Shown: one piece after another, positions 1 through 52,774 of the stretch
How positions within the stretch are numbered: position 1 is the first letter of the stretch
How the letters are laid out: the number at the start of each line of letters is the position of its first letter
Assembly: GCA_013177895.1 (NCBI GenBank)
Contig: JABLXV010000015.1
Span: forward strand, 1 to 52,774
Reading direction: 5' to 3'
Length of the DNA stretch: 52,774 nucleotides
From: Brevinematales bacterium
GTDB lineage: Bacteria > Spirochaetota > Brevinematia > Brevinematales > GWF1-51-8
Position numbers and translations under genes: made by a program
Notes under the pieces: generated by a model
Database searches by the model: none
What the model saw: the letters and a program-made list of their open reading frames with translations, nothing else
What the model was told of the DNA's origin: nothing

Positions 1-215
1 CGTCCCTTGATATCGTAAACTTTCGTGGGTATAGAGTACATGGAGTAGGTTTCGAGCGGTTTGATGTCGGATAATTCCTCGAACGAGATAATGATCTGCG
101 CGATAAAGTACCCCGATACGATGCCGATTAAAATCAGGAGCGCGAAAAATATCTTCTGCATCCGCTTCACCGGTACGTTTTTACGGGTGTTATATAAAAA
201 ACTCTTTATTCCCAT
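1..215 (-). CDS. Penicillin-binding protein 1A, N-terminal fragment (cut by window edge)
   Basis: This is the first ~71 codons of a bifunctional cell-wall synthase; the rest lies beyond base 1. The product starts MGIKSFLYNTRKN, has a basic stretch, then one membrane anchor at about residues 22-44, and reaches the sequence IPTKVYDIKGR. In class A PBPs (transglycosylase plus transpeptidase) a single N-terminal anchor is followed by exactly this kind of phrase (P-S/T-x-V-Y-D-x-x-G) just before the glycosyltransferase domain. The ATG at 213-215 is preceded by a GAGGG-like ribosome site and by a good promoter at 246-274. No catalytic residues are inside the window, so the PBP1A assignment rests on the anchor and this short motif. 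Confidence 0.6.
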   Translation of the reverse strand, partial: MGIKSFLYNTRKNVPVKRMQKIFFALLILIGIVSGYFIAQIIISFEELSDIKPLETYSMYSIPTKVYDIKG

Positions 216-245
216 GGGTTCCCTCACCAATTTTATATTCACATT

Positions 246-274
246 ATTATAATCCATTTCGATTCAAATATCAA
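246..274 (-). promoter_or_regulatory. Promoter for the PBP1A gene
   Basis: On the minus strand, TTGATA (269-274) and TATAAT (246-251) are separated by exactly 17 bases, about 30 bases upstream of the ATG at 215. This is close to the sigma70 consensus. Confidence 0.65.
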
Positions 275-580
275 GCGGTTAAAAGGAATTATAACAATAA
301 ATTCGGGGTTATCGGCAGAGAGATATTTATATTTTATTTATAGAATTATATAAGGGCGGTTCTAAAAACCCATTGGAGTCATATAAAAAAGACTTCTTCA
401 TTTCTTTCTGGGTTCGCAGCCTGTCCCCGAAGGACTTACCTGAGGGGGAAAGAAAGAACAGGTGAATTTGGTATCTTTGGAAGAGTTATTAGAACTCCCC
501 ATAAATAACTTCCTTATCCATATGGTAATTACTTTTCCATTCAAATTGGGGATTCCATACGCGATATTTATGACAATAAA
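275..580. other. Intergenic stretch between divergent promoters
   Basis: About 300 bases between the PBP1A and rpoZ promoters without a supported gene. The only structure seen is an inverted repeat, TTTCTTTC at 401-408 against GAAAGAAA at 448-455, enclosing a GC-richer segment (410-447). There is no T-run placed to make it a clear terminator. A 40-codon GTG frame (462-584) lacks a convincing ribosome site. Confidence 0.4.
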
Positions 581-609
581 TTGACTTTTTTCCGATAGTA
601 TAATAAAAT
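581..609 (+). promoter_or_regulatory. Promoter for rpoZ-miaA
   Basis: TTGACT (581-586), a 17-base spacer and TAAAAT (604-609), about 32 bases before the rpoZ start. Confidence 0.6.
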
Positions 610-641
610 AACAGACTGATGTTTTTATACGGAGGACTGAA

Positions 642-860
642 TTGGGAATTCCTTTGGACGAAATCCTCTCACTCGAGGGGAATAAATATGAGAAAACAGC
701 CGCGGTAATTAAGTATATCCGCTATTTAGCCCAGAAAAATGACGACCAGCTTGAAATTCCAGTCGGGCGTAACCGTAACGAAAAGCTGACGATTGTCGCT
801 ATGAACGATATCCTTCGCGGCAAGGTATCCTACGAGCTGGAAGCAATGCCGGATGAGTGA
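642..860 (+). CDS. rpoZ: DNA-directed RNA polymerase omega subunit
   Basis: A 72-residue protein matching the size and layout of omega, the small subunit that helps fold and assemble RNA polymerase around beta-prime. Near the N-terminus is GNKYEKTAAVIKYIRYLA, which corresponds to the family's N-K-[YF]-x-L-x-x-x-x-A-x-R helix. Near the C-terminus, KLTIVAMNDILRGKVSYE fits the family's 'K-P-[VI]-x-x-A-x-x-E-[IL]-x-x-G-K-[IV]' segment. Translation starts at a TTG five bases after GGAGGA (631-636). The gene overlaps miaA by 8 bases, so the two are translationally linked, a pairing common in bacterial genomes. The sequence is diverged, so the call rests on pattern, size and context. Confidence 0.75.
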   Translation: MGIPLDEILSLEGNKYEKTAAVIKYIRYLAQKNDDQLEIPVGRNRNEKLTIVAMNDILRGKVSYELEAMPDE

Positions 861-1776
861 TCCGGTTCCCTTACCAAAAATCATATCCATCATCGGCCCA
901 ACCGCATCGGGTAAGACCTCCATCGCTGTCGAAATAGCCTCCCGTTTTAACGGGGAAATTGTCTCGTGCGATTCCGTACAAATCTATCAAGAACTAAATA
1001 TCGGTTCCGCGAAACCGTCGACGGAAGAAATGCGCAGTATCCCGCATCATCTTATTAACATTCTATCCCCCGATACCGTTGTTGACGCATGGAAGTACAA
1101 GGAACTCGCCGAAACGGTAATCGGCGATATCCTGTCCCGTACTAAAATACCCTTTCTTACCGGCGGCACCGGAATGTACTTCAATTCGCTCTATTTCGGC
1201 ATGTTCGAAGGCGCGTCGAAAGACGAGGCTATCCGGGCGCGGATCATGCGGAGGATCGAAAAAGAGGGCTCCGGACCCGCGATAAATGAACTGAAAATGA
1301 TTGACCCGGAAATCGGCGATAAAATACTCCCCAACGATATCCGGCGGATTGTCCGCGCGCTGGAGGTCTATTATGTTACCGGTACTCCGATATCCAAACT
1401 GCACGAACTGAACCGCAGGATGGAGCTCGACTGGCTGATTATCGGGTTGAATCCCGACAGGAAAGCCCTGTACGAACGGATCAACGCGCGCGTGGATAAA
1501 ATGATAGAGCAGGGATTGATCGACGAGACCGCGATGCTGATGGAAAAGTACGGCGCGGACGCCCATTCGCTTCAGAGTATCGGATACCGTCACTGTGTCG
1601 ATTTCCTCGGCGGAAAAATCGGCCGCGATACGATGATTAAGATGACAAAGCAGGATACGCGTCATTACGCGAAACGCCAGTGGACGTGGTTTCGTAAAAT
1701 ACCCGCCGTCAGGTGGTTCGATCCCTCCCGGACGGACGCCATCGCGGAAACTGTCTCCTCATTTTTAAAAACCTGA
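853..1776 (+). CDS. miaA: tRNA dimethylallyltransferase
   Basis: Transfers the dimethylallyl group from DMAPP to N6 of adenosine-37 in tRNAs that read codons starting with U, which stabilises codon pairing. The 307-residue product has the family P-loop GPTASGKTS near residue 15, then SCDSVQIYQELNIGSAKPS and PHHLINILSP, the typical MiaA substrate-binding region, and GGTGMYF around residue 100. Close to the C-terminus, LQSIGYRHC and TRHYAKRQWTWFRK match the strongly conserved MiaA motifs (I-G-Y-K-E and T-R-[RQ]-[YF]-A-K-R-Q-x-T-W-F). Length is normal. The ATG sits inside the end of rpoZ. Confidence 0.97.
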   Translation: MSDPVPLPKIISIIGPTASGKTSIAVEIASRFNGEIVSCDSVQIYQELNIGSAKPSTEEMRSIPHHLINILSPDTVVDAWKYKELAETVIGDILSRTKIPFLTGGTGMYFNSLYFGMFEGASKDEAIRARIMRRIEKEGSGPAINELKMIDPEIGDKILPNDIRRIVRALEVYYVTGTPISKLHELNRRMELDWLIIGLNPDRKALYERINARVDKMIEQGLIDETAMLMEKYGADAHSLQSIGYRHCVDFLGGKIGRDTMIKMTKQDTRHYAKRQWTWFRKIPAVRWFDPSRTDAIAETVSSFLKT

Positions 1777-1783
1777 CGGTTTC

Positions 1784-1811
1784 TTGCGGTTTTATAAATT
1801 GATGCTAAAAT
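1784..1811 (+). promoter_or_regulatory. Possible promoter for the nucleotidyltransferase-like gene
   Basis: TTGCGG (1784-1789), a 16-base spacer and TAAAAT (1806-1811), just after miaA and 23 bases before the next start. Confidence 0.45.
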
Positions 1812-1834
1812 AACGGTCGAATTGGGAGGAATTC

Positions 1835-2830
1835 ATGAATATTGTCTTCTACCTGCATCCGCCTGTCGATCTCCGGCCTATTTATCCATCCCCTATACCG
1901 ATCGACCTGCTCAGTTTCCCAACCGGGACAGGGGAGAATGATAATATTTTCCGCATGAACTACGAGTTTTTCCGGGAGTTTTTCCCGGACGCCACCTTCT
2001 TCACCATCGACCCGTCGCCCAAACCTATTTTTTATAAAATGTTCGAAGATTTCAATATTCTGAACCTGCCGACGGAAATGCTGTTCCCGAAACTGTTTAT
2101 TTATTCGTCGTTTATCGTCGCGCATGAAATGAATACGTTCACGTTATTTTTCCCGTCCTACCTGAACATCAAACCGTTCGAGAAATTCGCATCCATCTTC
2201 CGCGACCTGGCGAGCGACAATATGCTGAATCAGGGCTTCACCTTCTTCGGTTCGTCGCAGGATAACGGTCACGAGGAGTATCTGATACCCGGCGATCTGG
2301 TAATGAAAAAACGTTCCGGCTCGTTTTTCGCCCTCGACCGCATCCTGATGCCGGGGAGTTATTCCCTCGAGAGGCAGAAAGACCCGAATCTGCGCGCCCT
2401 CGGCTCCGCGGGAATTTTCTGCTTTAACGTCGTCAAGCTGATGAAGTATTTTTCCGAGGCCTCGGAGGAGCTCCAGGAATTATTTTTCCTGCTGGTGGAT
2501 ACGTGGAAGGATAAACGAGCCATCAATACGGTTATCCGCGACGTAATCGGCGCGCTCGAGGACAAAAGTTTCCTGTCGATGATACCGAAGCTCGACGATG
2601 TCATGATCGCGCGTACCGACGCGGCTTTCCAGTTTATCCGGGGATTGGGCGATTTCCGTAAATATCTGCCCAGCGACGATAACGGGAATTTTATCGACGG
2701 CGACGTATTTCTCACACATGTAACGAATTCGCTGGTCATCAACCGCGGCAAACGCCAGATCAGCGTGGACGATATGAACAGTGTCTGCGTACTTGCCGAC
2801 GATAAGGACGTCCGTATCAAGGGAATATAA
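1835..2830 (+). CDS. Diverged mannose-1-phosphate guanylyltransferase-like protein
   Basis: A 331-residue soluble protein. The second half has features of sugar-nucleotide pyrophosphorylases: RALGSAGIFCFNVVKLMKYF (about residues 188-207) resembles the 'W-N-S-G-I-F-x-F' step of the ManC family. The C-terminal DDNGNFIDGDVFLTHVTNSL (from about residue 279) resembles that family's 'G-N-x-x-x-G-D-V-x-x-x-x-T-x-N-S' strands. Missing is the N-terminal G-G-x-G-T-R nucleotide/metal loop that defines active pyrophosphorylases, so it may be non-catalytic or have another role. It starts with MNIVFYLHPP after a strong GGGAGGAATTC ribosome site. It has its own candidate promoter, no signal peptide, and no sugar-pathway neighbours. 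Family is inferred; substrate is unknown. Confidence 0.4.
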   Translation: MNIVFYLHPPVDLRPIYPSPIPIDLLSFPTGTGENDNIFRMNYEFFREFFPDATFFTIDPSPKPIFYKMFEDFNILNLPTEMLFPKLFIYSSFIVAHEMNTFTLFFPSYLNIKPFEKFASIFRDLASDNMLNQGFTFFGSSQDNGHEEYLIPGDLVMKKRSGSFFALDRILMPGSYSLERQKDPNLRALGSAGIFCFNVVKLMKYFSEASEELQELFFLLVDTWKDKRAINTVIRDVIGALEDKSFLSMIPKLDDVMIARTDAAFQFIRGLGDFRKYLPSDDNGNFIDGDVFLTHVTNSLVINRGKRQISVDDMNSVCVLADDKDVRIKGI

Positions 2831-2857
2831 GCATCCCTGTGTACTCTACATCTTTAC

Positions 2858-2885
2858 TTGCGTTATTTCGTTTATTCAATAAAAT
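2858..2885 (+). promoter_or_regulatory. Promoter for the LCCL lipoprotein
   Basis: TTGCGT (2858-2863), a 16-base spacer and TAAAAT (2880-2885), 27 bases before the ATG at 2913. Confidence 0.5.
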
Positions 2886-2912
2886 AAATCTACCAAATTT
2901 CGGAGGATCAGT

Positions 2913-3278
2913 ATGAAAGGATTGATGAAGGTTTTTGTTTTCACGGTTATTTCGGTATTTCTCGCATCGTGCGTCCAGACGACTAAGATCGAATGGAATT
3001 CCAAGGGCAACGAGTACAAAGGAAAGATCGGAACTAAGGCGACTTTCACTGTTGACGGGGGCGGATCGGCTTCGAGCCTATGGGGAACCGATATCTATAC
3101 TATCGATTCATCTCTCGCGACCGCGGCTGTCCATGCCGGCGTAATCACCTTCGAGAAGGGCGGCACGTTTACCGTCGAATTCCTCGCCGGCCAGACCAAT
3201 TACACCGCATCCGACCGTAATGGAGTCTCATCCGGCAGTTGGGGCCCTTACGAAGCAAGTTTTTCTATAGTTAAGTAA
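2913..3278 (+). CDS. LCCL-domain lipoprotein
   Basis: A 121-residue predicted lipoprotein. The signal sequence MKGLMKVFVFTVISVFLASC ends in the lipobox L-A-S-C with the lipidated cysteine at residue 20. The rest is essentially one LCCL domain: SLWGTDIYTIDSSLATAAVH (about residues 54-73) followed by AGVITFEKGGTF matches the family's G-x-D-x-Y-T-x-D-S-x-[IL]-x-x-A-A-[IV]-H-A-G signature. A later segment, ASDRNGVSSGSWGPYEASF, matches its 'N-G-[IV]-x-S-x-x-[WY]-G' end. LCCL is a small extracellular fold best known from animal proteins such as cochlin; bacterial copies are typically exported and their ligand is unknown. A GGAGGATC ribosome site precedes the ATG, and the gene has its own promoter and terminator, so it is a single-gene unit. 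Confidence 0.82.
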   Translation: MKGLMKVFVFTVISVFLASCVQTTKIEWNSKGNEYKGKIGTKATFTVDGGGSASSLWGTDIYTIDSSLATAAVHAGVITFEKGGTFTVEFLAGQTNYTASDRNGVSSGSWGPYEASFSIVK

Positions 3279-3301
3279 TCGATCAGGGTTTATTGACATT
3301 C

Positions 3302-3338
3302 ATCCCCGAAGGACATCGTTCTTCGGGGATTTTTCTTT
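3302..3338 (+). terminator. Rho-independent terminator after the LCCL lipoprotein
   Basis: A perfect 10-bp stem, ATCCCCGAAG (3302-3311) with CTTCGGGGAT (3321-3330), a 9-base loop and a T-rich tail, 23 bases after the stop codon. Confidence 0.9.
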
Positions 3339-3453
3339 TACCGGGGGTAGAAGCAATCTATTTTTAACGTTTATAATGAGTTAGATAGACTGCTCACATC
3401 CTTCGTGTACTCGCGGTGACAGGAAAAACCCCCTTTTGAGACAGCCCCATTTT

Positions 3454-4446
3454 TTATCTTGGGTTGTCTTTCAGAGACAGCGAAACCAGCACCTGCCCGT
3501 GGTCGGACTGCCATTCGGGAATATCCTCCTTGGTCAGCGTCCGGTCGATCACATGATCGTTGAAGAGACGCATGTATTCCACATTCCCGATGCAATTAGG
3601 GTTCGAACGGATAAACTCCTGCGATACGAAAATATGATCCAGCACCTCGTAACTTCCGTTGTAAATATGCGTAAAATAAACGTCGCGGCTGCTTTGGCGC
3701 AGCTGGTATTCGTAGGTACTATAGAGAAGCTGGTCCCATATGGCTTTTTTCGCATCGTCGGGAAATGTTTCCAGCGGAGAGTCCCCGGAGATAATGCTCG
3801 TGGTCACGCTGGTCAGATAATCGTTCAGGTCGCCGAACAGCAGCATGGGTATGGAATTATCACGGATATCGCTCAGAATAAGATGCCGGAGCGCGAGAGC
3901 CTCCGCCGCCCGTATCACAAGAGCGCGGGCTTTCCCGGTAGCGTAATCGGCTTCCGATGCGGGAGTGCTGACCTGCATGCCGTCGAAAAACGGACGCTTG
4001 GACTTCATGTGCACGATATAAACGGATACTTTTATCCCGATGGGAAGCTCGACCTTCGTCCTGACGACCGGATGATGGAAATTTCTGATAGGAAAGGGGG
4101 CGTTGCTGCCGAATGAAAGGATCGCTTCTGCGGGGAACGCTGTTATCGTGCGGGTGTCTGATAACGGAAAGCGGGATAGGATCGCGGTACGGGGGATTTC
4201 CCCGCCGCAATCGGCGGTATAGAGGAAGGGCTTCCGGTACTCGCCGGACAGTTCGACAGCGCGAACCAGCGCCTCGTGCTCGAAAACCTCCTGAAACCCG
4301 ACGATATCCGCGCCCATCAGCTTGAGCCGTTCGCCCATCCACCCGGTCTTTTTATCATATTCATCACTCGCTACGGTTCTCCCGTACACTTTCGTGCCGG
4401 GCATCGCGAGATTGCGGACGTTGAAATTTGCGAGCTTGAGCTTCAT
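3454..4446 (-). CDS. Endonuclease/exonuclease/phosphatase family protein
   Basis: A 330-residue metal-dependent phosphoesterase of the EEP fold (DNase I / AP endonuclease / sphingomyelinase superfamily). Family motifs occur in order: KLANFNVRNL at the N-terminus (metal/phosphate Asn), IVGFQEVFE (catalytic Glu), IVHMKSKRP in the middle, LLFGDLNDY (the G-D-x-N pair), LDHIFVS, and the C-terminal SDHGQV with the catalytic Asp-His. No signal peptide is visible, so it is probably cytosolic. It is the last gene of the four-gene minus operon, starting one base after the mutS2 stop. The motifs do not reveal whether the substrate is DNA, lipid or another phosphodiester. Confidence 0.87.
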   Translation of the reverse strand: MKLKLANFNVRNLAMPGTKVYGRTVASDEYDKKTGWMGERLKLMGADIVGFQEVFEHEALVRAVELSGEYRKPFLYTADCGGEIPRTAILSRFPLSDTRTITAFPAEAILSFGSNAPFPIRNFHHPVVRTKVELPIGIKVSVYIVHMKSKRPFFDGMQVSTPASEADYATGKARALVIRAAEALALRHLILSDIRDNSIPMLLFGDLNDYLTSVTTSIISGDSPLETFPDDAKKAIWDQLLYSTYEYQLRQSSRDVYFTHIYNGSYEVLDHIFVSQEFIRSNPNCIGNVEYMRLFNDHVIDRTLTKEDIPEWQSDHGQVLVSLSLKDNPR

Positions 4447-4447
4447 G

Positions 4448-6796
4448 CTAACCCCCTTTCAATGTTACTATCGTCTTACCCTGGCCGCCTTCTTCAGGCT
4501 TCGCGTAACGGATATTCTCGACCATCGGCAGGCTCTGGAGATATTCCCAGATCGCCCTGCGGAGGATACCTTCGCCCTTCCCGTGGATGACCTCGAACTC
4601 GCGGACGCCCTGCACCCATGCCACATCGACATTATTTTCGATCATTTTCAACGCTTCATCGGTACGTTCCCCGCGCACGTCGAGGATGATCTCCAGACGG
4701 GGCAGGTCGCGGGAGTGGGTGAACATCGGGGCGGAGGATTTCCCTATCTCCGGAATATAGAGTTCGTCCCGTTCGGCAGTCACCGATACGATACCGATGC
4801 GGATTTTTACCTTATCGCCGATAATTTCCTCGACAATCCCGTCCTTTTCAAAACTCCGCACGTACACGGTCATCCCGGGGGATATAGCGCCGACAGGCTT
4901 TTTTACCTTTCGGAGCATCTCCGATTCCGATGCGTCGAGGTACTTTTTTGCTTCTTCGGCGAGCCCCACAGCGTCCTTGACCGTGACGCGCGCGGCGGGT
5001 TCGTCCGGCTTCACCTTCTTCAGCGAGCCCTTCGCCGTCGCGAGCTCTTTCAGCAGGCCGTCGAGCTCGCTTTTCAGCGCGGCGATACCCTTTATCTCAA
5101 GCTGTTCCTTTTCTTTCCGCAGGTTCTCGATAATCTTCGCCTGCTCGTTCTTCAGGAGTTCCACTTCTTTTAGTTTATTGCGAAGCTCGCTGTTCCGAAG
5201 GATCACCTCGTTACGCTCGGTTTCGATATTACGGATGAGCTTCTCGCTCTCGGTAAAATGCTCCTTCAGGTAAGTTTCCGCGTTCCCGATAATCCGGTCG
5301 TCCATCCCGAAACGCTGCGCGATTTTCAGCGCGAAACTGTTTCCCGGACTGCCGACGAAAAGGTGATAGAGGGGTTTCAGGTTCTTCTCGTCGAATTCGA
5401 CGAATGCGTTGTAGACCCGTTTATCCTTGAAACCGATCTCCTTGATACCCTGGTAATGCGTGGTGACAATAAACCGCGCGCCGCGGTCGAGTATCGATGT
5501 GATAATTTCGCGCCCCAGCGCTTCGCCTTCCTTAGGCTCGGTCGCGCTGGTGATTTCGTCTATCAGTATGAGGGAATTTTCGTCACACTCCCGCATGATT
5601 TTCACGAGGTTGACGATATGGCCGGAGAAGGTGGATAGATTGCGGGTGATGCTCTGCTCGTCGCCGATTTCCGCCATCACCTTTCCGAATATGCCGATTT
5701 CCGAATCGTCCGACGCGGTAATCGGTATGCCCGAGAGCGCCATGAGGGTTAAAAGCCCGACTGTTTTCAGCGCGACTGTCTTTCCGCCCGCGTTCGGCCC
5801 GGATATGACGAGTCCCTGGTAATCCTTTCCCACCTCGATATCGATGGGTACGAGGTCGTTATTTTTGCTCAGGAGGGGATGGAACGCCCGCCGGAGGACG
5901 ACCCGTTTATCGTCGACAATCTCGGGGAACCCGCAATGGTATTCTATCGCGAAACGCGCCTTGACGGTCACGAACTCGAGCAGGCCAAGCAGGCGGTCGA
6001 TTTCCGCGATATCGGCGGCAAATTCGCCGATTTGCACGGTGAGTTCGCGGAGGATACGGCGTATCTCGGCGGCTTCCTCCTCGTCGATACCCATCATCTC
6101 GTTATTCAGTACGACGACCGATTCCGGCTCGATAAAGACGGTTTCGCCGCTCTTCGAGAACGAATGCACGATGCAGTTGACCCTGTTTTTATAGGCGGTC
6201 TTGACCGGTATAACGTATCTGCCTTCCCTGAAAGTGATGATACGTTCCTGCATACCGTCGCGGAGGCTTTCGTGCTCCATCGTGCGCATCAGCATCCCGT
6301 GTATCTGTCCGCGAATATTCTTCTTACGCCCGCGGATTCTCGCGAGTTCCGGGGAGGCTTTATCGGATACGGAACCGTTGGAATCGAATATACGGTCGAA
6401 CTGCCGTAAAAGCAGGACGGGGATATTCGCCTGGCCGGCGGATTGCCATAAAAGAGGATATTTCTCCGCGAGGGGTTTCATCGTATCGTAATTGGACTGA
6501 TAAATTTCGAGGACGCGCTTGATTTCGAGTATTTCATCCGCGCCGAGCACGAAGCCCTGCTTGACCGCGGCCTCGAGAAAATCCCCGATCTCGGAAGTCT
6601 CGTCGAAATGGAACCCGGTCTCATGGATGATAAAATCGCGCGCTTCCGATGTAATACTCATTTCACGGCGGATTTTTTCTATATCGTCCATTATTTTTAT
6701 ATTTTCAAGAAGGTTCATGCCCTGCGCGGTTTTAAAATAAGCGCCGAGAAGAGACAGGACTTTATCGTATTCGAGAATGGAAAGATAATATTTCAA
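4448..6796 (-). CDS. mutS2: MutS2 family ATPase with Smr domain
   Basis: A 782-residue MutS2, a relative of the mismatch protein MutS but without its mismatch-recognition domain. Family members suppress homologous recombination and, in Bacillus, split collided ribosomes (also called RqcU). The core ATPase has Walker A GPNAGGKT at residues 333-340, followed by SLILIDEITSATEP (Walker B). After it comes a long charged coiled coil (about 510-610). The C-terminal Smr nuclease-like domain starts at about residue 707, with ILDVRGERTDEAL and later FEVIHGKGEGILR carrying the H-G-x-G motif. The ATG overlaps the upstream glycosyltransferase stop by 4 bases. Length and domain order are normal. Confidence 0.96.
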   Translation of the reverse strand: MKYYLSILEYDKVLSLLGAYFKTAQGMNLLENIKIMDDIEKIRREMSITSEARDFIIHETGFHFDETSEIGDFLEAAVKQGFVLGADEILEIKRVLEIYQSNYDTMKPLAEKYPLLWQSAGQANIPVLLLRQFDRIFDSNGSVSDKASPELARIRGRKKNIRGQIHGMLMRTMEHESLRDGMQERIITFREGRYVIPVKTAYKNRVNCIVHSFSKSGETVFIEPESVVVLNNEMMGIDEEEAAEIRRILRELTVQIGEFAADIAEIDRLLGLLEFVTVKARFAIEYHCGFPEIVDDKRVVLRRAFHPLLSKNNDLVPIDIEVGKDYQGLVISGPNAGGKTVALKTVGLLTLMALSGIPITASDDSEIGIFGKVMAEIGDEQSITRNLSTFSGHIVNLVKIMRECDENSLILIDEITSATEPKEGEALGREIITSILDRGARFIVTTHYQGIKEIGFKDKRVYNAFVEFDEKNLKPLYHLFVGSPGNSFALKIAQRFGMDDRIIGNAETYLKEHFTESEKLIRNIETERNEVILRNSELRNKLKEVELLKNEQAKIIENLRKEKEQLEIKGIAALKSELDGLLKELATAKGSLKKVKPDEPAARVTVKDAVGLAEEAKKYLDASESEMLRKVKKPVGAISPGMTVYVRSFEKDGIVEEIIGDKVKIRIGIVSVTAERDELYIPEIGKSSAPMFTHSRDLPRLEIILDVRGERTDEALKMIENNVDVAWVQGVREFEVIHGKGEGILRRAIWEYLQSLPMVENIRYAKPEEGGQGKTIVTLKGG

Positions 6797-7920
6797 CCTT
6801 CTGATCTCCCGCGATATCCGCCGATAACCCGTTCCGTGATCTCGTAAAACTCCATCGCGGTATTCTCCCAGCTGAAACGGGATGCCCAGATGACCGCGTT
6901 TTTCGACATCTTGTCGCGGAGAGACGGATCGGCGAAAAGCTCCATAATCTTTTCCGCCATCAGGTCGATACGACCGTTATCGATCAAATATCCGGAATAC
7001 CCGTCGGAAATTGAATCGACCAGACCCTCGACGCGGTATCCCACTACCGGAAGCCCCGCCGCGCTCGATTCCATGACAGTCAAGCCCCATCCTTCTTTCT
7101 CCGACGCTATCGCGTATACCCACGAGCGCGCCATCAATTCGAATTTTTTATTTTCGTCGACAAACCCGAAAAACGTCACTTTATCGGCGATACCGAGGGA
7201 TACGCAAAGTTGTTTCAGATTATCCTCGCGATCGCCCTTACCCGCGATCCATAGTTTCGCGTCGGGATATTTACTCAGGGTTTCGCGGAATGCGCGGATA
7301 ATGTGATCGACGCGTTTATATTTTTTTAACCGCCCGAAGTAGAATAAAGTAGGCGCGGCTTCTTTCGGGAAATCCATATTTCCGCGTATCTCGTCGAATG
7401 TCAGCCCGGTAAAAGATAAAATGGTATTCTCGAAGCGGAAGTTTTGCTTCAGCGCGTCGAAATTACTCTGTGAGACGCATAGAGTGGGGATATTCCGGTA
7501 CATTTTCAGGAAATGCCGTTCCAAGAGGTAGACATAGAGCGCCATAGGAAAAAACAGCTCGTTGAACATACTTTTCCCGTGGACGTGATGATGGATCGCG
7601 AGATAGGGGATATCCCCGATATAACGGTGCGCGGCATGGGGGATTTTGGATATATCGTCGATCACGAAATCGTAGCCGTTATGGGCAAACCGTTTCAGCC
7701 AGTGTTTCTTGAATGTGAAATTGAACCGGAAATTATCCGGGATACGGATGACATGATACCCGTTGATGTCTTCTTCGGGGATACATCCGGGGTATTCCGC
7801 GGCGACAAAATCTACCTGCCAATCGGCAGGTTTCCGTTTAAGGATTTCATCGATATGGATTTCCGCGCCGCCAGCCTCGGGATTTTTTATATCGCGCCAA
7901 TTAATCACGAGAACTTTCAT
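6793..7920 (-). CDS. GT4-family glycosyltransferase
   Basis: A 375-residue cytoplasmic glycosyltransferase of the GT-B fold. The N-terminal half starts MKVLVINWRDIKNPEAGGAE, the acceptor-side glycine-rich beginning seen in GT4 proteins. The C-terminal half has LFYFGRLKKYKRVDHIIRAF (donor-domain start), LWIAGKGDRE, VTFFGFV, and EKEGWGLTVMESSAAGLPVV, the E-x-x-x-x-x-x-x-E nucleotide-sugar motif. It probably adds a sugar to a surface polysaccharide or glycolipid; neither donor nor acceptor can be read from the sequence. It lies between the small exported protein (9-base gap) and mutS2 (4-base overlap) in one operon. Confidence 0.9.
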   Translation of the reverse strand: MKVLVINWRDIKNPEAGGAEIHIDEILKRKPADWQVDFVAAEYPGCIPEEDINGYHVIRIPDNFRFNFTFKKHWLKRFAHNGYDFVIDDISKIPHAAHRYIGDIPYLAIHHHVHGKSMFNELFFPMALYVYLLERHFLKMYRNIPTLCVSQSNFDALKQNFRFENTILSFTGLTFDEIRGNMDFPKEAAPTLFYFGRLKKYKRVDHIIRAFRETLSKYPDAKLWIAGKGDREDNLKQLCVSLGIADKVTFFGFVDENKKFELMARSWVYAIASEKEGWGLTVMESSAAGLPVVGYRVEGLVDSISDGYSGYLIDNGRIDLMAEKIMELFADPSLRDKMSKNAVIWASRFSWENTAMEFYEITERVIGGYRGRSEG

Positions 7921-7929
7921 AGATTTTTC

Positions 7930-8400
7930 CTAAAATGATGCACGGATAAGATTAAATCCGAATTGAATTTCCGGCTGGGACTTTTCATCATACATAGGGA
8001 CTTTTTGTACGTTAATGAAGAACATATCCTGAAACGCCACATAAAGGGGTATCATGAGTGTATTGAGGTAAATATAATTCCAGTCGACGGTCGTCAACGT
8101 GGCATCGCCTTTTAAATTCATATTGGCGATCTGGAGGATATTAAGCGTCAGATAAAATGTAATAGGGATAGCGACAAAGAAAACGATATCGAAACGCCTG
8201 ATAACGGACTCCTCGGGAGTAAACTCGATTTTACCGGTCTTCAGGTAAGTTTTTGGTATTTCCGGCTCCTGCACATCGTAATGGGGCACATTGGTAACCG
8301 ATTGAAGATTAGTCAGTTTATCGAGATCGATGGTGAGATAAGCGTAACTATTTACAGTAGAAAGAAATATAAATAATACTAATAATATCCTGAATATCAC
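7930..8400 (-). CDS. Small exported or membrane protein of unknown function
   Basis: I do not recognise this protein (156 residues with the chosen start). It opens with a signal-peptide-like segment, IFRILLVLFIFLSTVNSYA, and has a second hydrophobic stretch, FDIVFFVAIPITFYLTLNIL, near the middle. The C-terminal half, rich in aromatic residues and ending in ASF, could form membrane beta-strands. I chose the GTG at 8400 because CGGAG lies 8 bases upstream and the best promoter (8431-8459) starts transcription just before it. A longer frame from an ATG at 8472 begins upstream of that promoter and has no ribosome site. It is the first gene of the operon with the glycosyltransferase, mutS2 and EEP genes. 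Confidence 0.6.
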   Translation of the reverse strand: MIFRILLVLFIFLSTVNSYAYLTIDLDKLTNLQSVTNVPHYDVQEPEIPKTYLKTGKIEFTPEESVIRRFDIVFFVAIPITFYLTLNILQIANMNLKGDATLTTVDWNYIYLNTLMIPLYVAFQDMFFINVQKVPMYDEKSQPEIQFGFNLIRASF

Positions 8401-8430
8401 GTTAGTAACTCCGGCGAAATTTTTCAATAC

Positions 8431-8459
8431 ATTATAGTGCGGGTATGATAAAAATACAA
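8431..8459 (-). promoter_or_regulatory. Promoter of the four-gene minus operon
   Basis: On the minus strand TTGTAT (8454-8459), a 17-base spacer and TATAAT (8431-8436) would start RNA at about 8424, 24 bases before the GTG at 8400. Confidence 0.55.
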
Positions 8460-8472
8460 GCGGGGATGTCAT

Positions 8473-8882
8473 AATTTCAAATATTTTGGAATATACGTTA
8501 TAATGTACACATATCGATATATATCATTATCCGTGAAACATCGATATATGTTCGTGTTTCTGATATATAATGCGTATTATTATTTCAATAAAGGCTATAA
8601 GGCCCCCCAGGAATGCACGTTACAGGCAGAGTAATTGAAAAAATCGCTGAAAACTCCAGGGATATTACCTTGAAGCTAAGCAGAACTAATCTTAGTATTT
8701 TTGAGGGGCCGGCATGTAACATATTTTATTAAGAGCATCGGTTTAAATGGAGAAATTGATTTTTATCTGCGGAGGACTCATATCTCATTTGTTAAATAAT
8801 GGTAAATATTATACTATATATAAAGATATAAAAAATATATGTATATAATGTTGTATATATAATAATATTAACTGAAAAAGAC
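8473..8882. other. AT-rich gene-free stretch with a GC-clamped inverted repeat
   Basis: No open frame here looks coding. Two structures stand out. One is a hairpin, GAAACA (8535-8540) with TGTTTC (8555-8560). The other is a larger fold closed by GGCCCC (8601-8606) pairing with GGGGCC (8705-8710), in which CTAAG (8676-8680) pairs with CTTAG (8691-8695) just before TATTTTT. The sequence matches no riboswitch or small RNA I know. Bases 8780-8880 are almost pure A/T. Confidence 0.35.
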
Positions 8883-8911
8883 TTGACATATAAATATTAT
8901 ATAATTACTAT
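8883..8911 (+). promoter_or_regulatory. Promoter of the signalling island
   Basis: A perfect TTGACA (8883-8888), a 17-base spacer and TACTAT (8906-8911), 20 bases before the ATG at 8932. Confidence 0.6.
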
Positions 8912-8931
8912 AAAGTATAATAGAAGGGTGT

Positions 8932-10314
8932 ATGCAAATTGAGAATATTATTAATCTGGCATTAATTCTTTTCGGTCTTATAATAGTTACCATTTTTATT
9001 ATTTGGATTATCAGGCAATTCGTTCAAAAAGATAATTCTATTATATCTATCAAAAACGCGATCCGGAATAAAGAGTACAAACAGGCGCTTCAGCTCGCCT
9101 TCCTTTATACTAAAAACAAACAACCCTTTCCGATCATTTACTTTTATATCGCGCAATGCTACGAGGCTTTATTTCAATATCATAAAGCGATCGAGTATTA
9201 TGAGAAAGTACTGGTACTCAAGGCGAATGAGGGTAAAAATGTTTTCACATCGGATATCCACCTCAAACTTGGCGAACTTTATGAATTCCTGAAGGAAAAG
9301 GATATTGCGATGGGATATTACAAAATGGTTCTGGATAAGTTTAAATTCAATAGTACGGCGTTAATTCGCGTAGCAAACATCCTTTTTGAAAAGGAACAGT
9401 ATCTTAAAGCCAAGAATATGCTGGAGGTCTATTTAAAGATCAAGCCGACAGACAATAAAGCCCGTTATATTTTAGCGAAAATCTATAATCATGAAATGAC
9501 TTATTTCAAGGCCGCCCATTTAATCAATAGCATTATAGAAACCGGGAAAGACAGCCTGATGTTTTTCGGGTTCGAGATCTATGAACTGCTGGCAAATATC
9601 TATCTGAGAATGAAGGAACACGCGAAGATCCTCAATTTACTGGAAAGGTTTATTATCAGGAAGCAGTATTTAGAAAAGGCCCTGCCGCTGACTATTTTGG
9701 CCTTACTCGCGTTGGGACAGAAAAAGCAGGCCTCCGAGATGTTGAATGAATGTATCGAGTATTTCCCCATTTCAACAAGGAGCGAAGTGCTTTATCAGAT
9801 GGGCGTAAAATTCTTTGATGCCGGGGAGTATTATCATGCCCTCCATCTATGGAAATTAGCTCATCAAATGGATCCGTCGGACAGTAAACTTACCAAGATA
9901 CTGGATACCCACCGCGCGCTATTGAATAATCCTTTTCTTGAAAATATCTTCACTAGCGATACTCATCATTTAATAAACTATCTGATCAAAATATTCCATG
10001 TCGCTTCCAGTAATATTACCGATGATACGGATATTGCGATCATCAATCTGGAAAACTCTATCGGTGTAGTGACAAAAAGGCCCGAACCGGTGACCCCCGG
10101 GCCATTTTTAAATATTGAAGACGTAGTCAAGAATCTGAATAATAAAAAACCAGTGACTCTCTATACATTATACGAGGTAATGGAAACATGTAAACGCTAC
10201 TTGTTTTATAGTAAGATTACTATTGTAAGCGGGAAGGAGTTTTTATCCTTTTTTAGCCCAAAAGTTATATCTTCTATGGGTGATGTAAAACCTAAGCCGG
10301 GAGAAATATTATGA
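8932..10314 (+). CDS. Membrane-anchored TPR-repeat protein
   Basis: A 460-residue protein with an N-terminal transmembrane helix (about residues 6-28, IINLALILFGLIIVTIFIIW) followed by a helical repeat region. Segments such as FYIAQCYEALFQYHKAIEYY, DIHLKLGELYEFLKEKDIAM and ARYILAKIYNHEMTYFKAAH have the spacing of tetratricopeptide repeats (about residues 60-340), which act as protein-docking surfaces. The last ~110 residues do not look like TPR and are unassigned. The stop overlaps the start of the REC-PAS gene by 4 bases, so it is likely a scaffold or sensor feeding the signalling proteins downstream. It carries no catalytic motif. Confidence 0.75.
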   Translation: MQIENIINLALILFGLIIVTIFIIWIIRQFVQKDNSIISIKNAIRNKEYKQALQLAFLYTKNKQPFPIIYFYIAQCYEALFQYHKAIEYYEKVLVLKANEGKNVFTSDIHLKLGELYEFLKEKDIAMGYYKMVLDKFKFNSTALIRVANILFEKEQYLKAKNMLEVYLKIKPTDNKARYILAKIYNHEMTYFKAAHLINSIIETGKDSLMFFGFEIYELLANIYLRMKEHAKILNLLERFIIRKQYLEKALPLTILALLALGQKKQASEMLNECIEYFPISTRSEVLYQMGVKFFDAGEYYHALHLWKLAHQMDPSDSKLTKILDTHRALLNNPFLENIFTSDTHHLINYLIKIFHVASSNITDDTDIAIINLENSIGVVTKRPEPVTPGPFLNIEDVVKNLNNKKPVTLYTLYEVMETCKRYLFYSKITIVSGKEFLSFFSPKVISSMGDVKPKPGEIL

Positions 10315-11018
10315 TAAAAAGAAAAATATTATTAGTCGAGGATGAGATCATAATCGCCTCGAGTATTCGAAAATGGCTGGAGGAATTGAATTATTCAGTT
10401 ATCGGCATAGCTCCATCCGCCGAGAAAGCTATGGTATTAATCGATGAACAACTGCCGGAACTGATACTCATGGATATAGTGCTGCAGGGCGATGCTGACG
10501 GGATCGAATTGGCGGACAGGATTCAGAAAAAATATTCTATCCCGATCATCTTTCTAACGGCGTATTCCGACGAAAACACCCTGGAACGGGCGCGGATATC
10601 CGGGCCCTACGGGTATCTGTTAAAGCCGGTGAATCCGAAGGACCTGACAATCGCGATAGAAAACGCGTTATATAAGCATCAGGAAGATAATCTCCGTCAG
10701 ATAAAAACGACATTGGAATACTCGATGCTGGATGCCATCAACGCCGGTATTATCATTTCGGATGAAGACGGAAATATCACGAATATAAACAAATGGGCCG
10801 CGATCCAATTCGGATATGATTTGAAAAAGGTCTATGGGAAACCTCTTCTGGAAGTCTTCAAAAGAAAAGACATTCAGGAAAAAAAAGAATACTCTACCGC
10901 CAGGGTTCAGTTCCCGAACAAGCAGACCATCCTTGTAAAGTATTATTTGTCTTCTATTCAGGATGAAAATAACGAATCAAGGGGTTTACTGTTGTTTTTT
11001 GAGAAAAATGAGTCTTAA
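10311..11018 (+). CDS. Response regulator with REC and PAS domains
   Basis: A 235-residue protein. Residues 1-120 are a receiver domain: KILLVEDE gives the acidic pocket, LPELILMDIVL the phosphorylated Asp55, and IIFLTAYSDE and YLLKPVNP the conserved Thr and Lys. Residues ~130-235 form a PAS domain (SMLDAINAGIIISDEDGNIT). There is no DNA-binding or catalytic output domain, so it probably relays a signal by protein contact. It is translationally coupled (ATGA overlap) to the TPR protein. REC-PAS proteins of this type are usually found beside hybrid kinases, as here. Confidence 0.88.
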   Translation: MIKRKILLVEDEIIIASSIRKWLEELNYSVIGIAPSAEKAMVLIDEQLPELILMDIVLQGDADGIELADRIQKKYSIPIIFLTAYSDENTLERARISGPYGYLLKPVNPKDLTIAIENALYKHQEDNLRQIKTTLEYSMLDAINAGIIISDEDGNITNINKWAAIQFGYDLKKVYGKPLLEVFKRKDIQEKKEYSTARVQFPNKQTILVKYYLSSIQDENNESRGLLLFFEKNES

Positions 11019-11119
11019 TTCTTTATTCACGCAAGGGATAAATTTTTTCAGCACAAGGGGGTGTATGACCATAAGATAAAACAGGAATATAAAAACGTTT
11101 TGATATCATGGGGGCTTTT

Positions 11120-11221
11120 ATGCAAAAGAAAAATCCCACTTCCGTATTGTCGCCGAATACTGCACATACGTACATTATAATAATATTGTTTAGTATTGGT
11201 AATACAGGATGGGTATCCTGA
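11120..11221 (+). CDS. Possible 33-residue leader peptide before the histidine kinase
   Basis: A short frame with a GGGGGC ribosome-like site 5 bases before its ATG. The peptide has a hydrophobic middle (AHTYIIIILFSIG). Its stop TGA overlaps the kinase start ATG as TGATG at 11219-11223, a typical coupling junction. No homology is recognised; it may be chance. Confidence 0.25.
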   Translation: MQKKNPTSVLSPNTAHTYIIIILFSIGNTGWVS

Positions 11222-13122
11222 TGCTGATTTCATTAGCGCCTCCTGTCAGGAAATTCCTGTATTTCTTTTTATCCATCTTGTTTTCGTTTGTCGCGTTTGC
11301 TCTTCAATTATTATTGGGCGATTTAGTTTATCCTTCCAAGTGGCTTTTCTTTTATCCCGCCGTATTCTTCAGCGCATGGGTCGGAGGGTTAAAAGGCGGA
11401 ATAATCTCTACCCTGATATCGGCCACTCTTACATGGTGGTTTTTCCTGCCGACTGTAAATTCATTCGTCATTGAAGATCCCGAATCGATTTTTTCAATCA
11501 TAATTTTTATTGCGATGGGATTTCTTTTCGGGATTTCTCATAATCGTATTGTAAAAGCGAATAAAGCATCCTCCGAGTCTCTCGCCGCCGAACGTTCGGC
11601 GGTTGTTCAGCTTGAGAACGAAAAACGCTATCGCCGTACATTGGATTACATGATAGAAGGGTGCCAAATTATTGACCGCGATTGGAGGTATATCTATATC
11701 AATGATGCCGCCGCTGCTCACGGCAAATTGAAAAAAGAAGAATTACTGGGGCATACGATGATGGAGATGTATCCCGGTATAGAAAACACCGCATTGTTCG
11801 ATATATTGCGGACCTGCATCGATAAGGGAATCCCCCACCGGATGGAAAATGAATTTTTCTACCCGGATGGGAAAAAAGGCTGGTACGACCTGAGTATTCA
11901 GCCGGTGCCCGAAGGCATTTTCATCCTGTCCCTGGAAATTACTAAAAATAAACAGGCGGAACGGGAACTGATGGAAAAAATTGACTCCATCAGGAATAAT
12001 GAAAAACTGCTGGATAGTATTATCGAGAATATACCGGATATGATATATGTAAAGAACGCGAGCGGTCTCCGTTATATCAAACTCAATAAAGCCGGAGAGG
12101 TAATGTTGGGTTTTACCAAAGAAGAATTGCTGGAGAAGGATGTTTACGAAATTTTCCCCGAAGATGAAGCGAAATTTTTTACAAAAACCTCCCGGGAAGT
12201 TTTAAATAATAAAAAAACCGTGGATATTCCTGAAGAAACGGTATTAACGAAAACGGCGGGGGAAAGAATACTCCATACCCGCAAAATACCCATCATGGAT
12301 GACCAAGGAGATCCCTTGTATTTATTGGGTATATCCGAGGATATCACGGACCAAAAGATATTGGAAGAGAAATTACAAGAATATCATAATCACCTTGAAG
12401 ATCTGGTGAAGGAAAAAACTGAAGAAATCCGGCAAGCGAACAATATCCTTTTTTCGATAAACGAAGAACTTTCCAGCTTTTCTTACTCCGTGTCGCACGA
12501 TCTGCGGTCTCCGCTTCGCGGAATTGACGGATGGAGTCTCGCCCTCGAGGAAGATTACGGGGATAAGCTCGACGATACGGCGAAAGGGTATATCAATACA
12601 ATCCGTTCGGAAGTGCAGCGGATGGCAAAACTGATCGACGCGCTCCTGATGCTTTCTAAAGTCAGTAAAACGGAAATAAAGCTCGAAAAGGTCGATCTAT
12701 CGGAATTCGCTGAAAAAATCGCCGCGGATTTAGTCAAACAGGACGAAAACAGGAAAGCCGATTTTATTATCGAACCCGGGCTGACGGCGAATGGGGATAG
12801 CTCGCTCCTATTTATCCTCATTCAGAACCTCATTGAAAACGCGTGGAAATTTACCGGGAAATGCGGGCGGGCCCGTATAGAATTCGGGAAAACCGTTGTA
12901 GATGAGAAACCGGTATTCTTCGTGCGGGATAACGGCGCAGGCTTCGATATGGCGTTTGTGAACAATCTCTTTACCCCGTTCTATCGCCTGCATCACGCCC
13001 TTGATTTCCCCGGAACCGGGATAGGTCTTGCCACGGTACGGCGTATCATCATCAAGCATAACGGAACCGTACGGGCCGAGGGAGAACCCGGAAAAGGCGC
13101 GGCCTTTTATTTTTCTCTTTGA
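11221..13122 (+). CDS. Membrane PAS-domain histidine kinase (DUF4118-like sensor)
   Basis: A 633-residue sensor kinase. The N-terminal ~100 residues contain several transmembrane helices with LFFYPAVFFSAWVGGLKGGI, the pattern of the KdpD-type DUF4118 membrane module. Two PAS domains follow (about residues 120-240 and 250-385; IIENIPDMIYVKNASG). Then comes a HisKA dimerisation domain with the phospho-acceptor His426 in SYSVSHDLRSPLRG, and a HATPase domain with NLIENAWKFT, RDNGAGFD and GTGIGLATV. It has no receiver, so the small receiver 30 bases downstream is the likely partner. I chose the ATG at 11221 because it overlaps a preceding stop codon; an in-frame ATG at 11209 sits in a small palindrome with almost no spacing to an AGG. 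Confidence 0.92.
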   Translation: MLISLAPPVRKFLYFFLSILFSFVAFALQLLLGDLVYPSKWLFFYPAVFFSAWVGGLKGGIISTLISATLTWWFFLPTVNSFVIEDPESIFSIIIFIAMGFLFGISHNRIVKANKASSESLAAERSAVVQLENEKRYRRTLDYMIEGCQIIDRDWRYIYINDAAAAHGKLKKEELLGHTMMEMYPGIENTALFDILRTCIDKGIPHRMENEFFYPDGKKGWYDLSIQPVPEGIFILSLEITKNKQAERELMEKIDSIRNNEKLLDSIIENIPDMIYVKNASGLRYIKLNKAGEVMLGFTKEELLEKDVYEIFPEDEAKFFTKTSREVLNNKKTVDIPEETVLTKTAGERILHTRKIPIMDDQGDPLYLLGISEDITDQKILEEKLQEYHNHLEDLVKEKTEEIRQANNILFSINEELSSFSYSVSHDLRSPLRGIDGWSLALEEDYGDKLDDTAKGYINTIRSEVQRMAKLIDALLMLSKVSKTEIKLEKVDLSEFAEKIAADLVKQDENRKADFIIEPGLTANGDSSLLFILIQNLIENAWKFTGKCGRARIEFGKTVVDEKPVFFVRDNGAGFDMAFVNNLFTPFYRLHHALDFPGTGIGLATVRRIIIKHNGTVRAEGEPGKGAAFYFSL

Positions 13123-13152
13123 TGATTCAGTGAAAAATTACAGGAGGATTTT

Positions 13153-13596
13153 ATGAACGAAAAAAGCATTTTATTGGTGGAGGACAATCCGAGCGACGTC
13201 GAACTGACTAAAAGGGCTTTTAAAAAAAGCAATATCGTTAATAATCTGATAGTCGTGTGTGACGGGCAGGAAGCTCTCGATTATATATTCGGTACCGGTA
13301 AATTCGAGGGCAGGGATACGGCGATTCAACCGACAGTTATTCTGCTCGATCTTAAACTGCCGAAAATCGACGGGATTACCGTCCTTCGCAGGATAAAAAG
13401 CGATGAACTTGCCCGGAAGATACCGGTAGTGGTACTGACCACATCGAACGAAGACAGCGACCTGGATACCTGCTACGAACTGGGTGTAAACAGCTATATC
13501 AGAAAACCCGTCGATTTTAACCGGTTCGCTGAGGTAGTCAGCCAGCTTGGATTATATTGGATGGTTTTAAACGAGATTCCTCCAAAAAAGAGGTAG
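13153..13596 (+). CDS. Single-domain response regulator (Rcp1-like)
   Basis: A 147-residue stand-alone receiver. ILLVEDNPSDVELTKRAFKK, the extended loop YIFGTGKFEGRD and VVVLTTSNEDSD are typical of the subfamily that partners phytochrome and PAS kinases (Rcp1 type). The phospho-acceptor is Asp66 in VILLDLKLPKIDG, and Lys in YIRKPVDF completes the site. An AGGAGG ribosome site precedes the ATG. It lies between two kinases and most likely shuttles phosphate from the upstream membrane kinase, which lacks a receiver. Confidence 0.93.
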   Translation: MNEKSILLVEDNPSDVELTKRAFKKSNIVNNLIVVCDGQEALDYIFGTGKFEGRDTAIQPTVILLDLKLPKIDGITVLRRIKSDELARKIPVVVLTTSNEDSDLDTCYELGVNSYIRKPVDFNRFAEVVSQLGLYWMVLNEIPPKKR

Positions 13597-13598
13597 AT

Positions 13599-16500
13599 AT
13601 GGATAAGTTCCTTCGAGTGTTATTTGTCGAGGATTCCGAGAGCGACGCCAACTTGATACTCCGTTTATTGGAAAAAACGGATAAAAAAGTCATTTCAAAA
13701 CGGGTCGAGACGCCGGACGCCTTGCGGCAATCGATCGATAAAGACGTTTGGGATATCATTATCTGCGATCACTTAATGCCGGGACTGGACGCCGAAGACG
13801 CGCTGAAAATAGTTCAGGAGTCCGGGAAGGATATCCCGTTTATCATTGTTTCGGGCGTGATCGATGAAGAGTATGCGGCCAGACTTATGAAAAAAGGCGC
13901 CGTCGATTACCTGTTTAAAAATAATCTCATCCGTCTCGTTCCGTCGATTAAAAGAGAATTAAAGGAAGCGGAGAATCGCCGGGAAAAAAGGCGAAAGGAT
14001 GAAGCCCTCAGGGTATCGGAAAAACTGTTTTCTACAGTATTTCGCTCCAGTCCGATCGCGATTACCATCACGCGGATGAGCGACGGTAAGTTTATCGAAC
14101 TGAATGATACTGTTATCAAACTGCTGGGCTATAGCCGGAAGGAGTTAATCGGACGCACATCCGTCGAACTCGGGCTGTATGTGAACCCTGACGACCGAAA
14201 GAGGCTTATCGAGGAACTGAAGGCAAAAGGTAAGGTTTGTAATTATGAAACCCATTTCTACGATAAGAAAAAAAATATTATTATGACCCTGCAGTCATTG
14301 GAAATAATCGACATCGAGGGCGAGAAATGTATTCTATCGGTGTACGAGGATATCACCGAAAGGAGAAAAGCCGAGGATAAACTCAAGGAAAGTGAAGAAC
14401 AATTTAGAACGCTGACCTCCGTTTCCCCGGTCGGGATATTTGAATGCGACCCCCATGGAAATATAGTGTATGTCAATGAGCGTTGGAAAAAGATCACCGG
14501 CGTCGGCAGTCTGGAAATTAAGGGAAAAAATTGGATGAAAATGATTTACCCCGACGACCGCGACGATGTAATGACGATGTGTAAAAAAACTACCGAGAGC
14601 GGCACTCCCTGTAGAAAGGAATACCGCTTTGAGCATACCGACGGGAAAACTATCTGGGTTTTTTGCGAGATTCTGCCTGAAATAAACGCCTCAGGGCAGA
14701 TTAAGGGTTTTATCGGTACGCTCACGGATATCACGGAATCAAAAATGAATGAATTTGAACTGGAGCGAATTCTCGGCGAGCAAAACATGATCGCGGAAAC
14801 GGCGGTCGATTTGGTGTCGATAAAAACAAGCCGGGAAATGTACATGTATCTGGCGGATAGGATAAAAGAGATTGAACCGGATATTTTCGCTCTGATAAGC
14901 AGCTATGATAAAAAGAGGAATTCAGTTAAAATTTTAACCGTCATCGGGCTGGAAAATTTTTTGGAACCGATAATAAATATTCTCGGAATGAATCCCTTCG
15001 ATATAGAAATCCCTTTAACAGATATGACGGAGGATGAATTAGCCCGTTTTTCCAATCTTAAATTAAATTACGAACCCGGCGGAATCTATGCTTTGGCGGC
15101 GAGAAAAGTGCCCGTCCTGTTATGTAAAGCGATAGAAAAGCTGCTCGGTATAACCGCGGTTTTTTCGATCGGTTTTTTATGGGACAATATGCTGAACGGG
15201 GGCGTTTCATTTTTGGTAAAGAATAAGGAATCCTTTTTACGTTTTATTAATATCTATGAAATCATTATCAACCAGGTGTCGCTCTATCTGCAGCGGATAA
15301 CTATGGAAGAACATATGCACGCTTCGGAGGCGCGTTACCGCCGGCTTTTCGAGGCCGCGAAGGACGGTATTTTTATATTAGACTATGAGACGGGAAACAT
15401 ACTTGACGCTAATCCGTACATCTGCGACATTCTGGGATATTCATGGGAAGAACTCTCCGGGAAAAAGCTGTGGGAAATCGGGGTGTTCGATCAAAAAGCG
15501 ATCTCCAAAGAAGCCTTCCAGATTTTAAAAAATGAAAGGTATATCCGTTACGAAGATATACCGCTGAAAGCAAAAAACGGACAGACTATCGAGGTGGAAT
15601 TCATTTCCAATATTTACCCGGTCGGAGATGAAAAGGTAATCCAGTGTAATATCCGGGATATTTCCGAACGAAAGCTCGCTGAAAATATTATAAAACAAAT
15701 GGCGAAGTTCCCATTGGAGAACCCGAATCCGGTCATCAGAATAGACGGGAACGGAAAAGTACTATTCAGTAATCATGCCGCCCAGAAAAACATGGATTTT
15801 TCAGCGGAAAAACTTCTGCGATTGGGTTGGAGGGAGCACATCAAAGAATGCATGGAAAGCGGGAATATCAAGATTGTAGAGCAGGAAATTAATCATAAGA
15901 TATTCAGCCTTTCATTCACCCCGATACCGGATACTGAGTATCTGAATGTTTACGGGGTGGATATTACGGAAAAAAAGCGCGCGGAGGAGGCAATTAAGAA
16001 GGATGAGGCCCGGATGGAGGCGCTCCTGCGTATTTCGAAATATGACGCCGAATCCATACAGGTCTTCCTTGATTATGCCCTCGAGGAGGTGATAAAAATA
16101 ACCGGCAGTCAAATCGGCTATATTTATTTCTATAACGAGGATACGAAAGAACTGATACTCAGTTCATGGTCGAAGGGTGTGATGAAAGAATGCAGTATAG
16201 AAAATCCGCCGTCAATCTATTATCTTGAAAAAACGGGTTTCTGGGGCGAGGCGGTTCGTCAGCGGAAACCGATCGTGAATAACGATTTTCAGGCGCCTCA
16301 TCCTTTGAAAAAAGGTTACCCGAAAGGGCACGCTCCATTATATAGATTTGTAACTATTCCGGTTATTTTTAACGACAGGATTGTCGCGGTGGTGGGGGCA
16401 GCGAATAAGGAAAGCGATTATACCGATACGGATATTCGCCAGATGATACTGATGATGGATACCGTGTGGAAGTATACCGAGCACAGAAAAATTGAAGAAG

Positions 16501-18356
16501 AGGTACGGAAGTACCGCGACCATCTCGAGGAACTGGTTCAGGAGGGTTATGCCGAGCTTACCCGGTCGGAAGCGCGTTATAGGATGCTTTTCGATAAGGG
16601 GAACGACGCGATACTGGTACATGAGCTTATCGAGGGTGAGCCGTCCGGGAAATTTACCGACGTGAATGAAATCGCCTGCTCGATGTTCGGCTACACCCGG
16701 GAAGAATTCCTTAAATTATCGCCTGCTGATATTAATACGGAAATGGACATAAAAAACGACGAGGCATTTCTGGAAGACCTGAATCAGCTCAGCCATAATC
16801 TCTTCGAGCGTACGATACGTGCCAAGGATAAAAAAGAGCTTATTGTCGAGATCAGCGCCCATATTTTTAAATTTTTAGGGAAGAAAACGGTCATATCCAT
16901 TATCCGGGATATTTCGGAACGTAAGACAGCTGAACGGGAACTGGTTCAGGCAAGGGAAATGGCCGAAGATGCAAACCGTTCCAAGAGCCTGTTCCTCTCC
17001 AATATGTCGCATGAGATACGCACCCCGCTGAACGCAATTCTGGGGTTTTCGGAATTACTGATGCGTGAAAGCGCGTTAACGGGACAGCAGGGAGATTGGC
17101 TTCAAACTATTAAAAATTCCGGCGAACATCTGGTCAGTCTGATTAACGATATTCTCGATGTTTCGAAAATCGAAGCGGGGAGGGCGGAACTTAATCCCGA
17201 GGTGATCAATTTAAGGGAATTGCTGAATAATATAAAGAGTATGTTCATTATAAAAACCGATGCGAAGGGAATACTGCTGACGGTAACCGTCGAGAAGGAT
17301 GTCCCGCATTATATCGAAACCGACGCGGGAAAGCTCCGTCAGATACTGATCAACCTCACGGGAAACGCGGTAAAATTCACGGATAAGGGAAGCGTGTCAG
17401 TGAGTGTTTATATGGATAAAAATGCGGGCGGCTCCCGTCTGATCGCGGACGTCGAAGATACGGGGCCTGGTATTCCGGGTAATGAATTGGATCATCTTTT
17501 CGGTACGTTCGAGCAGTCGTCGGAGGGAATCAAAAAAGGCGGAACCGGTTTGGGCCTTTATATCAGCAGGAAATACGCCCGTATGATGGGCGGTGATATT
17601 ACCATATCCAGTACGCCCGGAAAGGGCAGTTGTTTCAGTTTAGAGCTTACGATAAAAGAAGCACAGATGAAAAACGGCAATATTGAAGATAAAACCGGAA
17701 AAATAATCGGGCTGGAAAAAATCGACACGAAATATCGTATCATGATAGCCGACGACGAGCCCGCGAATTTGCAATTGCTTCGTTCAATACTGAAGCAAAC
17801 CGGGTTCGAGATAATCGGCGCCGTCGACGGGAAACAGGCATTTGAATACTTCATTGATAAAGCGCCCGACCTTGTCTTCCTTGATATCAGGATGCCCGAA
17901 ATGAACGGATATGAAGTGATCGAGAAAATCAGATCGAACGAAAAGGATACCCGCACCCCGATCATAGCGTTGACGGCCAGCGCATTCGATGAAGAAAAGA
18001 ATAAAATTCTCGAAAGGGGCGCGGACGGATATATCCGAAAACCGTTCAAGATAGAGGAAATTTTTAAAGCGGTACATGCCCATCTAGCCGTCCCGTATAT
18101 TTACAGTACGGCTGAAAGTAGGACTGATAAAAAGAAACCCGTAAGCCTACGGAAAGAAGAACCGGCGCTGCCAAAAGAGCTGATCGAATCTTTACTGGAA
18201 GCCGCGAAAAGTATCGATCTGGATCGTGTGCTCGAGTTAGTCGATGACGCGGAAAAGATTTCTCCGCTGATTGCCGAAGAAATCAGGCAATTAGCCCATG
18301 CATTTCAGTACGAAACATTGATCAAACTGCTAAATCAACAGGGAGATATAAAATGA
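13599..18356 (+). CDS. Giant hybrid sensor kinase (REC-multiPAS-GAF-HisKA-HATPase-REC)
   Basis: A 1585-residue cytoplasmic hybrid kinase with no transmembrane segment. In order: a receiver with Asp57 (IIICDHLMPG), two PAS domains (about 140-390), a ~170-residue GAF-like region (400-565), another PAS (575-700) and a weak PAS-like stretch (700-790). These are followed by a GAF domain (about 805-960, GSQIGYIYFYNED and FWGEAVRQRKPIVNNDF), a further PAS (1000-1110), HisKA with His1138 (LSNMSHEIRTPLNAILGF), HATPase (DTGPGIPG, GGTGLGLYIS) and a C-terminal receiver with Asp1429 (VFLDIRMPEMNG). A helical tail of ~80 residues follows. The many sensor domains suggest that it integrates several signals. 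The ATG at 13599 is chosen because it follows the previous stop directly; an in-frame ATG at 13557 is inside that gene. It overlaps the HD-GYP gene by 4 bases. Confidence 0.93.
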   Translation: MDKFLRVLFVEDSESDANLILRLLEKTDKKVISKRVETPDALRQSIDKDVWDIIICDHLMPGLDAEDALKIVQESGKDIPFIIVSGVIDEEYAARLMKKGAVDYLFKNNLIRLVPSIKRELKEAENRREKRRKDEALRVSEKLFSTVFRSSPIAITITRMSDGKFIELNDTVIKLLGYSRKELIGRTSVELGLYVNPDDRKRLIEELKAKGKVCNYETHFYDKKKNIIMTLQSLEIIDIEGEKCILSVYEDITERRKAEDKLKESEEQFRTLTSVSPVGIFECDPHGNIVYVNERWKKITGVGSLEIKGKNWMKMIYPDDRDDVMTMCKKTTESGTPCRKEYRFEHTDGKTIWVFCEILPEINASGQIKGFIGTLTDITESKMNEFELERILGEQNMIAETAVDLVSIKTSREMYMYLADRIKEIEPDIFALISSYDKKRNSVKILTVIGLENFLEPIINILGMNPFDIEIPLTDMTEDELARFSNLKLNYEPGGIYALAARKVPVLLCKAIEKLLGITAVFSIGFLWDNMLNGGVSFLVKNKESFLRFINIYEIIINQVSLYLQRITMEEHMHASEARYRRLFEAAKDGIFILDYETGNILDANPYICDILGYSWEELSGKKLWEIGVFDQKAISKEAFQILKNERYIRYEDIPLKAKNGQTIEVEFISNIYPVGDEKVIQCNIRDISERKLAENIIKQMAKFPLENPNPVIRIDGNGKVLFSNHAAQKNMDFSAEKLLRLGWREHIKECMESGNIKIVEQEINHKIFSLSFTPIPDTEYLNVYGVDITEKKRAEEAIKKDEARMEALLRISKYDAESIQVFLDYALEEVIKITGSQIGYIYFYNEDTKELILSSWSKGVMKECSIENPPSIYYLEKTGFWGEAVRQRKPIVNNDFQAPHPLKKGYPKGHAPLYRFVTIPVIFNDRIVAVVGAANKESDYTDTDIRQMILMMDTVWKYTEHRKIEEEVRKYRDHLEELVQEGYAELTRSEARYRMLFDKGNDAILVHELIEGEPSGKFTDVNEIACSMFGYTREEFLKLSPADINTEMDIKNDEAFLEDLNQLSHNLFERTIRAKDKKELIVEISAHIFKFLGKKTVISIIRDISERKTAERELVQAREMAEDANRSKSLFLSNMSHEIRTPLNAILGFSELLMRESALTGQQGDWLQTIKNSGEHLVSLINDILDVSKIEAGRAELNPEVINLRELLNNIKSMFIIKTDAKGILLTVTVEKDVPHYIETDAGKLRQILINLTGNAVKFTDKGSVSVSVYMDKNAGGSRLIADVEDTGPGIPGNELDHLFGTFEQSSEGIKKGGTGLGLYISRKYARMMGGDITISSTPGKGSCFSLELTIKEAQMKNGNIEDKTGKIIGLEKIDTKYRIMIADDEPANLQLLRSILKQTGFEIIGAVDGKQAFEYFIDKAPDLVFLDIRMPEMNGYEVIEKIRSNEKDTRTPIIALTASAFDEEKNKILERGADGYIRKPFKIEEIFKAVHAHLAVPYIYSTAESRTDKKKPVSLRKEEPALPKELIESLLEAAKSIDLDRVLELVDDAEKISPLIAEEIRQLAHAFQYETLIKLLNQQGDIK

Positions 18357-19459
18357 ACGAAAATACAATCACCGACCGCGCGGATAAAAAAGCCAATATC
18401 ATGATTATTGACGATGTGCCGGCAAACCTTCAGGTTCTATCCGAGTTCCTGAAAAATAAGGCTTATAAAGTACGGCCTGTTACCAACGGGAAAATGGCGC
18501 TCCAGGCGATGCATATCGAACAACCGGATCTGATCCTTCTGGATATAACGATGCCGGATATGAACGGTTTCGAGGTCTGCGAGATATTAAAAAAGGATGA
18601 AAAACTGAAACATATCCCGGTTATTTTTATCAGCGCGATCGACGGTATTTCGGATAAAGTCAAGGCGTTTACCATGGGGGGTGTGGATTATATTACAAAA
18701 CCCTTTCATTATGAGGAAGTTCTGGCGCGGGTCGATACCCAGTTAAATCTTTATAATCTCCAGAGAAGACTCGCATCATATAATCAGGAACTGGAGGAAG
18801 TAGTTCAGAGGCAGGTAAAGGAAATATCCGATTCTCAAATGGCTACGATTTTCGCTATCGCGAAATTGGCCGAATCGCGGGATGAGGATACCGGCACGCA
18901 TCTGGAGCGTGTCCAAAAATATTGCCGAATTCTGGCATTGAAACTGAGAGAAAAGGAGCCTTATCAAGCGGAAATAGACAATTCATTCATTCGGGATATT
19001 TTTCAGGCAAGCCCGCTCCATGATATCGGAAAGGTCGCTATTCCCGATGCGATTCTCCTCAAACAGGGAAAATTGACCCCTGAGGAGTTCGAGGTAATGA
19101 AAACGCATACTAGTTTGGGTTCGGATACCCTGAAAGCCGTAAATGTCAACTATCCGAATAACTCATTCATTAATATGGGTATTAAAATCTCCCGTTCGCA
19201 CCACGAGAGATGGGATGGGATGGGATACCCCGACGGCCTTTCGGCGGGCAATATCCCGTTGTGCGCGCGTATAATGGCGATAGCGGATGTTTACGACGCG
19301 CTCCGGTCGAAACGTTGTTATAAGCCGCCGTTTCCGCATGATAAGAGCAGGGATATTATCATGGAGGGAAAGGGCGCCCAATTCGACCCGATTGTGGTGG
19401 AGACCTTTGAAGAAACACAGAACGAATTCCGCGAAATTGCCGGTACTATGGTAGAATAG
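18353..19459 (+). CDS. Response regulator with HD-GYP c-di-GMP phosphodiesterase domain
   Basis: A 368-residue RpfG-type protein. Residues ~13-130 form a receiver (IMIIDDVPANLQ; Asp64 in LILLDITMPDMNG; YITKPFHYEE). A short coiled coil links it to an HD-GYP domain (about 165-360). The metal-binding HD is His223-Asp224 in SPLHDIGKVAIPD; HHERWDGMGYPDGL carries the signature Gly-Tyr-Pro, and IMAIADVYDAL a further metal Asp. HD-GYP enzymes hydrolyse cyclic di-GMP to pGpG or GMP, so phosphorylation here probably controls c-di-GMP level. It is coupled by an ATGA overlap to the hybrid kinase, its probable phosphate donor. Confidence 0.95.
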   Translation: MNENTITDRADKKANIMIIDDVPANLQVLSEFLKNKAYKVRPVTNGKMALQAMHIEQPDLILLDITMPDMNGFEVCEILKKDEKLKHIPVIFISAIDGISDKVKAFTMGGVDYITKPFHYEEVLARVDTQLNLYNLQRRLASYNQELEEVVQRQVKEISDSQMATIFAIAKLAESRDEDTGTHLERVQKYCRILALKLREKEPYQAEIDNSFIRDIFQASPLHDIGKVAIPDAILLKQGKLTPEEFEVMKTHTSLGSDTLKAVNVNYPNNSFINMGIKISRSHHERWDGMGYPDGLSAGNIPLCARIMAIADVYDALRSKRCYKPPFPHDKSRDIIMEGKGAQFDPIVVETFEETQNEFREIAGTMVE

Positions 19460-19483
19460 GGGAATTCCAAACAGGAATAAATT

Positions 19484-20629
19484 ATGAATAAGAAGTATTT
19501 GGAAAAATTTAAAGCCAGCATAATGATTATTGATGATGTGCCGGCAAATCTTGAACTTCTATCCAATGTTCTCCGTGAGTACGGATACCGTGTATTGCCC
19601 GCGCTGAATGGAAGATTTGCTCTGAACGCGTTAAAAAAAGAAATCCCCGATTTAATCCTCCTGGATATCATGATGCCGGATATGGATGGATATGAAATTT
19701 GCAGTACTATAAAAAATGATGAAAGAACGAAAAACATACCGGTAATTTTTCTCACCGCATTAGACAGAAAACAAGATGAAGAGAAAGGATTGGCGCTCGG
19801 AGCGGTTGACTTTATCACAAAACCGTTTGATATCCCGATTGTCAAGAAACGTATCGAAAACCATCTTGAGCTGAAATTTATTCGTGACAAGCTGGAGGAT
19901 ATCGTTCAGGTTCGAACCGAGGAACTCAGAAAAAAAAATATCCAGCTCAATAAGGAGATTGAGGAAAGGAAAAAAGCTGAAGAAATGCTTCAGGCATCCC
20001 TCCAGGAAAAAATAGCTTTATTTAAAGAGATACATCATCGCACCTATAATAATATGCAGATTATTTCCAGTTTATTAAACCTGCAAATCTCGATGAGTAA
20101 CAACGAAATAATCAGCAGCGTATTTCAGGAAATGATAGACCGTATTCAATCAATGGCGCAGGTACATCAACTGCTTTATTCTACACAATCTCTTTCCAGT
20201 ATTAACTTTAAGGATTATCTCTATAAAATCACCGATCTCCTGACGCGCAGTTATCTTCACGATCCCGATGCGGTAAAATTTAACCTCGATCTCCAGGATA
20301 TTAATCTAGGTCTGGATACCGCGATTCCCTGCGGTTTGGTTGTCAACGAGCTGATAACAAACAGTATAAAGTACGCATTCCCGGAGGGCGGGAAAGGGGA
20401 AATATATATAGAATTGAATACGAAAAATGAAATGATCTATATAAAAATACATGATAACGGAAAAGGTTTTCCCGATGGATTCGATCCGAGGAAATCAAAG
20501 GGGATGGGATTCCAAATTGTCTTCGATCTTATCGAGAAACAGTTGGAGGGTGAGGTAAACTTTTGTTCTAAAACCGGTTTTTGCGTGGTTATCAGTTTTC
20601 CTGATAGACAATACCGGAAAAGACTCTGA
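19484..20629 (+). CDS. Receiver-linked HisKA_2 histidine kinase
   Basis: A 381-residue protein that fuses a receiver (residues ~10-125; Asp61 in LILLDIMMPDMDG) through a coiled coil to a HisKA_2 kinase. The phospho-acceptor box is KEIHHRTYNNMQIISSLLNL, with His184/His185. The family usually reads H-H-R-V-K-N-N, so the T-Y pair is a small departure. The ATPase part has CGLVVNELITNSIKYAFP, HDNGKGFPDG and GMGFQIVFDL. Kinases of this class often control sigma-factor or anti-sigma partner switches, but no such partner is adjacent. It lies 24 bases after the HD-GYP gene and closes the signalling island. Confidence 0.93.
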   Translation: MNKKYLEKFKASIMIIDDVPANLELLSNVLREYGYRVLPALNGRFALNALKKEIPDLILLDIMMPDMDGYEICSTIKNDERTKNIPVIFLTALDRKQDEEKGLALGAVDFITKPFDIPIVKKRIENHLELKFIRDKLEDIVQVRTEELRKKNIQLNKEIEERKKAEEMLQASLQEKIALFKEIHHRTYNNMQIISSLLNLQISMSNNEIISSVFQEMIDRIQSMAQVHQLLYSTQSLSSINFKDYLYKITDLLTRSYLHDPDAVKFNLDLQDINLGLDTAIPCGLVVNELITNSIKYAFPEGGKGEIYIELNTKNEMIYIKIHDNGKGFPDGFDPRKSKGMGFQIVFDLIEKQLEGEVNFCSKTGFCVVISFPDRQYRKRL

Positions 20630-20868
20630 TTCCACAGATATAACAAATTCATGGGGAAATCAGTTTGACAATATTTATTATCAGTGGTGTTCCGCCTATC
20701 GTTATATTGATTTTTCTTTTCTGGGCTAGAAACTGTACAAGAAAAGTGTTAAGTATGTGATGAGTTAGAAGTGTAAAGGATGTGTATACAGTACATCATA
20801 ATAGCTCATTATATTCCGATAAGATATATTATGTTAAGTTATATTATCTACCGGCTCTCTTCGTTCTC
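20630..20868 (+). other. AT-rich intergenic stretch
   Basis: No terminator with a clear stem is seen after the kinase gene. A 31-codon TTG frame (20665-20760) is listed separately. The rest (20761-20860) is AT-rich with no recognised element. Confidence 0.35.
20665..20760 (+). CDS. Possible small membrane peptide
   Basis: A TTG-initiated frame of 31 residues with GGGGA seven bases upstream. It encodes one hydrophobic span (FIISGVPPIVILIFLFW) followed by a basic tail (RNCTRKV), a layout common in small membrane proteins. No homology is recognised, and the TTG overlaps a TTGACA word, so it may be chance. Confidence 0.2.
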   Translation: MTIFIISGVPPIVILIFLFWARNCTRKVLSM

Positions 20869-20897
20869 TTGCGTATTTCCGTCACACCCCTTATAAT
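20869..20897 (+). promoter_or_regulatory. Promoter for the polysaccharide deacetylase gene
   Basis: TTGCGT (20869-20874), a 17-base spacer and TATAAT (20892-20897), 29 bases before the ATG. Confidence 0.65.
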
Positions 20898-20926
20898 ACC
20901 TGCTCACTAATTCAGGGGAATCCCAA

Positions 20927-21700
20927 ATGAAAAAATTACTTTTAGCTCTGTGTATACTGTGTATTACGGCCTGTGAGGCCTCCTACGCGGGCGCAAAAGC
21001 AAAATCATCGAAAATATTCGTACTTTGCTTCCATACGTTCCATGACGCGAAAAAAGGGCAATATAACTTCGCTCCCGCCGTATTTTCCGAGCAGATTCAG
21101 GCTATTAAGAAGCTAGGATACCACTTCCTCTCTATGCAGGACTTTATCGCGGGTAAGTTCGACTATCCCTTGAACGTTATGATTACTATCGACGACGGCA
21201 ATAAAACTATCGATAATATCTATAAGGACGTGCTGAAGAAGAACGGCGTACCCGTCACCTTCTTCATCTATCCGAATATCATCGGTAAAATGAATTACGC
21301 CCTCACGTTTAACGAACTTGCGTGGTATAAAAAGGACGGCGTTTATTTCGGCGGCCACGGTTATTTTCACGAGTTCGTCAACCAGAAACTCTACGACCTG
21401 AGCGTACAACGCTTCAAGGACGAGATTTATAAAGTCAAGGACGTGCTGGAAAAAAAGCTCGGCATGCCGGTTATCACCTACGCCTATCCGTTCGGAGTGT
21501 ACTCCCCTATTACCATCGAGCATCTCAGGCTCGCCGGATACAAGTACGCGTTTACCATCAAATGGGGCTATATCGAAACCCCTATCGATCCGGCCAAAGC
21601 ATACGAACTTCCCCGTTATCTCGTTACTCCTACCGAATGGAAAAGCATCTATGAAATACTAAAAAAGTACTCCGGGGTTCAGGCCAGCGCCAAGAAATAA
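20927..21700 (+). CDS. Exported polysaccharide deacetylase family protein
   Basis: A 257-residue NodB-fold protein with a signal peptide that ends in a possible lipobox (C-I-T-A-C, Cys16). The family motifs are present but altered: FVLCFHTFH (motif of the first strand), VMITIDDGNKT (normally T-F-D-D-G), GGHGYFH (normally S-H-[ST]-x-x-H, giving the two metal His residues) and TYAYPFGVYSP (R-x-P-[YF]-G region). Enzymes of this family remove N-acetyl groups from chitin, peptidoglycan or exopolysaccharide. The retained Asp pair and His residues suggest that it is active; the substrate is unknown. It has its own promoter and an AGGGG ribosome site. Confidence 0.85.
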   Translation: MKKLLLALCILCITACEASYAGAKAKSSKIFVLCFHTFHDAKKGQYNFAPAVFSEQIQAIKKLGYHFLSMQDFIAGKFDYPLNVMITIDDGNKTIDNIYKDVLKKNGVPVTFFIYPNIIGKMNYALTFNELAWYKKDGVYFGGHGYFHEFVNQKLYDLSVQRFKDEIYKVKDVLEKKLGMPVITYAYPFGVYSPITIEHLRLAGYKYAFTIKWGYIETPIDPAKAYELPRYLVTPTEWKSIYEILKKYSGVQASAKK

Positions 21701-21743
21701 GGAGTAATAAACTTAACTACGCCGCACTCCCCTGCCGTTTTTA

Positions 21744-21772
21744 TTCACATTTTTACCCTTTCCCGGTATAAT
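21744..21772 (+). promoter_or_regulatory. Promoter for aspA-hydF-EFR1
   Basis: TTCACA (21744-21749), a 17-base spacer and TATAAT (21767-21772), 23 bases before the aspA ATG. Confidence 0.7.
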
Positions 21773-21795
21773 ACTGTAAAAATACAGGTGCAATC

Positions 21796-23244
21796 ATGAA
21801 ATACCGCGTGGAAAAAGATTCTATCGGCGAGAAAAATATCCCTGAAAACGCCCTCTACGGCATCCATACCGTTCGCGCTCTGGAAAACTTCCCATCGGAC
21901 GGCGCGAGAGTGCCTGTAGAACTAATCCGGTCGATTGTTCTGATTAAACGATGCGCGGCCGTCGTAAGCCTCGAAAACAGCCTCATCGAGCCCTCCAAGG
22001 CCTCCGCCATCATCAATTCATGCGATCAACTGCTGACGCATCATCCGTCCGACGCGTTTCCACTGCCGTCCATACAGGGGGGCGCGGGCACTTCGGTCAA
22101 TATGAACGTCAACGAGGTAATCGCGAATACGGCAATTCTGCTTCTCGGCGGAAATCCCGGCGATTATCATCTCGTTCACCCTAACGACGACGTCAACCGT
22201 TTCCAGTCCACCAACGACGTCTATCCGTCCGCGCTCCGTATCGCGGTGATCGAACTTCTTGTCAATCTTGCCAACAGCCTTGCCGACCTGCAATCATCGC
22301 TTCAGGAAAAGGAGCGTGAGTTCGCGGATATCATCAAGGTCGGGCGTACCGAGATGCGGGACGCGGTTCCCGTGACGCTCGGGCAGGAATTCGGGGCTTA
22401 TGCCGAGGCGATCGCCCGCGACCGTTGGCGCGTGTTCAAGTGCGAGGAACGCCTTCGCGTGCTGAATATCGGGGGCACTGCGGTCGGAACAGGGCTGAAC
22501 GCTCCGAAAATCTTCATATTCCGCCTGATCGAGGAACTCCGTAGAGCTACGGGGCTGGGCATCAGCCGCGCGGAAAATAATATCGATATGACGCAGAACG
22601 CCGACGTTTTCGCCGAAGTCTCGGGCATCCTGAAAACGGTCGCTGTCAACTATATAAAAATTTCGCACGACCTTCGCCTGCTGTCGAGCGGGCCTTATGC
22701 GGGTATCGGGGAAATCGATCTCCCGAGGCGTCAGGCCGGGAGTTCGATTATGCCGGGGAAAGTCAACCCGGTCATACCGGAGTATGCCGCGTCTATCGGG
22801 ATACAGGTGATCGCGAACGATTCCGCTATCACACAGGCCGCGTCGATGGGACAGCTCGAACTTAACGCGTTCCTCCCGGTGATCGCGGAAAATCTCATCC
22901 GTTCGGTAAAACTCCTGACGGACGGCGCTGTATCGCTGAAAAATTACTGCATCGACGGGATTACCGCGAACGCGGAGCGATGCCGCGTCCTTTTAGAACA
23001 TAGCGAAGCCCCCGCCACCCTGCTCGCCCCCTATATCGGCTATGACCGGAGCGCGGAAATCGTTTCATACGCGCGGGAACGGAGTATCACAGTACGCGAA
23101 GCCGCGATAGAAATGAAGATATTTACCGCGCCCGAGCTCGATATTATTTTCGATACGCGGCACGCCACGTCCCCCGGAATATCCGGGAGTAAAGAGCTCA
23201 GGGATAGAATAAATCTGAAAAATGAGAGCGACAGCCATGAATGA
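21796..23244 (+). CDS. aspA: Aspartate ammonia-lyase
   Basis: A 482-residue member of the fumarase/aspartase superfamily that converts aspartate to fumarate and ammonia. It begins RVEKDSIGEKNIPENALYGI, the usual aspartase opening (R-x-E-x-D-x-[LI]-G-x-x-x-[VI]-P). VNDDVNRFQSTNDVYPSALR-like text (N-D-x-V-N-x-x-Q-S-T-N-D) is at about residues 133-145, and GSSIMPGKVNPVIPE is the superfamily signature loop with the catalytic serine. The gene overlaps hydF. Aspartate ammonia-lyase genes are often found inside hydrogenase-maturation (hyd) clusters, so context supports aspartase over fumarase. A good promoter and a CAGGTG ribosome site precede it. Confidence 0.93.
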   Translation: MKYRVEKDSIGEKNIPENALYGIHTVRALENFPSDGARVPVELIRSIVLIKRCAAVVSLENSLIEPSKASAIINSCDQLLTHHPSDAFPLPSIQGGAGTSVNMNVNEVIANTAILLLGGNPGDYHLVHPNDDVNRFQSTNDVYPSALRIAVIELLVNLANSLADLQSSLQEKEREFADIIKVGRTEMRDAVPVTLGQEFGAYAEAIARDRWRVFKCEERLRVLNIGGTAVGTGLNAPKIFIFRLIEELRRATGLGISRAENNIDMTQNADVFAEVSGILKTVAVNYIKISHDLRLLSSGPYAGIGEIDLPRRQAGSSIMPGKVNPVIPEYAASIGIQVIANDSAITQAASMGQLELNAFLPVIAENLIRSVKLLTDGAVSLKNYCIDGITANAERCRVLLEHSEAPATLLAPYIGYDRSAEIVSYARERSITVREAAIEMKIFTAPELDIIFDTRHATSPGISGSKELRDRINLKNESDSHE

Positions 23245-24472
23245 GACCCCAAAAAGCGAAAGGATGCATATCGGGATATTCGGCCCCAGGAACGCCGGGA
23301 AGTCGAGCCTGATTAACGCCCTGACCGGGCAGGAAATCGCGCTGGTGTCAGATACCCCCGGCACGACGACCGACCCTGTTTATAAATCGATGGAAATACT
23401 CCCGATAGGCCCGGTCGTGATAATCGACACCGCCGGTCTGGACGATTCCGGCGATCTGGGCGCGAAACGTGTTAAAAAGTCGATGGATGTACTGCGTAAA
23501 TGCGATTTAGCGGTGGTAGTAATTCCCGCTCGTACTATTTTAGACGAAAGCCCCGCGGCTGAGGATGATTTATTCAAGTCATTACAAGACAAAGAGATAC
23601 CGTTCATCGTGGCGGTAAATAAAATAGATATCGATTCCGTTGACGATACGCTTATTCGTAAACGGCTGAAAAATATCCCGTTCATCAAAATCAGCGCGCT
23701 GACAGGCGCGGGAATCGGACTTCTCAGGCAGGCGATAATTACCGAGAGCGACGTGAGATGGCGTGAGGATACGATAGTCGGGGATATTATTTCCCCCGGC
23801 GACCTCGTGGTGCTGGTCGTCCCGATAGACGACGCCGCCCCTAAAGGGCGTCTCATCCTCCCGCAGGTGCAGACGATCCGCGATATCCTCGACCATGACG
23901 CTATCGCGCTGACGGTGAAGGAACGCGAGCTCGCGCAGACATTCCGAATGCTCAGCGTCAAGCCGAAATTGGTCATCACCGACTCGCAGGCGTTCCAGAA
24001 GGTATCGGCGGACACCCCGCCGGACATCCTGCTGACATCGTTCTCTATCCTGTTCGCGCGGTACAAGGGCGACCTTCTGACCTACCTGCGCGGGATAAAA
24101 CGCATCAATTCGCTTAAAGACGGCGATAAAGTCCTGATAGCGGAAGCATGTACGCATCATGTGCAGTCCGACGATATCGGGACGGTAAAAATACCGCGAT
24201 GGCTGTCGCAGTTTACGGGAAAGAACCTGGTTTTCGAAAAATCCAGCGGCTGCGGCTTCCCGGACAACCTGTCGGAATACCGCCTCGTCGTGCATTGCGG
24301 ATCGTGCATGCTGAACCGCCGCGAAACTATCGCGCGCGCGCGCGCGGCCGAACAGGCGGGGGTCGCGATCACCAACTACGGGCTGACTATCGCCTACTCG
24401 TTCGGTATACTCGAACGCGCGCTTCGGCCGTTCCCTATCGCGGAAGCCATCCTGTCCGACGATATTTACTAA
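23237..24472 (+). CDS. hydF: [FeFe]-hydrogenase maturation GTPase HydF
   Basis: A 411-residue scaffold protein on which the di-iron subcluster of the [FeFe]-hydrogenase H-cluster is assembled before transfer to the hydrogenase. The N-terminal GTPase domain has GPRNAGKSS (residues 16-24), SDTPGTTTDP, DTAGLDD and VNKID. The C-terminal cluster domain has the diagnostic EACTHH with Cys305 and HCGSCM with Cys354 and Cys357, the three iron-sulfur ligands, plus the HydF phrase DDIGTVKIPRWL. I chose the ATG at 23237 because the product then begins TPKSERMHIGIFG like known HydF proteins; it overlaps aspA by 8 bases. The partner radical SAM genes hydE and hydG and the hydrogenase itself are not in this window. 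Confidence 0.97.
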   Translation: MNETPKSERMHIGIFGPRNAGKSSLINALTGQEIALVSDTPGTTTDPVYKSMEILPIGPVVIIDTAGLDDSGDLGAKRVKKSMDVLRKCDLAVVVIPARTILDESPAAEDDLFKSLQDKEIPFIVAVNKIDIDSVDDTLIRKRLKNIPFIKISALTGAGIGLLRQAIITESDVRWREDTIVGDIISPGDLVVLVVPIDDAAPKGRLILPQVQTIRDILDHDAIALTVKERELAQTFRMLSVKPKLVITDSQAFQKVSADTPPDILLTSFSILFARYKGDLLTYLRGIKRINSLKDGDKVLIAEACTHHVQSDDIGTVKIPRWLSQFTGKNLVFEKSSGCGFPDNLSEYRLVVHCGSCMLNRRETIARARAAEQAGVAITNYGLTIAYSFGILERALRPFPIAEAILSDDIY

Positions 24473-24481
24473 GGGGGAGTT

Positions 24482-25270
24482 ATGAAAACGGTTATCTATT
24501 ATTTCACCGGCACCGGGAATTCGCTTTGGGCGGCGCGTAAAATCGGGGGATATTTGGGCGATACCGAGCTTATCCCGATTATCCGCGCGATGAAGGAGAA
24601 AAAATTCGCGCCTGAAGCATCGCGGATCGGCTTTGTTTTCCCGCTATACTTCGGCGGAATCCCCCTGATTGTCGCCGATTTTATCCGCGAATTGGATTTT
24701 TCCGGCGCGGAATATATTTTCACGGTCTGCACCCGGGGATTCCATATTGCCGGGGGCGCGATCAAACAGATGAAAAATTTATTGCTATCGCAGGGTTCCA
24801 GCCTTTCATTGGGGCTTTACCTGAATATGATCGATAACTACCTCCCGACGTTCGATATACCCGCGAAGGAAGCATTGATAAAAACCAACGTTTCCGCGCA
24901 GGATAAAACGGAAAAAATCGCCCGGATGATCGCCGCGGGTAAGAAAAAAATCAGTTACGCGCTTCTCGAGATCAACGGGAATATCCTCTATCCGTCTTTC
25001 CTGAGGGGCGCGCGCGGGATGGACGCGGAGTTTATCCTGCGGGATACCTGTAACGGATGCGCGACCTGCGAAATGGTCTGCCCGGTGAACAATATCCGTA
25101 TGACGGACTCCCGCCCTGAATTCCTTCATCACTGCGAGCAGTGTTATGCCTGCGCGCACGCGTGCCCGAAACTGTCCATAGTACCGGGAACCAAGTCGCT
25201 CAATAAAAAGCGCCGTTTCAGAAACCCCGAGATCGCACTGAGAGATATTATCGCGCAGAAAAGCGGGTAA
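24482..25270 (+). CDS. EFR1-type flavodoxin-ferredoxin fusion
   Basis: A 262-residue redox protein. The N-terminal flavodoxin-like part begins VIYYFTGTGNSLWAARKI, the FMN phosphate-binding loop (T-G-T-G-N-S), with FVFPLYFGGIPL further on. The C-terminal part is a two-cluster ferredoxin: CNGCATCEMVCP (about residues 193-204) and CEQCYACAHACP, each giving four cysteines for a 4Fe-4S cluster. Such EFR1-family proteins carry low-potential electrons in anaerobes. It follows hydF by 9 bases with a GGGGGAG ribosome site. It could supply electrons to hydrogenase maturation or to the radical SAM enzyme downstream; both are inference from position. Confidence 0.9.
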   Translation: MKTVIYYFTGTGNSLWAARKIGGYLGDTELIPIIRAMKEKKFAPEASRIGFVFPLYFGGIPLIVADFIRELDFSGAEYIFTVCTRGFHIAGGAIKQMKNLLLSQGSSLSLGLYLNMIDNYLPTFDIPAKEALIKTNVSAQDKTEKIARMIAAGKKKISYALLEINGNILYPSFLRGARGMDAEFILRDTCNGCATCEMVCPVNNIRMTDSRPEFLHHCEQCYACAHACPKLSIVPGTKSLNKKRRFRNPEIALRDIIAQKSG

Positions 25271-25296
25271 GATGTTACTTTTTTCAATAAGCGCGG

Positions 25297-25302
25297 TATA
25301 AT
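25297..25302 (+). promoter_or_regulatory. -10 element before the paralog array
   Basis: TATAAT 16 bases before the first paralog's ATG, inside the word GGTATAATACTG that also occurs before aspA (21765-21776). The -35 side (GTTACT at 25274-25279) is weak. Confidence 0.45.
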
Positions 25303-25318
25303 ACTGCAGGAGGACGCA

Positions 25319-25855
25319 ATGAGTTTTAAAATTTCTCCTGTTTCCAAAGAACCCGTCTATTCCATCGATAAACTACCCCGTAAAAAAGGAATCACTAAGG
25401 CCGCTGCGCTGATCGCGCTATCGGTGACAGCAATTATTACCGGGGGAGCCGAACCCCCTCCGCCGATGCCCGGTAAGGTGGCATATAATCCTCTAATCTA
25501 CGATAAAGCGGAACTTGTCGTATATCTCGACGAAATGTACAAATGGGATTGCAATATTGAGATGAAGTACGATATAAAAGTCGAAATCAAGACAAAGGAC
25601 GGTAATATCAGCTTTATCGCCGATGGGTATAAAGAAAAGTATAAAATCGCCTATGAGTGGGTCGCCCTGCCGGGGTATACCACGAACGGGAAACCTGATA
25701 GCATTTTATCATCGAACGAGATCGCGCTGATAAAAGACTATCAGTTCGATTCTACCTATATTTTTATCATCGATAAAAACCGGCTTACGGATATAAAAAG
25801 CGCTTTTTACGGTTTCTATACCGTTATCAGTAAAAAAGTAAAATTTCCTAAATAG
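25319..25855 (+). CDS. Tandem paralog family protein 1 (unknown exported protein)
   Basis: First of seven related proteins of a family I do not recognise (178 residues). The N-terminus MSFKISPVSKEPVY is the most degenerate form of the shared F-x-I-x-x-E-x-R-x-P-x-Y motif (Glu and Arg lost). A basic run (RKKGITK) and hydrophobic span (about 28-42) ending T-G-G-A-E look like a signal peptide with an unusually long leading segment, followed by a proline-rich linker. The C-terminal core has ADGYKEKYKIAYEW (residues 101-114) and FDSTYIFII. An AGGAGG ribosome site precedes the ATG, and the next paralog starts 9 bases after the stop. Role unknown; a possible substrate of the radical SAM enzyme at the array's end. 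Confidence 0.75.
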   Translation: MSFKISPVSKEPVYSIDKLPRKKGITKAAALIALSVTAIITGGAEPPPPMPGKVAYNPLIYDKAELVVYLDEMYKWDCNIEMKYDIKVEIKTKDGNISFIADGYKEKYKIAYEWVALPGYTTNGKPDSILSSNEIALIKDYQFDSTYIFIIDKNRLTDIKSAFYGFYTVISKKVKFPK

Positions 25856-25864
25856 AGGCATTGT

Positions 25865-26419
25865 ATGGAATTCAGGATAGAAGCCGAAACACGCCGACCT
25901 TGTTTAAGCGGTATTAAAAAAGTCCAGATAAAAAAATCTACTATACTTTTATGCCTTCTGGGTCTGATGTCCCTATTCCCTGTCTCCTGCGCGAATGAGT
26001 GTAAACCCCTCGCCGGTTCGCCCGCGCTTCCCCCGATGGATATTTCCAACAAACAGGAATTGACAGCTTTAATCGATGGGGATGCCGAATCAAAATATGG
26101 GATATCCTTCGTACATGATTATCCTCTAGAAATCACATATCAGGGAAAGACGATAAAATTCACGGCGGACGGATTCGATATGGCGAATAAAATCGCATAC
26201 GAATTCATCGGGTTAAAGGATTATTATTCAAATACTATCAAAGACGATGTGCTGACTATCGATGAAATAGAATCTTTACAAAATATGAAATTCGGCGAGT
26301 ATTATATTGCTGTCCTGAATATGCCCTCATCGGTTATGGCGCGTTCGAGTTTTCGTAACACCATCGATCAATTCATCAGCGACGGAAATATTCTATACAA
26401 CCTAAAAAAATCCAAATAA
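25865..26419 (+). CDS. Tandem paralog family protein 2 (probable lipoprotein)
   Basis: 184 residues. The leading motif is MEFRIEAETRRP, where the shared Tyr position is replaced (C-L-S). A basic patch (KKVQIKK) and a hydrophobic stretch end in the lipobox-like F-P-V-S-C with Cys42, so it is probably lipidated. The core is ADGFDMANKIAYEF (residues 101-114). The later F-D-S-T-Y-I segment is changed to FGEYYIAVL, making this the most divergent C-terminus of the seven. A ~100-base gap with its own promoter follows, which divides the array into 1-2 and 3-7. Confidence 0.73.
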   Translation: MEFRIEAETRRPCLSGIKKVQIKKSTILLCLLGLMSLFPVSCANECKPLAGSPALPPMDISNKQELTALIDGDAESKYGISFVHDYPLEITYQGKTIKFTADGFDMANKIAYEFIGLKDYYSNTIKDDVLTIDEIESLQNMKFGEYYIAVLNMPSSVMARSSFRNTIDQFISDGNILYNLKKSK

Positions 26420-26462
26420 TTTCCGCGGTAATCTAAAAATATAATATTATCACACCGTTACT

Positions 26463-26490
26463 TTTACAATTTATGACTGTATGTTATTAT
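26463..26490 (+). promoter_or_regulatory. Internal promoter before paralogs 3-7 and the radical SAM gene
   Basis: TTTACA (26463-26468), a 16-base spacer and TATTAT (26485-26490), 28 bases before the third paralog's ATG. Suggests that the distal part of the array, including the radical SAM gene, can be transcribed separately. Confidence 0.5.
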
Positions 26491-26518
26491 ATAAAGGAGA
26501 ATTTTTCAGGAGGAATCC

Positions 26519-27049
26519 ATGGATTTTCAGATACGCCCCGAAAAAAATACTACCCGGTATCAGGTCAAGCCTTCCGCGAGGAATAGCGGAAAATTGATTC
26601 TTCCCATAGCCGCCGCGATGATAGCGTTAGTCGGATGCGGTTCTCAGACCAAAGAGGACTATCCCCCTCTCGCGGGAAAGCCTGTGTACAATCCCCCGAT
26701 CTACGAAAAAGCTCAGATGAATGATATCGCTTCAAATATGTTCGGGGAATATCTGGATATTACATTCAACCCGGAACAAAGCATCAAACTGAAAGATAAA
26801 TCGGGTACAATCGAATTTACCGCCGACGGGTATAACGAAAAATATAAAATCGCCTACGAATGGGTCGGTCTCCCGACTTATAAACTCGACACCAATCAAA
26901 AATCCGCTCTTTCCGAAAGCGAAATATCGCTGATTAAGAATTATAAATTCGATTCGACCTATATTTATATTATCTATGAAAAAGCCTATTACGATATCTA
27001 TCGGGAGTTCTGGCCGTTCTACGAATGGTATACCAACGAGGTTAAGTAA
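26519..27049 (+). CDS. Tandem paralog family protein 3 (probable lipoprotein)
   Basis: 176 residues. The N-terminus MDFQIRPEKNTTRY keeps F-x-I, Glu and Tyr of the shared motif but not R-x-P. The hydrophobic span ends in ALVGC, a good lipobox with Cys40. A linker (PPLAGKPVYNPPIYEKAQM) is similar to those in paralogs 1, 4 and 5. The core is ADGYNEKYKIAYEWVGLP (from residue 102), then LSESEISLIKNYKFDSTYIY. A strong AGGAGG ribosome site lies 5 bases before the ATG. Closest to paralog 1 in the core region. Function unknown. Confidence 0.77.
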   Translation: MDFQIRPEKNTTRYQVKPSARNSGKLILPIAAAMIALVGCGSQTKEDYPPLAGKPVYNPPIYEKAQMNDIASNMFGEYLDITFNPEQSIKLKDKSGTIEFTADGYNEKYKIAYEWVGLPTYKLDTNQKSALSESEISLIKNYKFDSTYIYIIYEKAYYDIYREFWPFYEWYTNEVK

Positions 27050-27071
27050 AACGCTCAATAGGAGGAAAAAT

Positions 27072-27617
27072 ATGGAATTCCAGATTCGCATGGAAGATAG
27101 AAATCCCGAGTATAGTTATAATCCTGAAGAAATTGCAATTAAGCGAAAAAAGTACGTTTCACCGCTCCTGATCTGCCTTTTTGCAATCTTAGGAATGGCA
27201 TCCTCCGCGAGTCCGGCGGACGTAAAAACCGCGGGAGTTCCTGTCTATAATCCCGAGGTTTATTCGGTCACGTCGATGACCGTAATAGTAGATAAAATTA
27301 TTCAGGACAATATCGATATAAAAATGAAGCATTCCGTCCCGTTAAAACTTAAAACGGATGACGGTAAAACGATCGAGTTTATCGCTGACGGGTATAACGC
27401 GGAAAAAAAACTCGCCTACGAGTGGATTGCCGCGCCGGATTATTCCAAAGATAAAAAAGCAACTGAAATTCTCACAACTAATGATATCGCGTTCATCAAA
27501 AACGCCAAATTCGGCGATACTATAATCCTCGTAATCGATAAAAAAGATAAAATCGGAATGCAGCAATATGTCAGCACCTATATGTATCTATTGAAAAACA
27601 AGGATAAAGCAAAGTAA
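27072..27617 (+). CDS. Tandem paralog family protein 4
   Basis: 181 residues with the ATG at 27072, chosen because GGAGG (27061-27065) lies just upstream and the product then opens MEFQIRMEDRNPEYS, a near-perfect copy of the shared motif; a longer frame from 26976 would overlap the previous gene. Basic KRKK and a hydrophobic span (about 29-44) end in SSASPAD, a likely signal peptidase I site rather than a lipobox. The core is ADGYNAEKKLAYEW (residues 105-118), then ILTTNDIAFIKNAKFGDTI. Paralogs 4 and 5 are close relatives (shared KMKHxVPLKLK and AYEWI), suggesting a recent duplication. Confidence 0.77.
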   Translation: MEFQIRMEDRNPEYSYNPEEIAIKRKKYVSPLLICLFAILGMASSASPADVKTAGVPVYNPEVYSVTSMTVIVDKIIQDNIDIKMKHSVPLKLKTDDGKTIEFIADGYNAEKKLAYEWIAAPDYSKDKKATEILTTNDIAFIKNAKFGDTIILVIDKKDKIGMQQYVSTYMYLLKNKDKAK

Positions 27618-27634
27618 TCATATCGGAGGAAGTT

Positions 27635-28186
27635 GTGGATTTTAGAATAAAAAGCGAGCATAGAAACCCGGAGTACGATATTCATCCTGAACGCCCTCCG
27701 CAAACGAGAAAGAAAGCCGCCCTGCCCCTTCTGATGGGAATACTGATGGTATTTGGGACTACCCCCTCCGCGGCACCCTTAGAGGCAGAAAAAACTACTA
27801 TGGGGGAACCGGTTTATATTCCCACGATTTATACTATCGACGAGATGATCAATAGGGCGGATCAGGCAATACATTTTCATATGACCGTAAAAATGAAGCA
27901 TCATGTTCCGCTGAAGCTGAAATCGCCCGATGGAAAACAGATCATCGAGTTTATCGCGGACGGATATAACGCCGATAAAAAACTTGCCTACGAATGGATT
28001 ACCGCGCCGGGTTATGCAAAGGATAAAAATGATGCCGATATATTATCTACGAAGGAAATATCGTTTATCTCGAACTCGATGTTCGGAGATACCATGATAT
28101 TTATTATCAATACAAATGACGCGGATTTAGTCTGGGACTACGTTTCCGCAAGGATGATAACTCTCAAGAAAAGTATGAATAAGTAA
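27635..28186 (+). CDS. Tandem paralog family protein 5
   Basis: 183 residues from a GTG start placed 5 bases after GGAGGA. The N-terminus VDFRIKSEHRNPEYD carries the full shared motif. RKKAALP and a hydrophobic span end in TTPSAAPLEA, a signal-peptidase-like site. The core is ADGYNADKKLAYEW (residues 108-121), followed by ILSTKEISFISNSMFGDTM. Most similar to paralog 4. Spacing to its neighbours is 17 and 30 bases, consistent with one transcript. Confidence 0.76.
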   Translation: MDFRIKSEHRNPEYDIHPERPPQTRKKAALPLLMGILMVFGTTPSAAPLEAEKTTMGEPVYIPTIYTIDEMINRADQAIHFHMTVKMKHHVPLKLKSPDGKQIIEFIADGYNADKKLAYEWITAPGYAKDKNDADILSTKEISFISNSMFGDTMIFIINTNDADLVWDYVSARMITLKKSMNK

Positions 28187-28216
28187 CAATAACATGCGAT
28201 ACGAATGGAGGATACT

Positions 28217-28741
28217 ATGAAATTCGAGATTAAGAAAGAGACGCGGGGTATTGGGTATAGCGAAAATCAGGCGAAGACTCCGAAAAAGGCGATTGCCGCC
28301 GCGGCGATTATATTAGGTGTTTCCATTCTCGCCGGGTATAATTCCGTAAGCGCGGGCGGATACGCAAAGGACGGCGACGTCGCAATGCTTCCCGCACTGA
28401 AGAATAAGGGCGAAGTGATGCAGATTTTCAAGGACCTTTTCAAGAAAAAACTCCCCATGAACTTTAAGCAGGATTACCAGCTCAAGCTGAAAGATAAGAA
28501 TAGCGTGATCGAGTTCGAGGCGGATTTATACAATTCCGACGCTAAAATCGCGGTGGAATGGGTATCCGCGTCAAACTATACGAAAAATGAAAAAACCTCC
28601 ATGATACTGACCTCCGACGAGACCGCGCTGATAAAGGGGTATGTATTCGATTCGACCTATATTTTAGTAATACCGGGTATCTATGAGTATGAAGTGAAAG
28701 ATACGGTAAAAAAGTTTATCGATTTCTACATGAAGCAGTAA
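28217..28741 (+). CDS. Tandem paralog family protein 6
   Basis: 174 residues from the ATG at 28217, which follows TGGAGGA and gives the motif-bearing start MKFEIKKETRGIGY; an in-frame ATG at 28205 overlaps that ribosome site. The proline of R-x-P is replaced. The hydrophobic span (about 25-40) ends in SVSAGG. The core is ADLYNSDAKIAVEW (residues 102-115), with Gly replaced by Leu and the aromatic before Glu by Val. The C-terminus (VKKFIDFYMKQ) resembles that of paralog 7 (ISKFIDFYTNQ). Confidence 0.76.
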   Translation: MKFEIKKETRGIGYSENQAKTPKKAIAAAAIILGVSILAGYNSVSAGGYAKDGDVAMLPALKNKGEVMQIFKDLFKKKLPMNFKQDYQLKLKDKNSVIEFEADLYNSDAKIAVEWVSASNYTKNEKTSMILTSDETALIKGYVFDSTYILVIPGIYEYEVKDTVKKFIDFYMKQ

Positions 28742-28757
28742 CCCAAAAGGAGACACT

Positions 28758-29285
28758 ATGATATTCGAATTGGCGCGGGAGACGCGTATTCCAGAGTATT
28801 CATCGATAAAAAAATCGAAAAAAACGAAATCCCTGCTTCTTATCGGCGCGTTTATTCTCGCCGGCTTATCCCCGTTAAGCGCGGAAACACCTGATGACCT
28901 ACAACCCCTCCTCGGCGTACAAGTAGTCGCCCCGAAAATTCTATCTTCCGAACAGGTACAGCAGATTGTGAATGAAACTTTTAAAAACACCCTCGGTTTC
29001 GAGTTAAAAGATAAAAAAGCAATCAGCCTGAAATCCGGTAAAAATACGGTAATTTTCTTCGCGGAAAGCTATAACTCCCAGAAGAAAATCGCCTTCGAAT
29101 GGATGGGTAAGAGTGAGTATCACGACGGGAAAAATAACTACTCGAAGATTATTTCCCCGGCTGAAATGAAATGGATCGATCATTATCAGTTCGATCATAC
29201 TTATATTGTCGTATCGTATGGGATCAACATGGAGTCGATCCAGTACGATATCTCGAAGTTCATCGATTTCTACACGAACCAGTAA
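28758..29285 (+). CDS. Tandem paralog family protein 7
   Basis: 175 residues. The N-terminus MIFELARETRIPEYS holds the full shared motif. Lys-rich KKSKKTK and a hydrophobic span end in LSPLSAE, a good signal peptidase I site (about residue 42). The core is AESYNSQKKIAFEW (residues 102-115), where Asp becomes Glu and Gly becomes Ser, then FDHTYIVV. AAGGAGAC precedes the ATG. The radical SAM gene begins one base after this stop without its own clear ribosome site, so their translation is probably linked. This copy is therefore the best candidate partner or substrate. Confidence 0.78.
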   Translation: MIFELARETRIPEYSSIKKSKKTKSLLLIGAFILAGLSPLSAETPDDLQPLLGVQVVAPKILSSEQVQQIVNETFKNTLGFELKDKKAISLKSGKNTVIFFAESYNSQKKIAFEWMGKSEYHDGKNNYSKIISPAEMKWIDHYQFDHTYIVVSYGINMESIQYDISKFIDFYTNQ

Positions 29286-29286
29286 T

Positions 29287-30345
29287 ATGAATATAGTACT
29301 TCTTTTAACCGACAACTGCAATCTGCGATGCACCTACTGTTATTACCAGAACACTAAAAACCGTAAAAACGGCGACCCCGGGACAATTACGGGGGCTATC
29401 GATTATTTTTACGGCTACGCTAAAAAAATGAAGCACGATTTCCTGAATATCACTTTCTTCGGTGGCGAACCTCTGCTTTCATGGGATTTACTCAAGACCG
29501 GCGTCGCGCATGCGGAGAATATCCCCGACCCCGGTTTCCGCTTTCACTTCGCTGTCAACACTAACGGGACTTTACTATCCGACGAGAAAATCGATTATAT
29601 GGAAGAGCATAAATTCCTCATCTATCTCTCCCTCGACGGTGTAAAAAAGACCCAGGACAGCCAAAGGCCTCTGCATAACGGCGGCGGAAGTTACGATATG
29701 ATCTCCCCGTGGATACCCCGTCTCACTAAGTCCAACACGATGGTGGAGAAAGTAATCACTCCCGAAAATGTGGCGTCGTTTACCACGGACATAGAGTTCA
29801 TTATCAACAGGGGATTCCGTTCGATTATCACTACCCCGGATTTTTCGGGAAACTGGACGCGCGAGTCGTTCGAAACGCTGGAGCGGGAATATAAAAAGAT
29901 GTACCAGCTCTATCTGAAGAAGCAGAAACGCGGGAAAGCGCTGTATATCAATCTGATCGAGGATAAGATCAAAGCCTTCCTCGCGAAAAAGTCGTTCAAG
30001 GAAACCTGCTGTAATATGGGTTTGAGTATCTTCTCGGTATCCCCGGAGGGAAATATCTATCCCTGCACGCGTTTTGTGACCAGCGACCCCGGCAGTCCGT
30101 TTCTTGTCGGAAACATCAAGGACGGTATCGACCCTAAAAAATTAATCTCCATCAACAGCTTCCACAGTAAGGATAAGCCCGAATGCGTCGACTGCACGAT
30201 CAAAGACCGCTGCCTGGGCAATTCCTGTGGATGCGTGTCCTATTCTACTACCGGCGACATATTCGGCCTGAACCCGTTCGTCTGCGAGCACGAACGGATG
30301 ATTACCCGGATGGCCGACGAGCTTGCGACCGAACTGTTCGGCTGA
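29287..30345 (+). CDS. Radical SAM / SPASM protein, probable peptide- or protein-modifying enzyme
   Basis: A 352-residue enzyme. CNLRCTYCYY (Cys11, Cys15, Cys18) binds the 4Fe-4S cluster that cleaves S-adenosylmethionine to start radical chemistry, and FFGGEP (57-62) is the SAM-binding G-G-E motif. The C-terminal third is a SPASM-type domain for auxiliary clusters, with Cys241/242, Cys260 (NIYPCTRF), the run Cys300, 303, 309, 314, 316 and Cys333. SPASM enzymes modify peptides or proteins (for example anSME, PqqE and sactipeptide synthases). The ATG at 29287 is one base after the stop of paralog 7; an upstream in-frame ATG at 29206 would give an unrelated serine-rich leader. No sulfatase or short precursor peptide is nearby, so the tandem paralogs are the obvious candidate substrates (inference). 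Confidence 0.9.
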   Translation: MNIVLLLTDNCNLRCTYCYYQNTKNRKNGDPGTITGAIDYFYGYAKKMKHDFLNITFFGGEPLLSWDLLKTGVAHAENIPDPGFRFHFAVNTNGTLLSDEKIDYMEEHKFLIYLSLDGVKKTQDSQRPLHNGGGSYDMISPWIPRLTKSNTMVEKVITPENVASFTTDIEFIINRGFRSIITTPDFSGNWTRESFETLEREYKKMYQLYLKKQKRGKALYINLIEDKIKAFLAKKSFKETCCNMGLSIFSVSPEGNIYPCTRFVTSDPGSPFLVGNIKDGIDPKKLISINSFHSKDKPECVDCTIKDRCLGNSCGCVSYSTTGDIFGLNPFVCEHERMITRMADELATELFG

Positions 30346-31920
30346 TTACTTCGTTTCCTTCATCAAAACGAACCATTTCCCGTCGACGGTTATTTTCCCG
30401 TCCGCCGATTTTTCGGTTTTCCCTGTCACCAGGTCGATATATTTCTTCCCTTTCAGATAGGGAATATTCGCGGTTTTTACCTCGTCGGTCAGATTGATCA
30501 GCACGACGATCTTTTTATTCTTCACTTTCCCGCGATAGTACAGCGCCAATCCCTTATCCCCGGCGTCGGCAAACTCTATATCCAGCCCCGCCAATTCGGG
30601 ATTCGCCATCCGCAGGCTGATCATCGTCCGGTAGAGGTTCCATAATGAATCCTTCTCCTTCTGCGCCGTCTCGACATTGAACATCCCGGAATAATCGTAC
30701 AACGGATACCACGGCTTCCCCGCAGTGAATCCGGAATTTTCCCCGGAGTTCCACTGCATCGGGGTGCGCTTTTTCTCGTCGCTGCTGCCGTTATCCTGTA
30801 TCATCCCGATTTCCTCGCCGTAATAGATAAAAGGCGTGCCGGGCATGGTCAGCAGAATGACCGCCGCGAGCTTGGCCCTGCTGATATCTTTCATCATCAT
30901 ATTCATCGAACGCATCTGGTCGTGATTGGACAGGAACGGCGCGTAAAATCCGAGCGGCGCTCCCAGTTTCTTTTTATCGTTAAAGGAAGCCGCGAGTTTA
31001 TCGATATTTTTCCCGGTAACGCTGTTCAGGATGAAGCTCGCGAGGTTGAAATCGAAACAGAGGTCGAGTCCCTTGCCGCCGTCATAGTATTTCGCGACAA
31101 TTTCGTTACGTTCCCACGTTTCCCCCACGAGCATTGTGTCAGGATTGACCTTTTTAACAAACTTGTTGAAATCCGCCCACCATTTGAGGGTCTCCGGGGT
31201 GTCTGACTGCCCCGAGCCGCCGCTTGTCTCAACCAGATAACGCGCGGCGTCCAGACGGAAACCGTCGACGCCCTTCTTGATCCAGTACTCCGCCACCTTG
31301 TAGATTTCCTTCGTAACATCGGGGTCCTGATAGTTCAAATCCGGCATCCCGTTCCAGAACACGGCGTAGTAGTATTCCTTACGAATACTATTAAACGCCC
31401 ACACGGTCGAGGCTCCGCCGCCGCCCCACGGCTTCCCCCATCCGCCCTCGGGAATAGCCGGAGCCCAGACATAATAGTCCGTGTACGGGGTTTCCTTCTG
31501 GACGGACTTTTTAAACCATTCGCACTGGGACGATGTATGATTGATTACCAGATCGAGGATGATTTTTATCCCGCGCTGATGCGCCTCTTTAATCAATAAA
31601 TCGAAATCGGCATTATTCCCGTAATCCGGTTCGATTTTATAGTAGTCGATCGTATCGTAACCGTGATAGGACGGCGAATCGAACGCGGGCATGAGCCATA
31701 TCGCGTTGATGCCGAGATCGGTTTTAGTTTTCGGGTTGCCGTCGTTCAGGTAGTCGAGCTTCTCGATCAGCCCCTTGATGTCGCCTTTCCCGTCGCCGTC
31801 AGCGTCGTAAAAACTTCTGATAAAGATTTCATAGAATACCGCGTCTTTCCACCAGTTCTTGGCAAACGACAGATTGGAGACAAGGGTCATCAGGAGAAGT
31901 ACCGCAATTAAATTTTTCAT
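30346..31920 (-). CDS. Secreted GH13 alpha-amylase / alpha-glucosidase
   Basis: A 524-residue glycoside hydrolase. A signal peptide (residues 1-20, ending L-S-F-A) directs export. The mature start NWWKDAVFYEIFIRSFYDAD is typical of GH13 exo-acting and oligosaccharide enzymes, and the adjacent D-A-D-G-D-G-K-G-D is a calcium-binding loop. The catalytic triad is visible: nucleophile Asp224 (GFRLDAARY), acid/base Glu267 (LVGETWE) and Asp334 (FLSNHDQ). LDLVINHTS is the first conserved region. It should cleave alpha-1,4-linked glucose chains outside the cytoplasm. GAGGAG precedes the ATG. Its stop codon touches the stop of the convergent radical SAM gene with no base between. Confidence 0.95.
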   Translation of the reverse strand: MKNLIAVLLLMTLVSNLSFAKNWWKDAVFYEIFIRSFYDADGDGKGDIKGLIEKLDYLNDGNPKTKTDLGINAIWLMPAFDSPSYHGYDTIDYYKIEPDYGNNADFDLLIKEAHQRGIKIILDLVINHTSSQCEWFKKSVQKETPYTDYYVWAPAIPEGGWGKPWGGGGASTVWAFNSIRKEYYYAVFWNGMPDLNYQDPDVTKEIYKVAEYWIKKGVDGFRLDAARYLVETSGGSGQSDTPETLKWWADFNKFVKKVNPDTMLVGETWERNEIVAKYYDGGKGLDLCFDFNLASFILNSVTGKNIDKLAASFNDKKKLGAPLGFYAPFLSNHDQMRSMNMMMKDISRAKLAAVILLTMPGTPFIYYGEEIGMIQDNGSSDEKKRTPMQWNSGENSGFTAGKPWYPLYDYSGMFNVETAQKEKDSLWNLYRTMISLRMANPELAGLDIEFADAGDKGLALYYRGKVKNKKIVVLINLTDEVKTANIPYLKGKKYIDLVTGKTEKSADGKITVDGKWFVLMKETK

Positions 31921-31952
31921 TTTTTACTCCTCATTTTTAATAAATCCTTATA

Positions 31953-31983
31953 TTAAATAAAAAGGGCGGTGTTTAACCGCCCT
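31953..31983 (-). terminator. Terminator after the GHKL ATPase gene
   Basis: An 8-bp stem, AGGGCGGT (31963-31970) with ACCGCCCT (31976-31983), and a 5-base loop, followed on the minus strand by TTTTATTT. It lies 6 bases past the stop codon of the minus gene ending at 31990. Confidence 0.85.
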
Positions 31984-31989
31984 GTCTTT

Positions 31990-32616
31990 TTAGATATATT
32001 TCTTGTATTCCGGGTTGTCGGGGAAGTACCTGACCGCGACCACTTTATTGCCGCGCCCGTTGTAGATAAACCCGCCGTTCCAGTATTCCAACGCGGCGAA
32101 CAACGCGTTACCGCCGTCCATCTCGTTCGATTCGGGACCCTTCCATGCGACCAGGTCGGCGAAATGCTCGAAATCCTGCGATACGAGACAAATTGTCCGG
32201 TTCAGGGAGAACTTGTTCCAGTCCTGAAGCAGGCCGAAACCGACACCCTCGTCCTCGACAATGACTTTCGCGCGCTTATTGAAATCGAACCAGACGCGAA
32301 TCTTTTTATTCGGGTCGAGCTTGTTACCGTGTTCAATTCCGTTCTTGATCAGCTCGCTGATCTGCTGTTCGAGGAGGTTGACTTCCTTATACAAATCGGG
32401 AGCGTACTGGACGATATACGAGGTATAAGCGCGAACTTTTGAAAAATCACTTGGGAACTCTTTGTAATACATACCGTGGGTATTAAAGAGAACATGAGTG
32501 TCGTCTTTCAGAAGCTGCTTAATTTCAATCTCGCGGTTGTCCTGCAAGCGCACAATCAATGTGTTCTCGTTTTTCCATCCCACCACGTCATACTTATAAT
32601 AATCTTCGACCAACAT
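31990..32616 (-). CDS. Stand-alone GHKL ATPase domain protein (anti-sigma/kinase-like)
   Basis: A 208-residue cytoplasmic protein. The C-terminal ~130 residues form a HATPase_c fold: LISELIKNGIEHGNKLDP-like text gives the N-box (E-x-x-x-N-x-x-x-H), and VIVEDEGVGFGLL the G1 box (D-E-G-x-G-F). No phospho-acceptor His domain or membrane segment is present, so it resembles serine-kinase/anti-sigma ATP-binding proteins (RsbW/SpoIIAB class) more than a sensor kinase. The N-terminal ~75 residues are unassigned. The ATG at 32616 is 8 bases after GGAGG. A longer frame to 32721 is ruled out because the promoter at 32693-32721 lies over it. No sigma factor is adjacent. Confidence 0.78.
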   Translation of the reverse strand: MLVEDYYKYDVVGWKNENTLIVRLQDNREIEIKQLLKDDTHVLFNTHGMYYKEFPSDFSKVRAYTSYIVQYAPDLYKEVNLLEQQISELIKNGIEHGNKLDPNKKIRVWFDFNKRAKVIVEDEGVGFGLLQDWNKFSLNRTICLVSQDFEHFADLVAWKGPESNEMDGGNALFAALEYWNGGFIYNGRGNKVVAVRYFPDNPEYKKYI

Positions 32617-32692
32617 TAAGAGTTCCTCCTTCCCAAAACTAAGTAAATAGATTTCATTTATCAATCGGAAAATATCAACTAGAACTTGATTT

Positions 32693-32721
32693 ATGATAGT
32701 ATTAAAAATGCATTTTGTCAA
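32693..32721 (-). promoter_or_regulatory. Promoter for the GHKL ATPase gene
   Basis: On the minus strand a perfect TTGACA (32716-32721), 17-base spacer and TATCAT (32693-32698), about 77 bases before the chosen ATG. Confidence 0.7.
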
Positions 32722-32750
32722 TGATTTTCTTTAATGATATTAACGGTATT

Positions 32751-33494
32751 CTATGATATTTTACAAACGATGAGTACAATGCCGGATTTCCGCGAATCGA
32801 ATTGCGTACAGGACAAATCGGTAAATATTCCATCAATAATAAAACCTGTTTCCTCGGCGATCCCGACAACCTCCTCGTATTGATAAGGATGGAGTTCCAT
32901 CGAGAATAAACGGTGACCGGCCTTGACATCCGCCCACTCTACCTCTAAGATATTAAACATGAGCGACCGGTCGTCGATAAAATCATAGAACCGGATATAT
33001 TCTCTCTTGTTTTTTTTATCGATATAAATGACCCTTTCTTTCCTCTCAAGAATTTTCGTATAGTTCAGGAATTCCACCACGAGAACCCCGCCCGGATTGA
33101 GGAGGCTTTTCCAGACCCCGAATGCGTCCCTCAAATCGTCCGTCGAGAGAAAATGCGGCAGGGAATTCCCCATACAGAGAATCATATCGAATTTGCCTGT
33201 CTCCGCCGCATTGAGTTCCCTGATGTCGCCGGTCAGCCATTTTACAGGGACATTCTCGCGGGCGGAATTTATTTTCGCTTTCGCGATCATGTTTTCCGAT
33301 AGGTCAGCCCCGGTCGCCTTAATCCCCGTCTTTGCCGCGGCAATAGCGTATATTCCAGTCCCGCATGCGGAATCGAGAAGATTTGATGCGGGATACTTTT
33401 TAATAAACCCCTCGATTGCCGCCCGCGTCAGCTCAAGTTCCTCGTTATATCCGGTCATATCGTCATAAAAATCCGAGACGTCGTCATAAAACAT
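32751..33494 (-). CDS. Class I SAM-dependent methyltransferase
   Basis: A 247-residue Rossmann-fold methyltransferase. NLLDSACGTGIYAIAAAKTG carries motif I (D-x-A-C-G-T-G) that binds S-adenosylmethionine; GADLSENMIAKAK is motif II; WLTGDIRELNA and FDMILCMGNSL are the following acidic and beta-4 motifs; LLNPGGVLVVEF is motif post-II. The substrate is unknown, probably a small molecule judging by size and fold. I start at the ATG at 33494 (MFYDDVSDFYDDM), with GGGG 8 bases upstream, because the promoter at 33519-33547 would begin transcription downstream of the alternative ATG at 33518. It diverges from the tRNA operon. Confidence 0.9.
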   Translation of the reverse strand: MFYDDVSDFYDDMTGYNEELELTRAAIEGFIKKYPASNLLDSACGTGIYAIAAAKTGIKATGADLSENMIAKAKINSARENVPVKWLTGDIRELNAAETGKFDMILCMGNSLPHFLSTDDLRDAFGVWKSLLNPGGVLVVEFLNYTKILERKERVIYIDKKNKREYIRFYDFIDDRSLMFNILEVEWADVKAGHRLFSMELHPYQYEEVVGIAEETGFIIDGIFTDLSCTQFDSRKSGIVLIVCKIS

Positions 33495-33518
33495 TATTTT
33501 TTCCCCGAGGTTTTGCAT

Positions 33519-33547
33519 ATCATACCCGGAACAGGGAATATACGCAA
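33519..33547 (-). promoter_or_regulatory. Promoter for the methyltransferase gene
   Basis: On the minus strand TTGCGT (33542-33547), 17-base spacer and TATGAT (33519-33524), 25 bases before the ATG at 33494. Confidence 0.6.
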
Positions 33548-33591
33548 ATAAACGGAAAATAGATGAAATGAAAATTTTTATTTAAAGAAAT

Positions 33592-33620
33592 TTGACGAAA
33601 GCCGATAAATGCATTATAAT
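33592..33620 (+). promoter_or_regulatory. Promoter of the tRNA operon
   Basis: TTGACG (33592-33597), a 17-base spacer and a perfect TATAAT (33615-33620), about 55 bases before the first tRNA. Divergent from the methyltransferase promoter. Confidence 0.8.
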
Positions 33621-33675
33621 TTTTGTCACAATGAGGCGGGAACACAGGATTATAAAACGGCTCCTCGTTGTACCG

Positions 33676-33750
33676 CGGGGCGTAGCGCAGCTCGGTTAGC
33701 GCACCTGCCTTGGGAGCAGGGGGCCGGAAGTTCGAATCTTCTCGCCCCGA
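33676..33750 (+). tRNA. tRNA-Pro (anticodon TGG)
   Basis: Acceptor stem CGGGGCG/CGCCCCG, anticodon stem CCTGC/GCAGG with loop CTTGGGA, and T-arm GGAAG-TTCGAAT-CTTCT. The 3' CCA is not encoded. Confidence 0.96.
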
Positions 33751-33758
33751 AGGTGATC

Positions 33759-33832
33759 GCGCTTGTAGCTCAGCTGGATAGAGCAACGGCCTTCTAAGCC
33801 GTGGGCCACAGGTTCGATTCCTGTCAGGCGCA
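33759..33832 (+). tRNA. tRNA-Arg (anticodon TCT)
   Basis: Acceptor GCGCTTG/CAGGCGC with one T-G pair, anticodon stem ACGGC/GCCGT with loop CTTCTAA, and T-arm ACAGG-TTCGATT-CCTGT. 8 bases after tRNA-Pro. Confidence 0.96.
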
Positions 33833-33838
33833 TAACGT

Positions 33839-33914
33839 GGAGGAAGTAGCTCAATTAGGTTAGAGCATCGGTCTGTGGCACCGAGGGCTGTGGGTTCAAG
33901 TCCCATTTTCCTCC
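33839..33914 (+). tRNA. tRNA-His (anticodon GTG)
   Basis: Anticodon stem TCGGT/ACCGA with loop CTGTGGC, and T-arm GTGGG-TTCAAGT-CCCAT. Acceptor GAGGAAG pairs with TTTCCTC. The extra 5' G at 33839, opposite C at 33914, is the His identity G-1. Confidence 0.95.
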
Positions 33915-33968
33915 CATTAAATATAAGGATCGGGGAACAATCCTGATCTTATGATAGATTTGCTGAAA

Positions 33969-34042
33969 GCGTCCGTAGCTCAGGTGGATAGAGCAGTGGA
34001 CTTCGAATCCGAAGGCCGCAGGTTCGAATCCTGCCGGGCGCA
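33969..34042 (+). tRNA. tRNA-Arg (anticodon TCG)
   Basis: Acceptor GCGTCCG/CGGGCGC, anticodon stem GTGGA/TCCGA (first pair G-A) with loop CTTCGAA, and T-arm GCAGG-TTCGAAT-CCTGC. The unmodified TCG anticodon (rather than ACG) suggests a U34 reader for CGN codons. Confidence 0.94.
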
Positions 34043-34076
34043 AGCCGGAATTGATTGGTATTATTGACTATAGACC

Positions 34077-34149
<73 letters not shown>

Positions 34150-34159
34150 ACTTTCTTTA

Positions 34160-34241
34160 GCGAGAGTGGCGGAATTGGCAGACGCGCTAGACTTAGGATC
34201 TAGTACCGAAAGGCGTGCGGGTTCAAGTCCCGCTTCTCGCA
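34160..34241 (+). tRNA. tRNA-Leu (anticodon TAG)
   Basis: Class II tRNA: acceptor GCGAGAG/TTCTCGC, anticodon stem CTAGA/TCTAG with loop CTTAGGA, a long variable arm (TACCGAAAGGCGT) and T-arm GCGGG-TTCAAGT-CCCGC. Confidence 0.96.
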
Positions 34242-34291
34242 GTTCACTCAGGCTAAGGTTATTTGGATTTTATTCCGAATATATTTATCAT

Positions 34292-34364
34292 GCGGGAATA
34301 GCTCAGTTGGTAGAGCGCCACCTTGCCAAGGTGGATGTCGCGGGTTCGAGTCCCGTTTCCCGCT
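34292..34364 (+). tRNA. tRNA-Gly (anticodon GCC)
   Basis: Acceptor GCGGGAA/TTCCCGC, anticodon stem CCACC/GGTGG with loop TTGCCAA, and T-arm GCGGG-TTCGAGT-CCCGT. Last tRNA of the operon. Confidence 0.96.
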
Positions 34365-34369
34365 CATAG

Positions 34370-34396
34370 GACCGGCTTTTGGCCGGTCTTTTTTTT
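34370..34396 (+). terminator. Terminator of the tRNA operon
   Basis: Stem GACCGGC (34370-34376) with GCCGGTC (34382-34388), a 5-base loop and eight T's. Its T-run overlaps the -35 box of the next promoter. Confidence 0.93.
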
Positions 34397-34423
34397 GACA
34401 TTCCTTTTCAGTTTAGATATAAT
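34395..34423 (+). promoter_or_regulatory. Perfect-consensus promoter for the P-type ATPase operon
   Basis: TTGACA (34395-34400), exactly 17 bases, then TATAAT (34418-34423): a full sigma70 consensus. The -35 box begins within the tRNA terminator's T-run. It predicts a ~95-base leader before the small membrane protein. Confidence 0.88.
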
Positions 34424-34450
34424 TTTTTGTATGGAAGATCAGGTTTAGAG

Positions 34451-34513
34451 CCGGGCCCCTTCGGGCAGTATCCTCGCGATACGGGACTTCCTCGTTTGAA
34501 AACTATTTTCAAA
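34451..34513 (+). promoter_or_regulatory. Structured 5' leader with three hairpins
   Basis: Three stems in a row: GCCC-cttc-GGGC (34455-34466), GTATC-ctcgc-GATAC (34468-34482) and TTTGAAAA-cta-TTTTCAAA (34495-34513). The last ends right at the GGAG ribosome site (34514-34517). With a consensus promoter in front and a cation ATPase behind, RNA-level control is plausible. It matches no metal riboswitch I know. Confidence 0.45.
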
Positions 34514-34526
34514 GGAGACGGTTCCC

Positions 34527-34751
34527 ATGACGGCTATCCTATTAGTCATTTTACTCTTGCTCATTTTTTCTATCCCCACTACCCTTTTTATCATCTACGG
34601 TACTTTTGTTCCCGTTGTTCCCGAAAAACCCACTCATTTTCTCAACCCGCATCCCGTCGATCCCGATAAAATATTCGCCTTTCACGAGGCATTTTACTGG
34701 CCGCATCTTTTCTGGGAACTCGCGGGCAGGATTATCCTCGAAGGTGAATGA
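34527..34751 (+). CDS. Small single-span membrane protein
   Basis: A 74-residue protein with a GGAG ribosome site 9 bases before its ATG. The N-terminal half is one long hydrophobic segment (AILLVILLLLIFSIPTTLFI, about residues 3-30), followed by a soluble tail with PVVPEKPTHFLNPHPVDPDK and a second amphipathic, aromatic stretch (FAFHEAFYWPHLFWELAGRI). I recognise no family. It lies 52 bases before the P-type ATPase gene in the same transcription unit, so it could be an accessory subunit of the pump, as small peptides are for KdpA or SERCA pumps; that is inference. Confidence 0.6.
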   Translation: MTAILLVILLLLIFSIPTTLFIIYGTFVPVVPEKPTHFLNPHPVDPDKIFAFHEAFYWPHLFWELAGRIILEGE

Positions 34752-34803
34752 TTGTTTCTTCTCTTTTTATATCGCCTAAAAAATAATCCCAAGGAGAACG
34801 ATT

Positions 34804-37389
34804 ATGTCGTTAACAGAAGAACAAGTCCAGCAACTGAAAGGATTGACCGATTCGGAAGTCATTGAACGCCAAAAGAAAGAAGGTTTCAACGAATTGCCGT
34901 CGTCTAAAAAACGCAGCATCTTCCATATTGCATTCGAAGTAATCAAAGAGCCCATGTTCCTCCTGCTGGTGGCATGCGGCTCTATCTATTTGCTGACAGG
35001 GGAAACCGTCGACGCGCTTTTACTTCTCGGTTTCGTTTTCGTGATGATGGGGATCACCATCTACCAGGAGGGAAAGACCGAAAACGCGCTCGAGGCTCTC
35101 CGTGACCTTTCCAGCCCCCGCGCGCTGGTTATACGTAACGGCGAACGTGTCCGTATCGCGGGACGCGAGGTCGTACGCGGCGATATCATGTTCCTATCCG
35201 AAGGGGATAGAGTTCCCGCGGACGGCATACTGCTTTGGGGGATGAACCTGACTGTCGACGAATCCCTCCTGACCGGGGAATCGATCTCGGTGCGAAAATC
35301 CCCCGTTGACGACGACCCTAAGACAATGCCGATGAGCCGTCCCGGCGGAGACGATCTCCCGTCGGTATACTCCGGTACGTTGGTGGTCCAGGGGCAGGCG
35401 GTCGCGCTCGTGAGGTCGATCGGCTTCAATACGGAGCTAGGAAAGATCGGTAAAGCCCTGCAATCCGTCGAACAGGAAGAAACCCTGCTCCAGAAGCAGA
35501 CCAACCGTCTCGTCCGCGCGATATTTCTTTTCGCGGCTATCCTCTGCGTCAGTGTTGTCGTGATCACGGGGCTGGTAATCAAGGACTGGGTTCAAGGCCT
35601 ATTGAACGGCCTGACGCTCGCTATGGCGATGCTTCCCGAGGAATTCCCCGTGGTATTGACCATATTCCTCGCGCTGGGCGCGTGGAGAATATCCAGCCAG
35701 AACGTCCTGACCCGTAAGATGTCCGCTATAGAAACTCTCGGCGCGGCGACAATCCTCTGTACCGATAAGACCGGTACGCTGACGCAGAACCGGATGTCCA
35801 TTCGCCGGATATTCGCGCACGATCAATTCCTCGATATCTCCGACCATGAACATAAAGCATTACCCGAAGATTTTCATGTGCTGGTCGAATACGCGATACT
35901 CGCCAGTAAAAAAGACCCGTTCGACCCGATGGAAAAGGCGCTGCAGAAGATCGGCGAAATCAAACTCTCACATACCGAACATCTTCATTCCGACTGGGAA
36001 CTGGTGCACGAGTACCCGCTCTCCCGCCAGCTTCTCGCGTTATCGCACGTCTGGGTCTCCCCGAAGCATGACGAATATATCATATCCGCCAAAGGCGCGC
36101 CCGAGGCGGTATTCGACCTTTGCCACCTCCCGCCGAAGGAGATCGAACGGCTCTCGCTGAAGGTGCAGGAAATGGCTCAGCGCGGGCTTCGCGTGCTCGG
36201 AGTCGCGCGGTCGTTTATCCACGATAAGAAACTTCCCGATATACAGCACGATATCAGTTTCGAGTTTTTAGGGCTGATCGGGCTGGAAGACCCTATCCGT
36301 CCGGCTGTTCCGGATGCTATCCGCGAATGCTACGATGCCGGGATACGGGTCGTGATGATAACCGGCGACTATCCGGTGACAGCGTCGAATATCGCGCGGC
36401 AGATCGGGCTGAATAACCCCGACGAGGTGATTACAGGCGACGAACTCGAAAAGATGAATCCGGAGCTGCTGAAGGAACGGGTGAAAAATGTGAACGTATT
36501 CGCGCGCGTAGTCCCGGAACAGAAGCTCTTTCTCGTGAACGCCCTCAAGGCGAACGGCGAAGTGGTAGCGATGACCGGAGACGGGGTGAACGACGCCCCC
36601 GCGTTGAAGTCGTCGCATATCGGTGTGGCGATGGGAGAGCGCGGGACGGATGTCGCGCGTGAGGCATCGTCCTTAGTTCTGCTAAAAGACGATTTTTCCT
36701 CGATAGTCTCAGCGGTATCCGTCGGGCGGCGTATATTCGACAACCTCAAAAAGGCCATGTCCTATATCGTAAGCGTGCATATCCCTATCGCGGGGATGTC
36801 GCTGATCCCTATTCTGCTCGGCTGGAAGGAGGGAGTTCTACTGCCGGTGCATGTGGTGTTCCTGGAACTCATCATTGACCCTGCGTGCTCCATAGTATTT
36901 GAGGTGGAACCGGGCAGCCCGACGATCATGCAGCGCCCCCCGCGCGAACCGGGCGAGCCTCTCTTCGGCATCCGCAGCCTGACATTCAGCGTACTACAGG
37001 GTATTATCGCGCTGATCGCGGTCGGCGCGGTGTTCGCGTACGCGATCAAGAGCGGGCGGAACGACGACGCGGCGAGAACCCTTGCTTTCGTCACCCTTAT
37101 CTTCTCGAACCTATTCCTGATTATGACGAACCGGAGCTGGTCGCTGACAATATTCCAATCTCTCAAGGTAAAAAACGCCGCGTTACTGTGGGTATTGGGC
37201 GGTACATTGCTTTTCCTCGGATTGGTCGTATTCGTCCCATTCCTTCAGGGTGTTTTCCATTTTACGAATGTCGAATGGTATGACCTCCTGATCGCCGCCG
37301 GGGCCGGAATGCTCTCAGTCGTCTGGTTCGAGATTGCAAAAATAATCGCATCCAAAAGAAAAGTCGAGCTTTTAAAAGACAGTAAATAG
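34804..37389 (+). CDS. P-type cation-transporting ATPase (Ca2+-ATPase-like)
   Basis: An 861-residue ion pump. The actuator motif LTGES is at about residues 157-161, the phosphorylated Asp321 is in CTDKTGTLT, and the hinge motif is TGDGVNDAPALK. The nucleotide domain has SAKGAPEAV. Membrane helix 4 reads MLPEEFPVVLTIFLALGAWR, the ion-site P-E-x-[FYL]-P motif of type II-like pumps. The N-terminal cation-ATPase domain and a C-terminal group of helices (about 650-850) complete the usual 10-helix layout. The motif set fits calcium or a related divalent cation; there is no heavy-metal CPx motif or N-terminal metal-binding domain. AAGGAGAA precedes the ATG. Confidence 0.93.
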   Translation: MSLTEEQVQQLKGLTDSEVIERQKKEGFNELPSSKKRSIFHIAFEVIKEPMFLLLVACGSIYLLTGETVDALLLLGFVFVMMGITIYQEGKTENALEALRDLSSPRALVIRNGERVRIAGREVVRGDIMFLSEGDRVPADGILLWGMNLTVDESLLTGESISVRKSPVDDDPKTMPMSRPGGDDLPSVYSGTLVVQGQAVALVRSIGFNTELGKIGKALQSVEQEETLLQKQTNRLVRAIFLFAAILCVSVVVITGLVIKDWVQGLLNGLTLAMAMLPEEFPVVLTIFLALGAWRISSQNVLTRKMSAIETLGAATILCTDKTGTLTQNRMSIRRIFAHDQFLDISDHEHKALPEDFHVLVEYAILASKKDPFDPMEKALQKIGEIKLSHTEHLHSDWELVHEYPLSRQLLALSHVWVSPKHDEYIISAKGAPEAVFDLCHLPPKEIERLSLKVQEMAQRGLRVLGVARSFIHDKKLPDIQHDISFEFLGLIGLEDPIRPAVPDAIRECYDAGIRVVMITGDYPVTASNIARQIGLNNPDEVITGDELEKMNPELLKERVKNVNVFARVVPEQKLFLVNALKANGEVVAMTGDGVNDAPALKSSHIGVAMGERGTDVAREASSLVLLKDDFSSIVSAVSVGRRIFDNLKKAMSYIVSVHIPIAGMSLIPILLGWKEGVLLPVHVVFLELIIDPACSIVFEVEPGSPTIMQRPPREPGEPLFGIRSLTFSVLQGIIALIAVGAVFAYAIKSGRNDDAARTLAFVTLIFSNLFLIMTNRSWSLTIFQSLKVKNAALLWVLGGTLLFLGLVVFVPFLQGVFHFTNVEWYDLLIAAGAGMLSVVWFEIAKIIASKRKVELLKDSK

Positions 37390-37401
37390 CGGGATAATCA
37401 T

Positions 37402-37433
37402 ACCGGCGGCGTGTTAAAACTCCGCCGGTTCTT
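37402..37433 (+). terminator. Terminator after the P-type ATPase
   Basis: Stem ACCGGCGG (37402-37409) with CCGCCGGT (37422-37429), a 12-base loop and a short T-rich tail (TCTTTGT), 13 bases after the stop. Confidence 0.65.
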
Positions 37434-37557
37434 TGTACAGTTCTATTACCGTAAATAAGTTATGATGAGAATAATCATGCTTTGTTTACGTTTTTTCGTT
37501 CAGATTACCACCCCGTTTACCGAAAATAAAAACAGGTTTTTTATCGACGGAGACGAT

Positions 37558-39000
37558 ATGCGTTTCGGTATCCTGTTTTTATTCTTTACCGCGGTGCTCG
37601 CCGCGGGTCTGCACGCATCGGTCTATACCGTGAAAGACAACGATACGCTTTGGGGAATCGCGCAGAAGTACTCATGCTCGGTTAACGATATCATCCTTCT
37701 GAACGAAATGGTCTCCGATCAGATTCATAAAAACCAATCGCTGATTATTCCCGACGAAATAAAAAAGTACAAAGTCCAGCCGGGAGACAACCTGATAAAA
37801 ATCGCCTCGCAGAACAATACCAAGGTCGGTTATATTATCGTTTACAATAATCTAGCGAGCGAGGACCTTTTTTTAGGGCAGATACTTCTGATACCGGTAA
37901 TAAAAAAAGGGACGGAAGCAGTTTCCGAGCCGTCGGGCACCATTTTATATTATGAGATACAGCAAGGAGATACGTTATCCCATATCGCGGTGAAATACAA
38001 TGTCGCTGTGGCCGACCTTCTGAAATGGAATGATAAACCGAACGAAAACGTTTACGCGGGCGAAAAGATAAAAATATTCCTGCCGAAGAATCAGCCCGCG
38101 GAAGTAAAAACTCCCCAGCCCAAACCCGAACCGCTGCTCTTAATCAAGCATTCCGTTGCTGAAAACGAAACCCTCTCACACATCGCGTTGCAGTACCATG
38201 TCGAAATAGACGACATCGTGAAATGGAATAAGAAGAAAGATACTCAGGTGATGTCCGGTGAAATTCTCGCTATCTATTCGAAAAAGCAGCCGGGTCAGAG
38301 TACAAAACCCAACCTCCAGCCACCCATTCCGAAATCTGTCACCCATACCGTCAAGCCCGGAGATACCCTGACGTCGATATCCAAGCTCTACACGGTATCC
38401 GTGGAGGAGATTATTTCGCTCAACAAAAAGCCGTCCTATACGATTTATATCGGGGAAAAACTTACCCTGCCCGATAAAGCGCAAAAGACTGATAATAAAA
38501 ATATTGTGAAGAAAACGGAAAATTGGAATAATAATCAGAAGAGTGTTATATTAACTATAGGTAGTAAGCCGAATTCCGCGCAGATAAAGAAACCGGCGGG
38601 GAAACCGTGGGATAAAAGTTCCGTTTTCGCGGTACAGCCGGGGAAAATTACCGGCGTAAGCGTATTGGAACGCGGGGTATTGATCGACCTGAGCGCCCCC
38701 CAGAAGATAAAAAACATGGGTGCGGGGATTGTCGAATTCGCGGGTTTCGTTACGGGCTATAATAACATTGTGATAGTGAAATACCCCGATAATAAAAGAG
38801 CCGTTTACGGTTATTTGGACGAAGTGTATGTTAAAAAGAACCAGGCGGTCAAAGAGGGAGAATTTATCGGGAAGGTAAATGTTTCCAAATTGACCGCAAA
38901 GATACAGTTTTATCTTGAACTGCGCGAAGGGAAACAGACCCTGACCGTATTTAATTGTTTCCCGTTTTTAGCGAAATATACCTATGTCGCAAAAAAATAG
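37558..39000 (+). CDS. Five-LysM exported protein with a degenerate M23 (LytM) domain
   Basis: A 480-residue exported protein. The ATG at 37558 is chosen because GGAG precedes it and the product begins with a clear signal peptide (FGILFLFFTAVLAAGLHASV); the longer frame from 37462 has no such start. Five LysM peptidoglycan-binding repeats follow, with openings YTVKDNDTLWGIAQKY, YKVQPGDNLIKIAS, YEIQQGDTLSHIAVKY, HSVAENETLSHIALQY and HTVKPGDTLTSISKLY. The C-terminal ~120 residues keep the M23 beta-sheet pattern (GAGIVEFAGF...YNNIVIVKY...VKEGEFIGKV). The catalytic histidines are lost: Y-G-Y-L replaces Y-x-H-L and the H-x-H-F motif is gone. It is therefore likely an activator or scaffold like EnvC/NlpD rather than an enzyme. 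Confidence 0.88.
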   Translation: MRFGILFLFFTAVLAAGLHASVYTVKDNDTLWGIAQKYSCSVNDIILLNEMVSDQIHKNQSLIIPDEIKKYKVQPGDNLIKIASQNNTKVGYIIVYNNLASEDLFLGQILLIPVIKKGTEAVSEPSGTILYYEIQQGDTLSHIAVKYNVAVADLLKWNDKPNENVYAGEKIKIFLPKNQPAEVKTPQPKPEPLLLIKHSVAENETLSHIALQYHVEIDDIVKWNKKKDTQVMSGEILAIYSKKQPGQSTKPNLQPPIPKSVTHTVKPGDTLTSISKLYTVSVEEIISLNKKPSYTIYIGEKLTLPDKAQKTDNKNIVKKTENWNNNQKSVILTIGSKPNSAQIKKPAGKPWDKSSVFAVQPGKITGVSVLERGVLIDLSAPQKIKNMGAGIVEFAGFVTGYNNIVIVKYPDNKRAVYGYLDEVYVKKNQAVKEGEFIGKVNVSKLTAKIQFYLELREGKQTLTVFNCFPFLAKYTYVAKK

Positions 39001-39012
39001 AAGGAGAAAACA

Positions 39013-39814
39013 ATGATGATCGATAACACATGGAAAAACGTTATCTCCGATTGGAATGAGACCCGTGAGAAAAAGGCCTTTATCGTGCTGAACCATGTCG
39101 ACCACGCGATCGACAACGCGATCAGGAATAGGAATATCCCGCATCTTCAGCACTGTATCGGCCGTCACGAACAGGTCGCGGACTGGATCGCATCGTCCCG
39201 TCTCCCGCTGGTGTTCCAGACCGCCAACGAGTATTCCCTGCATGGGCACGACCTCGGCAAAGCCCTCGGTATAGGAAATATCAGCCTGATACTCACCGTG
39301 GATATTTACCACCCCGAACAGCGAATAAAATTCGAAACATTCGCGGAAGAACGGCTGCATTATAATATACTGCACTTCCTGATCGATAATCTCGCCAACC
39401 TGAATATCCCCTCGCCCGCGATCAAATATTTATTCCGGGTAGAAAAATATATCGATAAACAGTTGAAAAACAGAGCGGATACCCCTATAATAAGGAGTAT
39501 CATAGGCGAAATGAAATCGGGAGGATACGACCCGGTCGCCGACGCCACGCTTCGGGAAGATTTGGAAAATATTTGCCTGAATTATTTCGCAAATCCCCTA
39601 TTCAGCGATAAGAAGCTAATCTTTACCAAACGGATATCGCTGGTTATCGCGCAAATCCTCCTTGAGCAGGATATAAAAATCCGGAAGGAGTTTATCGTTA
39701 AGGCGGGAATTATTTCCGGTAAAAGCGAGGGAATTTCCATAATGGATGAAAAGATTGAAAATAGAATAATTAATGATATAAAAAAGCAAATAGCGGAAAA
39801 TATAGAAATAGTAT

Positions 39815-39816
<2 letters not shown>
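39013..39816 (+). CDS. Conserved-looking protein of unknown function
   Basis: A 267-residue soluble protein that I do not recognise. AAGGAGAAAAC precedes two adjacent ATG codons (39013 and 39016). It is rich in charged helices and has His-containing segments near the N-terminus (LNHVDHAIDNAIR, HLQHCIGRHEQV, EYSLHGHDLG) that could be metal or nucleotide sites. There is no signal peptide or membrane span. It follows the LysM gene by 12 bases, so they are probably co-transcribed. Its stop codon overlaps the P1 helix of rnpB, and an rnpB promoter appears to lie inside its last codons. Confidence 0.65.
39755..39782 (+). promoter_or_regulatory. Promoter for rnpB, inside the upstream gene
   Basis: TTGAAA (39755-39760), a 16-base spacer and TATAAA (39777-39782), within the last ~20 codons of the preceding gene. 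It would start RNA about 25 bases before the mature RNase P RNA. Confidence 0.5.
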
Positions 39817-40145
<329 letters not shown>

Positions 40146-40166
40146 CTTTTTTTTTCGGAGGTTAGA

Positions 40167-40499
40167 ATGAATGTGAACCCCATAGACCTACAGGTTCTTT
40201 TCTCCAAGGCTTCGGAAATATCCGGCACCCTCGGTAGAACCGACGCCTCCAAAGAAGCCGTACAATACCTCGCAGACGTTAAGATGGCTAATGACAGTAA
40301 AAACACAACGGAAGTCGTTCACACATTAAATCCCTCCGAAGAAGAAGGAAATAAGATCGAGGATAACCGCCAGCAGAAGAATTCGAAACAAGAAGCGAAA
40401 GAACGTAAAGAATTCTGCGACGATAGCGCAGAAGGTAATGATAATAAACGGGCTATGCTCGACGGGAATGTCGGTAAAATTATCGATATTATCGACTAA
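40167..40499 (+). CDS. Small charged protein of unknown function
   Basis: A 110-residue cytoplasmic protein preceded by CGGAGGTT. The N-terminus MNVNPIDLQVLFSKASEIS is amphipathic and may be a docking segment; the middle is very hydrophilic and rich in Glu, Lys, Asn and Gln (KIEDNRQQKNSKQEAKERKE) and probably disordered or coiled coil. I do not recognise a family with confidence. It sits directly after rnpB and faces the end of the giant outer-membrane gene. Confidence 0.6.
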   Translation: MNVNPIDLQVLFSKASEISGTLGRTDASKEAVQYLADVKMANDSKNTTEVVHTLNPSEEEGNKIEDNRQQKNSKQEAKERKEFCDDSAEGNDNKRAMLDGNVGKIIDIID

Positions 40500-40507
40500 C
40501 ATTCATT

Positions 40508-43500
40508 CTATATTTTTATCTGTAAATCCAGCCAAAGGTTCAACCCGAATCCCGGATCGAAATAAGTCATCTTCTTATCCCCCAACCCTATCGCGGGTGA
40601 AATTTCCACATACTGGTTCACTACGGTCGTCAGGATGAAACGCCCGGTGAGGAGTTCCGAGAACGTATATTCCGTCGAATGGGTAAAGGAAAGCTCGAAT
40701 AGCTTCTGGTCATACCGGACGAATGAGTTGCCGTCATACTCGATAGCCTGAGTCGCGAACTTGAGCTGATCACGGTTAACGAGCTTGGAATCCCGCAGAT
40801 TGAGAGTAATAAACCATATCTTTAAATCCTTCAGACCCTTGATCACCCAGTTGATGGAAACATCTACCGAATGCTCCCATATCGACGCGGGAGAAGATGC
40901 GGGTACCTGAGAAGGAAAACCGTATGCCGGCTCGAAATCTTCCTGCGTTTTTATATAAGACACCGACGAGAACGTAAAGACATAGCCCAGCTTTAAATCC
41001 ACTTCCTGGCTGAGCCAGAGCTGTTCGTAGGTGTTTAATTGAACTTTGTCGGTCATTTTCCGTTCATTATAATTGACGATATTCTGGTATGAGAATGTCG
41101 TGTTCATATCTCCCAGTTTGAACGGGGAAGATTTCGTAAATTCAGACAGGAAGAATTTAAAGGTGGTATCGAATTTATTATCCAAACTCTGGAAGTACGA
41201 ACTGAGATTCCGTTGAGTGGTAAGAAGGGAGTAAAATCCGTACCGCTGAGGAATAAAGATACGCCAAAATCCTTCCAATCTTGGGATTATCAGCTCTATT
41301 TTAAATTTATCGTCCAGCTTCGACAAACTGTTATAGGAGGATTCTGAAAAATTCTTCACCAGTTCGAGCGCGTTAATACGCCCGTTCTGCCCGAGAATGA
41401 GCGCGCTGTAATGAACCGGTTGGACATAATAAACCTGCCCGAGGGCTGATAACGCATCCTCATATAAAACCTCAGCGCCGATACCGTTATACGACATCTC
41501 CAGCACCCGGGTAAACTCGAAATTCACCGTATCGAAGATCAGCGCTTTGGGGAAAATATTTAATGTCCATAGGTTTTTCAGGATGTATTTATCGGTACGA
41601 GCCGTTAAAACTCCCGAGGAATTATATCCGAAGCCCGAGGTATCCTTCGCGAAACTATCGTTGATGAGGAAACCCACCGCTTTTTCGGCGGCGTTCTTCA
41701 TAATCGCCCCGCTGAAATTGGCCACTATAGCGTCGGAACGCTGCTTATCCAAGTCCTCTTCTTCGAAATAAAATCCCTGCGCGATACTTTCAATCCTATC
41801 GAAATACCTTTCAAAAAATGTCGTTTCTTTCAGTTTTTCCAGTTCCGTGCGGTAACCTATCTCGTTTGCGATTTTATCATATTTCTCCTGAGTCTTAATA
41901 TAACTCCCCGATAACGCGAATTCCCAAAAAGTAACTCTCATCGATGTGGTCAGACTCTTTTTCAGGTTTTTCATCGCGTAGACGTTCGCATTGGTAAGAA
42001 AATCCTTCACGGATTCGTTGGTATAATTCGATTTATCCACCAGATATGATGAGTCCTGTATAGAAAACTCCGGGGATACCGTGAATTTTGAGCTGATCGG
42101 AATATTCTGCCTATAGGTCAGAGAAAAAGTATTCGCGAACTGCCCGTCCGCAATACCCAGAATATAATCGTTTGTCAGGGAAATCAGGCTATGCGATACG
42201 CGGTTATCGAAACTTTCCGTATAATTATGCACAACGGATGGGATATATTTCTTATTTTCGTTATAGGTGATCGACAGATTGAATTTCTCCGATGCGCTGT
42301 TCCATTGCAGGTACAACGGGAGATTGATTTCATTGGTATCCGTGCTCTGGTAATTCCTGTTATACGATATGGAGTACTTTAACTCCTTAAAGAAGCTGGA
42401 ATTCAGGCTGATATTGAAATTATCGTTCATACTCTGCCCCGATCCGCCGACGGAAGATATAAAATTGAGACTCCTGTTTTCATAGGTGGAGTTTAACAGC
42501 ACCGGGCCGATAATTTCGGTATCCCCGATTTTCAGGATTGGTTTCTTGTACTCGAACCTCGGATTGATATAGGCTCCCGTACCGAATAGCGCCTCGTCCA
42601 TCGTGACATACATTTCGTTGACCCAGACCGTCCCGTGATTATACGGTTCGTTAGTAGAAGTAACCTCTACTCCTACCTCATAATGATTGACGTCCTTCAG
42701 ATTAGGGTATCCGATGATGGTCGGGTACTCGTTTCCGGTGAATTTTACGCCGTCCACGTCAAGCCTGAGACTCTCGAACACATTAACAGTGATTTCATGC
42801 CATGTATCCCGCGATAGCCGGTCGAGAGGAAGCATCCACTTATAATAGCTCTGCTCGGAATTCCCGATCATAAATACGAAGGCCTCGTTGGTATAGGTAT
42901 CCGAACCGGATTTGTAGACCAGCCCGTTTTCATCCTTGTCAGGGATGTAGATATAGAATTTCAGGTACTTATAGGGAGTGATATCCGAGGAATATGACTG
43001 GTTTTTAATAAACGTGCCCATTTTTCCGCCGGTTGCCGGAATCGTATTCGTGTTGATGATGGTATTGCTCAGCGAATAATTAATCGCAAAAGCGGCCTCG
43101 TTACGCTGATTCGCCTCCGAATATGTATCGGGAGGGCCGTGCAGTTTATCGAACACTTTTTCACGCTCCTGCGCGGCGGTATCGTCGGAGTTCCATTGAT
43201 AGAAACGGTTATCGGCGTACTGGACATTATTATAGACACTGACCGGCTCACCGAGCAACACCTGTGAAAATTCCGTTGGAACCCCGTCGATTTTCATCTG
43301 GTTCCATTTCAACTGCTTGAACTCGATGGTATCGAAGATAATCCTGCCCTTAACGCCGTTTTTCTGCTTGATATATATCGTGATCGCGGACGCATGCCCG
43401 AGTATAGCCAACTGTTCCTGACTGAGGGATTTCAGGTTGATCGTGAATTTCCTCCACGCGCCCTGAACGACCGTCGCGTTTGAAATATCGGTGATACCGA

Positions 43501-46471
43501 TAGCCGAAGGGAATACGATAACCGAATCCCCGCTATCCATGACGCCGTTTCGGTTCAAATCCTCGCTCTGGACAACCCCGTCGCCCTCACCCAGTCTACC
43601 CCGGCCGACATGGGTATCGACCGACGACTTGACGGCAAAATTGTTGAAATCGTACCCCGCCTGCGCGCGGTCGAGCTCGCTGTCGAACACTCCGTCGCCG
43701 TCGGAATCCTCGTTGGGCTGGCCTACCGCGATATATACTTCGACTTCCTGACTGCCTATCTCCTCGAACACCCCGTCTCCGTCATCGTCGCTCTGAACCA
43801 GCGCCCAGAATACGAGCGAATTATAGATACTGAAATCCAAACCCGACGGCCCCGCGAAGTTCATCGACGCCCCTACCCAGCTTCCTGATGTAAAATCGTA
43901 GTCGAAGATGAGCGAGCTCTGCAGAACTTTCGGGTAATCTACCGGATCGAGATGGCCTCCGAGCGCGAGATACGGACCGGGTTTTTCGGAGTAGGCCTTT
44001 ATTCTTTCGCCGTCCAGCGAGGAGGAGTAATTCAGCAGACTGAAACTCCCGTCGAGATAATAGCTCCGGTAATCTTTATAGAGAAGGTTTCCCCTGTTAT
44101 TATATGCGACGCCCGGTAAATTCGTGCTCGGCGCGGCGAGAATCCACAATGTCTCGTTTTCCATCACCCTGAATGTCTCGCCGAGGCTCTCGAAATCATC
44201 GATCAGGGCGTATCCGACAGTATTGACGTCCTTCGACGAGATGGCATACTCGCCCTTAAACGTAAAAGCGAAGTCGTCATTCAATCCGAACACCTTGCCG
44301 ATATCGAGAGTCCCGTCCACATCGGCGATAACCGTGCCCGACGGAGCCCCGTAGACAGCAGGCGCGTTGCCCGGAGTCCGTTGCCCGATACCGTAAACCA
44401 CCGTACTGCCGAGATTGATAATTTTCGACGGTTTCCAGTCGAGGCGCGCCGCGATGTCGAATTTTTGCGACCCGTAGAAAAACGGACGGTATTCGTAGTA
44501 CACTTCAATCGTATCGTTCTCATTGATCGACGACGGATTATAAAAAACAAGTTCCCCGAGTATGTCGACTACAATATAAGTGCTCGGCGGTACTTCCGTA
44601 CCGTTAACCAGAACTTTCACGGTACCGGGAACTATATTCATATCGAGCTGATAATTCTTCACTTCGACGTTGAAAATGACCTGCATCGAATAAGTCGAAT
44701 CCGCTATCGCGGAAGGATCGACCGTGTTGGTATATACTTTACCTGTATCGTCCGGGAACGGATGCGCGTTGAAGAATTTTATCATTCCGGTGATCGTATT
44801 GACCTCATAGTCCGACGCGTCGAACTGAACGTCGGCGAGTTTGGATTTATCGGCGGTGTAATAGACCTTCAGGGAGAATCCGCGCGTCGGATCGAATTTT
44901 TTCTGCCCGAGCGAGTAATAACCGCAGTGCAGATAAGGGGAGAAATTCCAGCTCGATCTCCAGAGATACAGAAATTTATCTCCGTTATTCGCATCCGTGC
45001 CTATCTCGGTGTTCGTGTTGGTCGTAAAGAACAATCCGCCGTGGGTATACTTAATCACAAGATTATTATTTCGATCCTGAGAGCCCTTCAACTGAAACTC
45101 GCCGGTACCGTAGTTCATATAAAAATCGCTGCCTTCGATCAGGCGGATATAATATAACCCGTCTATCTCGCGGTCGGCGATATTTGTCTGGGCGGTCATC
45201 GTCAGCACTTCCACACTCCCCTGATCCAAACCCTGATCGGGCAGGATAAAGTACTGCCTCTTTCGATACGAAAAGTCGATGATATCCAGCGTAGTCACGC
45301 TCTTATTCCCGACAAATTTCTTATACCCCTTACTGCTCTTCGTGAGACTGAGAATGGTTTGCAGGGTAAAATCGCTTTTTTCCAATACCACCTTAACCCC
45401 GTAACTGTCCTGACTGGAACCGCTATAGCTGATATAATGACTGCTCGCGGGGATTGTCAACGATATATTTCCCGCTTTGAGCTCGCGGAGGATACTGGTG
45501 TCGGTTTTCAGCGCCTTATAGGAGATTTCATAGACATTATCGGGGTTCATCGAATCCTGACTGATATTGACCTCGATTCTCTCGCCGAACTTACCGATTA
45601 CATTCACGCGCATCGTCTGATTGATGGTAAATCCGGGGGATATCCCGGGAATGGGCAGCGAGAAATTCTCGTCCTTCGTCGTCCATCCGTAACCCATTTT
45701 CAGCTGAATCCACCCCTGAATGAGTATCTTGGTATCCCATTGCTCGAAGCCGATGGCAAGGTGACTGCTTTCTTCCTGAGTGAATTTTATCCCGCCGAAT
45801 TTCTGCTTCGTGATATAACGGTCGAATGTCTCATCGGAGAAGCCTGTGAGCTCATCATCGGAGATAAGCCCGTCGCCATTCTGCCACTCCGCTTTTTTCT
45901 TCCACTTCGGGGTCGTATCTTCCTTCCATTCACCGATACTGACCCCCCACATGGACGCGGGCCATAGCAGTTCGACAAGGGAATTATTCAACTCTTCCCA
46001 TGACAGTTCCCTGAAAAAATTATACAGCGAGGGATAGGAATCCGAGAACGAGTATTGCAGAAACACGTTGGTGGCGATATAATTCGTGACAACATTCGTT
46101 ACAGGCTTGTTAAACACATCCAGCGTGATTTCATTACTGATAATTCTATTCGAAACGGTCACAAAATTGGAAATCGGGGTGTTGATGATGCTTGGCAGCG
46201 GCTTAATATTATAATTAGTAAAGATATAAGAGTTTGTCAGCATTTTGCCGTTTTCCGCGGCGTTGGTATAATAATTCGTATATACCCGAATATTGGTAAT
46301 CAGATAGGGCAAAATTTCCGGGATCGCAGGGGTCAGATTAGTCATTTCATTAGTGGATAGAATATTTGTCGAAGGTATAACAACAATATTCGTATCTTGT
46401 GGAAAAACCATGGATAACGCAATAAATAAAGACGCAGTAGTTATATAAAAAGCGTGGATGACCTTGGTCAA
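40508..46471 (-). CDS. Giant SprA-like outer-membrane protein
   Basis: A ~1987-residue exported protein. An N-terminal signal segment (AFYITTASLFIALSMVFPQD) is followed by a Thr/Asn-rich stretch and then a very long beta-rich body ending in an aromatic barrel-like C-terminus (LNLWLDLQIKI). Internal text resembles SprA, the outer-membrane channel of the type IX secretion system and related spirochaete surface proteins: GTEVPPSTYIVVDILGELVF, SQKFDIAARLDWKPSKIINL and ALIDDFESLGETFRVMENET. Acidic calcium-type loops (D-x-D-G-D-G) occur near residues ~200, ~896, ~925 and ~975. The start is the TTG at 46471, six bases after GGAG; a TTG at 46477 is too close to it. Role in a secretion or surface structure is inferred. 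Confidence 0.7.
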   Translation of the reverse strand: MTKVIHAFYITTASLFIALSMVFPQDTNIVVIPSTNILSTNEMTNLTPAIPEILPYLITNIRVYTNYYTNAAENGKMLTNSYIFTNYNIKPLPSIINTPISNFVTVSNRIISNEITLDVFNKPVTNVVTNYIATNVFLQYSFSDSYPSLYNFFRELSWEELNNSLVELLWPASMWGVSIGEWKEDTTPKWKKKAEWQNGDGLISDDELTGFSDETFDRYITKQKFGGIKFTQEESSHLAIGFEQWDTKILIQGWIQLKMGYGWTTKDENFSLPIPGISPGFTINQTMRVNVIGKFGERIEVNISQDSMNPDNVYEISYKALKTDTSILRELKAGNISLTIPASSHYISYSGSSQDSYGVKVVLEKSDFTLQTILSLTKSSKGYKKFVGNKSVTTLDIIDFSYRKRQYFILPDQGLDQGSVEVLTMTAQTNIADREIDGLYYIRLIEGSDFYMNYGTGEFQLKGSQDRNNNLVIKYTHGGLFFTTNTNTEIGTDANNGDKFLYLWRSSWNFSPYLHCGYYSLGQKKFDPTRGFSLKVYYTADKSKLADVQFDASDYEVNTITGMIKFFNAHPFPDDTGKVYTNTVDPSAIADSTYSMQVIFNVEVKNYQLDMNIVPGTVKVLVNGTEVPPSTYIVVDILGELVFYNPSSINENDTIEVYYEYRPFFYGSQKFDIAARLDWKPSKIINLGSTVVYGIGQRTPGNAPAVYGAPSGTVIADVDGTLDIGKVFGLNDDFAFTFKGEYAISSKDVNTVGYALIDDFESLGETFRVMENETLWILAAPSTNLPGVAYNNRGNLLYKDYRSYYLDGSFSLLNYSSSLDGERIKAYSEKPGPYLALGGHLDPVDYPKVLQSSLIFDYDFTSGSWVGASMNFAGPSGLDFSIYNSLVFWALVQSDDDGDGVFEEIGSQEVEVYIAVGQPNEDSDGDGVFDSELDRAQAGYDFNNFAVKSSVDTHVGRGRLGEGDGVVQSEDLNRNGVMDSGDSVIVFPSAIGITDISNATVVQGAWRKFTINLKSLSQEQLAILGHASAITIYIKQKNGVKGRIIFDTIEFKQLKWNQMKIDGVPTEFSQVLLGEPVSVYNNVQYADNRFYQWNSDDTAAQEREKVFDKLHGPPDTYSEANQRNEAAFAINYSLSNTIINTNTIPATGGKMGTFIKNQSYSSDITPYKYLKFYIYIPDKDENGLVYKSGSDTYTNEAFVFMIGNSEQSYYKWMLPLDRLSRDTWHEITVNVFESLRLDVDGVKFTGNEYPTIIGYPNLKDVNHYEVGVEVTSTNEPYNHGTVWVNEMYVTMDEALFGTGAYINPRFEYKKPILKIGDTEIIGPVLLNSTYENRSLNFISSVGGSGQSMNDNFNISLNSSFFKELKYSISYNRNYQSTDTNEINLPLYLQWNSASEKFNLSITYNENKKYIPSVVHNYTESFDNRVSHSLISLTNDYILGIADGQFANTFSLTYRQNIPISSKFTVSPEFSIQDSSYLVDKSNYTNESVKDFLTNANVYAMKNLKKSLTTSMRVTFWEFALSGSYIKTQEKYDKIANEIGYRTELEKLKETTFFERYFDRIESIAQGFYFEEEDLDKQRSDAIVANFSGAIMKNAAEKAVGFLINDSFAKDTSGFGYNSSGVLTARTDKYILKNLWTLNIFPKALIFDTVNFEFTRVLEMSYNGIGAEVLYEDALSALGQVYYVQPVHYSALILGQNGRINALELVKNFSESSYNSLSKLDDKFKIELIIPRLEGFWRIFIPQRYGFYSLLTTQRNLSSYFQSLDNKFDTTFKFFLSEFTKSSPFKLGDMNTTFSYQNIVNYNERKMTDKVQLNTYEQLWLSQEVDLKLGYVFTFSSVSYIKTQEDFEPAYGFPSQVPASSPASIWEHSVDVSINWVIKGLKDLKIWFITLNLRDSKLVNRDQLKFATQAIEYDGNSFVRYDQKLFELSFTHSTEYTFSELLTGRFILTTVVNQYVEISPAIGLGDKKMTYFDPGFGLNLWLDLQIKI

Positions 46472-46507
46472 GCTCAACTCCTTAGGCCTGAAAAAAGTAC
46501 TTGTTAG

Positions 46508-46516
46508 AGTATATCA
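46508..46516 (-). promoter_or_regulatory. Extended -10 promoter for the giant outer-membrane gene
   Basis: On the minus strand TGATATACT (extended -10: TGn plus TATACT), 37 bases before the TTG at 46471. No good -35 is seen; its place is occupied by the EF-G terminator region. Confidence 0.4.
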
Positions 46517-46527
46517 CAGAATAAGAA

Positions 46528-46559
46528 ATAAATAAAGCAGGGCGGTAGAAACCGCCCTG
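46528..46559 (-). terminator. Terminator after the EF-G-like gene
   Basis: A 9-bp stem CAGGGCGGT (46538-46546) with ACCGCCCTG (46551-46559), a 4-base loop, then CTTTATTTATTT on the minus strand, 5 bases after the stop. The same AGGGCGGT/ACCGCCCT stem is used at 31963-31983. Confidence 0.88.
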
Positions 46560-46564
46560 TTATT

Positions 46565-48667
46565 TTATACTTTTTTGCTCTCTTCTTCCGCTTTCATCTC
46601 TTCGGCTTGTTTCTTTGCCTTATCGTACTCGTATTCGGGCAGGAAATCATAATGGGAGATTTCCATTTCAAAACGTCCGCGGCCGCTCGTGATACTGTTC
46701 AGGATAGGAGAATAGACAAGCAATTCGCTATATGGGGCTTCCACGCTGATGACGGTCGTATCTTCGGAGATTTTCTCCATACCGTGAACCTTACCCCTGC
46801 GCGTCCCGATATCGTTCATCACAGCCCCGATATCGTCTTCGTTCACAAATACCTTCGCTCTCGCGATAGGTTCGAGTATCACGGGCTTCGCCGTCAGGAA
46901 CGCTTCCTTCATCGCGTGAGACGCCGCGATCCTGAACGCCATATCAGACGAATCGACGTCATGGTAGGAACCGTCGAATAAGGTAACCTTTACGTCAACC
47001 AGGGGATATCCCGCGACAGGCCCCGTCTCGCAGGCTTCCATCGCGCCCCTTTCTACCGCGGGGAAATAGTTTTTAGGGACAGCTCCCCCGAACACATCCT
47101 CGGTAAACTGGAAGCCCTCGTCCCGGGCGAGCGGTTCGACGCGGAGATAAACTTCCCCGTACTGCCCATGCCCGCCGGACTGCTTTTTATGCTTATACTG
47201 TGCCTCGGTTTTCTGGCTGAGCGCTTCTTTATAGGCAACACGAGGCGGGCGTGTTTCAAAAATCAACCCGTGCTTGTGCTTGATAGTATCAAATATGATT
47301 CTCGCCTGGGTCTCGCCGATACACGAAACGACCATTTCCTTAGTGATATCGTTGAATTCTTTCTTGAAGGTTACATCTTCCTCGGAAACCGCCGCGAATA
47401 CCTCAGAGAGTTTGTCCTCGGATTTCCGGTCGTTCGAATGGATAGCGACAAAGTAGGAAGATTTCGGGAGACGTACTTCCTCTAAAAGCAGCGTTTTATG
47501 GGGCTCGGAAACCGTATTCCCGGTATGCAGGGAATCGATTTTTGTAAATACGGCGATATCGCCCGCTTCCAGCTTCTCCGCTTCCTTGAACTGCTTCCCG
47601 TTAACCATAAAAAGATGAGCGACCTTTTCTTTGGTACGCGCGTTAACATTGATAATTTCATCGCCTGGCTTGATCACTCCAGAACGTATCCGGCAATAGG
47701 AAATCTTTCCGGCAAACGGATCGATGCGTGTCTTGAAAATAAATCCGCAGAACGGTTCGTTCATATCGGGATGCCGTTTTATCTGCTCGCCGGGATGATC
47801 CGGTGATTCTCCGATAATCTCACCGATATAGAGCGGAGACGGGAGGAACGATATGACCGTATCAAGCAGTGTCGGGATACCGAGGGTATTGATGGCAGAC
47901 CCGCAGAGTATCGGGATAACCTTATTATTCATCGTGCAGCTTTTTAACCCGGTTTCCACTTCATCCGGCGATAGTTCTTCACCGTTCAGGTATTTCTCGA
48001 TCAGGGTATCGTCGGTCTCGGCAACTGCGTCAAAAAGTATTTCCTTATACTGTGCTACTCTATCATTCATTTCAGGGGGTATCGGAGCTTCGGTAATTTT
48101 GCTTCCCTCGAAATAATAGGCTTTCATCTTCACCATGTCGACTATGCCCTTGAAGTCCTTTCCCGATCCGATAGGAAGCTGGATAGGTATAACCGGCTTG
48201 CGGAATTTTGCCTTCAACGAATCCGCCAATGTGAAAAATTCCGCGCCCTCGGCGTCCATTTTATTTATAAAAACAAGACGTGCGATTTTGTAATCGTCCG
48301 CGAAATGCCAGTCTTTCTCGGTATCAATGGTGATTCCCTCGGTAGCGCTGACGACGAATACGATGCCTTCCGTGACACGGAACGCGCTGCGGACGTCGCT
48401 GACTAAATCGGGGATACCGGGAGTATCCAGAATATTTACTTTAATGCCCTTCCATTCGGTATATGCAAGCGATGTACGAAGGGACATCTTCTTTGAAATT
48501 TCTTCCTCGTCAAAATCCATTACTGTGTTTCCGCGGTCGACGCTTCCCATTTCTTTGATAACGCCGGATGAGAACAGCATCGATTCGGCGAGCGTGGTCT
48601 TACCCACATTCGGCGCCCCGGAGATAGAAATATTACGGATCATTTTGGGTTCATAAATTTTACCCAT
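46565..48667 (-). CDS. EF-G-like translational GTPase
   Basis: A 700-residue paralog of elongation factor G. The GTPase domain has an altered P-loop, GAPNVGKTT, where canonical EF-G reads G-H-[IV]-D-x-G-K-T-T; ILDTPGIPD (G3) and FINKMDAEG (G4) are normal. The opening ISGAPNVGKTTLAESMLFSS and RGNTVMDFDEEEISKKMSLR matches the EF-G-like class (FusA2 type), not the housekeeping factor. Domains II-V follow, including HGQYGEVYLRVEPL in domain IV and RRGKVHGME in domain V. Its role is uncertain; relatives act in ribosome rescue, recycling or stress. A good promoter and an AGGGAGG site precede the ATG. Divergent from recX. Confidence 0.9.
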   Translation of the reverse strand: MGKIYEPKMIRNISISGAPNVGKTTLAESMLFSSGVIKEMGSVDRGNTVMDFDEEEISKKMSLRTSLAYTEWKGIKVNILDTPGIPDLVSDVRSAFRVTEGIVFVVSATEGITIDTEKDWHFADDYKIARLVFINKMDAEGAEFFTLADSLKAKFRKPVIPIQLPIGSGKDFKGIVDMVKMKAYYFEGSKITEAPIPPEMNDRVAQYKEILFDAVAETDDTLIEKYLNGEELSPDEVETGLKSCTMNNKVIPILCGSAINTLGIPTLLDTVISFLPSPLYIGEIIGESPDHPGEQIKRHPDMNEPFCGFIFKTRIDPFAGKISYCRIRSGVIKPGDEIINVNARTKEKVAHLFMVNGKQFKEAEKLEAGDIAVFTKIDSLHTGNTVSEPHKTLLLEEVRLPKSSYFVAIHSNDRKSEDKLSEVFAAVSEEDVTFKKEFNDITKEMVVSCIGETQARIIFDTIKHKHGLIFETRPPRVAYKEALSQKTEAQYKHKKQSGGHGQYGEVYLRVEPLARDEGFQFTEDVFGGAVPKNYFPAVERGAMEACETGPVAGYPLVDVKVTLFDGSYHDVDSSDMAFRIAASHAMKEAFLTAKPVILEPIARAKVFVNEDDIGAVMNDIGTRRGKVHGMEKISEDTTVISVEAPYSELLVYSPILNSITSGRGRFEMEISHYDFLPEYEYDKAKKQAEEMKAEEESKKV

Positions 48668-48696
48668 AATTAGCCTCCCTATTTCAAAGTGTTTTT

Positions 48697-48725
48697 ATCA
48701 TATCACTAATTTCCTTTTTTGTGAA
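48697..48725 (-). promoter_or_regulatory. Promoter for the EF-G-like gene
   Basis: On the minus strand TTCACA (48720-48725), 17-base spacer and TATGAT (48697-48702), 30 bases before the ATG at 48667. Confidence 0.65.
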
Positions 48726-48801
48726 GTAATATTTTATTTGTTGACCCGTTTTTTTGTCCCTCATTATATTAATGTTTTGTATATGATAATATGCTGTTTT
48801 T

Positions 48802-48830
48802 TTTACAAATTTTTAAATTCACGATATACT
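48802..48830 (+). promoter_or_regulatory. Promoter for recX
   Basis: TTTACA (48802-48807), a 17-base spacer and TATACT (48825-48830), 23 bases before the ATG. Divergent from the EF-G-like promoter. Confidence 0.65.
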
Positions 48831-48852
48831 CTTCATATTTCACGAGGCGTCT

Positions 48853-49350
48853 ATGAAACCTGGGGTGGAAGCAACAATCAAGCGGATCGAGCGTTTCCTG
48901 AAATTTCGGCCCAGAACCGAAAAAGAAATCCGTTTCAAGCTGAAGGGACTGAAAGTACCCCAAAGCGATATTGACGAATCAATAATATTTCTGGATTCAG
49001 AGGGTTATATTAACGATACCGCATTCGGGTATGATTGGGCGGAAAGCAGGATACGTTCCAGAAAAATCGGCAGGAACAAGCTAAAAAATGAGTTGAAAAT
49101 TAAAGGGATTTCCTCTGAAGTAATCGAAGATATCCTCCGCTCTGCTTATACCGAGAACGACGAGACTGAATTGGCGGTCGAGTTTATCGGGCGGAAATTT
49201 CGAAGCGGATACAGCAGGGACGATTTCCCGCGAATGAAGGCGATGCTTTCCCGTAACGGGTACTCATTTACTATCATCGATCAGGTCATCGGAAGATTAA
49301 AAACACTACTGGACGAGGGAGAACACTACGGAGAAGACAATGGAAGTTAG
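48853..49350 (+). CDS. recX: RecX family regulatory protein
   Basis: A 165-residue all-helical protein. RecX binds RecA filaments and limits recombination. The family signature is at the N-terminus: FLKFRPRTEKEIRFKLK corresponds to L-x-x-R-x-x-[ST]-x-x-E-[LI]-x-x-K-L. IIFLDSEGYINDTAFGYDWA corresponds to L-x-x-x-G-[YL]-[IL]-[ND]-D-x-x-[FY]-A. IGRNKLKNELKIKGIS matches the 'G-x-x-x-[LI]-x-x-E-L-x-x-K-G-I' repeat. Length is standard. recA is not in the window; the gene overlaps the downstream GH13 gene by 11 bases. Confidence 0.92.
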   Translation: MKPGVEATIKRIERFLKFRPRTEKEIRFKLKGLKVPQSDIDESIIFLDSEGYINDTAFGYDWAESRIRSRKIGRNKLKNELKIKGISSEVIEDILRSAYTENDETELAVEFIGRKFRSGYSRDDFPRMKAMLSRNGYSFTIIDQVIGRLKTLLDEGEHYGEDNGS

Positions 49351-50950
49351 ACTGGAGGGTCTTTGGGCTCTCGCGCTCGATGAAAATAATCTAGGTGAAA
49401 AAGAGGAGTGGTTTATCCCGGGTAATTATCCGCGGGAAACTGTCGATTACCGCTCTCCGGCATTCCTTTTCGACGTACCGTTTAAGGATAAAAAACGCGG
49501 ATGGATTAAAAAGGATTTCGATTTCACGAAACACGCAAAAACCCTCGTCTATCTGATTTTTTTCGGCGTTGACGAATGCAAGGTATGGCTGAACGGAGAG
49601 TTCGCGGGACGTCTTTATAATACCGCGGGTAAGCAGGTGCTGGAAGTATCCAAACTGATTTCCGATAAAAACACCCTTGTACTCAAATTCGAACGCGTTC
49701 AGCCCGAAACATTAGGTATCTGGAAGTATGTGTACGTGATCGAGGACGCCCCTATTCCCGCGCTATCGAAAAAAATCATTAACCACACACCGAAATGGCT
49801 GGATCAGGTGGTCCTGTACAGCATATTCATCAGGAATTTTACCCCGGAGGGAACATTCAACGGGGTGACCGAGAAACTCCCCCAGCTAAAATCGATGGGA
49901 GTGAATACGATATGGCTTCTTCCGATCCATCCGGTTGGACTGAAGGAACGTAAGGGAACGCTGGGCTCCCCGTATGCGATCAAGGACTATTACGCGGTCA
50001 ATCCCGAGTTCGGCACGAAGGAAGATTTTAAGCGGCTGGTGGATACCGCGCATTCGATGGATATCCGAGTTATCATCGATTTGGTAATCAATCATACGTC
50101 CCCCGATTCGGTAATGAAGGACGTCGATCCCAAATTCTATAAACACCATACCGAACAGCGGAATGTCGCTTGGGGATGGACCGACGTGCTGGAATTGGAT
50201 TACAGCTATGCCCCGACGAGAAAATATATTACCGAGATGATGGAGTACTGGATCAGGGAGTTCAATATCGACGGCTACCGCTGCGATGTGGCGTTCCTGG
50301 TGCCGCTCGATTTCTGGCAGTCCGCTATTACGCGCATCCGTGCGCTGAAAAAGAATATCTTCATGCTTGCTGAAGCGGACAATCCCGAACTCTATCCCGT
50401 GGGATTCGACCTCACCTATGACTGGAACCTGATGCTTACCCTGCGGCGGATTAACCGAGGGTTCTATCCGTTTTATGAAATCCTCGAGTATGTCCAGACC
50501 CAGTATCAGTACTATCCCCAATACGCGCGCCGGATGATTTTCCTTGAAAACCACGATACTCCGCGCGCTACGGAAACATTTACGCCCGATTTTCTTGTAC
50601 CCTTCAATGTACTGAAATTTATCCTGCCGGGTATCCCGCTGATATATAACGGCGAAGAAGCGGGTATAAAAAATACTCCCAGCCTTTTCGACCGCGACCC
50701 GATCGACTGGTCGACAAAGAACGCCGCTTTGCTGGAATTCTATAAGGAAATCATCAAGGTAAAAAAATCTTACCCCAGCCTGAACTACCATTTCGCGGAC
50801 GGGTTTGATTTTTCATACGACCACTCCAGCGTAAAAATCCACCGTTTCGATTCGGAGAAATTTCTCGAGATCGTTTTTGAAAATCCCGCTCTGAATTCGT
50901 TTTTCGTTTCTAACGGGAAGATTCGGAAAACGTTCCAGAATATTTTATAA
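49340..50950 (+). CDS. Cytoplasmic GH13 enzyme with N-terminal beta-sandwich
   Basis: A 536-residue glycoside hydrolase of the alpha-amylase superfamily without a signal peptide. Residues ~1-140 form a jelly-roll like the sugar-binding domain of GH2 enzymes (RGWIKKDFDF...VDECKVWLNGEFAGRLYN...NTLVLKFERV), an unusual N-terminal partner for GH13. The catalytic barrel starts at about residue 155 (DQVVLYSIFIRNFTPEGTF). IIDLVINHTS is region I; nucleophile Asp316 is in GYRCDVAF, Glu345 in LAEADNPE and Asp406 in FLENHDTPR. The family Arg two residues before the nucleophile (R-x-D) is present as R-C-D. It probably acts on alpha-glucans or maltodextrins inside the cell. Overlaps recX by 11 bases. Confidence 0.92.
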   Translation: MEVRLEGLWALALDENNLGEKEEWFIPGNYPRETVDYRSPAFLFDVPFKDKKRGWIKKDFDFTKHAKTLVYLIFFGVDECKVWLNGEFAGRLYNTAGKQVLEVSKLISDKNTLVLKFERVQPETLGIWKYVYVIEDAPIPALSKKIINHTPKWLDQVVLYSIFIRNFTPEGTFNGVTEKLPQLKSMGVNTIWLLPIHPVGLKERKGTLGSPYAIKDYYAVNPEFGTKEDFKRLVDTAHSMDIRVIIDLVINHTSPDSVMKDVDPKFYKHHTEQRNVAWGWTDVLELDYSYAPTRKYITEMMEYWIREFNIDGYRCDVAFLVPLDFWQSAITRIRALKKNIFMLAEADNPELYPVGFDLTYDWNLMLTLRRINRGFYPFYEILEYVQTQYQYYPQYARRMIFLENHDTPRATETFTPDFLVPFNVLKFILPGIPLIYNGEEAGIKNTPSLFDRDPIDWSTKNAALLEFYKEIIKVKKSYPSLNYHFADGFDFSYDHSSVKIHRFDSEKFLEIVFENPALNSFFVSNGKIRKTFQNIL

Positions 50951-50967
50951 ACTAAGCCCCTGCCGAA

Positions 50968-50997
50968 TTATCGGTATTTCCCGATAACTTTACTTTT
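50968..50997 (+). terminator. Possible weak terminator after the GH13 gene
   Basis: Stem TTATCGG (50968-50974) with CCGATAA (50981-50987) followed by CTTTACTTTT, 18 bases after the stop. The stem is short and A/T-rich. Confidence 0.4.
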
Positions 50998-51017
50998 AAC
51001 AGTTTATTCATTATAAT
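50989..51017 (+). promoter_or_regulatory. Promoter for the split transketolase
   Basis: TTTACT (50989-50994), 17-base spacer and TATAAT (51012-51017), 35 bases before the chosen ATG. Confidence 0.6.
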
Positions 51018-51052
51018 CTTAGCCTGAATTTTTAAAAACCGGAGCGATGGCA

Positions 51053-51928
51053 ATGGATGAGCAAAAGCGGAAAGAGTTCGAAAAAGAACTGACCACCCTT
51101 CGCAGGGATATACTTCTCATGCTCTATGAGGCAAAAAGCGGCCATCCGGGCGGCTCCCTCTCCGCGATAGACGTCATCGCATACTTGTTCCTGAACGTGA
51201 TGAAATACGACCCCGCGAACCCGATGTGGGATGAGCGCGACCGTTTCATACTCTCGAAAGGTCACGCCGCTCCCGCGTTATATGTCATCCTCGCCCGTGT
51301 AGGCTACTTCTCCCCGAAACTGCTGAAAACCCTGCGCAAGCTCGGCAGCCCGTTACAGGGTCACCCTGACAGCCGCAAGCTGCCCGGCGTGGAATCATCC
51401 ACCGGATCGCTCGGTCAGGGTATTTCCATAGCGGGTGGTATCGCGCTCGCGGGTAAAACGGATAACAAGCCGTATAACGTATATACTATGCTCGGCGACG
51501 GAGAAATCCAGGAGGGGCAGGTCTGGGAAGCGATGATGGCGGCCGCCCAGTTCAAGCTCGACAACTTCTGCGTCATTATCGATAATAACGGTCTCCAGAT
51601 CGACGGGCCGGTTTCGCTCGTGATGAACGTCGACCCTATCGCCGATAAGCTACGCGCGTTCAATTTCGCTACTATGGAAATAGACGGGCATAACCCCGAC
51701 GAGATAGAAAAAGCGATGGAGTTCTTCAAATCCAATAAAGGAAAAGGCGTACCTACCGGAATAGTGTCGCATACCATCAAAGGAAAATGCATCTCGTTCA
51801 TGGAGAATAAGGCTTCATGGCACGGCGTCGCGCCCACGCTGGAAGAACTCGAAAAAGCGCTGGACGAGCTCGGGTGTATCGAATCATTGGAGGATTGGCT
51901 TTCGGAGGGAATCGCATGGGAAAGGTAG
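51053..51928 (+). CDS. Transketolase, N-terminal subunit
   Basis: A 291-residue thiamine-diphosphate-binding half of a two-gene transketolase, an enzyme of the pentose phosphate pathway that moves two-carbon units between sugar phosphates. AKSGHPGGSLSAIDVIAYLF and RFILSKGHAAPALYVIL are the N-terminal transketolase motifs, and MLGDGEIQEGQVWEA with IIDNNGLQIDG is the G-D-G...N thiamine diphosphate-magnesium site. The start is the ATG at 51053, 8 bases after GGAG; an ATG at 51047 is only 2 bases after it. It overlaps the C-terminal subunit gene by 13 bases. Confidence 0.95.
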   Translation: MDEQKRKEFEKELTTLRRDILLMLYEAKSGHPGGSLSAIDVIAYLFLNVMKYDPANPMWDERDRFILSKGHAAPALYVILARVGYFSPKLLKTLRKLGSPLQGHPDSRKLPGVESSTGSLGQGISIAGGIALAGKTDNKPYNVYTMLGDGEIQEGQVWEAMMAAAQFKLDNFCVIIDNNGLQIDGPVSLVMNVDPIADKLRAFNFATMEIDGHNPDEIEKAMEFFKSNKGKGVPTGIVSHTIKGKCISFMENKASWHGVAPTLEELEKALDELGCIESLEDWLSEGIAWER

Positions 51929-52774
51929 AAAAGAGACCGGAGATGCAGGCCACGCGCGATGCATACGGGAAAACATTAGTCGAACTGGGCACTGAAAATC
52001 ATAATATAGTGGTCATGGACGCCGACCTTTCCGCTTCCACCCGCACGGAACTTTTCGCGAAAAAATTCCCGGAACGTTTCTTCAATATGGGTATTGCGGA
52101 AGCGAATATGATCGGATACGCGGCGGGTATGGCGTTGAGCGGCAAGATCGTCTTCGTCAGCACGTTCGCCATTTTCGCGACGCTTCGCCCGTTCGAGCAG
52201 ATTCGTAACGCGGTCGCCGCGCAGAACCTGAACGTGAAAATCGCCGCTACCCACGCGGGTATCTCGGTCGGCGAGGACGGACTATCCCACCAGGCTATCG
52301 AGGATGTGGCAATCCTCCGCTCGCTCCCGAATATGCATATTTTCGTTCCGTCCGACGCAGTATCGGCGGTGAAGATCGTCAAGGAGGCCGCGCGTATCAA
52401 CGGGCCGGTCTATATCCGCATGAGCCGCCCGAAAACTCCCGTTATCTACGATGAGACTTACGAGTTTAACGCCGGGCAGGCGAATATCCTGATCGACGCG
52501 CCCGAAGCGCGGGTCGCGATGTTCGCGACAGGAAACATGGTCTACGAAGCTCTGGTATGCGGGAAAAAGCTCCAGAGCGAAGGGATACCGGTAATTGTAG
52601 TCGATGTGACATCCATCAAGCCTATCAATAAAGAACTGATTGTTTCCATCGCGAAACGCACCCGTCTCGTAGTCACCCTTGAGGAACATACTATCATCGG
52701 GGGCTTGGGAGGCGCGGTCTGCGAAATCCTGAGCGAGGAATACCCGTCCAGAGTGATGCGAATCGGTATCAACG
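51916..52774 (+). CDS. Transketolase, C-terminal subunit (cut by window edge)
   Basis: The second half of the split transketolase; about 286 codons are in the window, and the usual length of ~310 suggests that only a short piece is missing. MQATRDAYGKTLVELG begins the pyrimidine-binding domain; DADLSASTRTELF and RFFNMGIAEANMIGYAAGMA carry the conserved Glu that activates thiamine diphosphate. THAGISVGEDGLSHQAIED is the family His loop, and YIRMSRPKTP ends the domain. VVTLEEHTIIGGLGGAVCEI belongs to the C-terminal domain. GGAGGG lies 6 bases before the ATG, which is inside the end of the first subunit gene. Confidence 0.95.
   Translation, partial: MGKVEKRPEMQATRDAYGKTLVELGTENHNIVVMDADLSASTRTELFAKKFPERFFNMGIAEANMIGYAAGMALSGKIVFVSTFAIFATLRPFEQIRNAVAAQNLNVKIAATHAGISVGEDGLSHQAIEDVAILRSLPNMHIFVPSDAVSAVKIVKEAARINGPVYIRMSRPKTPVIYDETYEFNAGQANILIDAPEARVAMFATGNMVYEALVCGKKLQSEGIPVIVVDVTSIKPINKELIVSIAKRTRLVVTLEEHTIIGGLGGAVCEILSEEYPSRVMRIGIN

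Follow-up and report, generated by a model that had tools for sequence, protein, structure and literature searches.

Sequence comparisons support a conserved pairing, across bacterial phyla, of a radical SAM/SPASM enzyme with exported proteins encoded directly beside it. What appears to track the enzyme is an N-terminal extension that precedes the export signal of the partner proteins, not the exported body, and this co-occurrence suggests that the partners are chemically modified by the enzyme before they leave the cell. The pairing is apparently widespread in bacteria and so far undescribed; a search of mainly open-access literature returned nothing specific on such a system.

The seven paralogs and their neighboring enzyme

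The window, i.e., the whole stretch of 52,774 nucleotides that was analyzed, carries seven consecutive related open reading frames (ORFs) on the forward strand at positions 25319–29285, each encoding 174–184 amino acids. These seven proteins are true paralogs, with identities of 24–42% to one member and 12 invariant columns in the alignment. A single-sequence search of the genome recovers them with E values of 1e-11 to 1e-32, in agreement with the tandem family of one layout described in the earlier note. The common layout is a stretch of 23–27 residues (the leader), a hydrophobic export segment, and one domain. The note had called them exported proteins or lipoproteins; export segments are present in all, but just the third (LVGC) and the second (PVSC) have the look of lipoproteins, and the segments of the other five resemble ordinary signal or anchor segments.

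All seven genes are on the forward strand. ORF calls and the alignment place paralog 1 at 25319–25855 (178 aa; leader MSFKISPVSKEPVYS, export segment, and domain) and paralog 2 at 25865–26419 (184 aa; leader MEFRIEAETRRP and a possible lipobox). Paralog 3 (26519–27049, 176 aa) has the leader MDFQIRPEKNTTRYQ ahead of its lipobox and is the member with an AlphaFold2 model (m4d09edc1c824). Paralog 4 (27072–27617, 181 aa; leader MEFQIRMEDRNPEYS) contains an internal ATG with a Shine–Dalgarno-like AGGAGG. Paralog 5 (28186 being its last position and 27635 its first, 183 aa; leader MDFRIKSEHRNPEYD; ORF and alignment) starts with GTG, and paralog 6 (28217–28741, 174 aa; leader MKFEIKKETRGIGYS) could also start at an ATG 12 bases upstream, at 28205. 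Paralog 7 (28758–29285, 175 aa; leader MIFELARETRIPEYS) has an ortholog of 70% identity in GWF1_51_8. Two more paralogs are found on another contig of the same genome (C16), where no radical SAM gene adjoins them. Paralogs 2–6 are under purifying selection (dN of 0.18–0.45 and dS of 1.5–2.0 against the best matches in a sister genome), and no clear ortholog of paralog 1 was found in the sister genomes.

The tested partners fall outside every Pfam or NCBIfam family. No NCBIfam model matched six of the window paralogs or the partners at six loci elsewhere (L082, L145, L136, L148, L143, and L091), and a sequence search of the PDB with the paralogs gave no match. The domain shared by the paralogs and the partners outside Fibrobacter possibly has a degenerate PD-(D/E)XK-like fold. 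Its likeness to DUF559 and PD-(D/E)XK proteins lies in the order of elements in the model of paralog 3 (alpha-beta-beta-beta-alpha-beta), in the conserved D103 and E114, which are eleven residues apart, and in a weak match of the window family profile to DUF559; the Zixibacteria-type profile has no such match. The partner body differs in being exported, in not keeping the K position of the D...(D/E)xK motif, and in giving no Foldseek match below an E value of 0.001. With the third catalytic residue missing and no significant structure match, the case for an active nuclease is only suggestive and was set aside. A weak match in another genome of the window's phylum (G008) was rejected as a partner; it is a DUF559 protein.

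The radical SAM/SPASM gene (29287–30345, forward strand, 352 aa) opens with an ATG one base past the stop of paralog 7, which ends at 29285, just as the earlier note had read it. C11, C15, and C18 of its CxxxCxxC radical SAM core are 100% conserved across the enzyme family, and PF04055 matches at 54 bits (cut-off 29.5). The SPASM ligand set is intact: C242, C260, C300, C303, C309, C314, and C333 are invariant and align with those of CteB, although PF13186 scores 17.6, below its cut-off of 21.5. An extra cysteine, C316, is invariant in the family and absent from CteB. The protein begins at the radical SAM core, and Pfam finds no RRE/PqqD-like domain in it; many RiPP enzymes are missing the RRE domain. 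TIGR04133, which together with TIGR04134 describes the NCBIfam radical SAM/lipoprotein system, is absent among the best 25 NCBIfam models for the enzyme.

The best curated models are those of PapB (NF047865, 225 bits, cut-off 340) and the SCIFF maturase (TIGR03974, 162 bits, cut-off 425), and the nearest solved structure is CteB. These affinities would suit a PapB/SCIFF-type thioether maturase acting on an unseen small cysteine peptide, with the paralogs as mere neighbors. We regard this as very improbable given that all scores lie under the cut-offs and that the partners are cysteine-poor, with 0–4 cysteines each and no conserved one. In many lineages the partner gene abuts the enzyme gene, leaving no space between them for a separate precursor. 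Anaerobic sulfatase-type maturation, in which the paralogs, or else sulfatases encoded at other loci, would acquire formylglycine, draws on the compact, RRE-less build that the enzyme shares with anSME. This reading is largely refuted, and we give it hardly any weight. The anSME model (TIGR03942) scores 96 bits against a cut-off of 349, the anSME structure matches far less well than CteB, a search for sulfatases (PF00884) in the window's genome gave no match, and the paralogs have no conserved cysteine. On the score, the weak structure match, and the lack of a sulfatase hit in that genome, the enzyme was ruled out as an anSME; the earlier note had named a place in the anSME clade, with sulfatases elsewhere in the genome, as a result that would count against its reading.

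Distribution of the pair

Of 393 genomes from the window's phylum, 4 carry the paralogs, and in all four the enzyme gene lies directly behind the last paralog. Among the four is a genome from another family of the phylum (G077), where the enzyme is 37% identical. Satellite paralogs on other contigs have no adjacent enzyme. The wider survey was one scan of GTDB with the enzyme as bait; enzyme genes turned up in Fibrobacter, Zixibacteria, Cloacimonadota, Saprospiria, and Planctomycetota. A partner carrying an N-terminal extension before its export signal accompanies 62 of the 83 enzyme ORFs, mostly at a spacing of −3 to +10 nt and mostly translation-coupled. Another 18 enzyme ORFs, all from Fibrobacter, have a downstream Lys/Ala-rich ORF without an export signal in place of the partner, and two loci (L135 and L141) have no recognized partner. 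Tandem radical SAM pairs (L064/L065) were rejected as members; they are outside the clade and go with small Gly/Cys-rich peptides.

Partners outside Fibrobacter carry the same domain as the window paralogs. In Fibrobacter, where partners sometimes also form tandem arrays, the bodies are Ser-rich and unrelated, and nothing but the extension and a lipobox is shared. Searching with the partner first recovered four genomes that had been missed via the enzyme (G489, G491, G598, and G864), and the enzyme is adjacent in all of them; in 15 whole genomes, every match to the A4 partner lies at an enzyme locus. The pairing is thus recovered from both directions, radical SAM first and partner first, in several phyla. 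The earlier note had proposed counting how often homologs lie next to this radical SAM subfamily, and those that bear the leader do have the enzyme beside them.

A conserved neighborhood with no enzyme–substrate relation, such as a shared stress or redox regulon, would be in line with hydF (upstream) and an EFR1 ferredoxin adjoining the array within the genus. The order hydF–array–radical SAM is kept inside the genus and lost in G077, Fibrobacter, and the other phyla, and a role in hydrogenase maturation was rejected on that ground. Partner and enzyme alone stay together across phyla, while hydF does not, and the enzyme is missing beside leaderless homologs. We consider this reading very improbable.

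The leader and a proposed mechanism

The leader is an extension of 18–52 residues that precedes the signal or lipoprotein sequence of the partners. It starts with M-x-[F/I/L/V]-x-[I/V] plus basic residues, after which an aromatic residue and S or P usually come. Four body homologs are leaderless, having 4–7 residues ahead of the hydrophobic core, and no such enzyme was found within the 7.5–8 kb fetched around each; this is a small sample, seen through its flanks only, and it may reflect one evolutionary event. Because extension-bearing homologs have an adjacent enzyme and these four do not, the extension, rather than the exported body, appears to track the enzyme. The Fibrobacter partners retain leader and enzyme despite their unrelated bodies; their leader resembles that of the window family only weakly (hhalign P of 8.7e-4). 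Outside the leader, no residue is common to all partner classes.

The earlier note had named the paralogs as candidate substrates. The conserved pair across phyla agrees with this, with the leader and not the body tracking the enzyme; we infer the modification itself, the leader as docking site, and the order of modification before export. In the reading that we favor as probable, a dedicated SPASM radical SAM enzyme would recognize and dock on the leader ahead of the partner's signal or lipoprotein sequence. The partners would be modified in the cytoplasm and then exported by Sec, after which signal peptidase would cut off leader and signal together. With both lost in that one step, the leader would act like a RiPP leader, with an entire protein, exported or lipid-anchored, as the product. 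A single enzyme would serve the seven neighboring partners in the window and probably the two on the other contig. The absence of a conserved cysteine makes thioether formation unlikely; a C–C, C–O, or C–N cross-link, oxidation, or epimerization would be more probable.

The leader itself could instead be the part that is modified, for example, around its conserved K-Y-P or R-x-P-x-Y, yielding a small modified peptide released by signal peptidase or a control over export of the protein. Leader and enzyme do stay together while bodies differ. In Saprospiria partners the pre-signal region holds 16 of the invariant columns in the first 60 residues, and two partners in G077 are 100% identical ahead of the hydrophobic segment and 53% identical in the body. 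A docking role accounts for the same data, however, and in lipoproteins, cleavage of the signal would discard a modified leader. The leader aromatic is not kept in all Fibrobacter partners, so no single leader residue is universal. We hold modification of the leader to be unlikely, if less so than the other alternatives. Hyper-conservation of the leader was dropped as a general argument: it is true for some paralog pairs (L044 and L175) and fails for the window, where the leader is no more conserved than the body.

For a broader form of the favored reading, in which the leader is a portable tag before a Sec or lipoprotein signal that turns exported proteins with nothing else in common into substrates for a single compact, RRE-less SPASM enzyme in about six phyla (with nine partners in the window's genome), we see the chances as evenly balanced. 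If true, radical chemistry would reach entire surface proteins and lipid-anchored ones whose bodies differ widely, all marked by a pre-signal leader that could serve as a portable tag for protein modification. Through its Fibrobacter members the system reaches a genus of which species are in culture, and the natural occurrence of both leader-bearing and leaderless homologs opens the question of recognition to direct testing.

Comparison with known systems

Where the product of a SPASM enzyme is known, the substrate is in most cases a short peptide. By profile and solved structure, the closest radical SAM/SPASM relatives of the window enzyme are PapB and the SCIFF maturases (ScfB and CteB), with the same SPASM ligand positions. 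The window enzyme differs in scoring below the curated cut-offs, in having no N-terminal extension for an RRE, and in its extra C316, and the partners here are exported proteins of 150–550 aa without a conserved cysteine.

A dedicated radical SAM enzyme acting on proteins, which the earlier note took for a new arrangement, has precedents. anSME is a compact SPASM enzyme that acts on whole proteins, the sulfatases (PMC5682303); the window enzyme is likewise compact but scores far below the anSME cut-off, with no sulfatase found in its genome. QhpD is a dedicated SPASM enzyme that modifies quinohemoprotein amine dehydrogenase (PMC5682303). The window enzyme reaches 152 bits against the QhpD cut-off of 453 (TIGR03906), and the thioether chemistry of QhpD needs cysteine, of which the partners here conserve none. 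MNIO enzymes act on precursors bearing Sec signals, bufferins included, some of them of protein size (PMC12452194). They resemble the proposed system in the cytoplasmic oxidative modification of precursors with Sec or lipoprotein signals, where the signal region may aid recognition. They differ in belonging to another enzyme superfamily, in their cysteine-based chemistry, and in needing partner proteins, whereas the leader here is an extension before the signal.

The paralog array and its enzyme

The array described in the earlier note is seen as claimed: seven consecutive, related genes at 25319-29285 (P1-P7, 174-184 aa) are followed by a radical SAM/SPASM gene at 29287-30345 (352 aa), which starts one base past the last paralog stop. 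Twelve columns are invariant in the full-length paralog alignment, and comparison of P2-P6 with their best matches in a sister genome points to purifying selection (dN 0.18-0.45, dS 1.5-2.0). The six window paralogs scanned gave no curated Pfam or NCBIfam match, and the family profile matched no PDB chain. The host genome (3.6 Mb, 95% complete), whose closest relatives with a name are Brevinematales DeMMO6_14 and Spirochaetes GWF1_51_8, has two more paralogs on another contig, with no radical SAM gene beside them.

Directly upstream of the array (21796-25270) lie an aspartate ammonia-lyase-like gene, hydF, whose product is the GTPase for maturation of [FeFe]-hydrogenase, and a gene for a ferredoxin of the EFR1 family; this last gene is absent at the corresponding place in GWF1_51_8 (locus L042). 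An ATPase-like (HATPase-type) protein of 208 aa is encoded on the minus strand at 31990-32616. Its counterparts in two further species of the genus match it at 100% and 99% of residues, with DNA identities of 90% and 87% and with 87% and 68% identity for the neighbouring radical SAM protein, indicating very strong protein-level constraint. A tRNA cluster at 33520-34365 has seven genes, for Pro, Arg, His, Arg, Lys, Leu and Gly; the minus-strand ORF at 33520-33906 runs across three of these and is probably not a real gene.

The enzyme has its radical SAM core right at the N-terminus and SPASM at the C-terminal end, with no RRE-type domain. The cluster cysteines are invariant across its family, as is an extra one, C316, which is missing from CteB, the closest solved structure (5wgg, E 5e-43; anSME, E 1e-17). 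Among curated models it comes closest to PapB (225 bits, cut-off 340), followed by the SCIFF maturase (162, cut-off 425). Membership in the anSME clade with sulfatases elsewhere in the genome, a possibility raised earlier, is not what is found: the anSME model scores 96 bits (cut-off 349), and a search of the genome for a sulfatase found none. A quick tree of 52 sequences groups the window enzyme with the Fibrobacter enzymes and that of G077, a genome from another family of the phylum (SH-aLRT 99). Beside this clade stands a second, with the Zixibacteria, Cloacimonadota, Chitinivibrionia, Saprospiria and Planctomycetota enzymes (98). The two join with weak support (47), and their deep placement is unsure because the outgroup branches are long.

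Pairing of partner and enzyme across genomes

Paralog family members occur in four of 100 relatives, always with the enzyme directly behind the last paralog; the G077 enzyme is 37% identical to that of the window. Across 393 genomes of the phylum, the only further match to the paralogs was weak, to a DUF559 protein. A GTDB-wide enzyme-first scan gave 80 loci with 83 enzyme ORFs, 62 of which adjoin an exported partner matched by one of four profiles. Since partners from these very loci went into the profiles, this count is descriptive. Spacing at the 62 is mostly -3 to +10 nt. One further partner was recognised by eye (L080); the profiles recognised none at L135 and L141.

The remaining 18 ORFs, from Fibrobacter, have in place of such a partner a small, mostly Lys/Ala-rich ORF downstream. 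At the Fibrobacter loci L091, L097, L115, L117, L121-L122 and L124-L134, small ORFs of this kind (about 90-180 aa) lie 15-41 nt downstream and lack an export signal. We take them as a candidate second class of partners for this clade. Larger Fibrobacter radical SAM proteins of about 690 aa (L128:7080-9146, L128:3838-5913 and, on the minus strand, L130:7211-9295) adjoin further small ORFs starting MANxNxKLxKxxLAGAKL, possibly another related modification system. In the window's phylum, tandem SPASM radical SAM gene pairs (L064:6246-8731, L065:7859-10418) adjoin a small Gly/Cys-rich peptide (70-82 aa) and an EreA/ChaN-like protein, with an ABC exporter and membrane-fusion protein at L064; they look like a separate two-enzyme RiPP cluster.

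Partner-first searches provide the independent test of pairing. Partner profile A4, searched in the phyla of genomes G397 and G400, found three genomes not met through the enzyme (G489, G491, G598), with the enzyme adjacent in all three; profile A6, searched in the order of G404, found one such genome (G864), again with the enzyme adjacent. Scans of 15 complete genome sets placed all the A4 partners they detected at an enzyme locus.

Leader and body

In exported partners, 18-52 residues precede the hydrophobic export segment, which is often followed by a lipobox. This leader reads MxFxIxxExRxPxY in the window family, MLxIxxVxxYxxAKYP in Zixibacteria and Cloacimonadota, LKVxPVxRYxxAKYPSFxDPNPL in Saprospiria, YDPGYP in Planctomycetota and MxIxKxKV...WS in Fibrobacter.

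The exported body is one common domain in all types except Fibrobacter. Profile comparisons among window, Zixibacteria and Saprospiria bodies give P 2.5e-12 and 1e-12, and comparison with the Planctomycetota type gives P 8e-4. AlphaFold2 models of the window and Zixibacteria types share the element order alpha-beta-beta-beta-alpha-beta-alpha, with D103 (conserved) and E114 (invariant) on the second and third strands. Foldseek gave no significant match; its viral-library matches are largely PD-(D/E)XK nucleases (best E 0.0055, not significant). A DUF559 profile aligns its aspartate and glutamate in register with those of the window-type body, scoring 28.1 against at most 15.6 for up to 40 column shuffles, a comparison that serves as a guide only. 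Taken together, these results suggest that the body has a nuclease-like fold in degenerate form. Fibrobacter bodies are Ser-rich and of low complexity; those partners, two or three in tandem ahead of the enzyme at some loci as in the window, have only leader layout and lipobox in common with the others.

Four body homologs from the A6 search (L210-L213) open, in their longest ORFs, straight into the signal sequence, with 4-7 residues ahead of the hydrophobic core, and no enzyme family member lies around them (E 1e-3, 7.5-8 kb stretches). The partners with a leader that this search met do have the enzyme nearby. The co-occurrence table (16:0 versus 0:4, P 2e-4) is a guide only, as the genomes are related, some were found through the enzyme and the leaderless cases cover flanks only. 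That homologs would usually lack a radical SAM neighbour, as the earlier note had allowed, does not hold for leader-bearing ones. Together with Fibrobacter, where the same kind of leader precedes another body, the leaderless homologs indicate that it is the leader, rather than the body, that accompanies the enzyme.

Most likely, we infer, the enzyme would dock on the leader in the cytoplasm and modify the partner either ahead of Sec export or while it is under way, and signal peptidase I or II would cleave off leader and signal together. Outside the leader, no residue is shared by all partner classes. The partners have no conserved Cys, which counts against thioether chemistry. The chief alternative is that modification falls on the leader.

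Relation to known maturases

The earlier note took whole exported proteins as substrates to be new, a claim that gives way to precedent. anSME and QhpD are SPASM enzymes that act on proteins (PMC5682303), as proposed for the window enzyme, and MNIO enzymes use precursors with Sec signals, some of them protein-sized (PMC12452194). The enzyme clade, partner families and pre-signal leader had no match in the curated families searched or in the open papers found.
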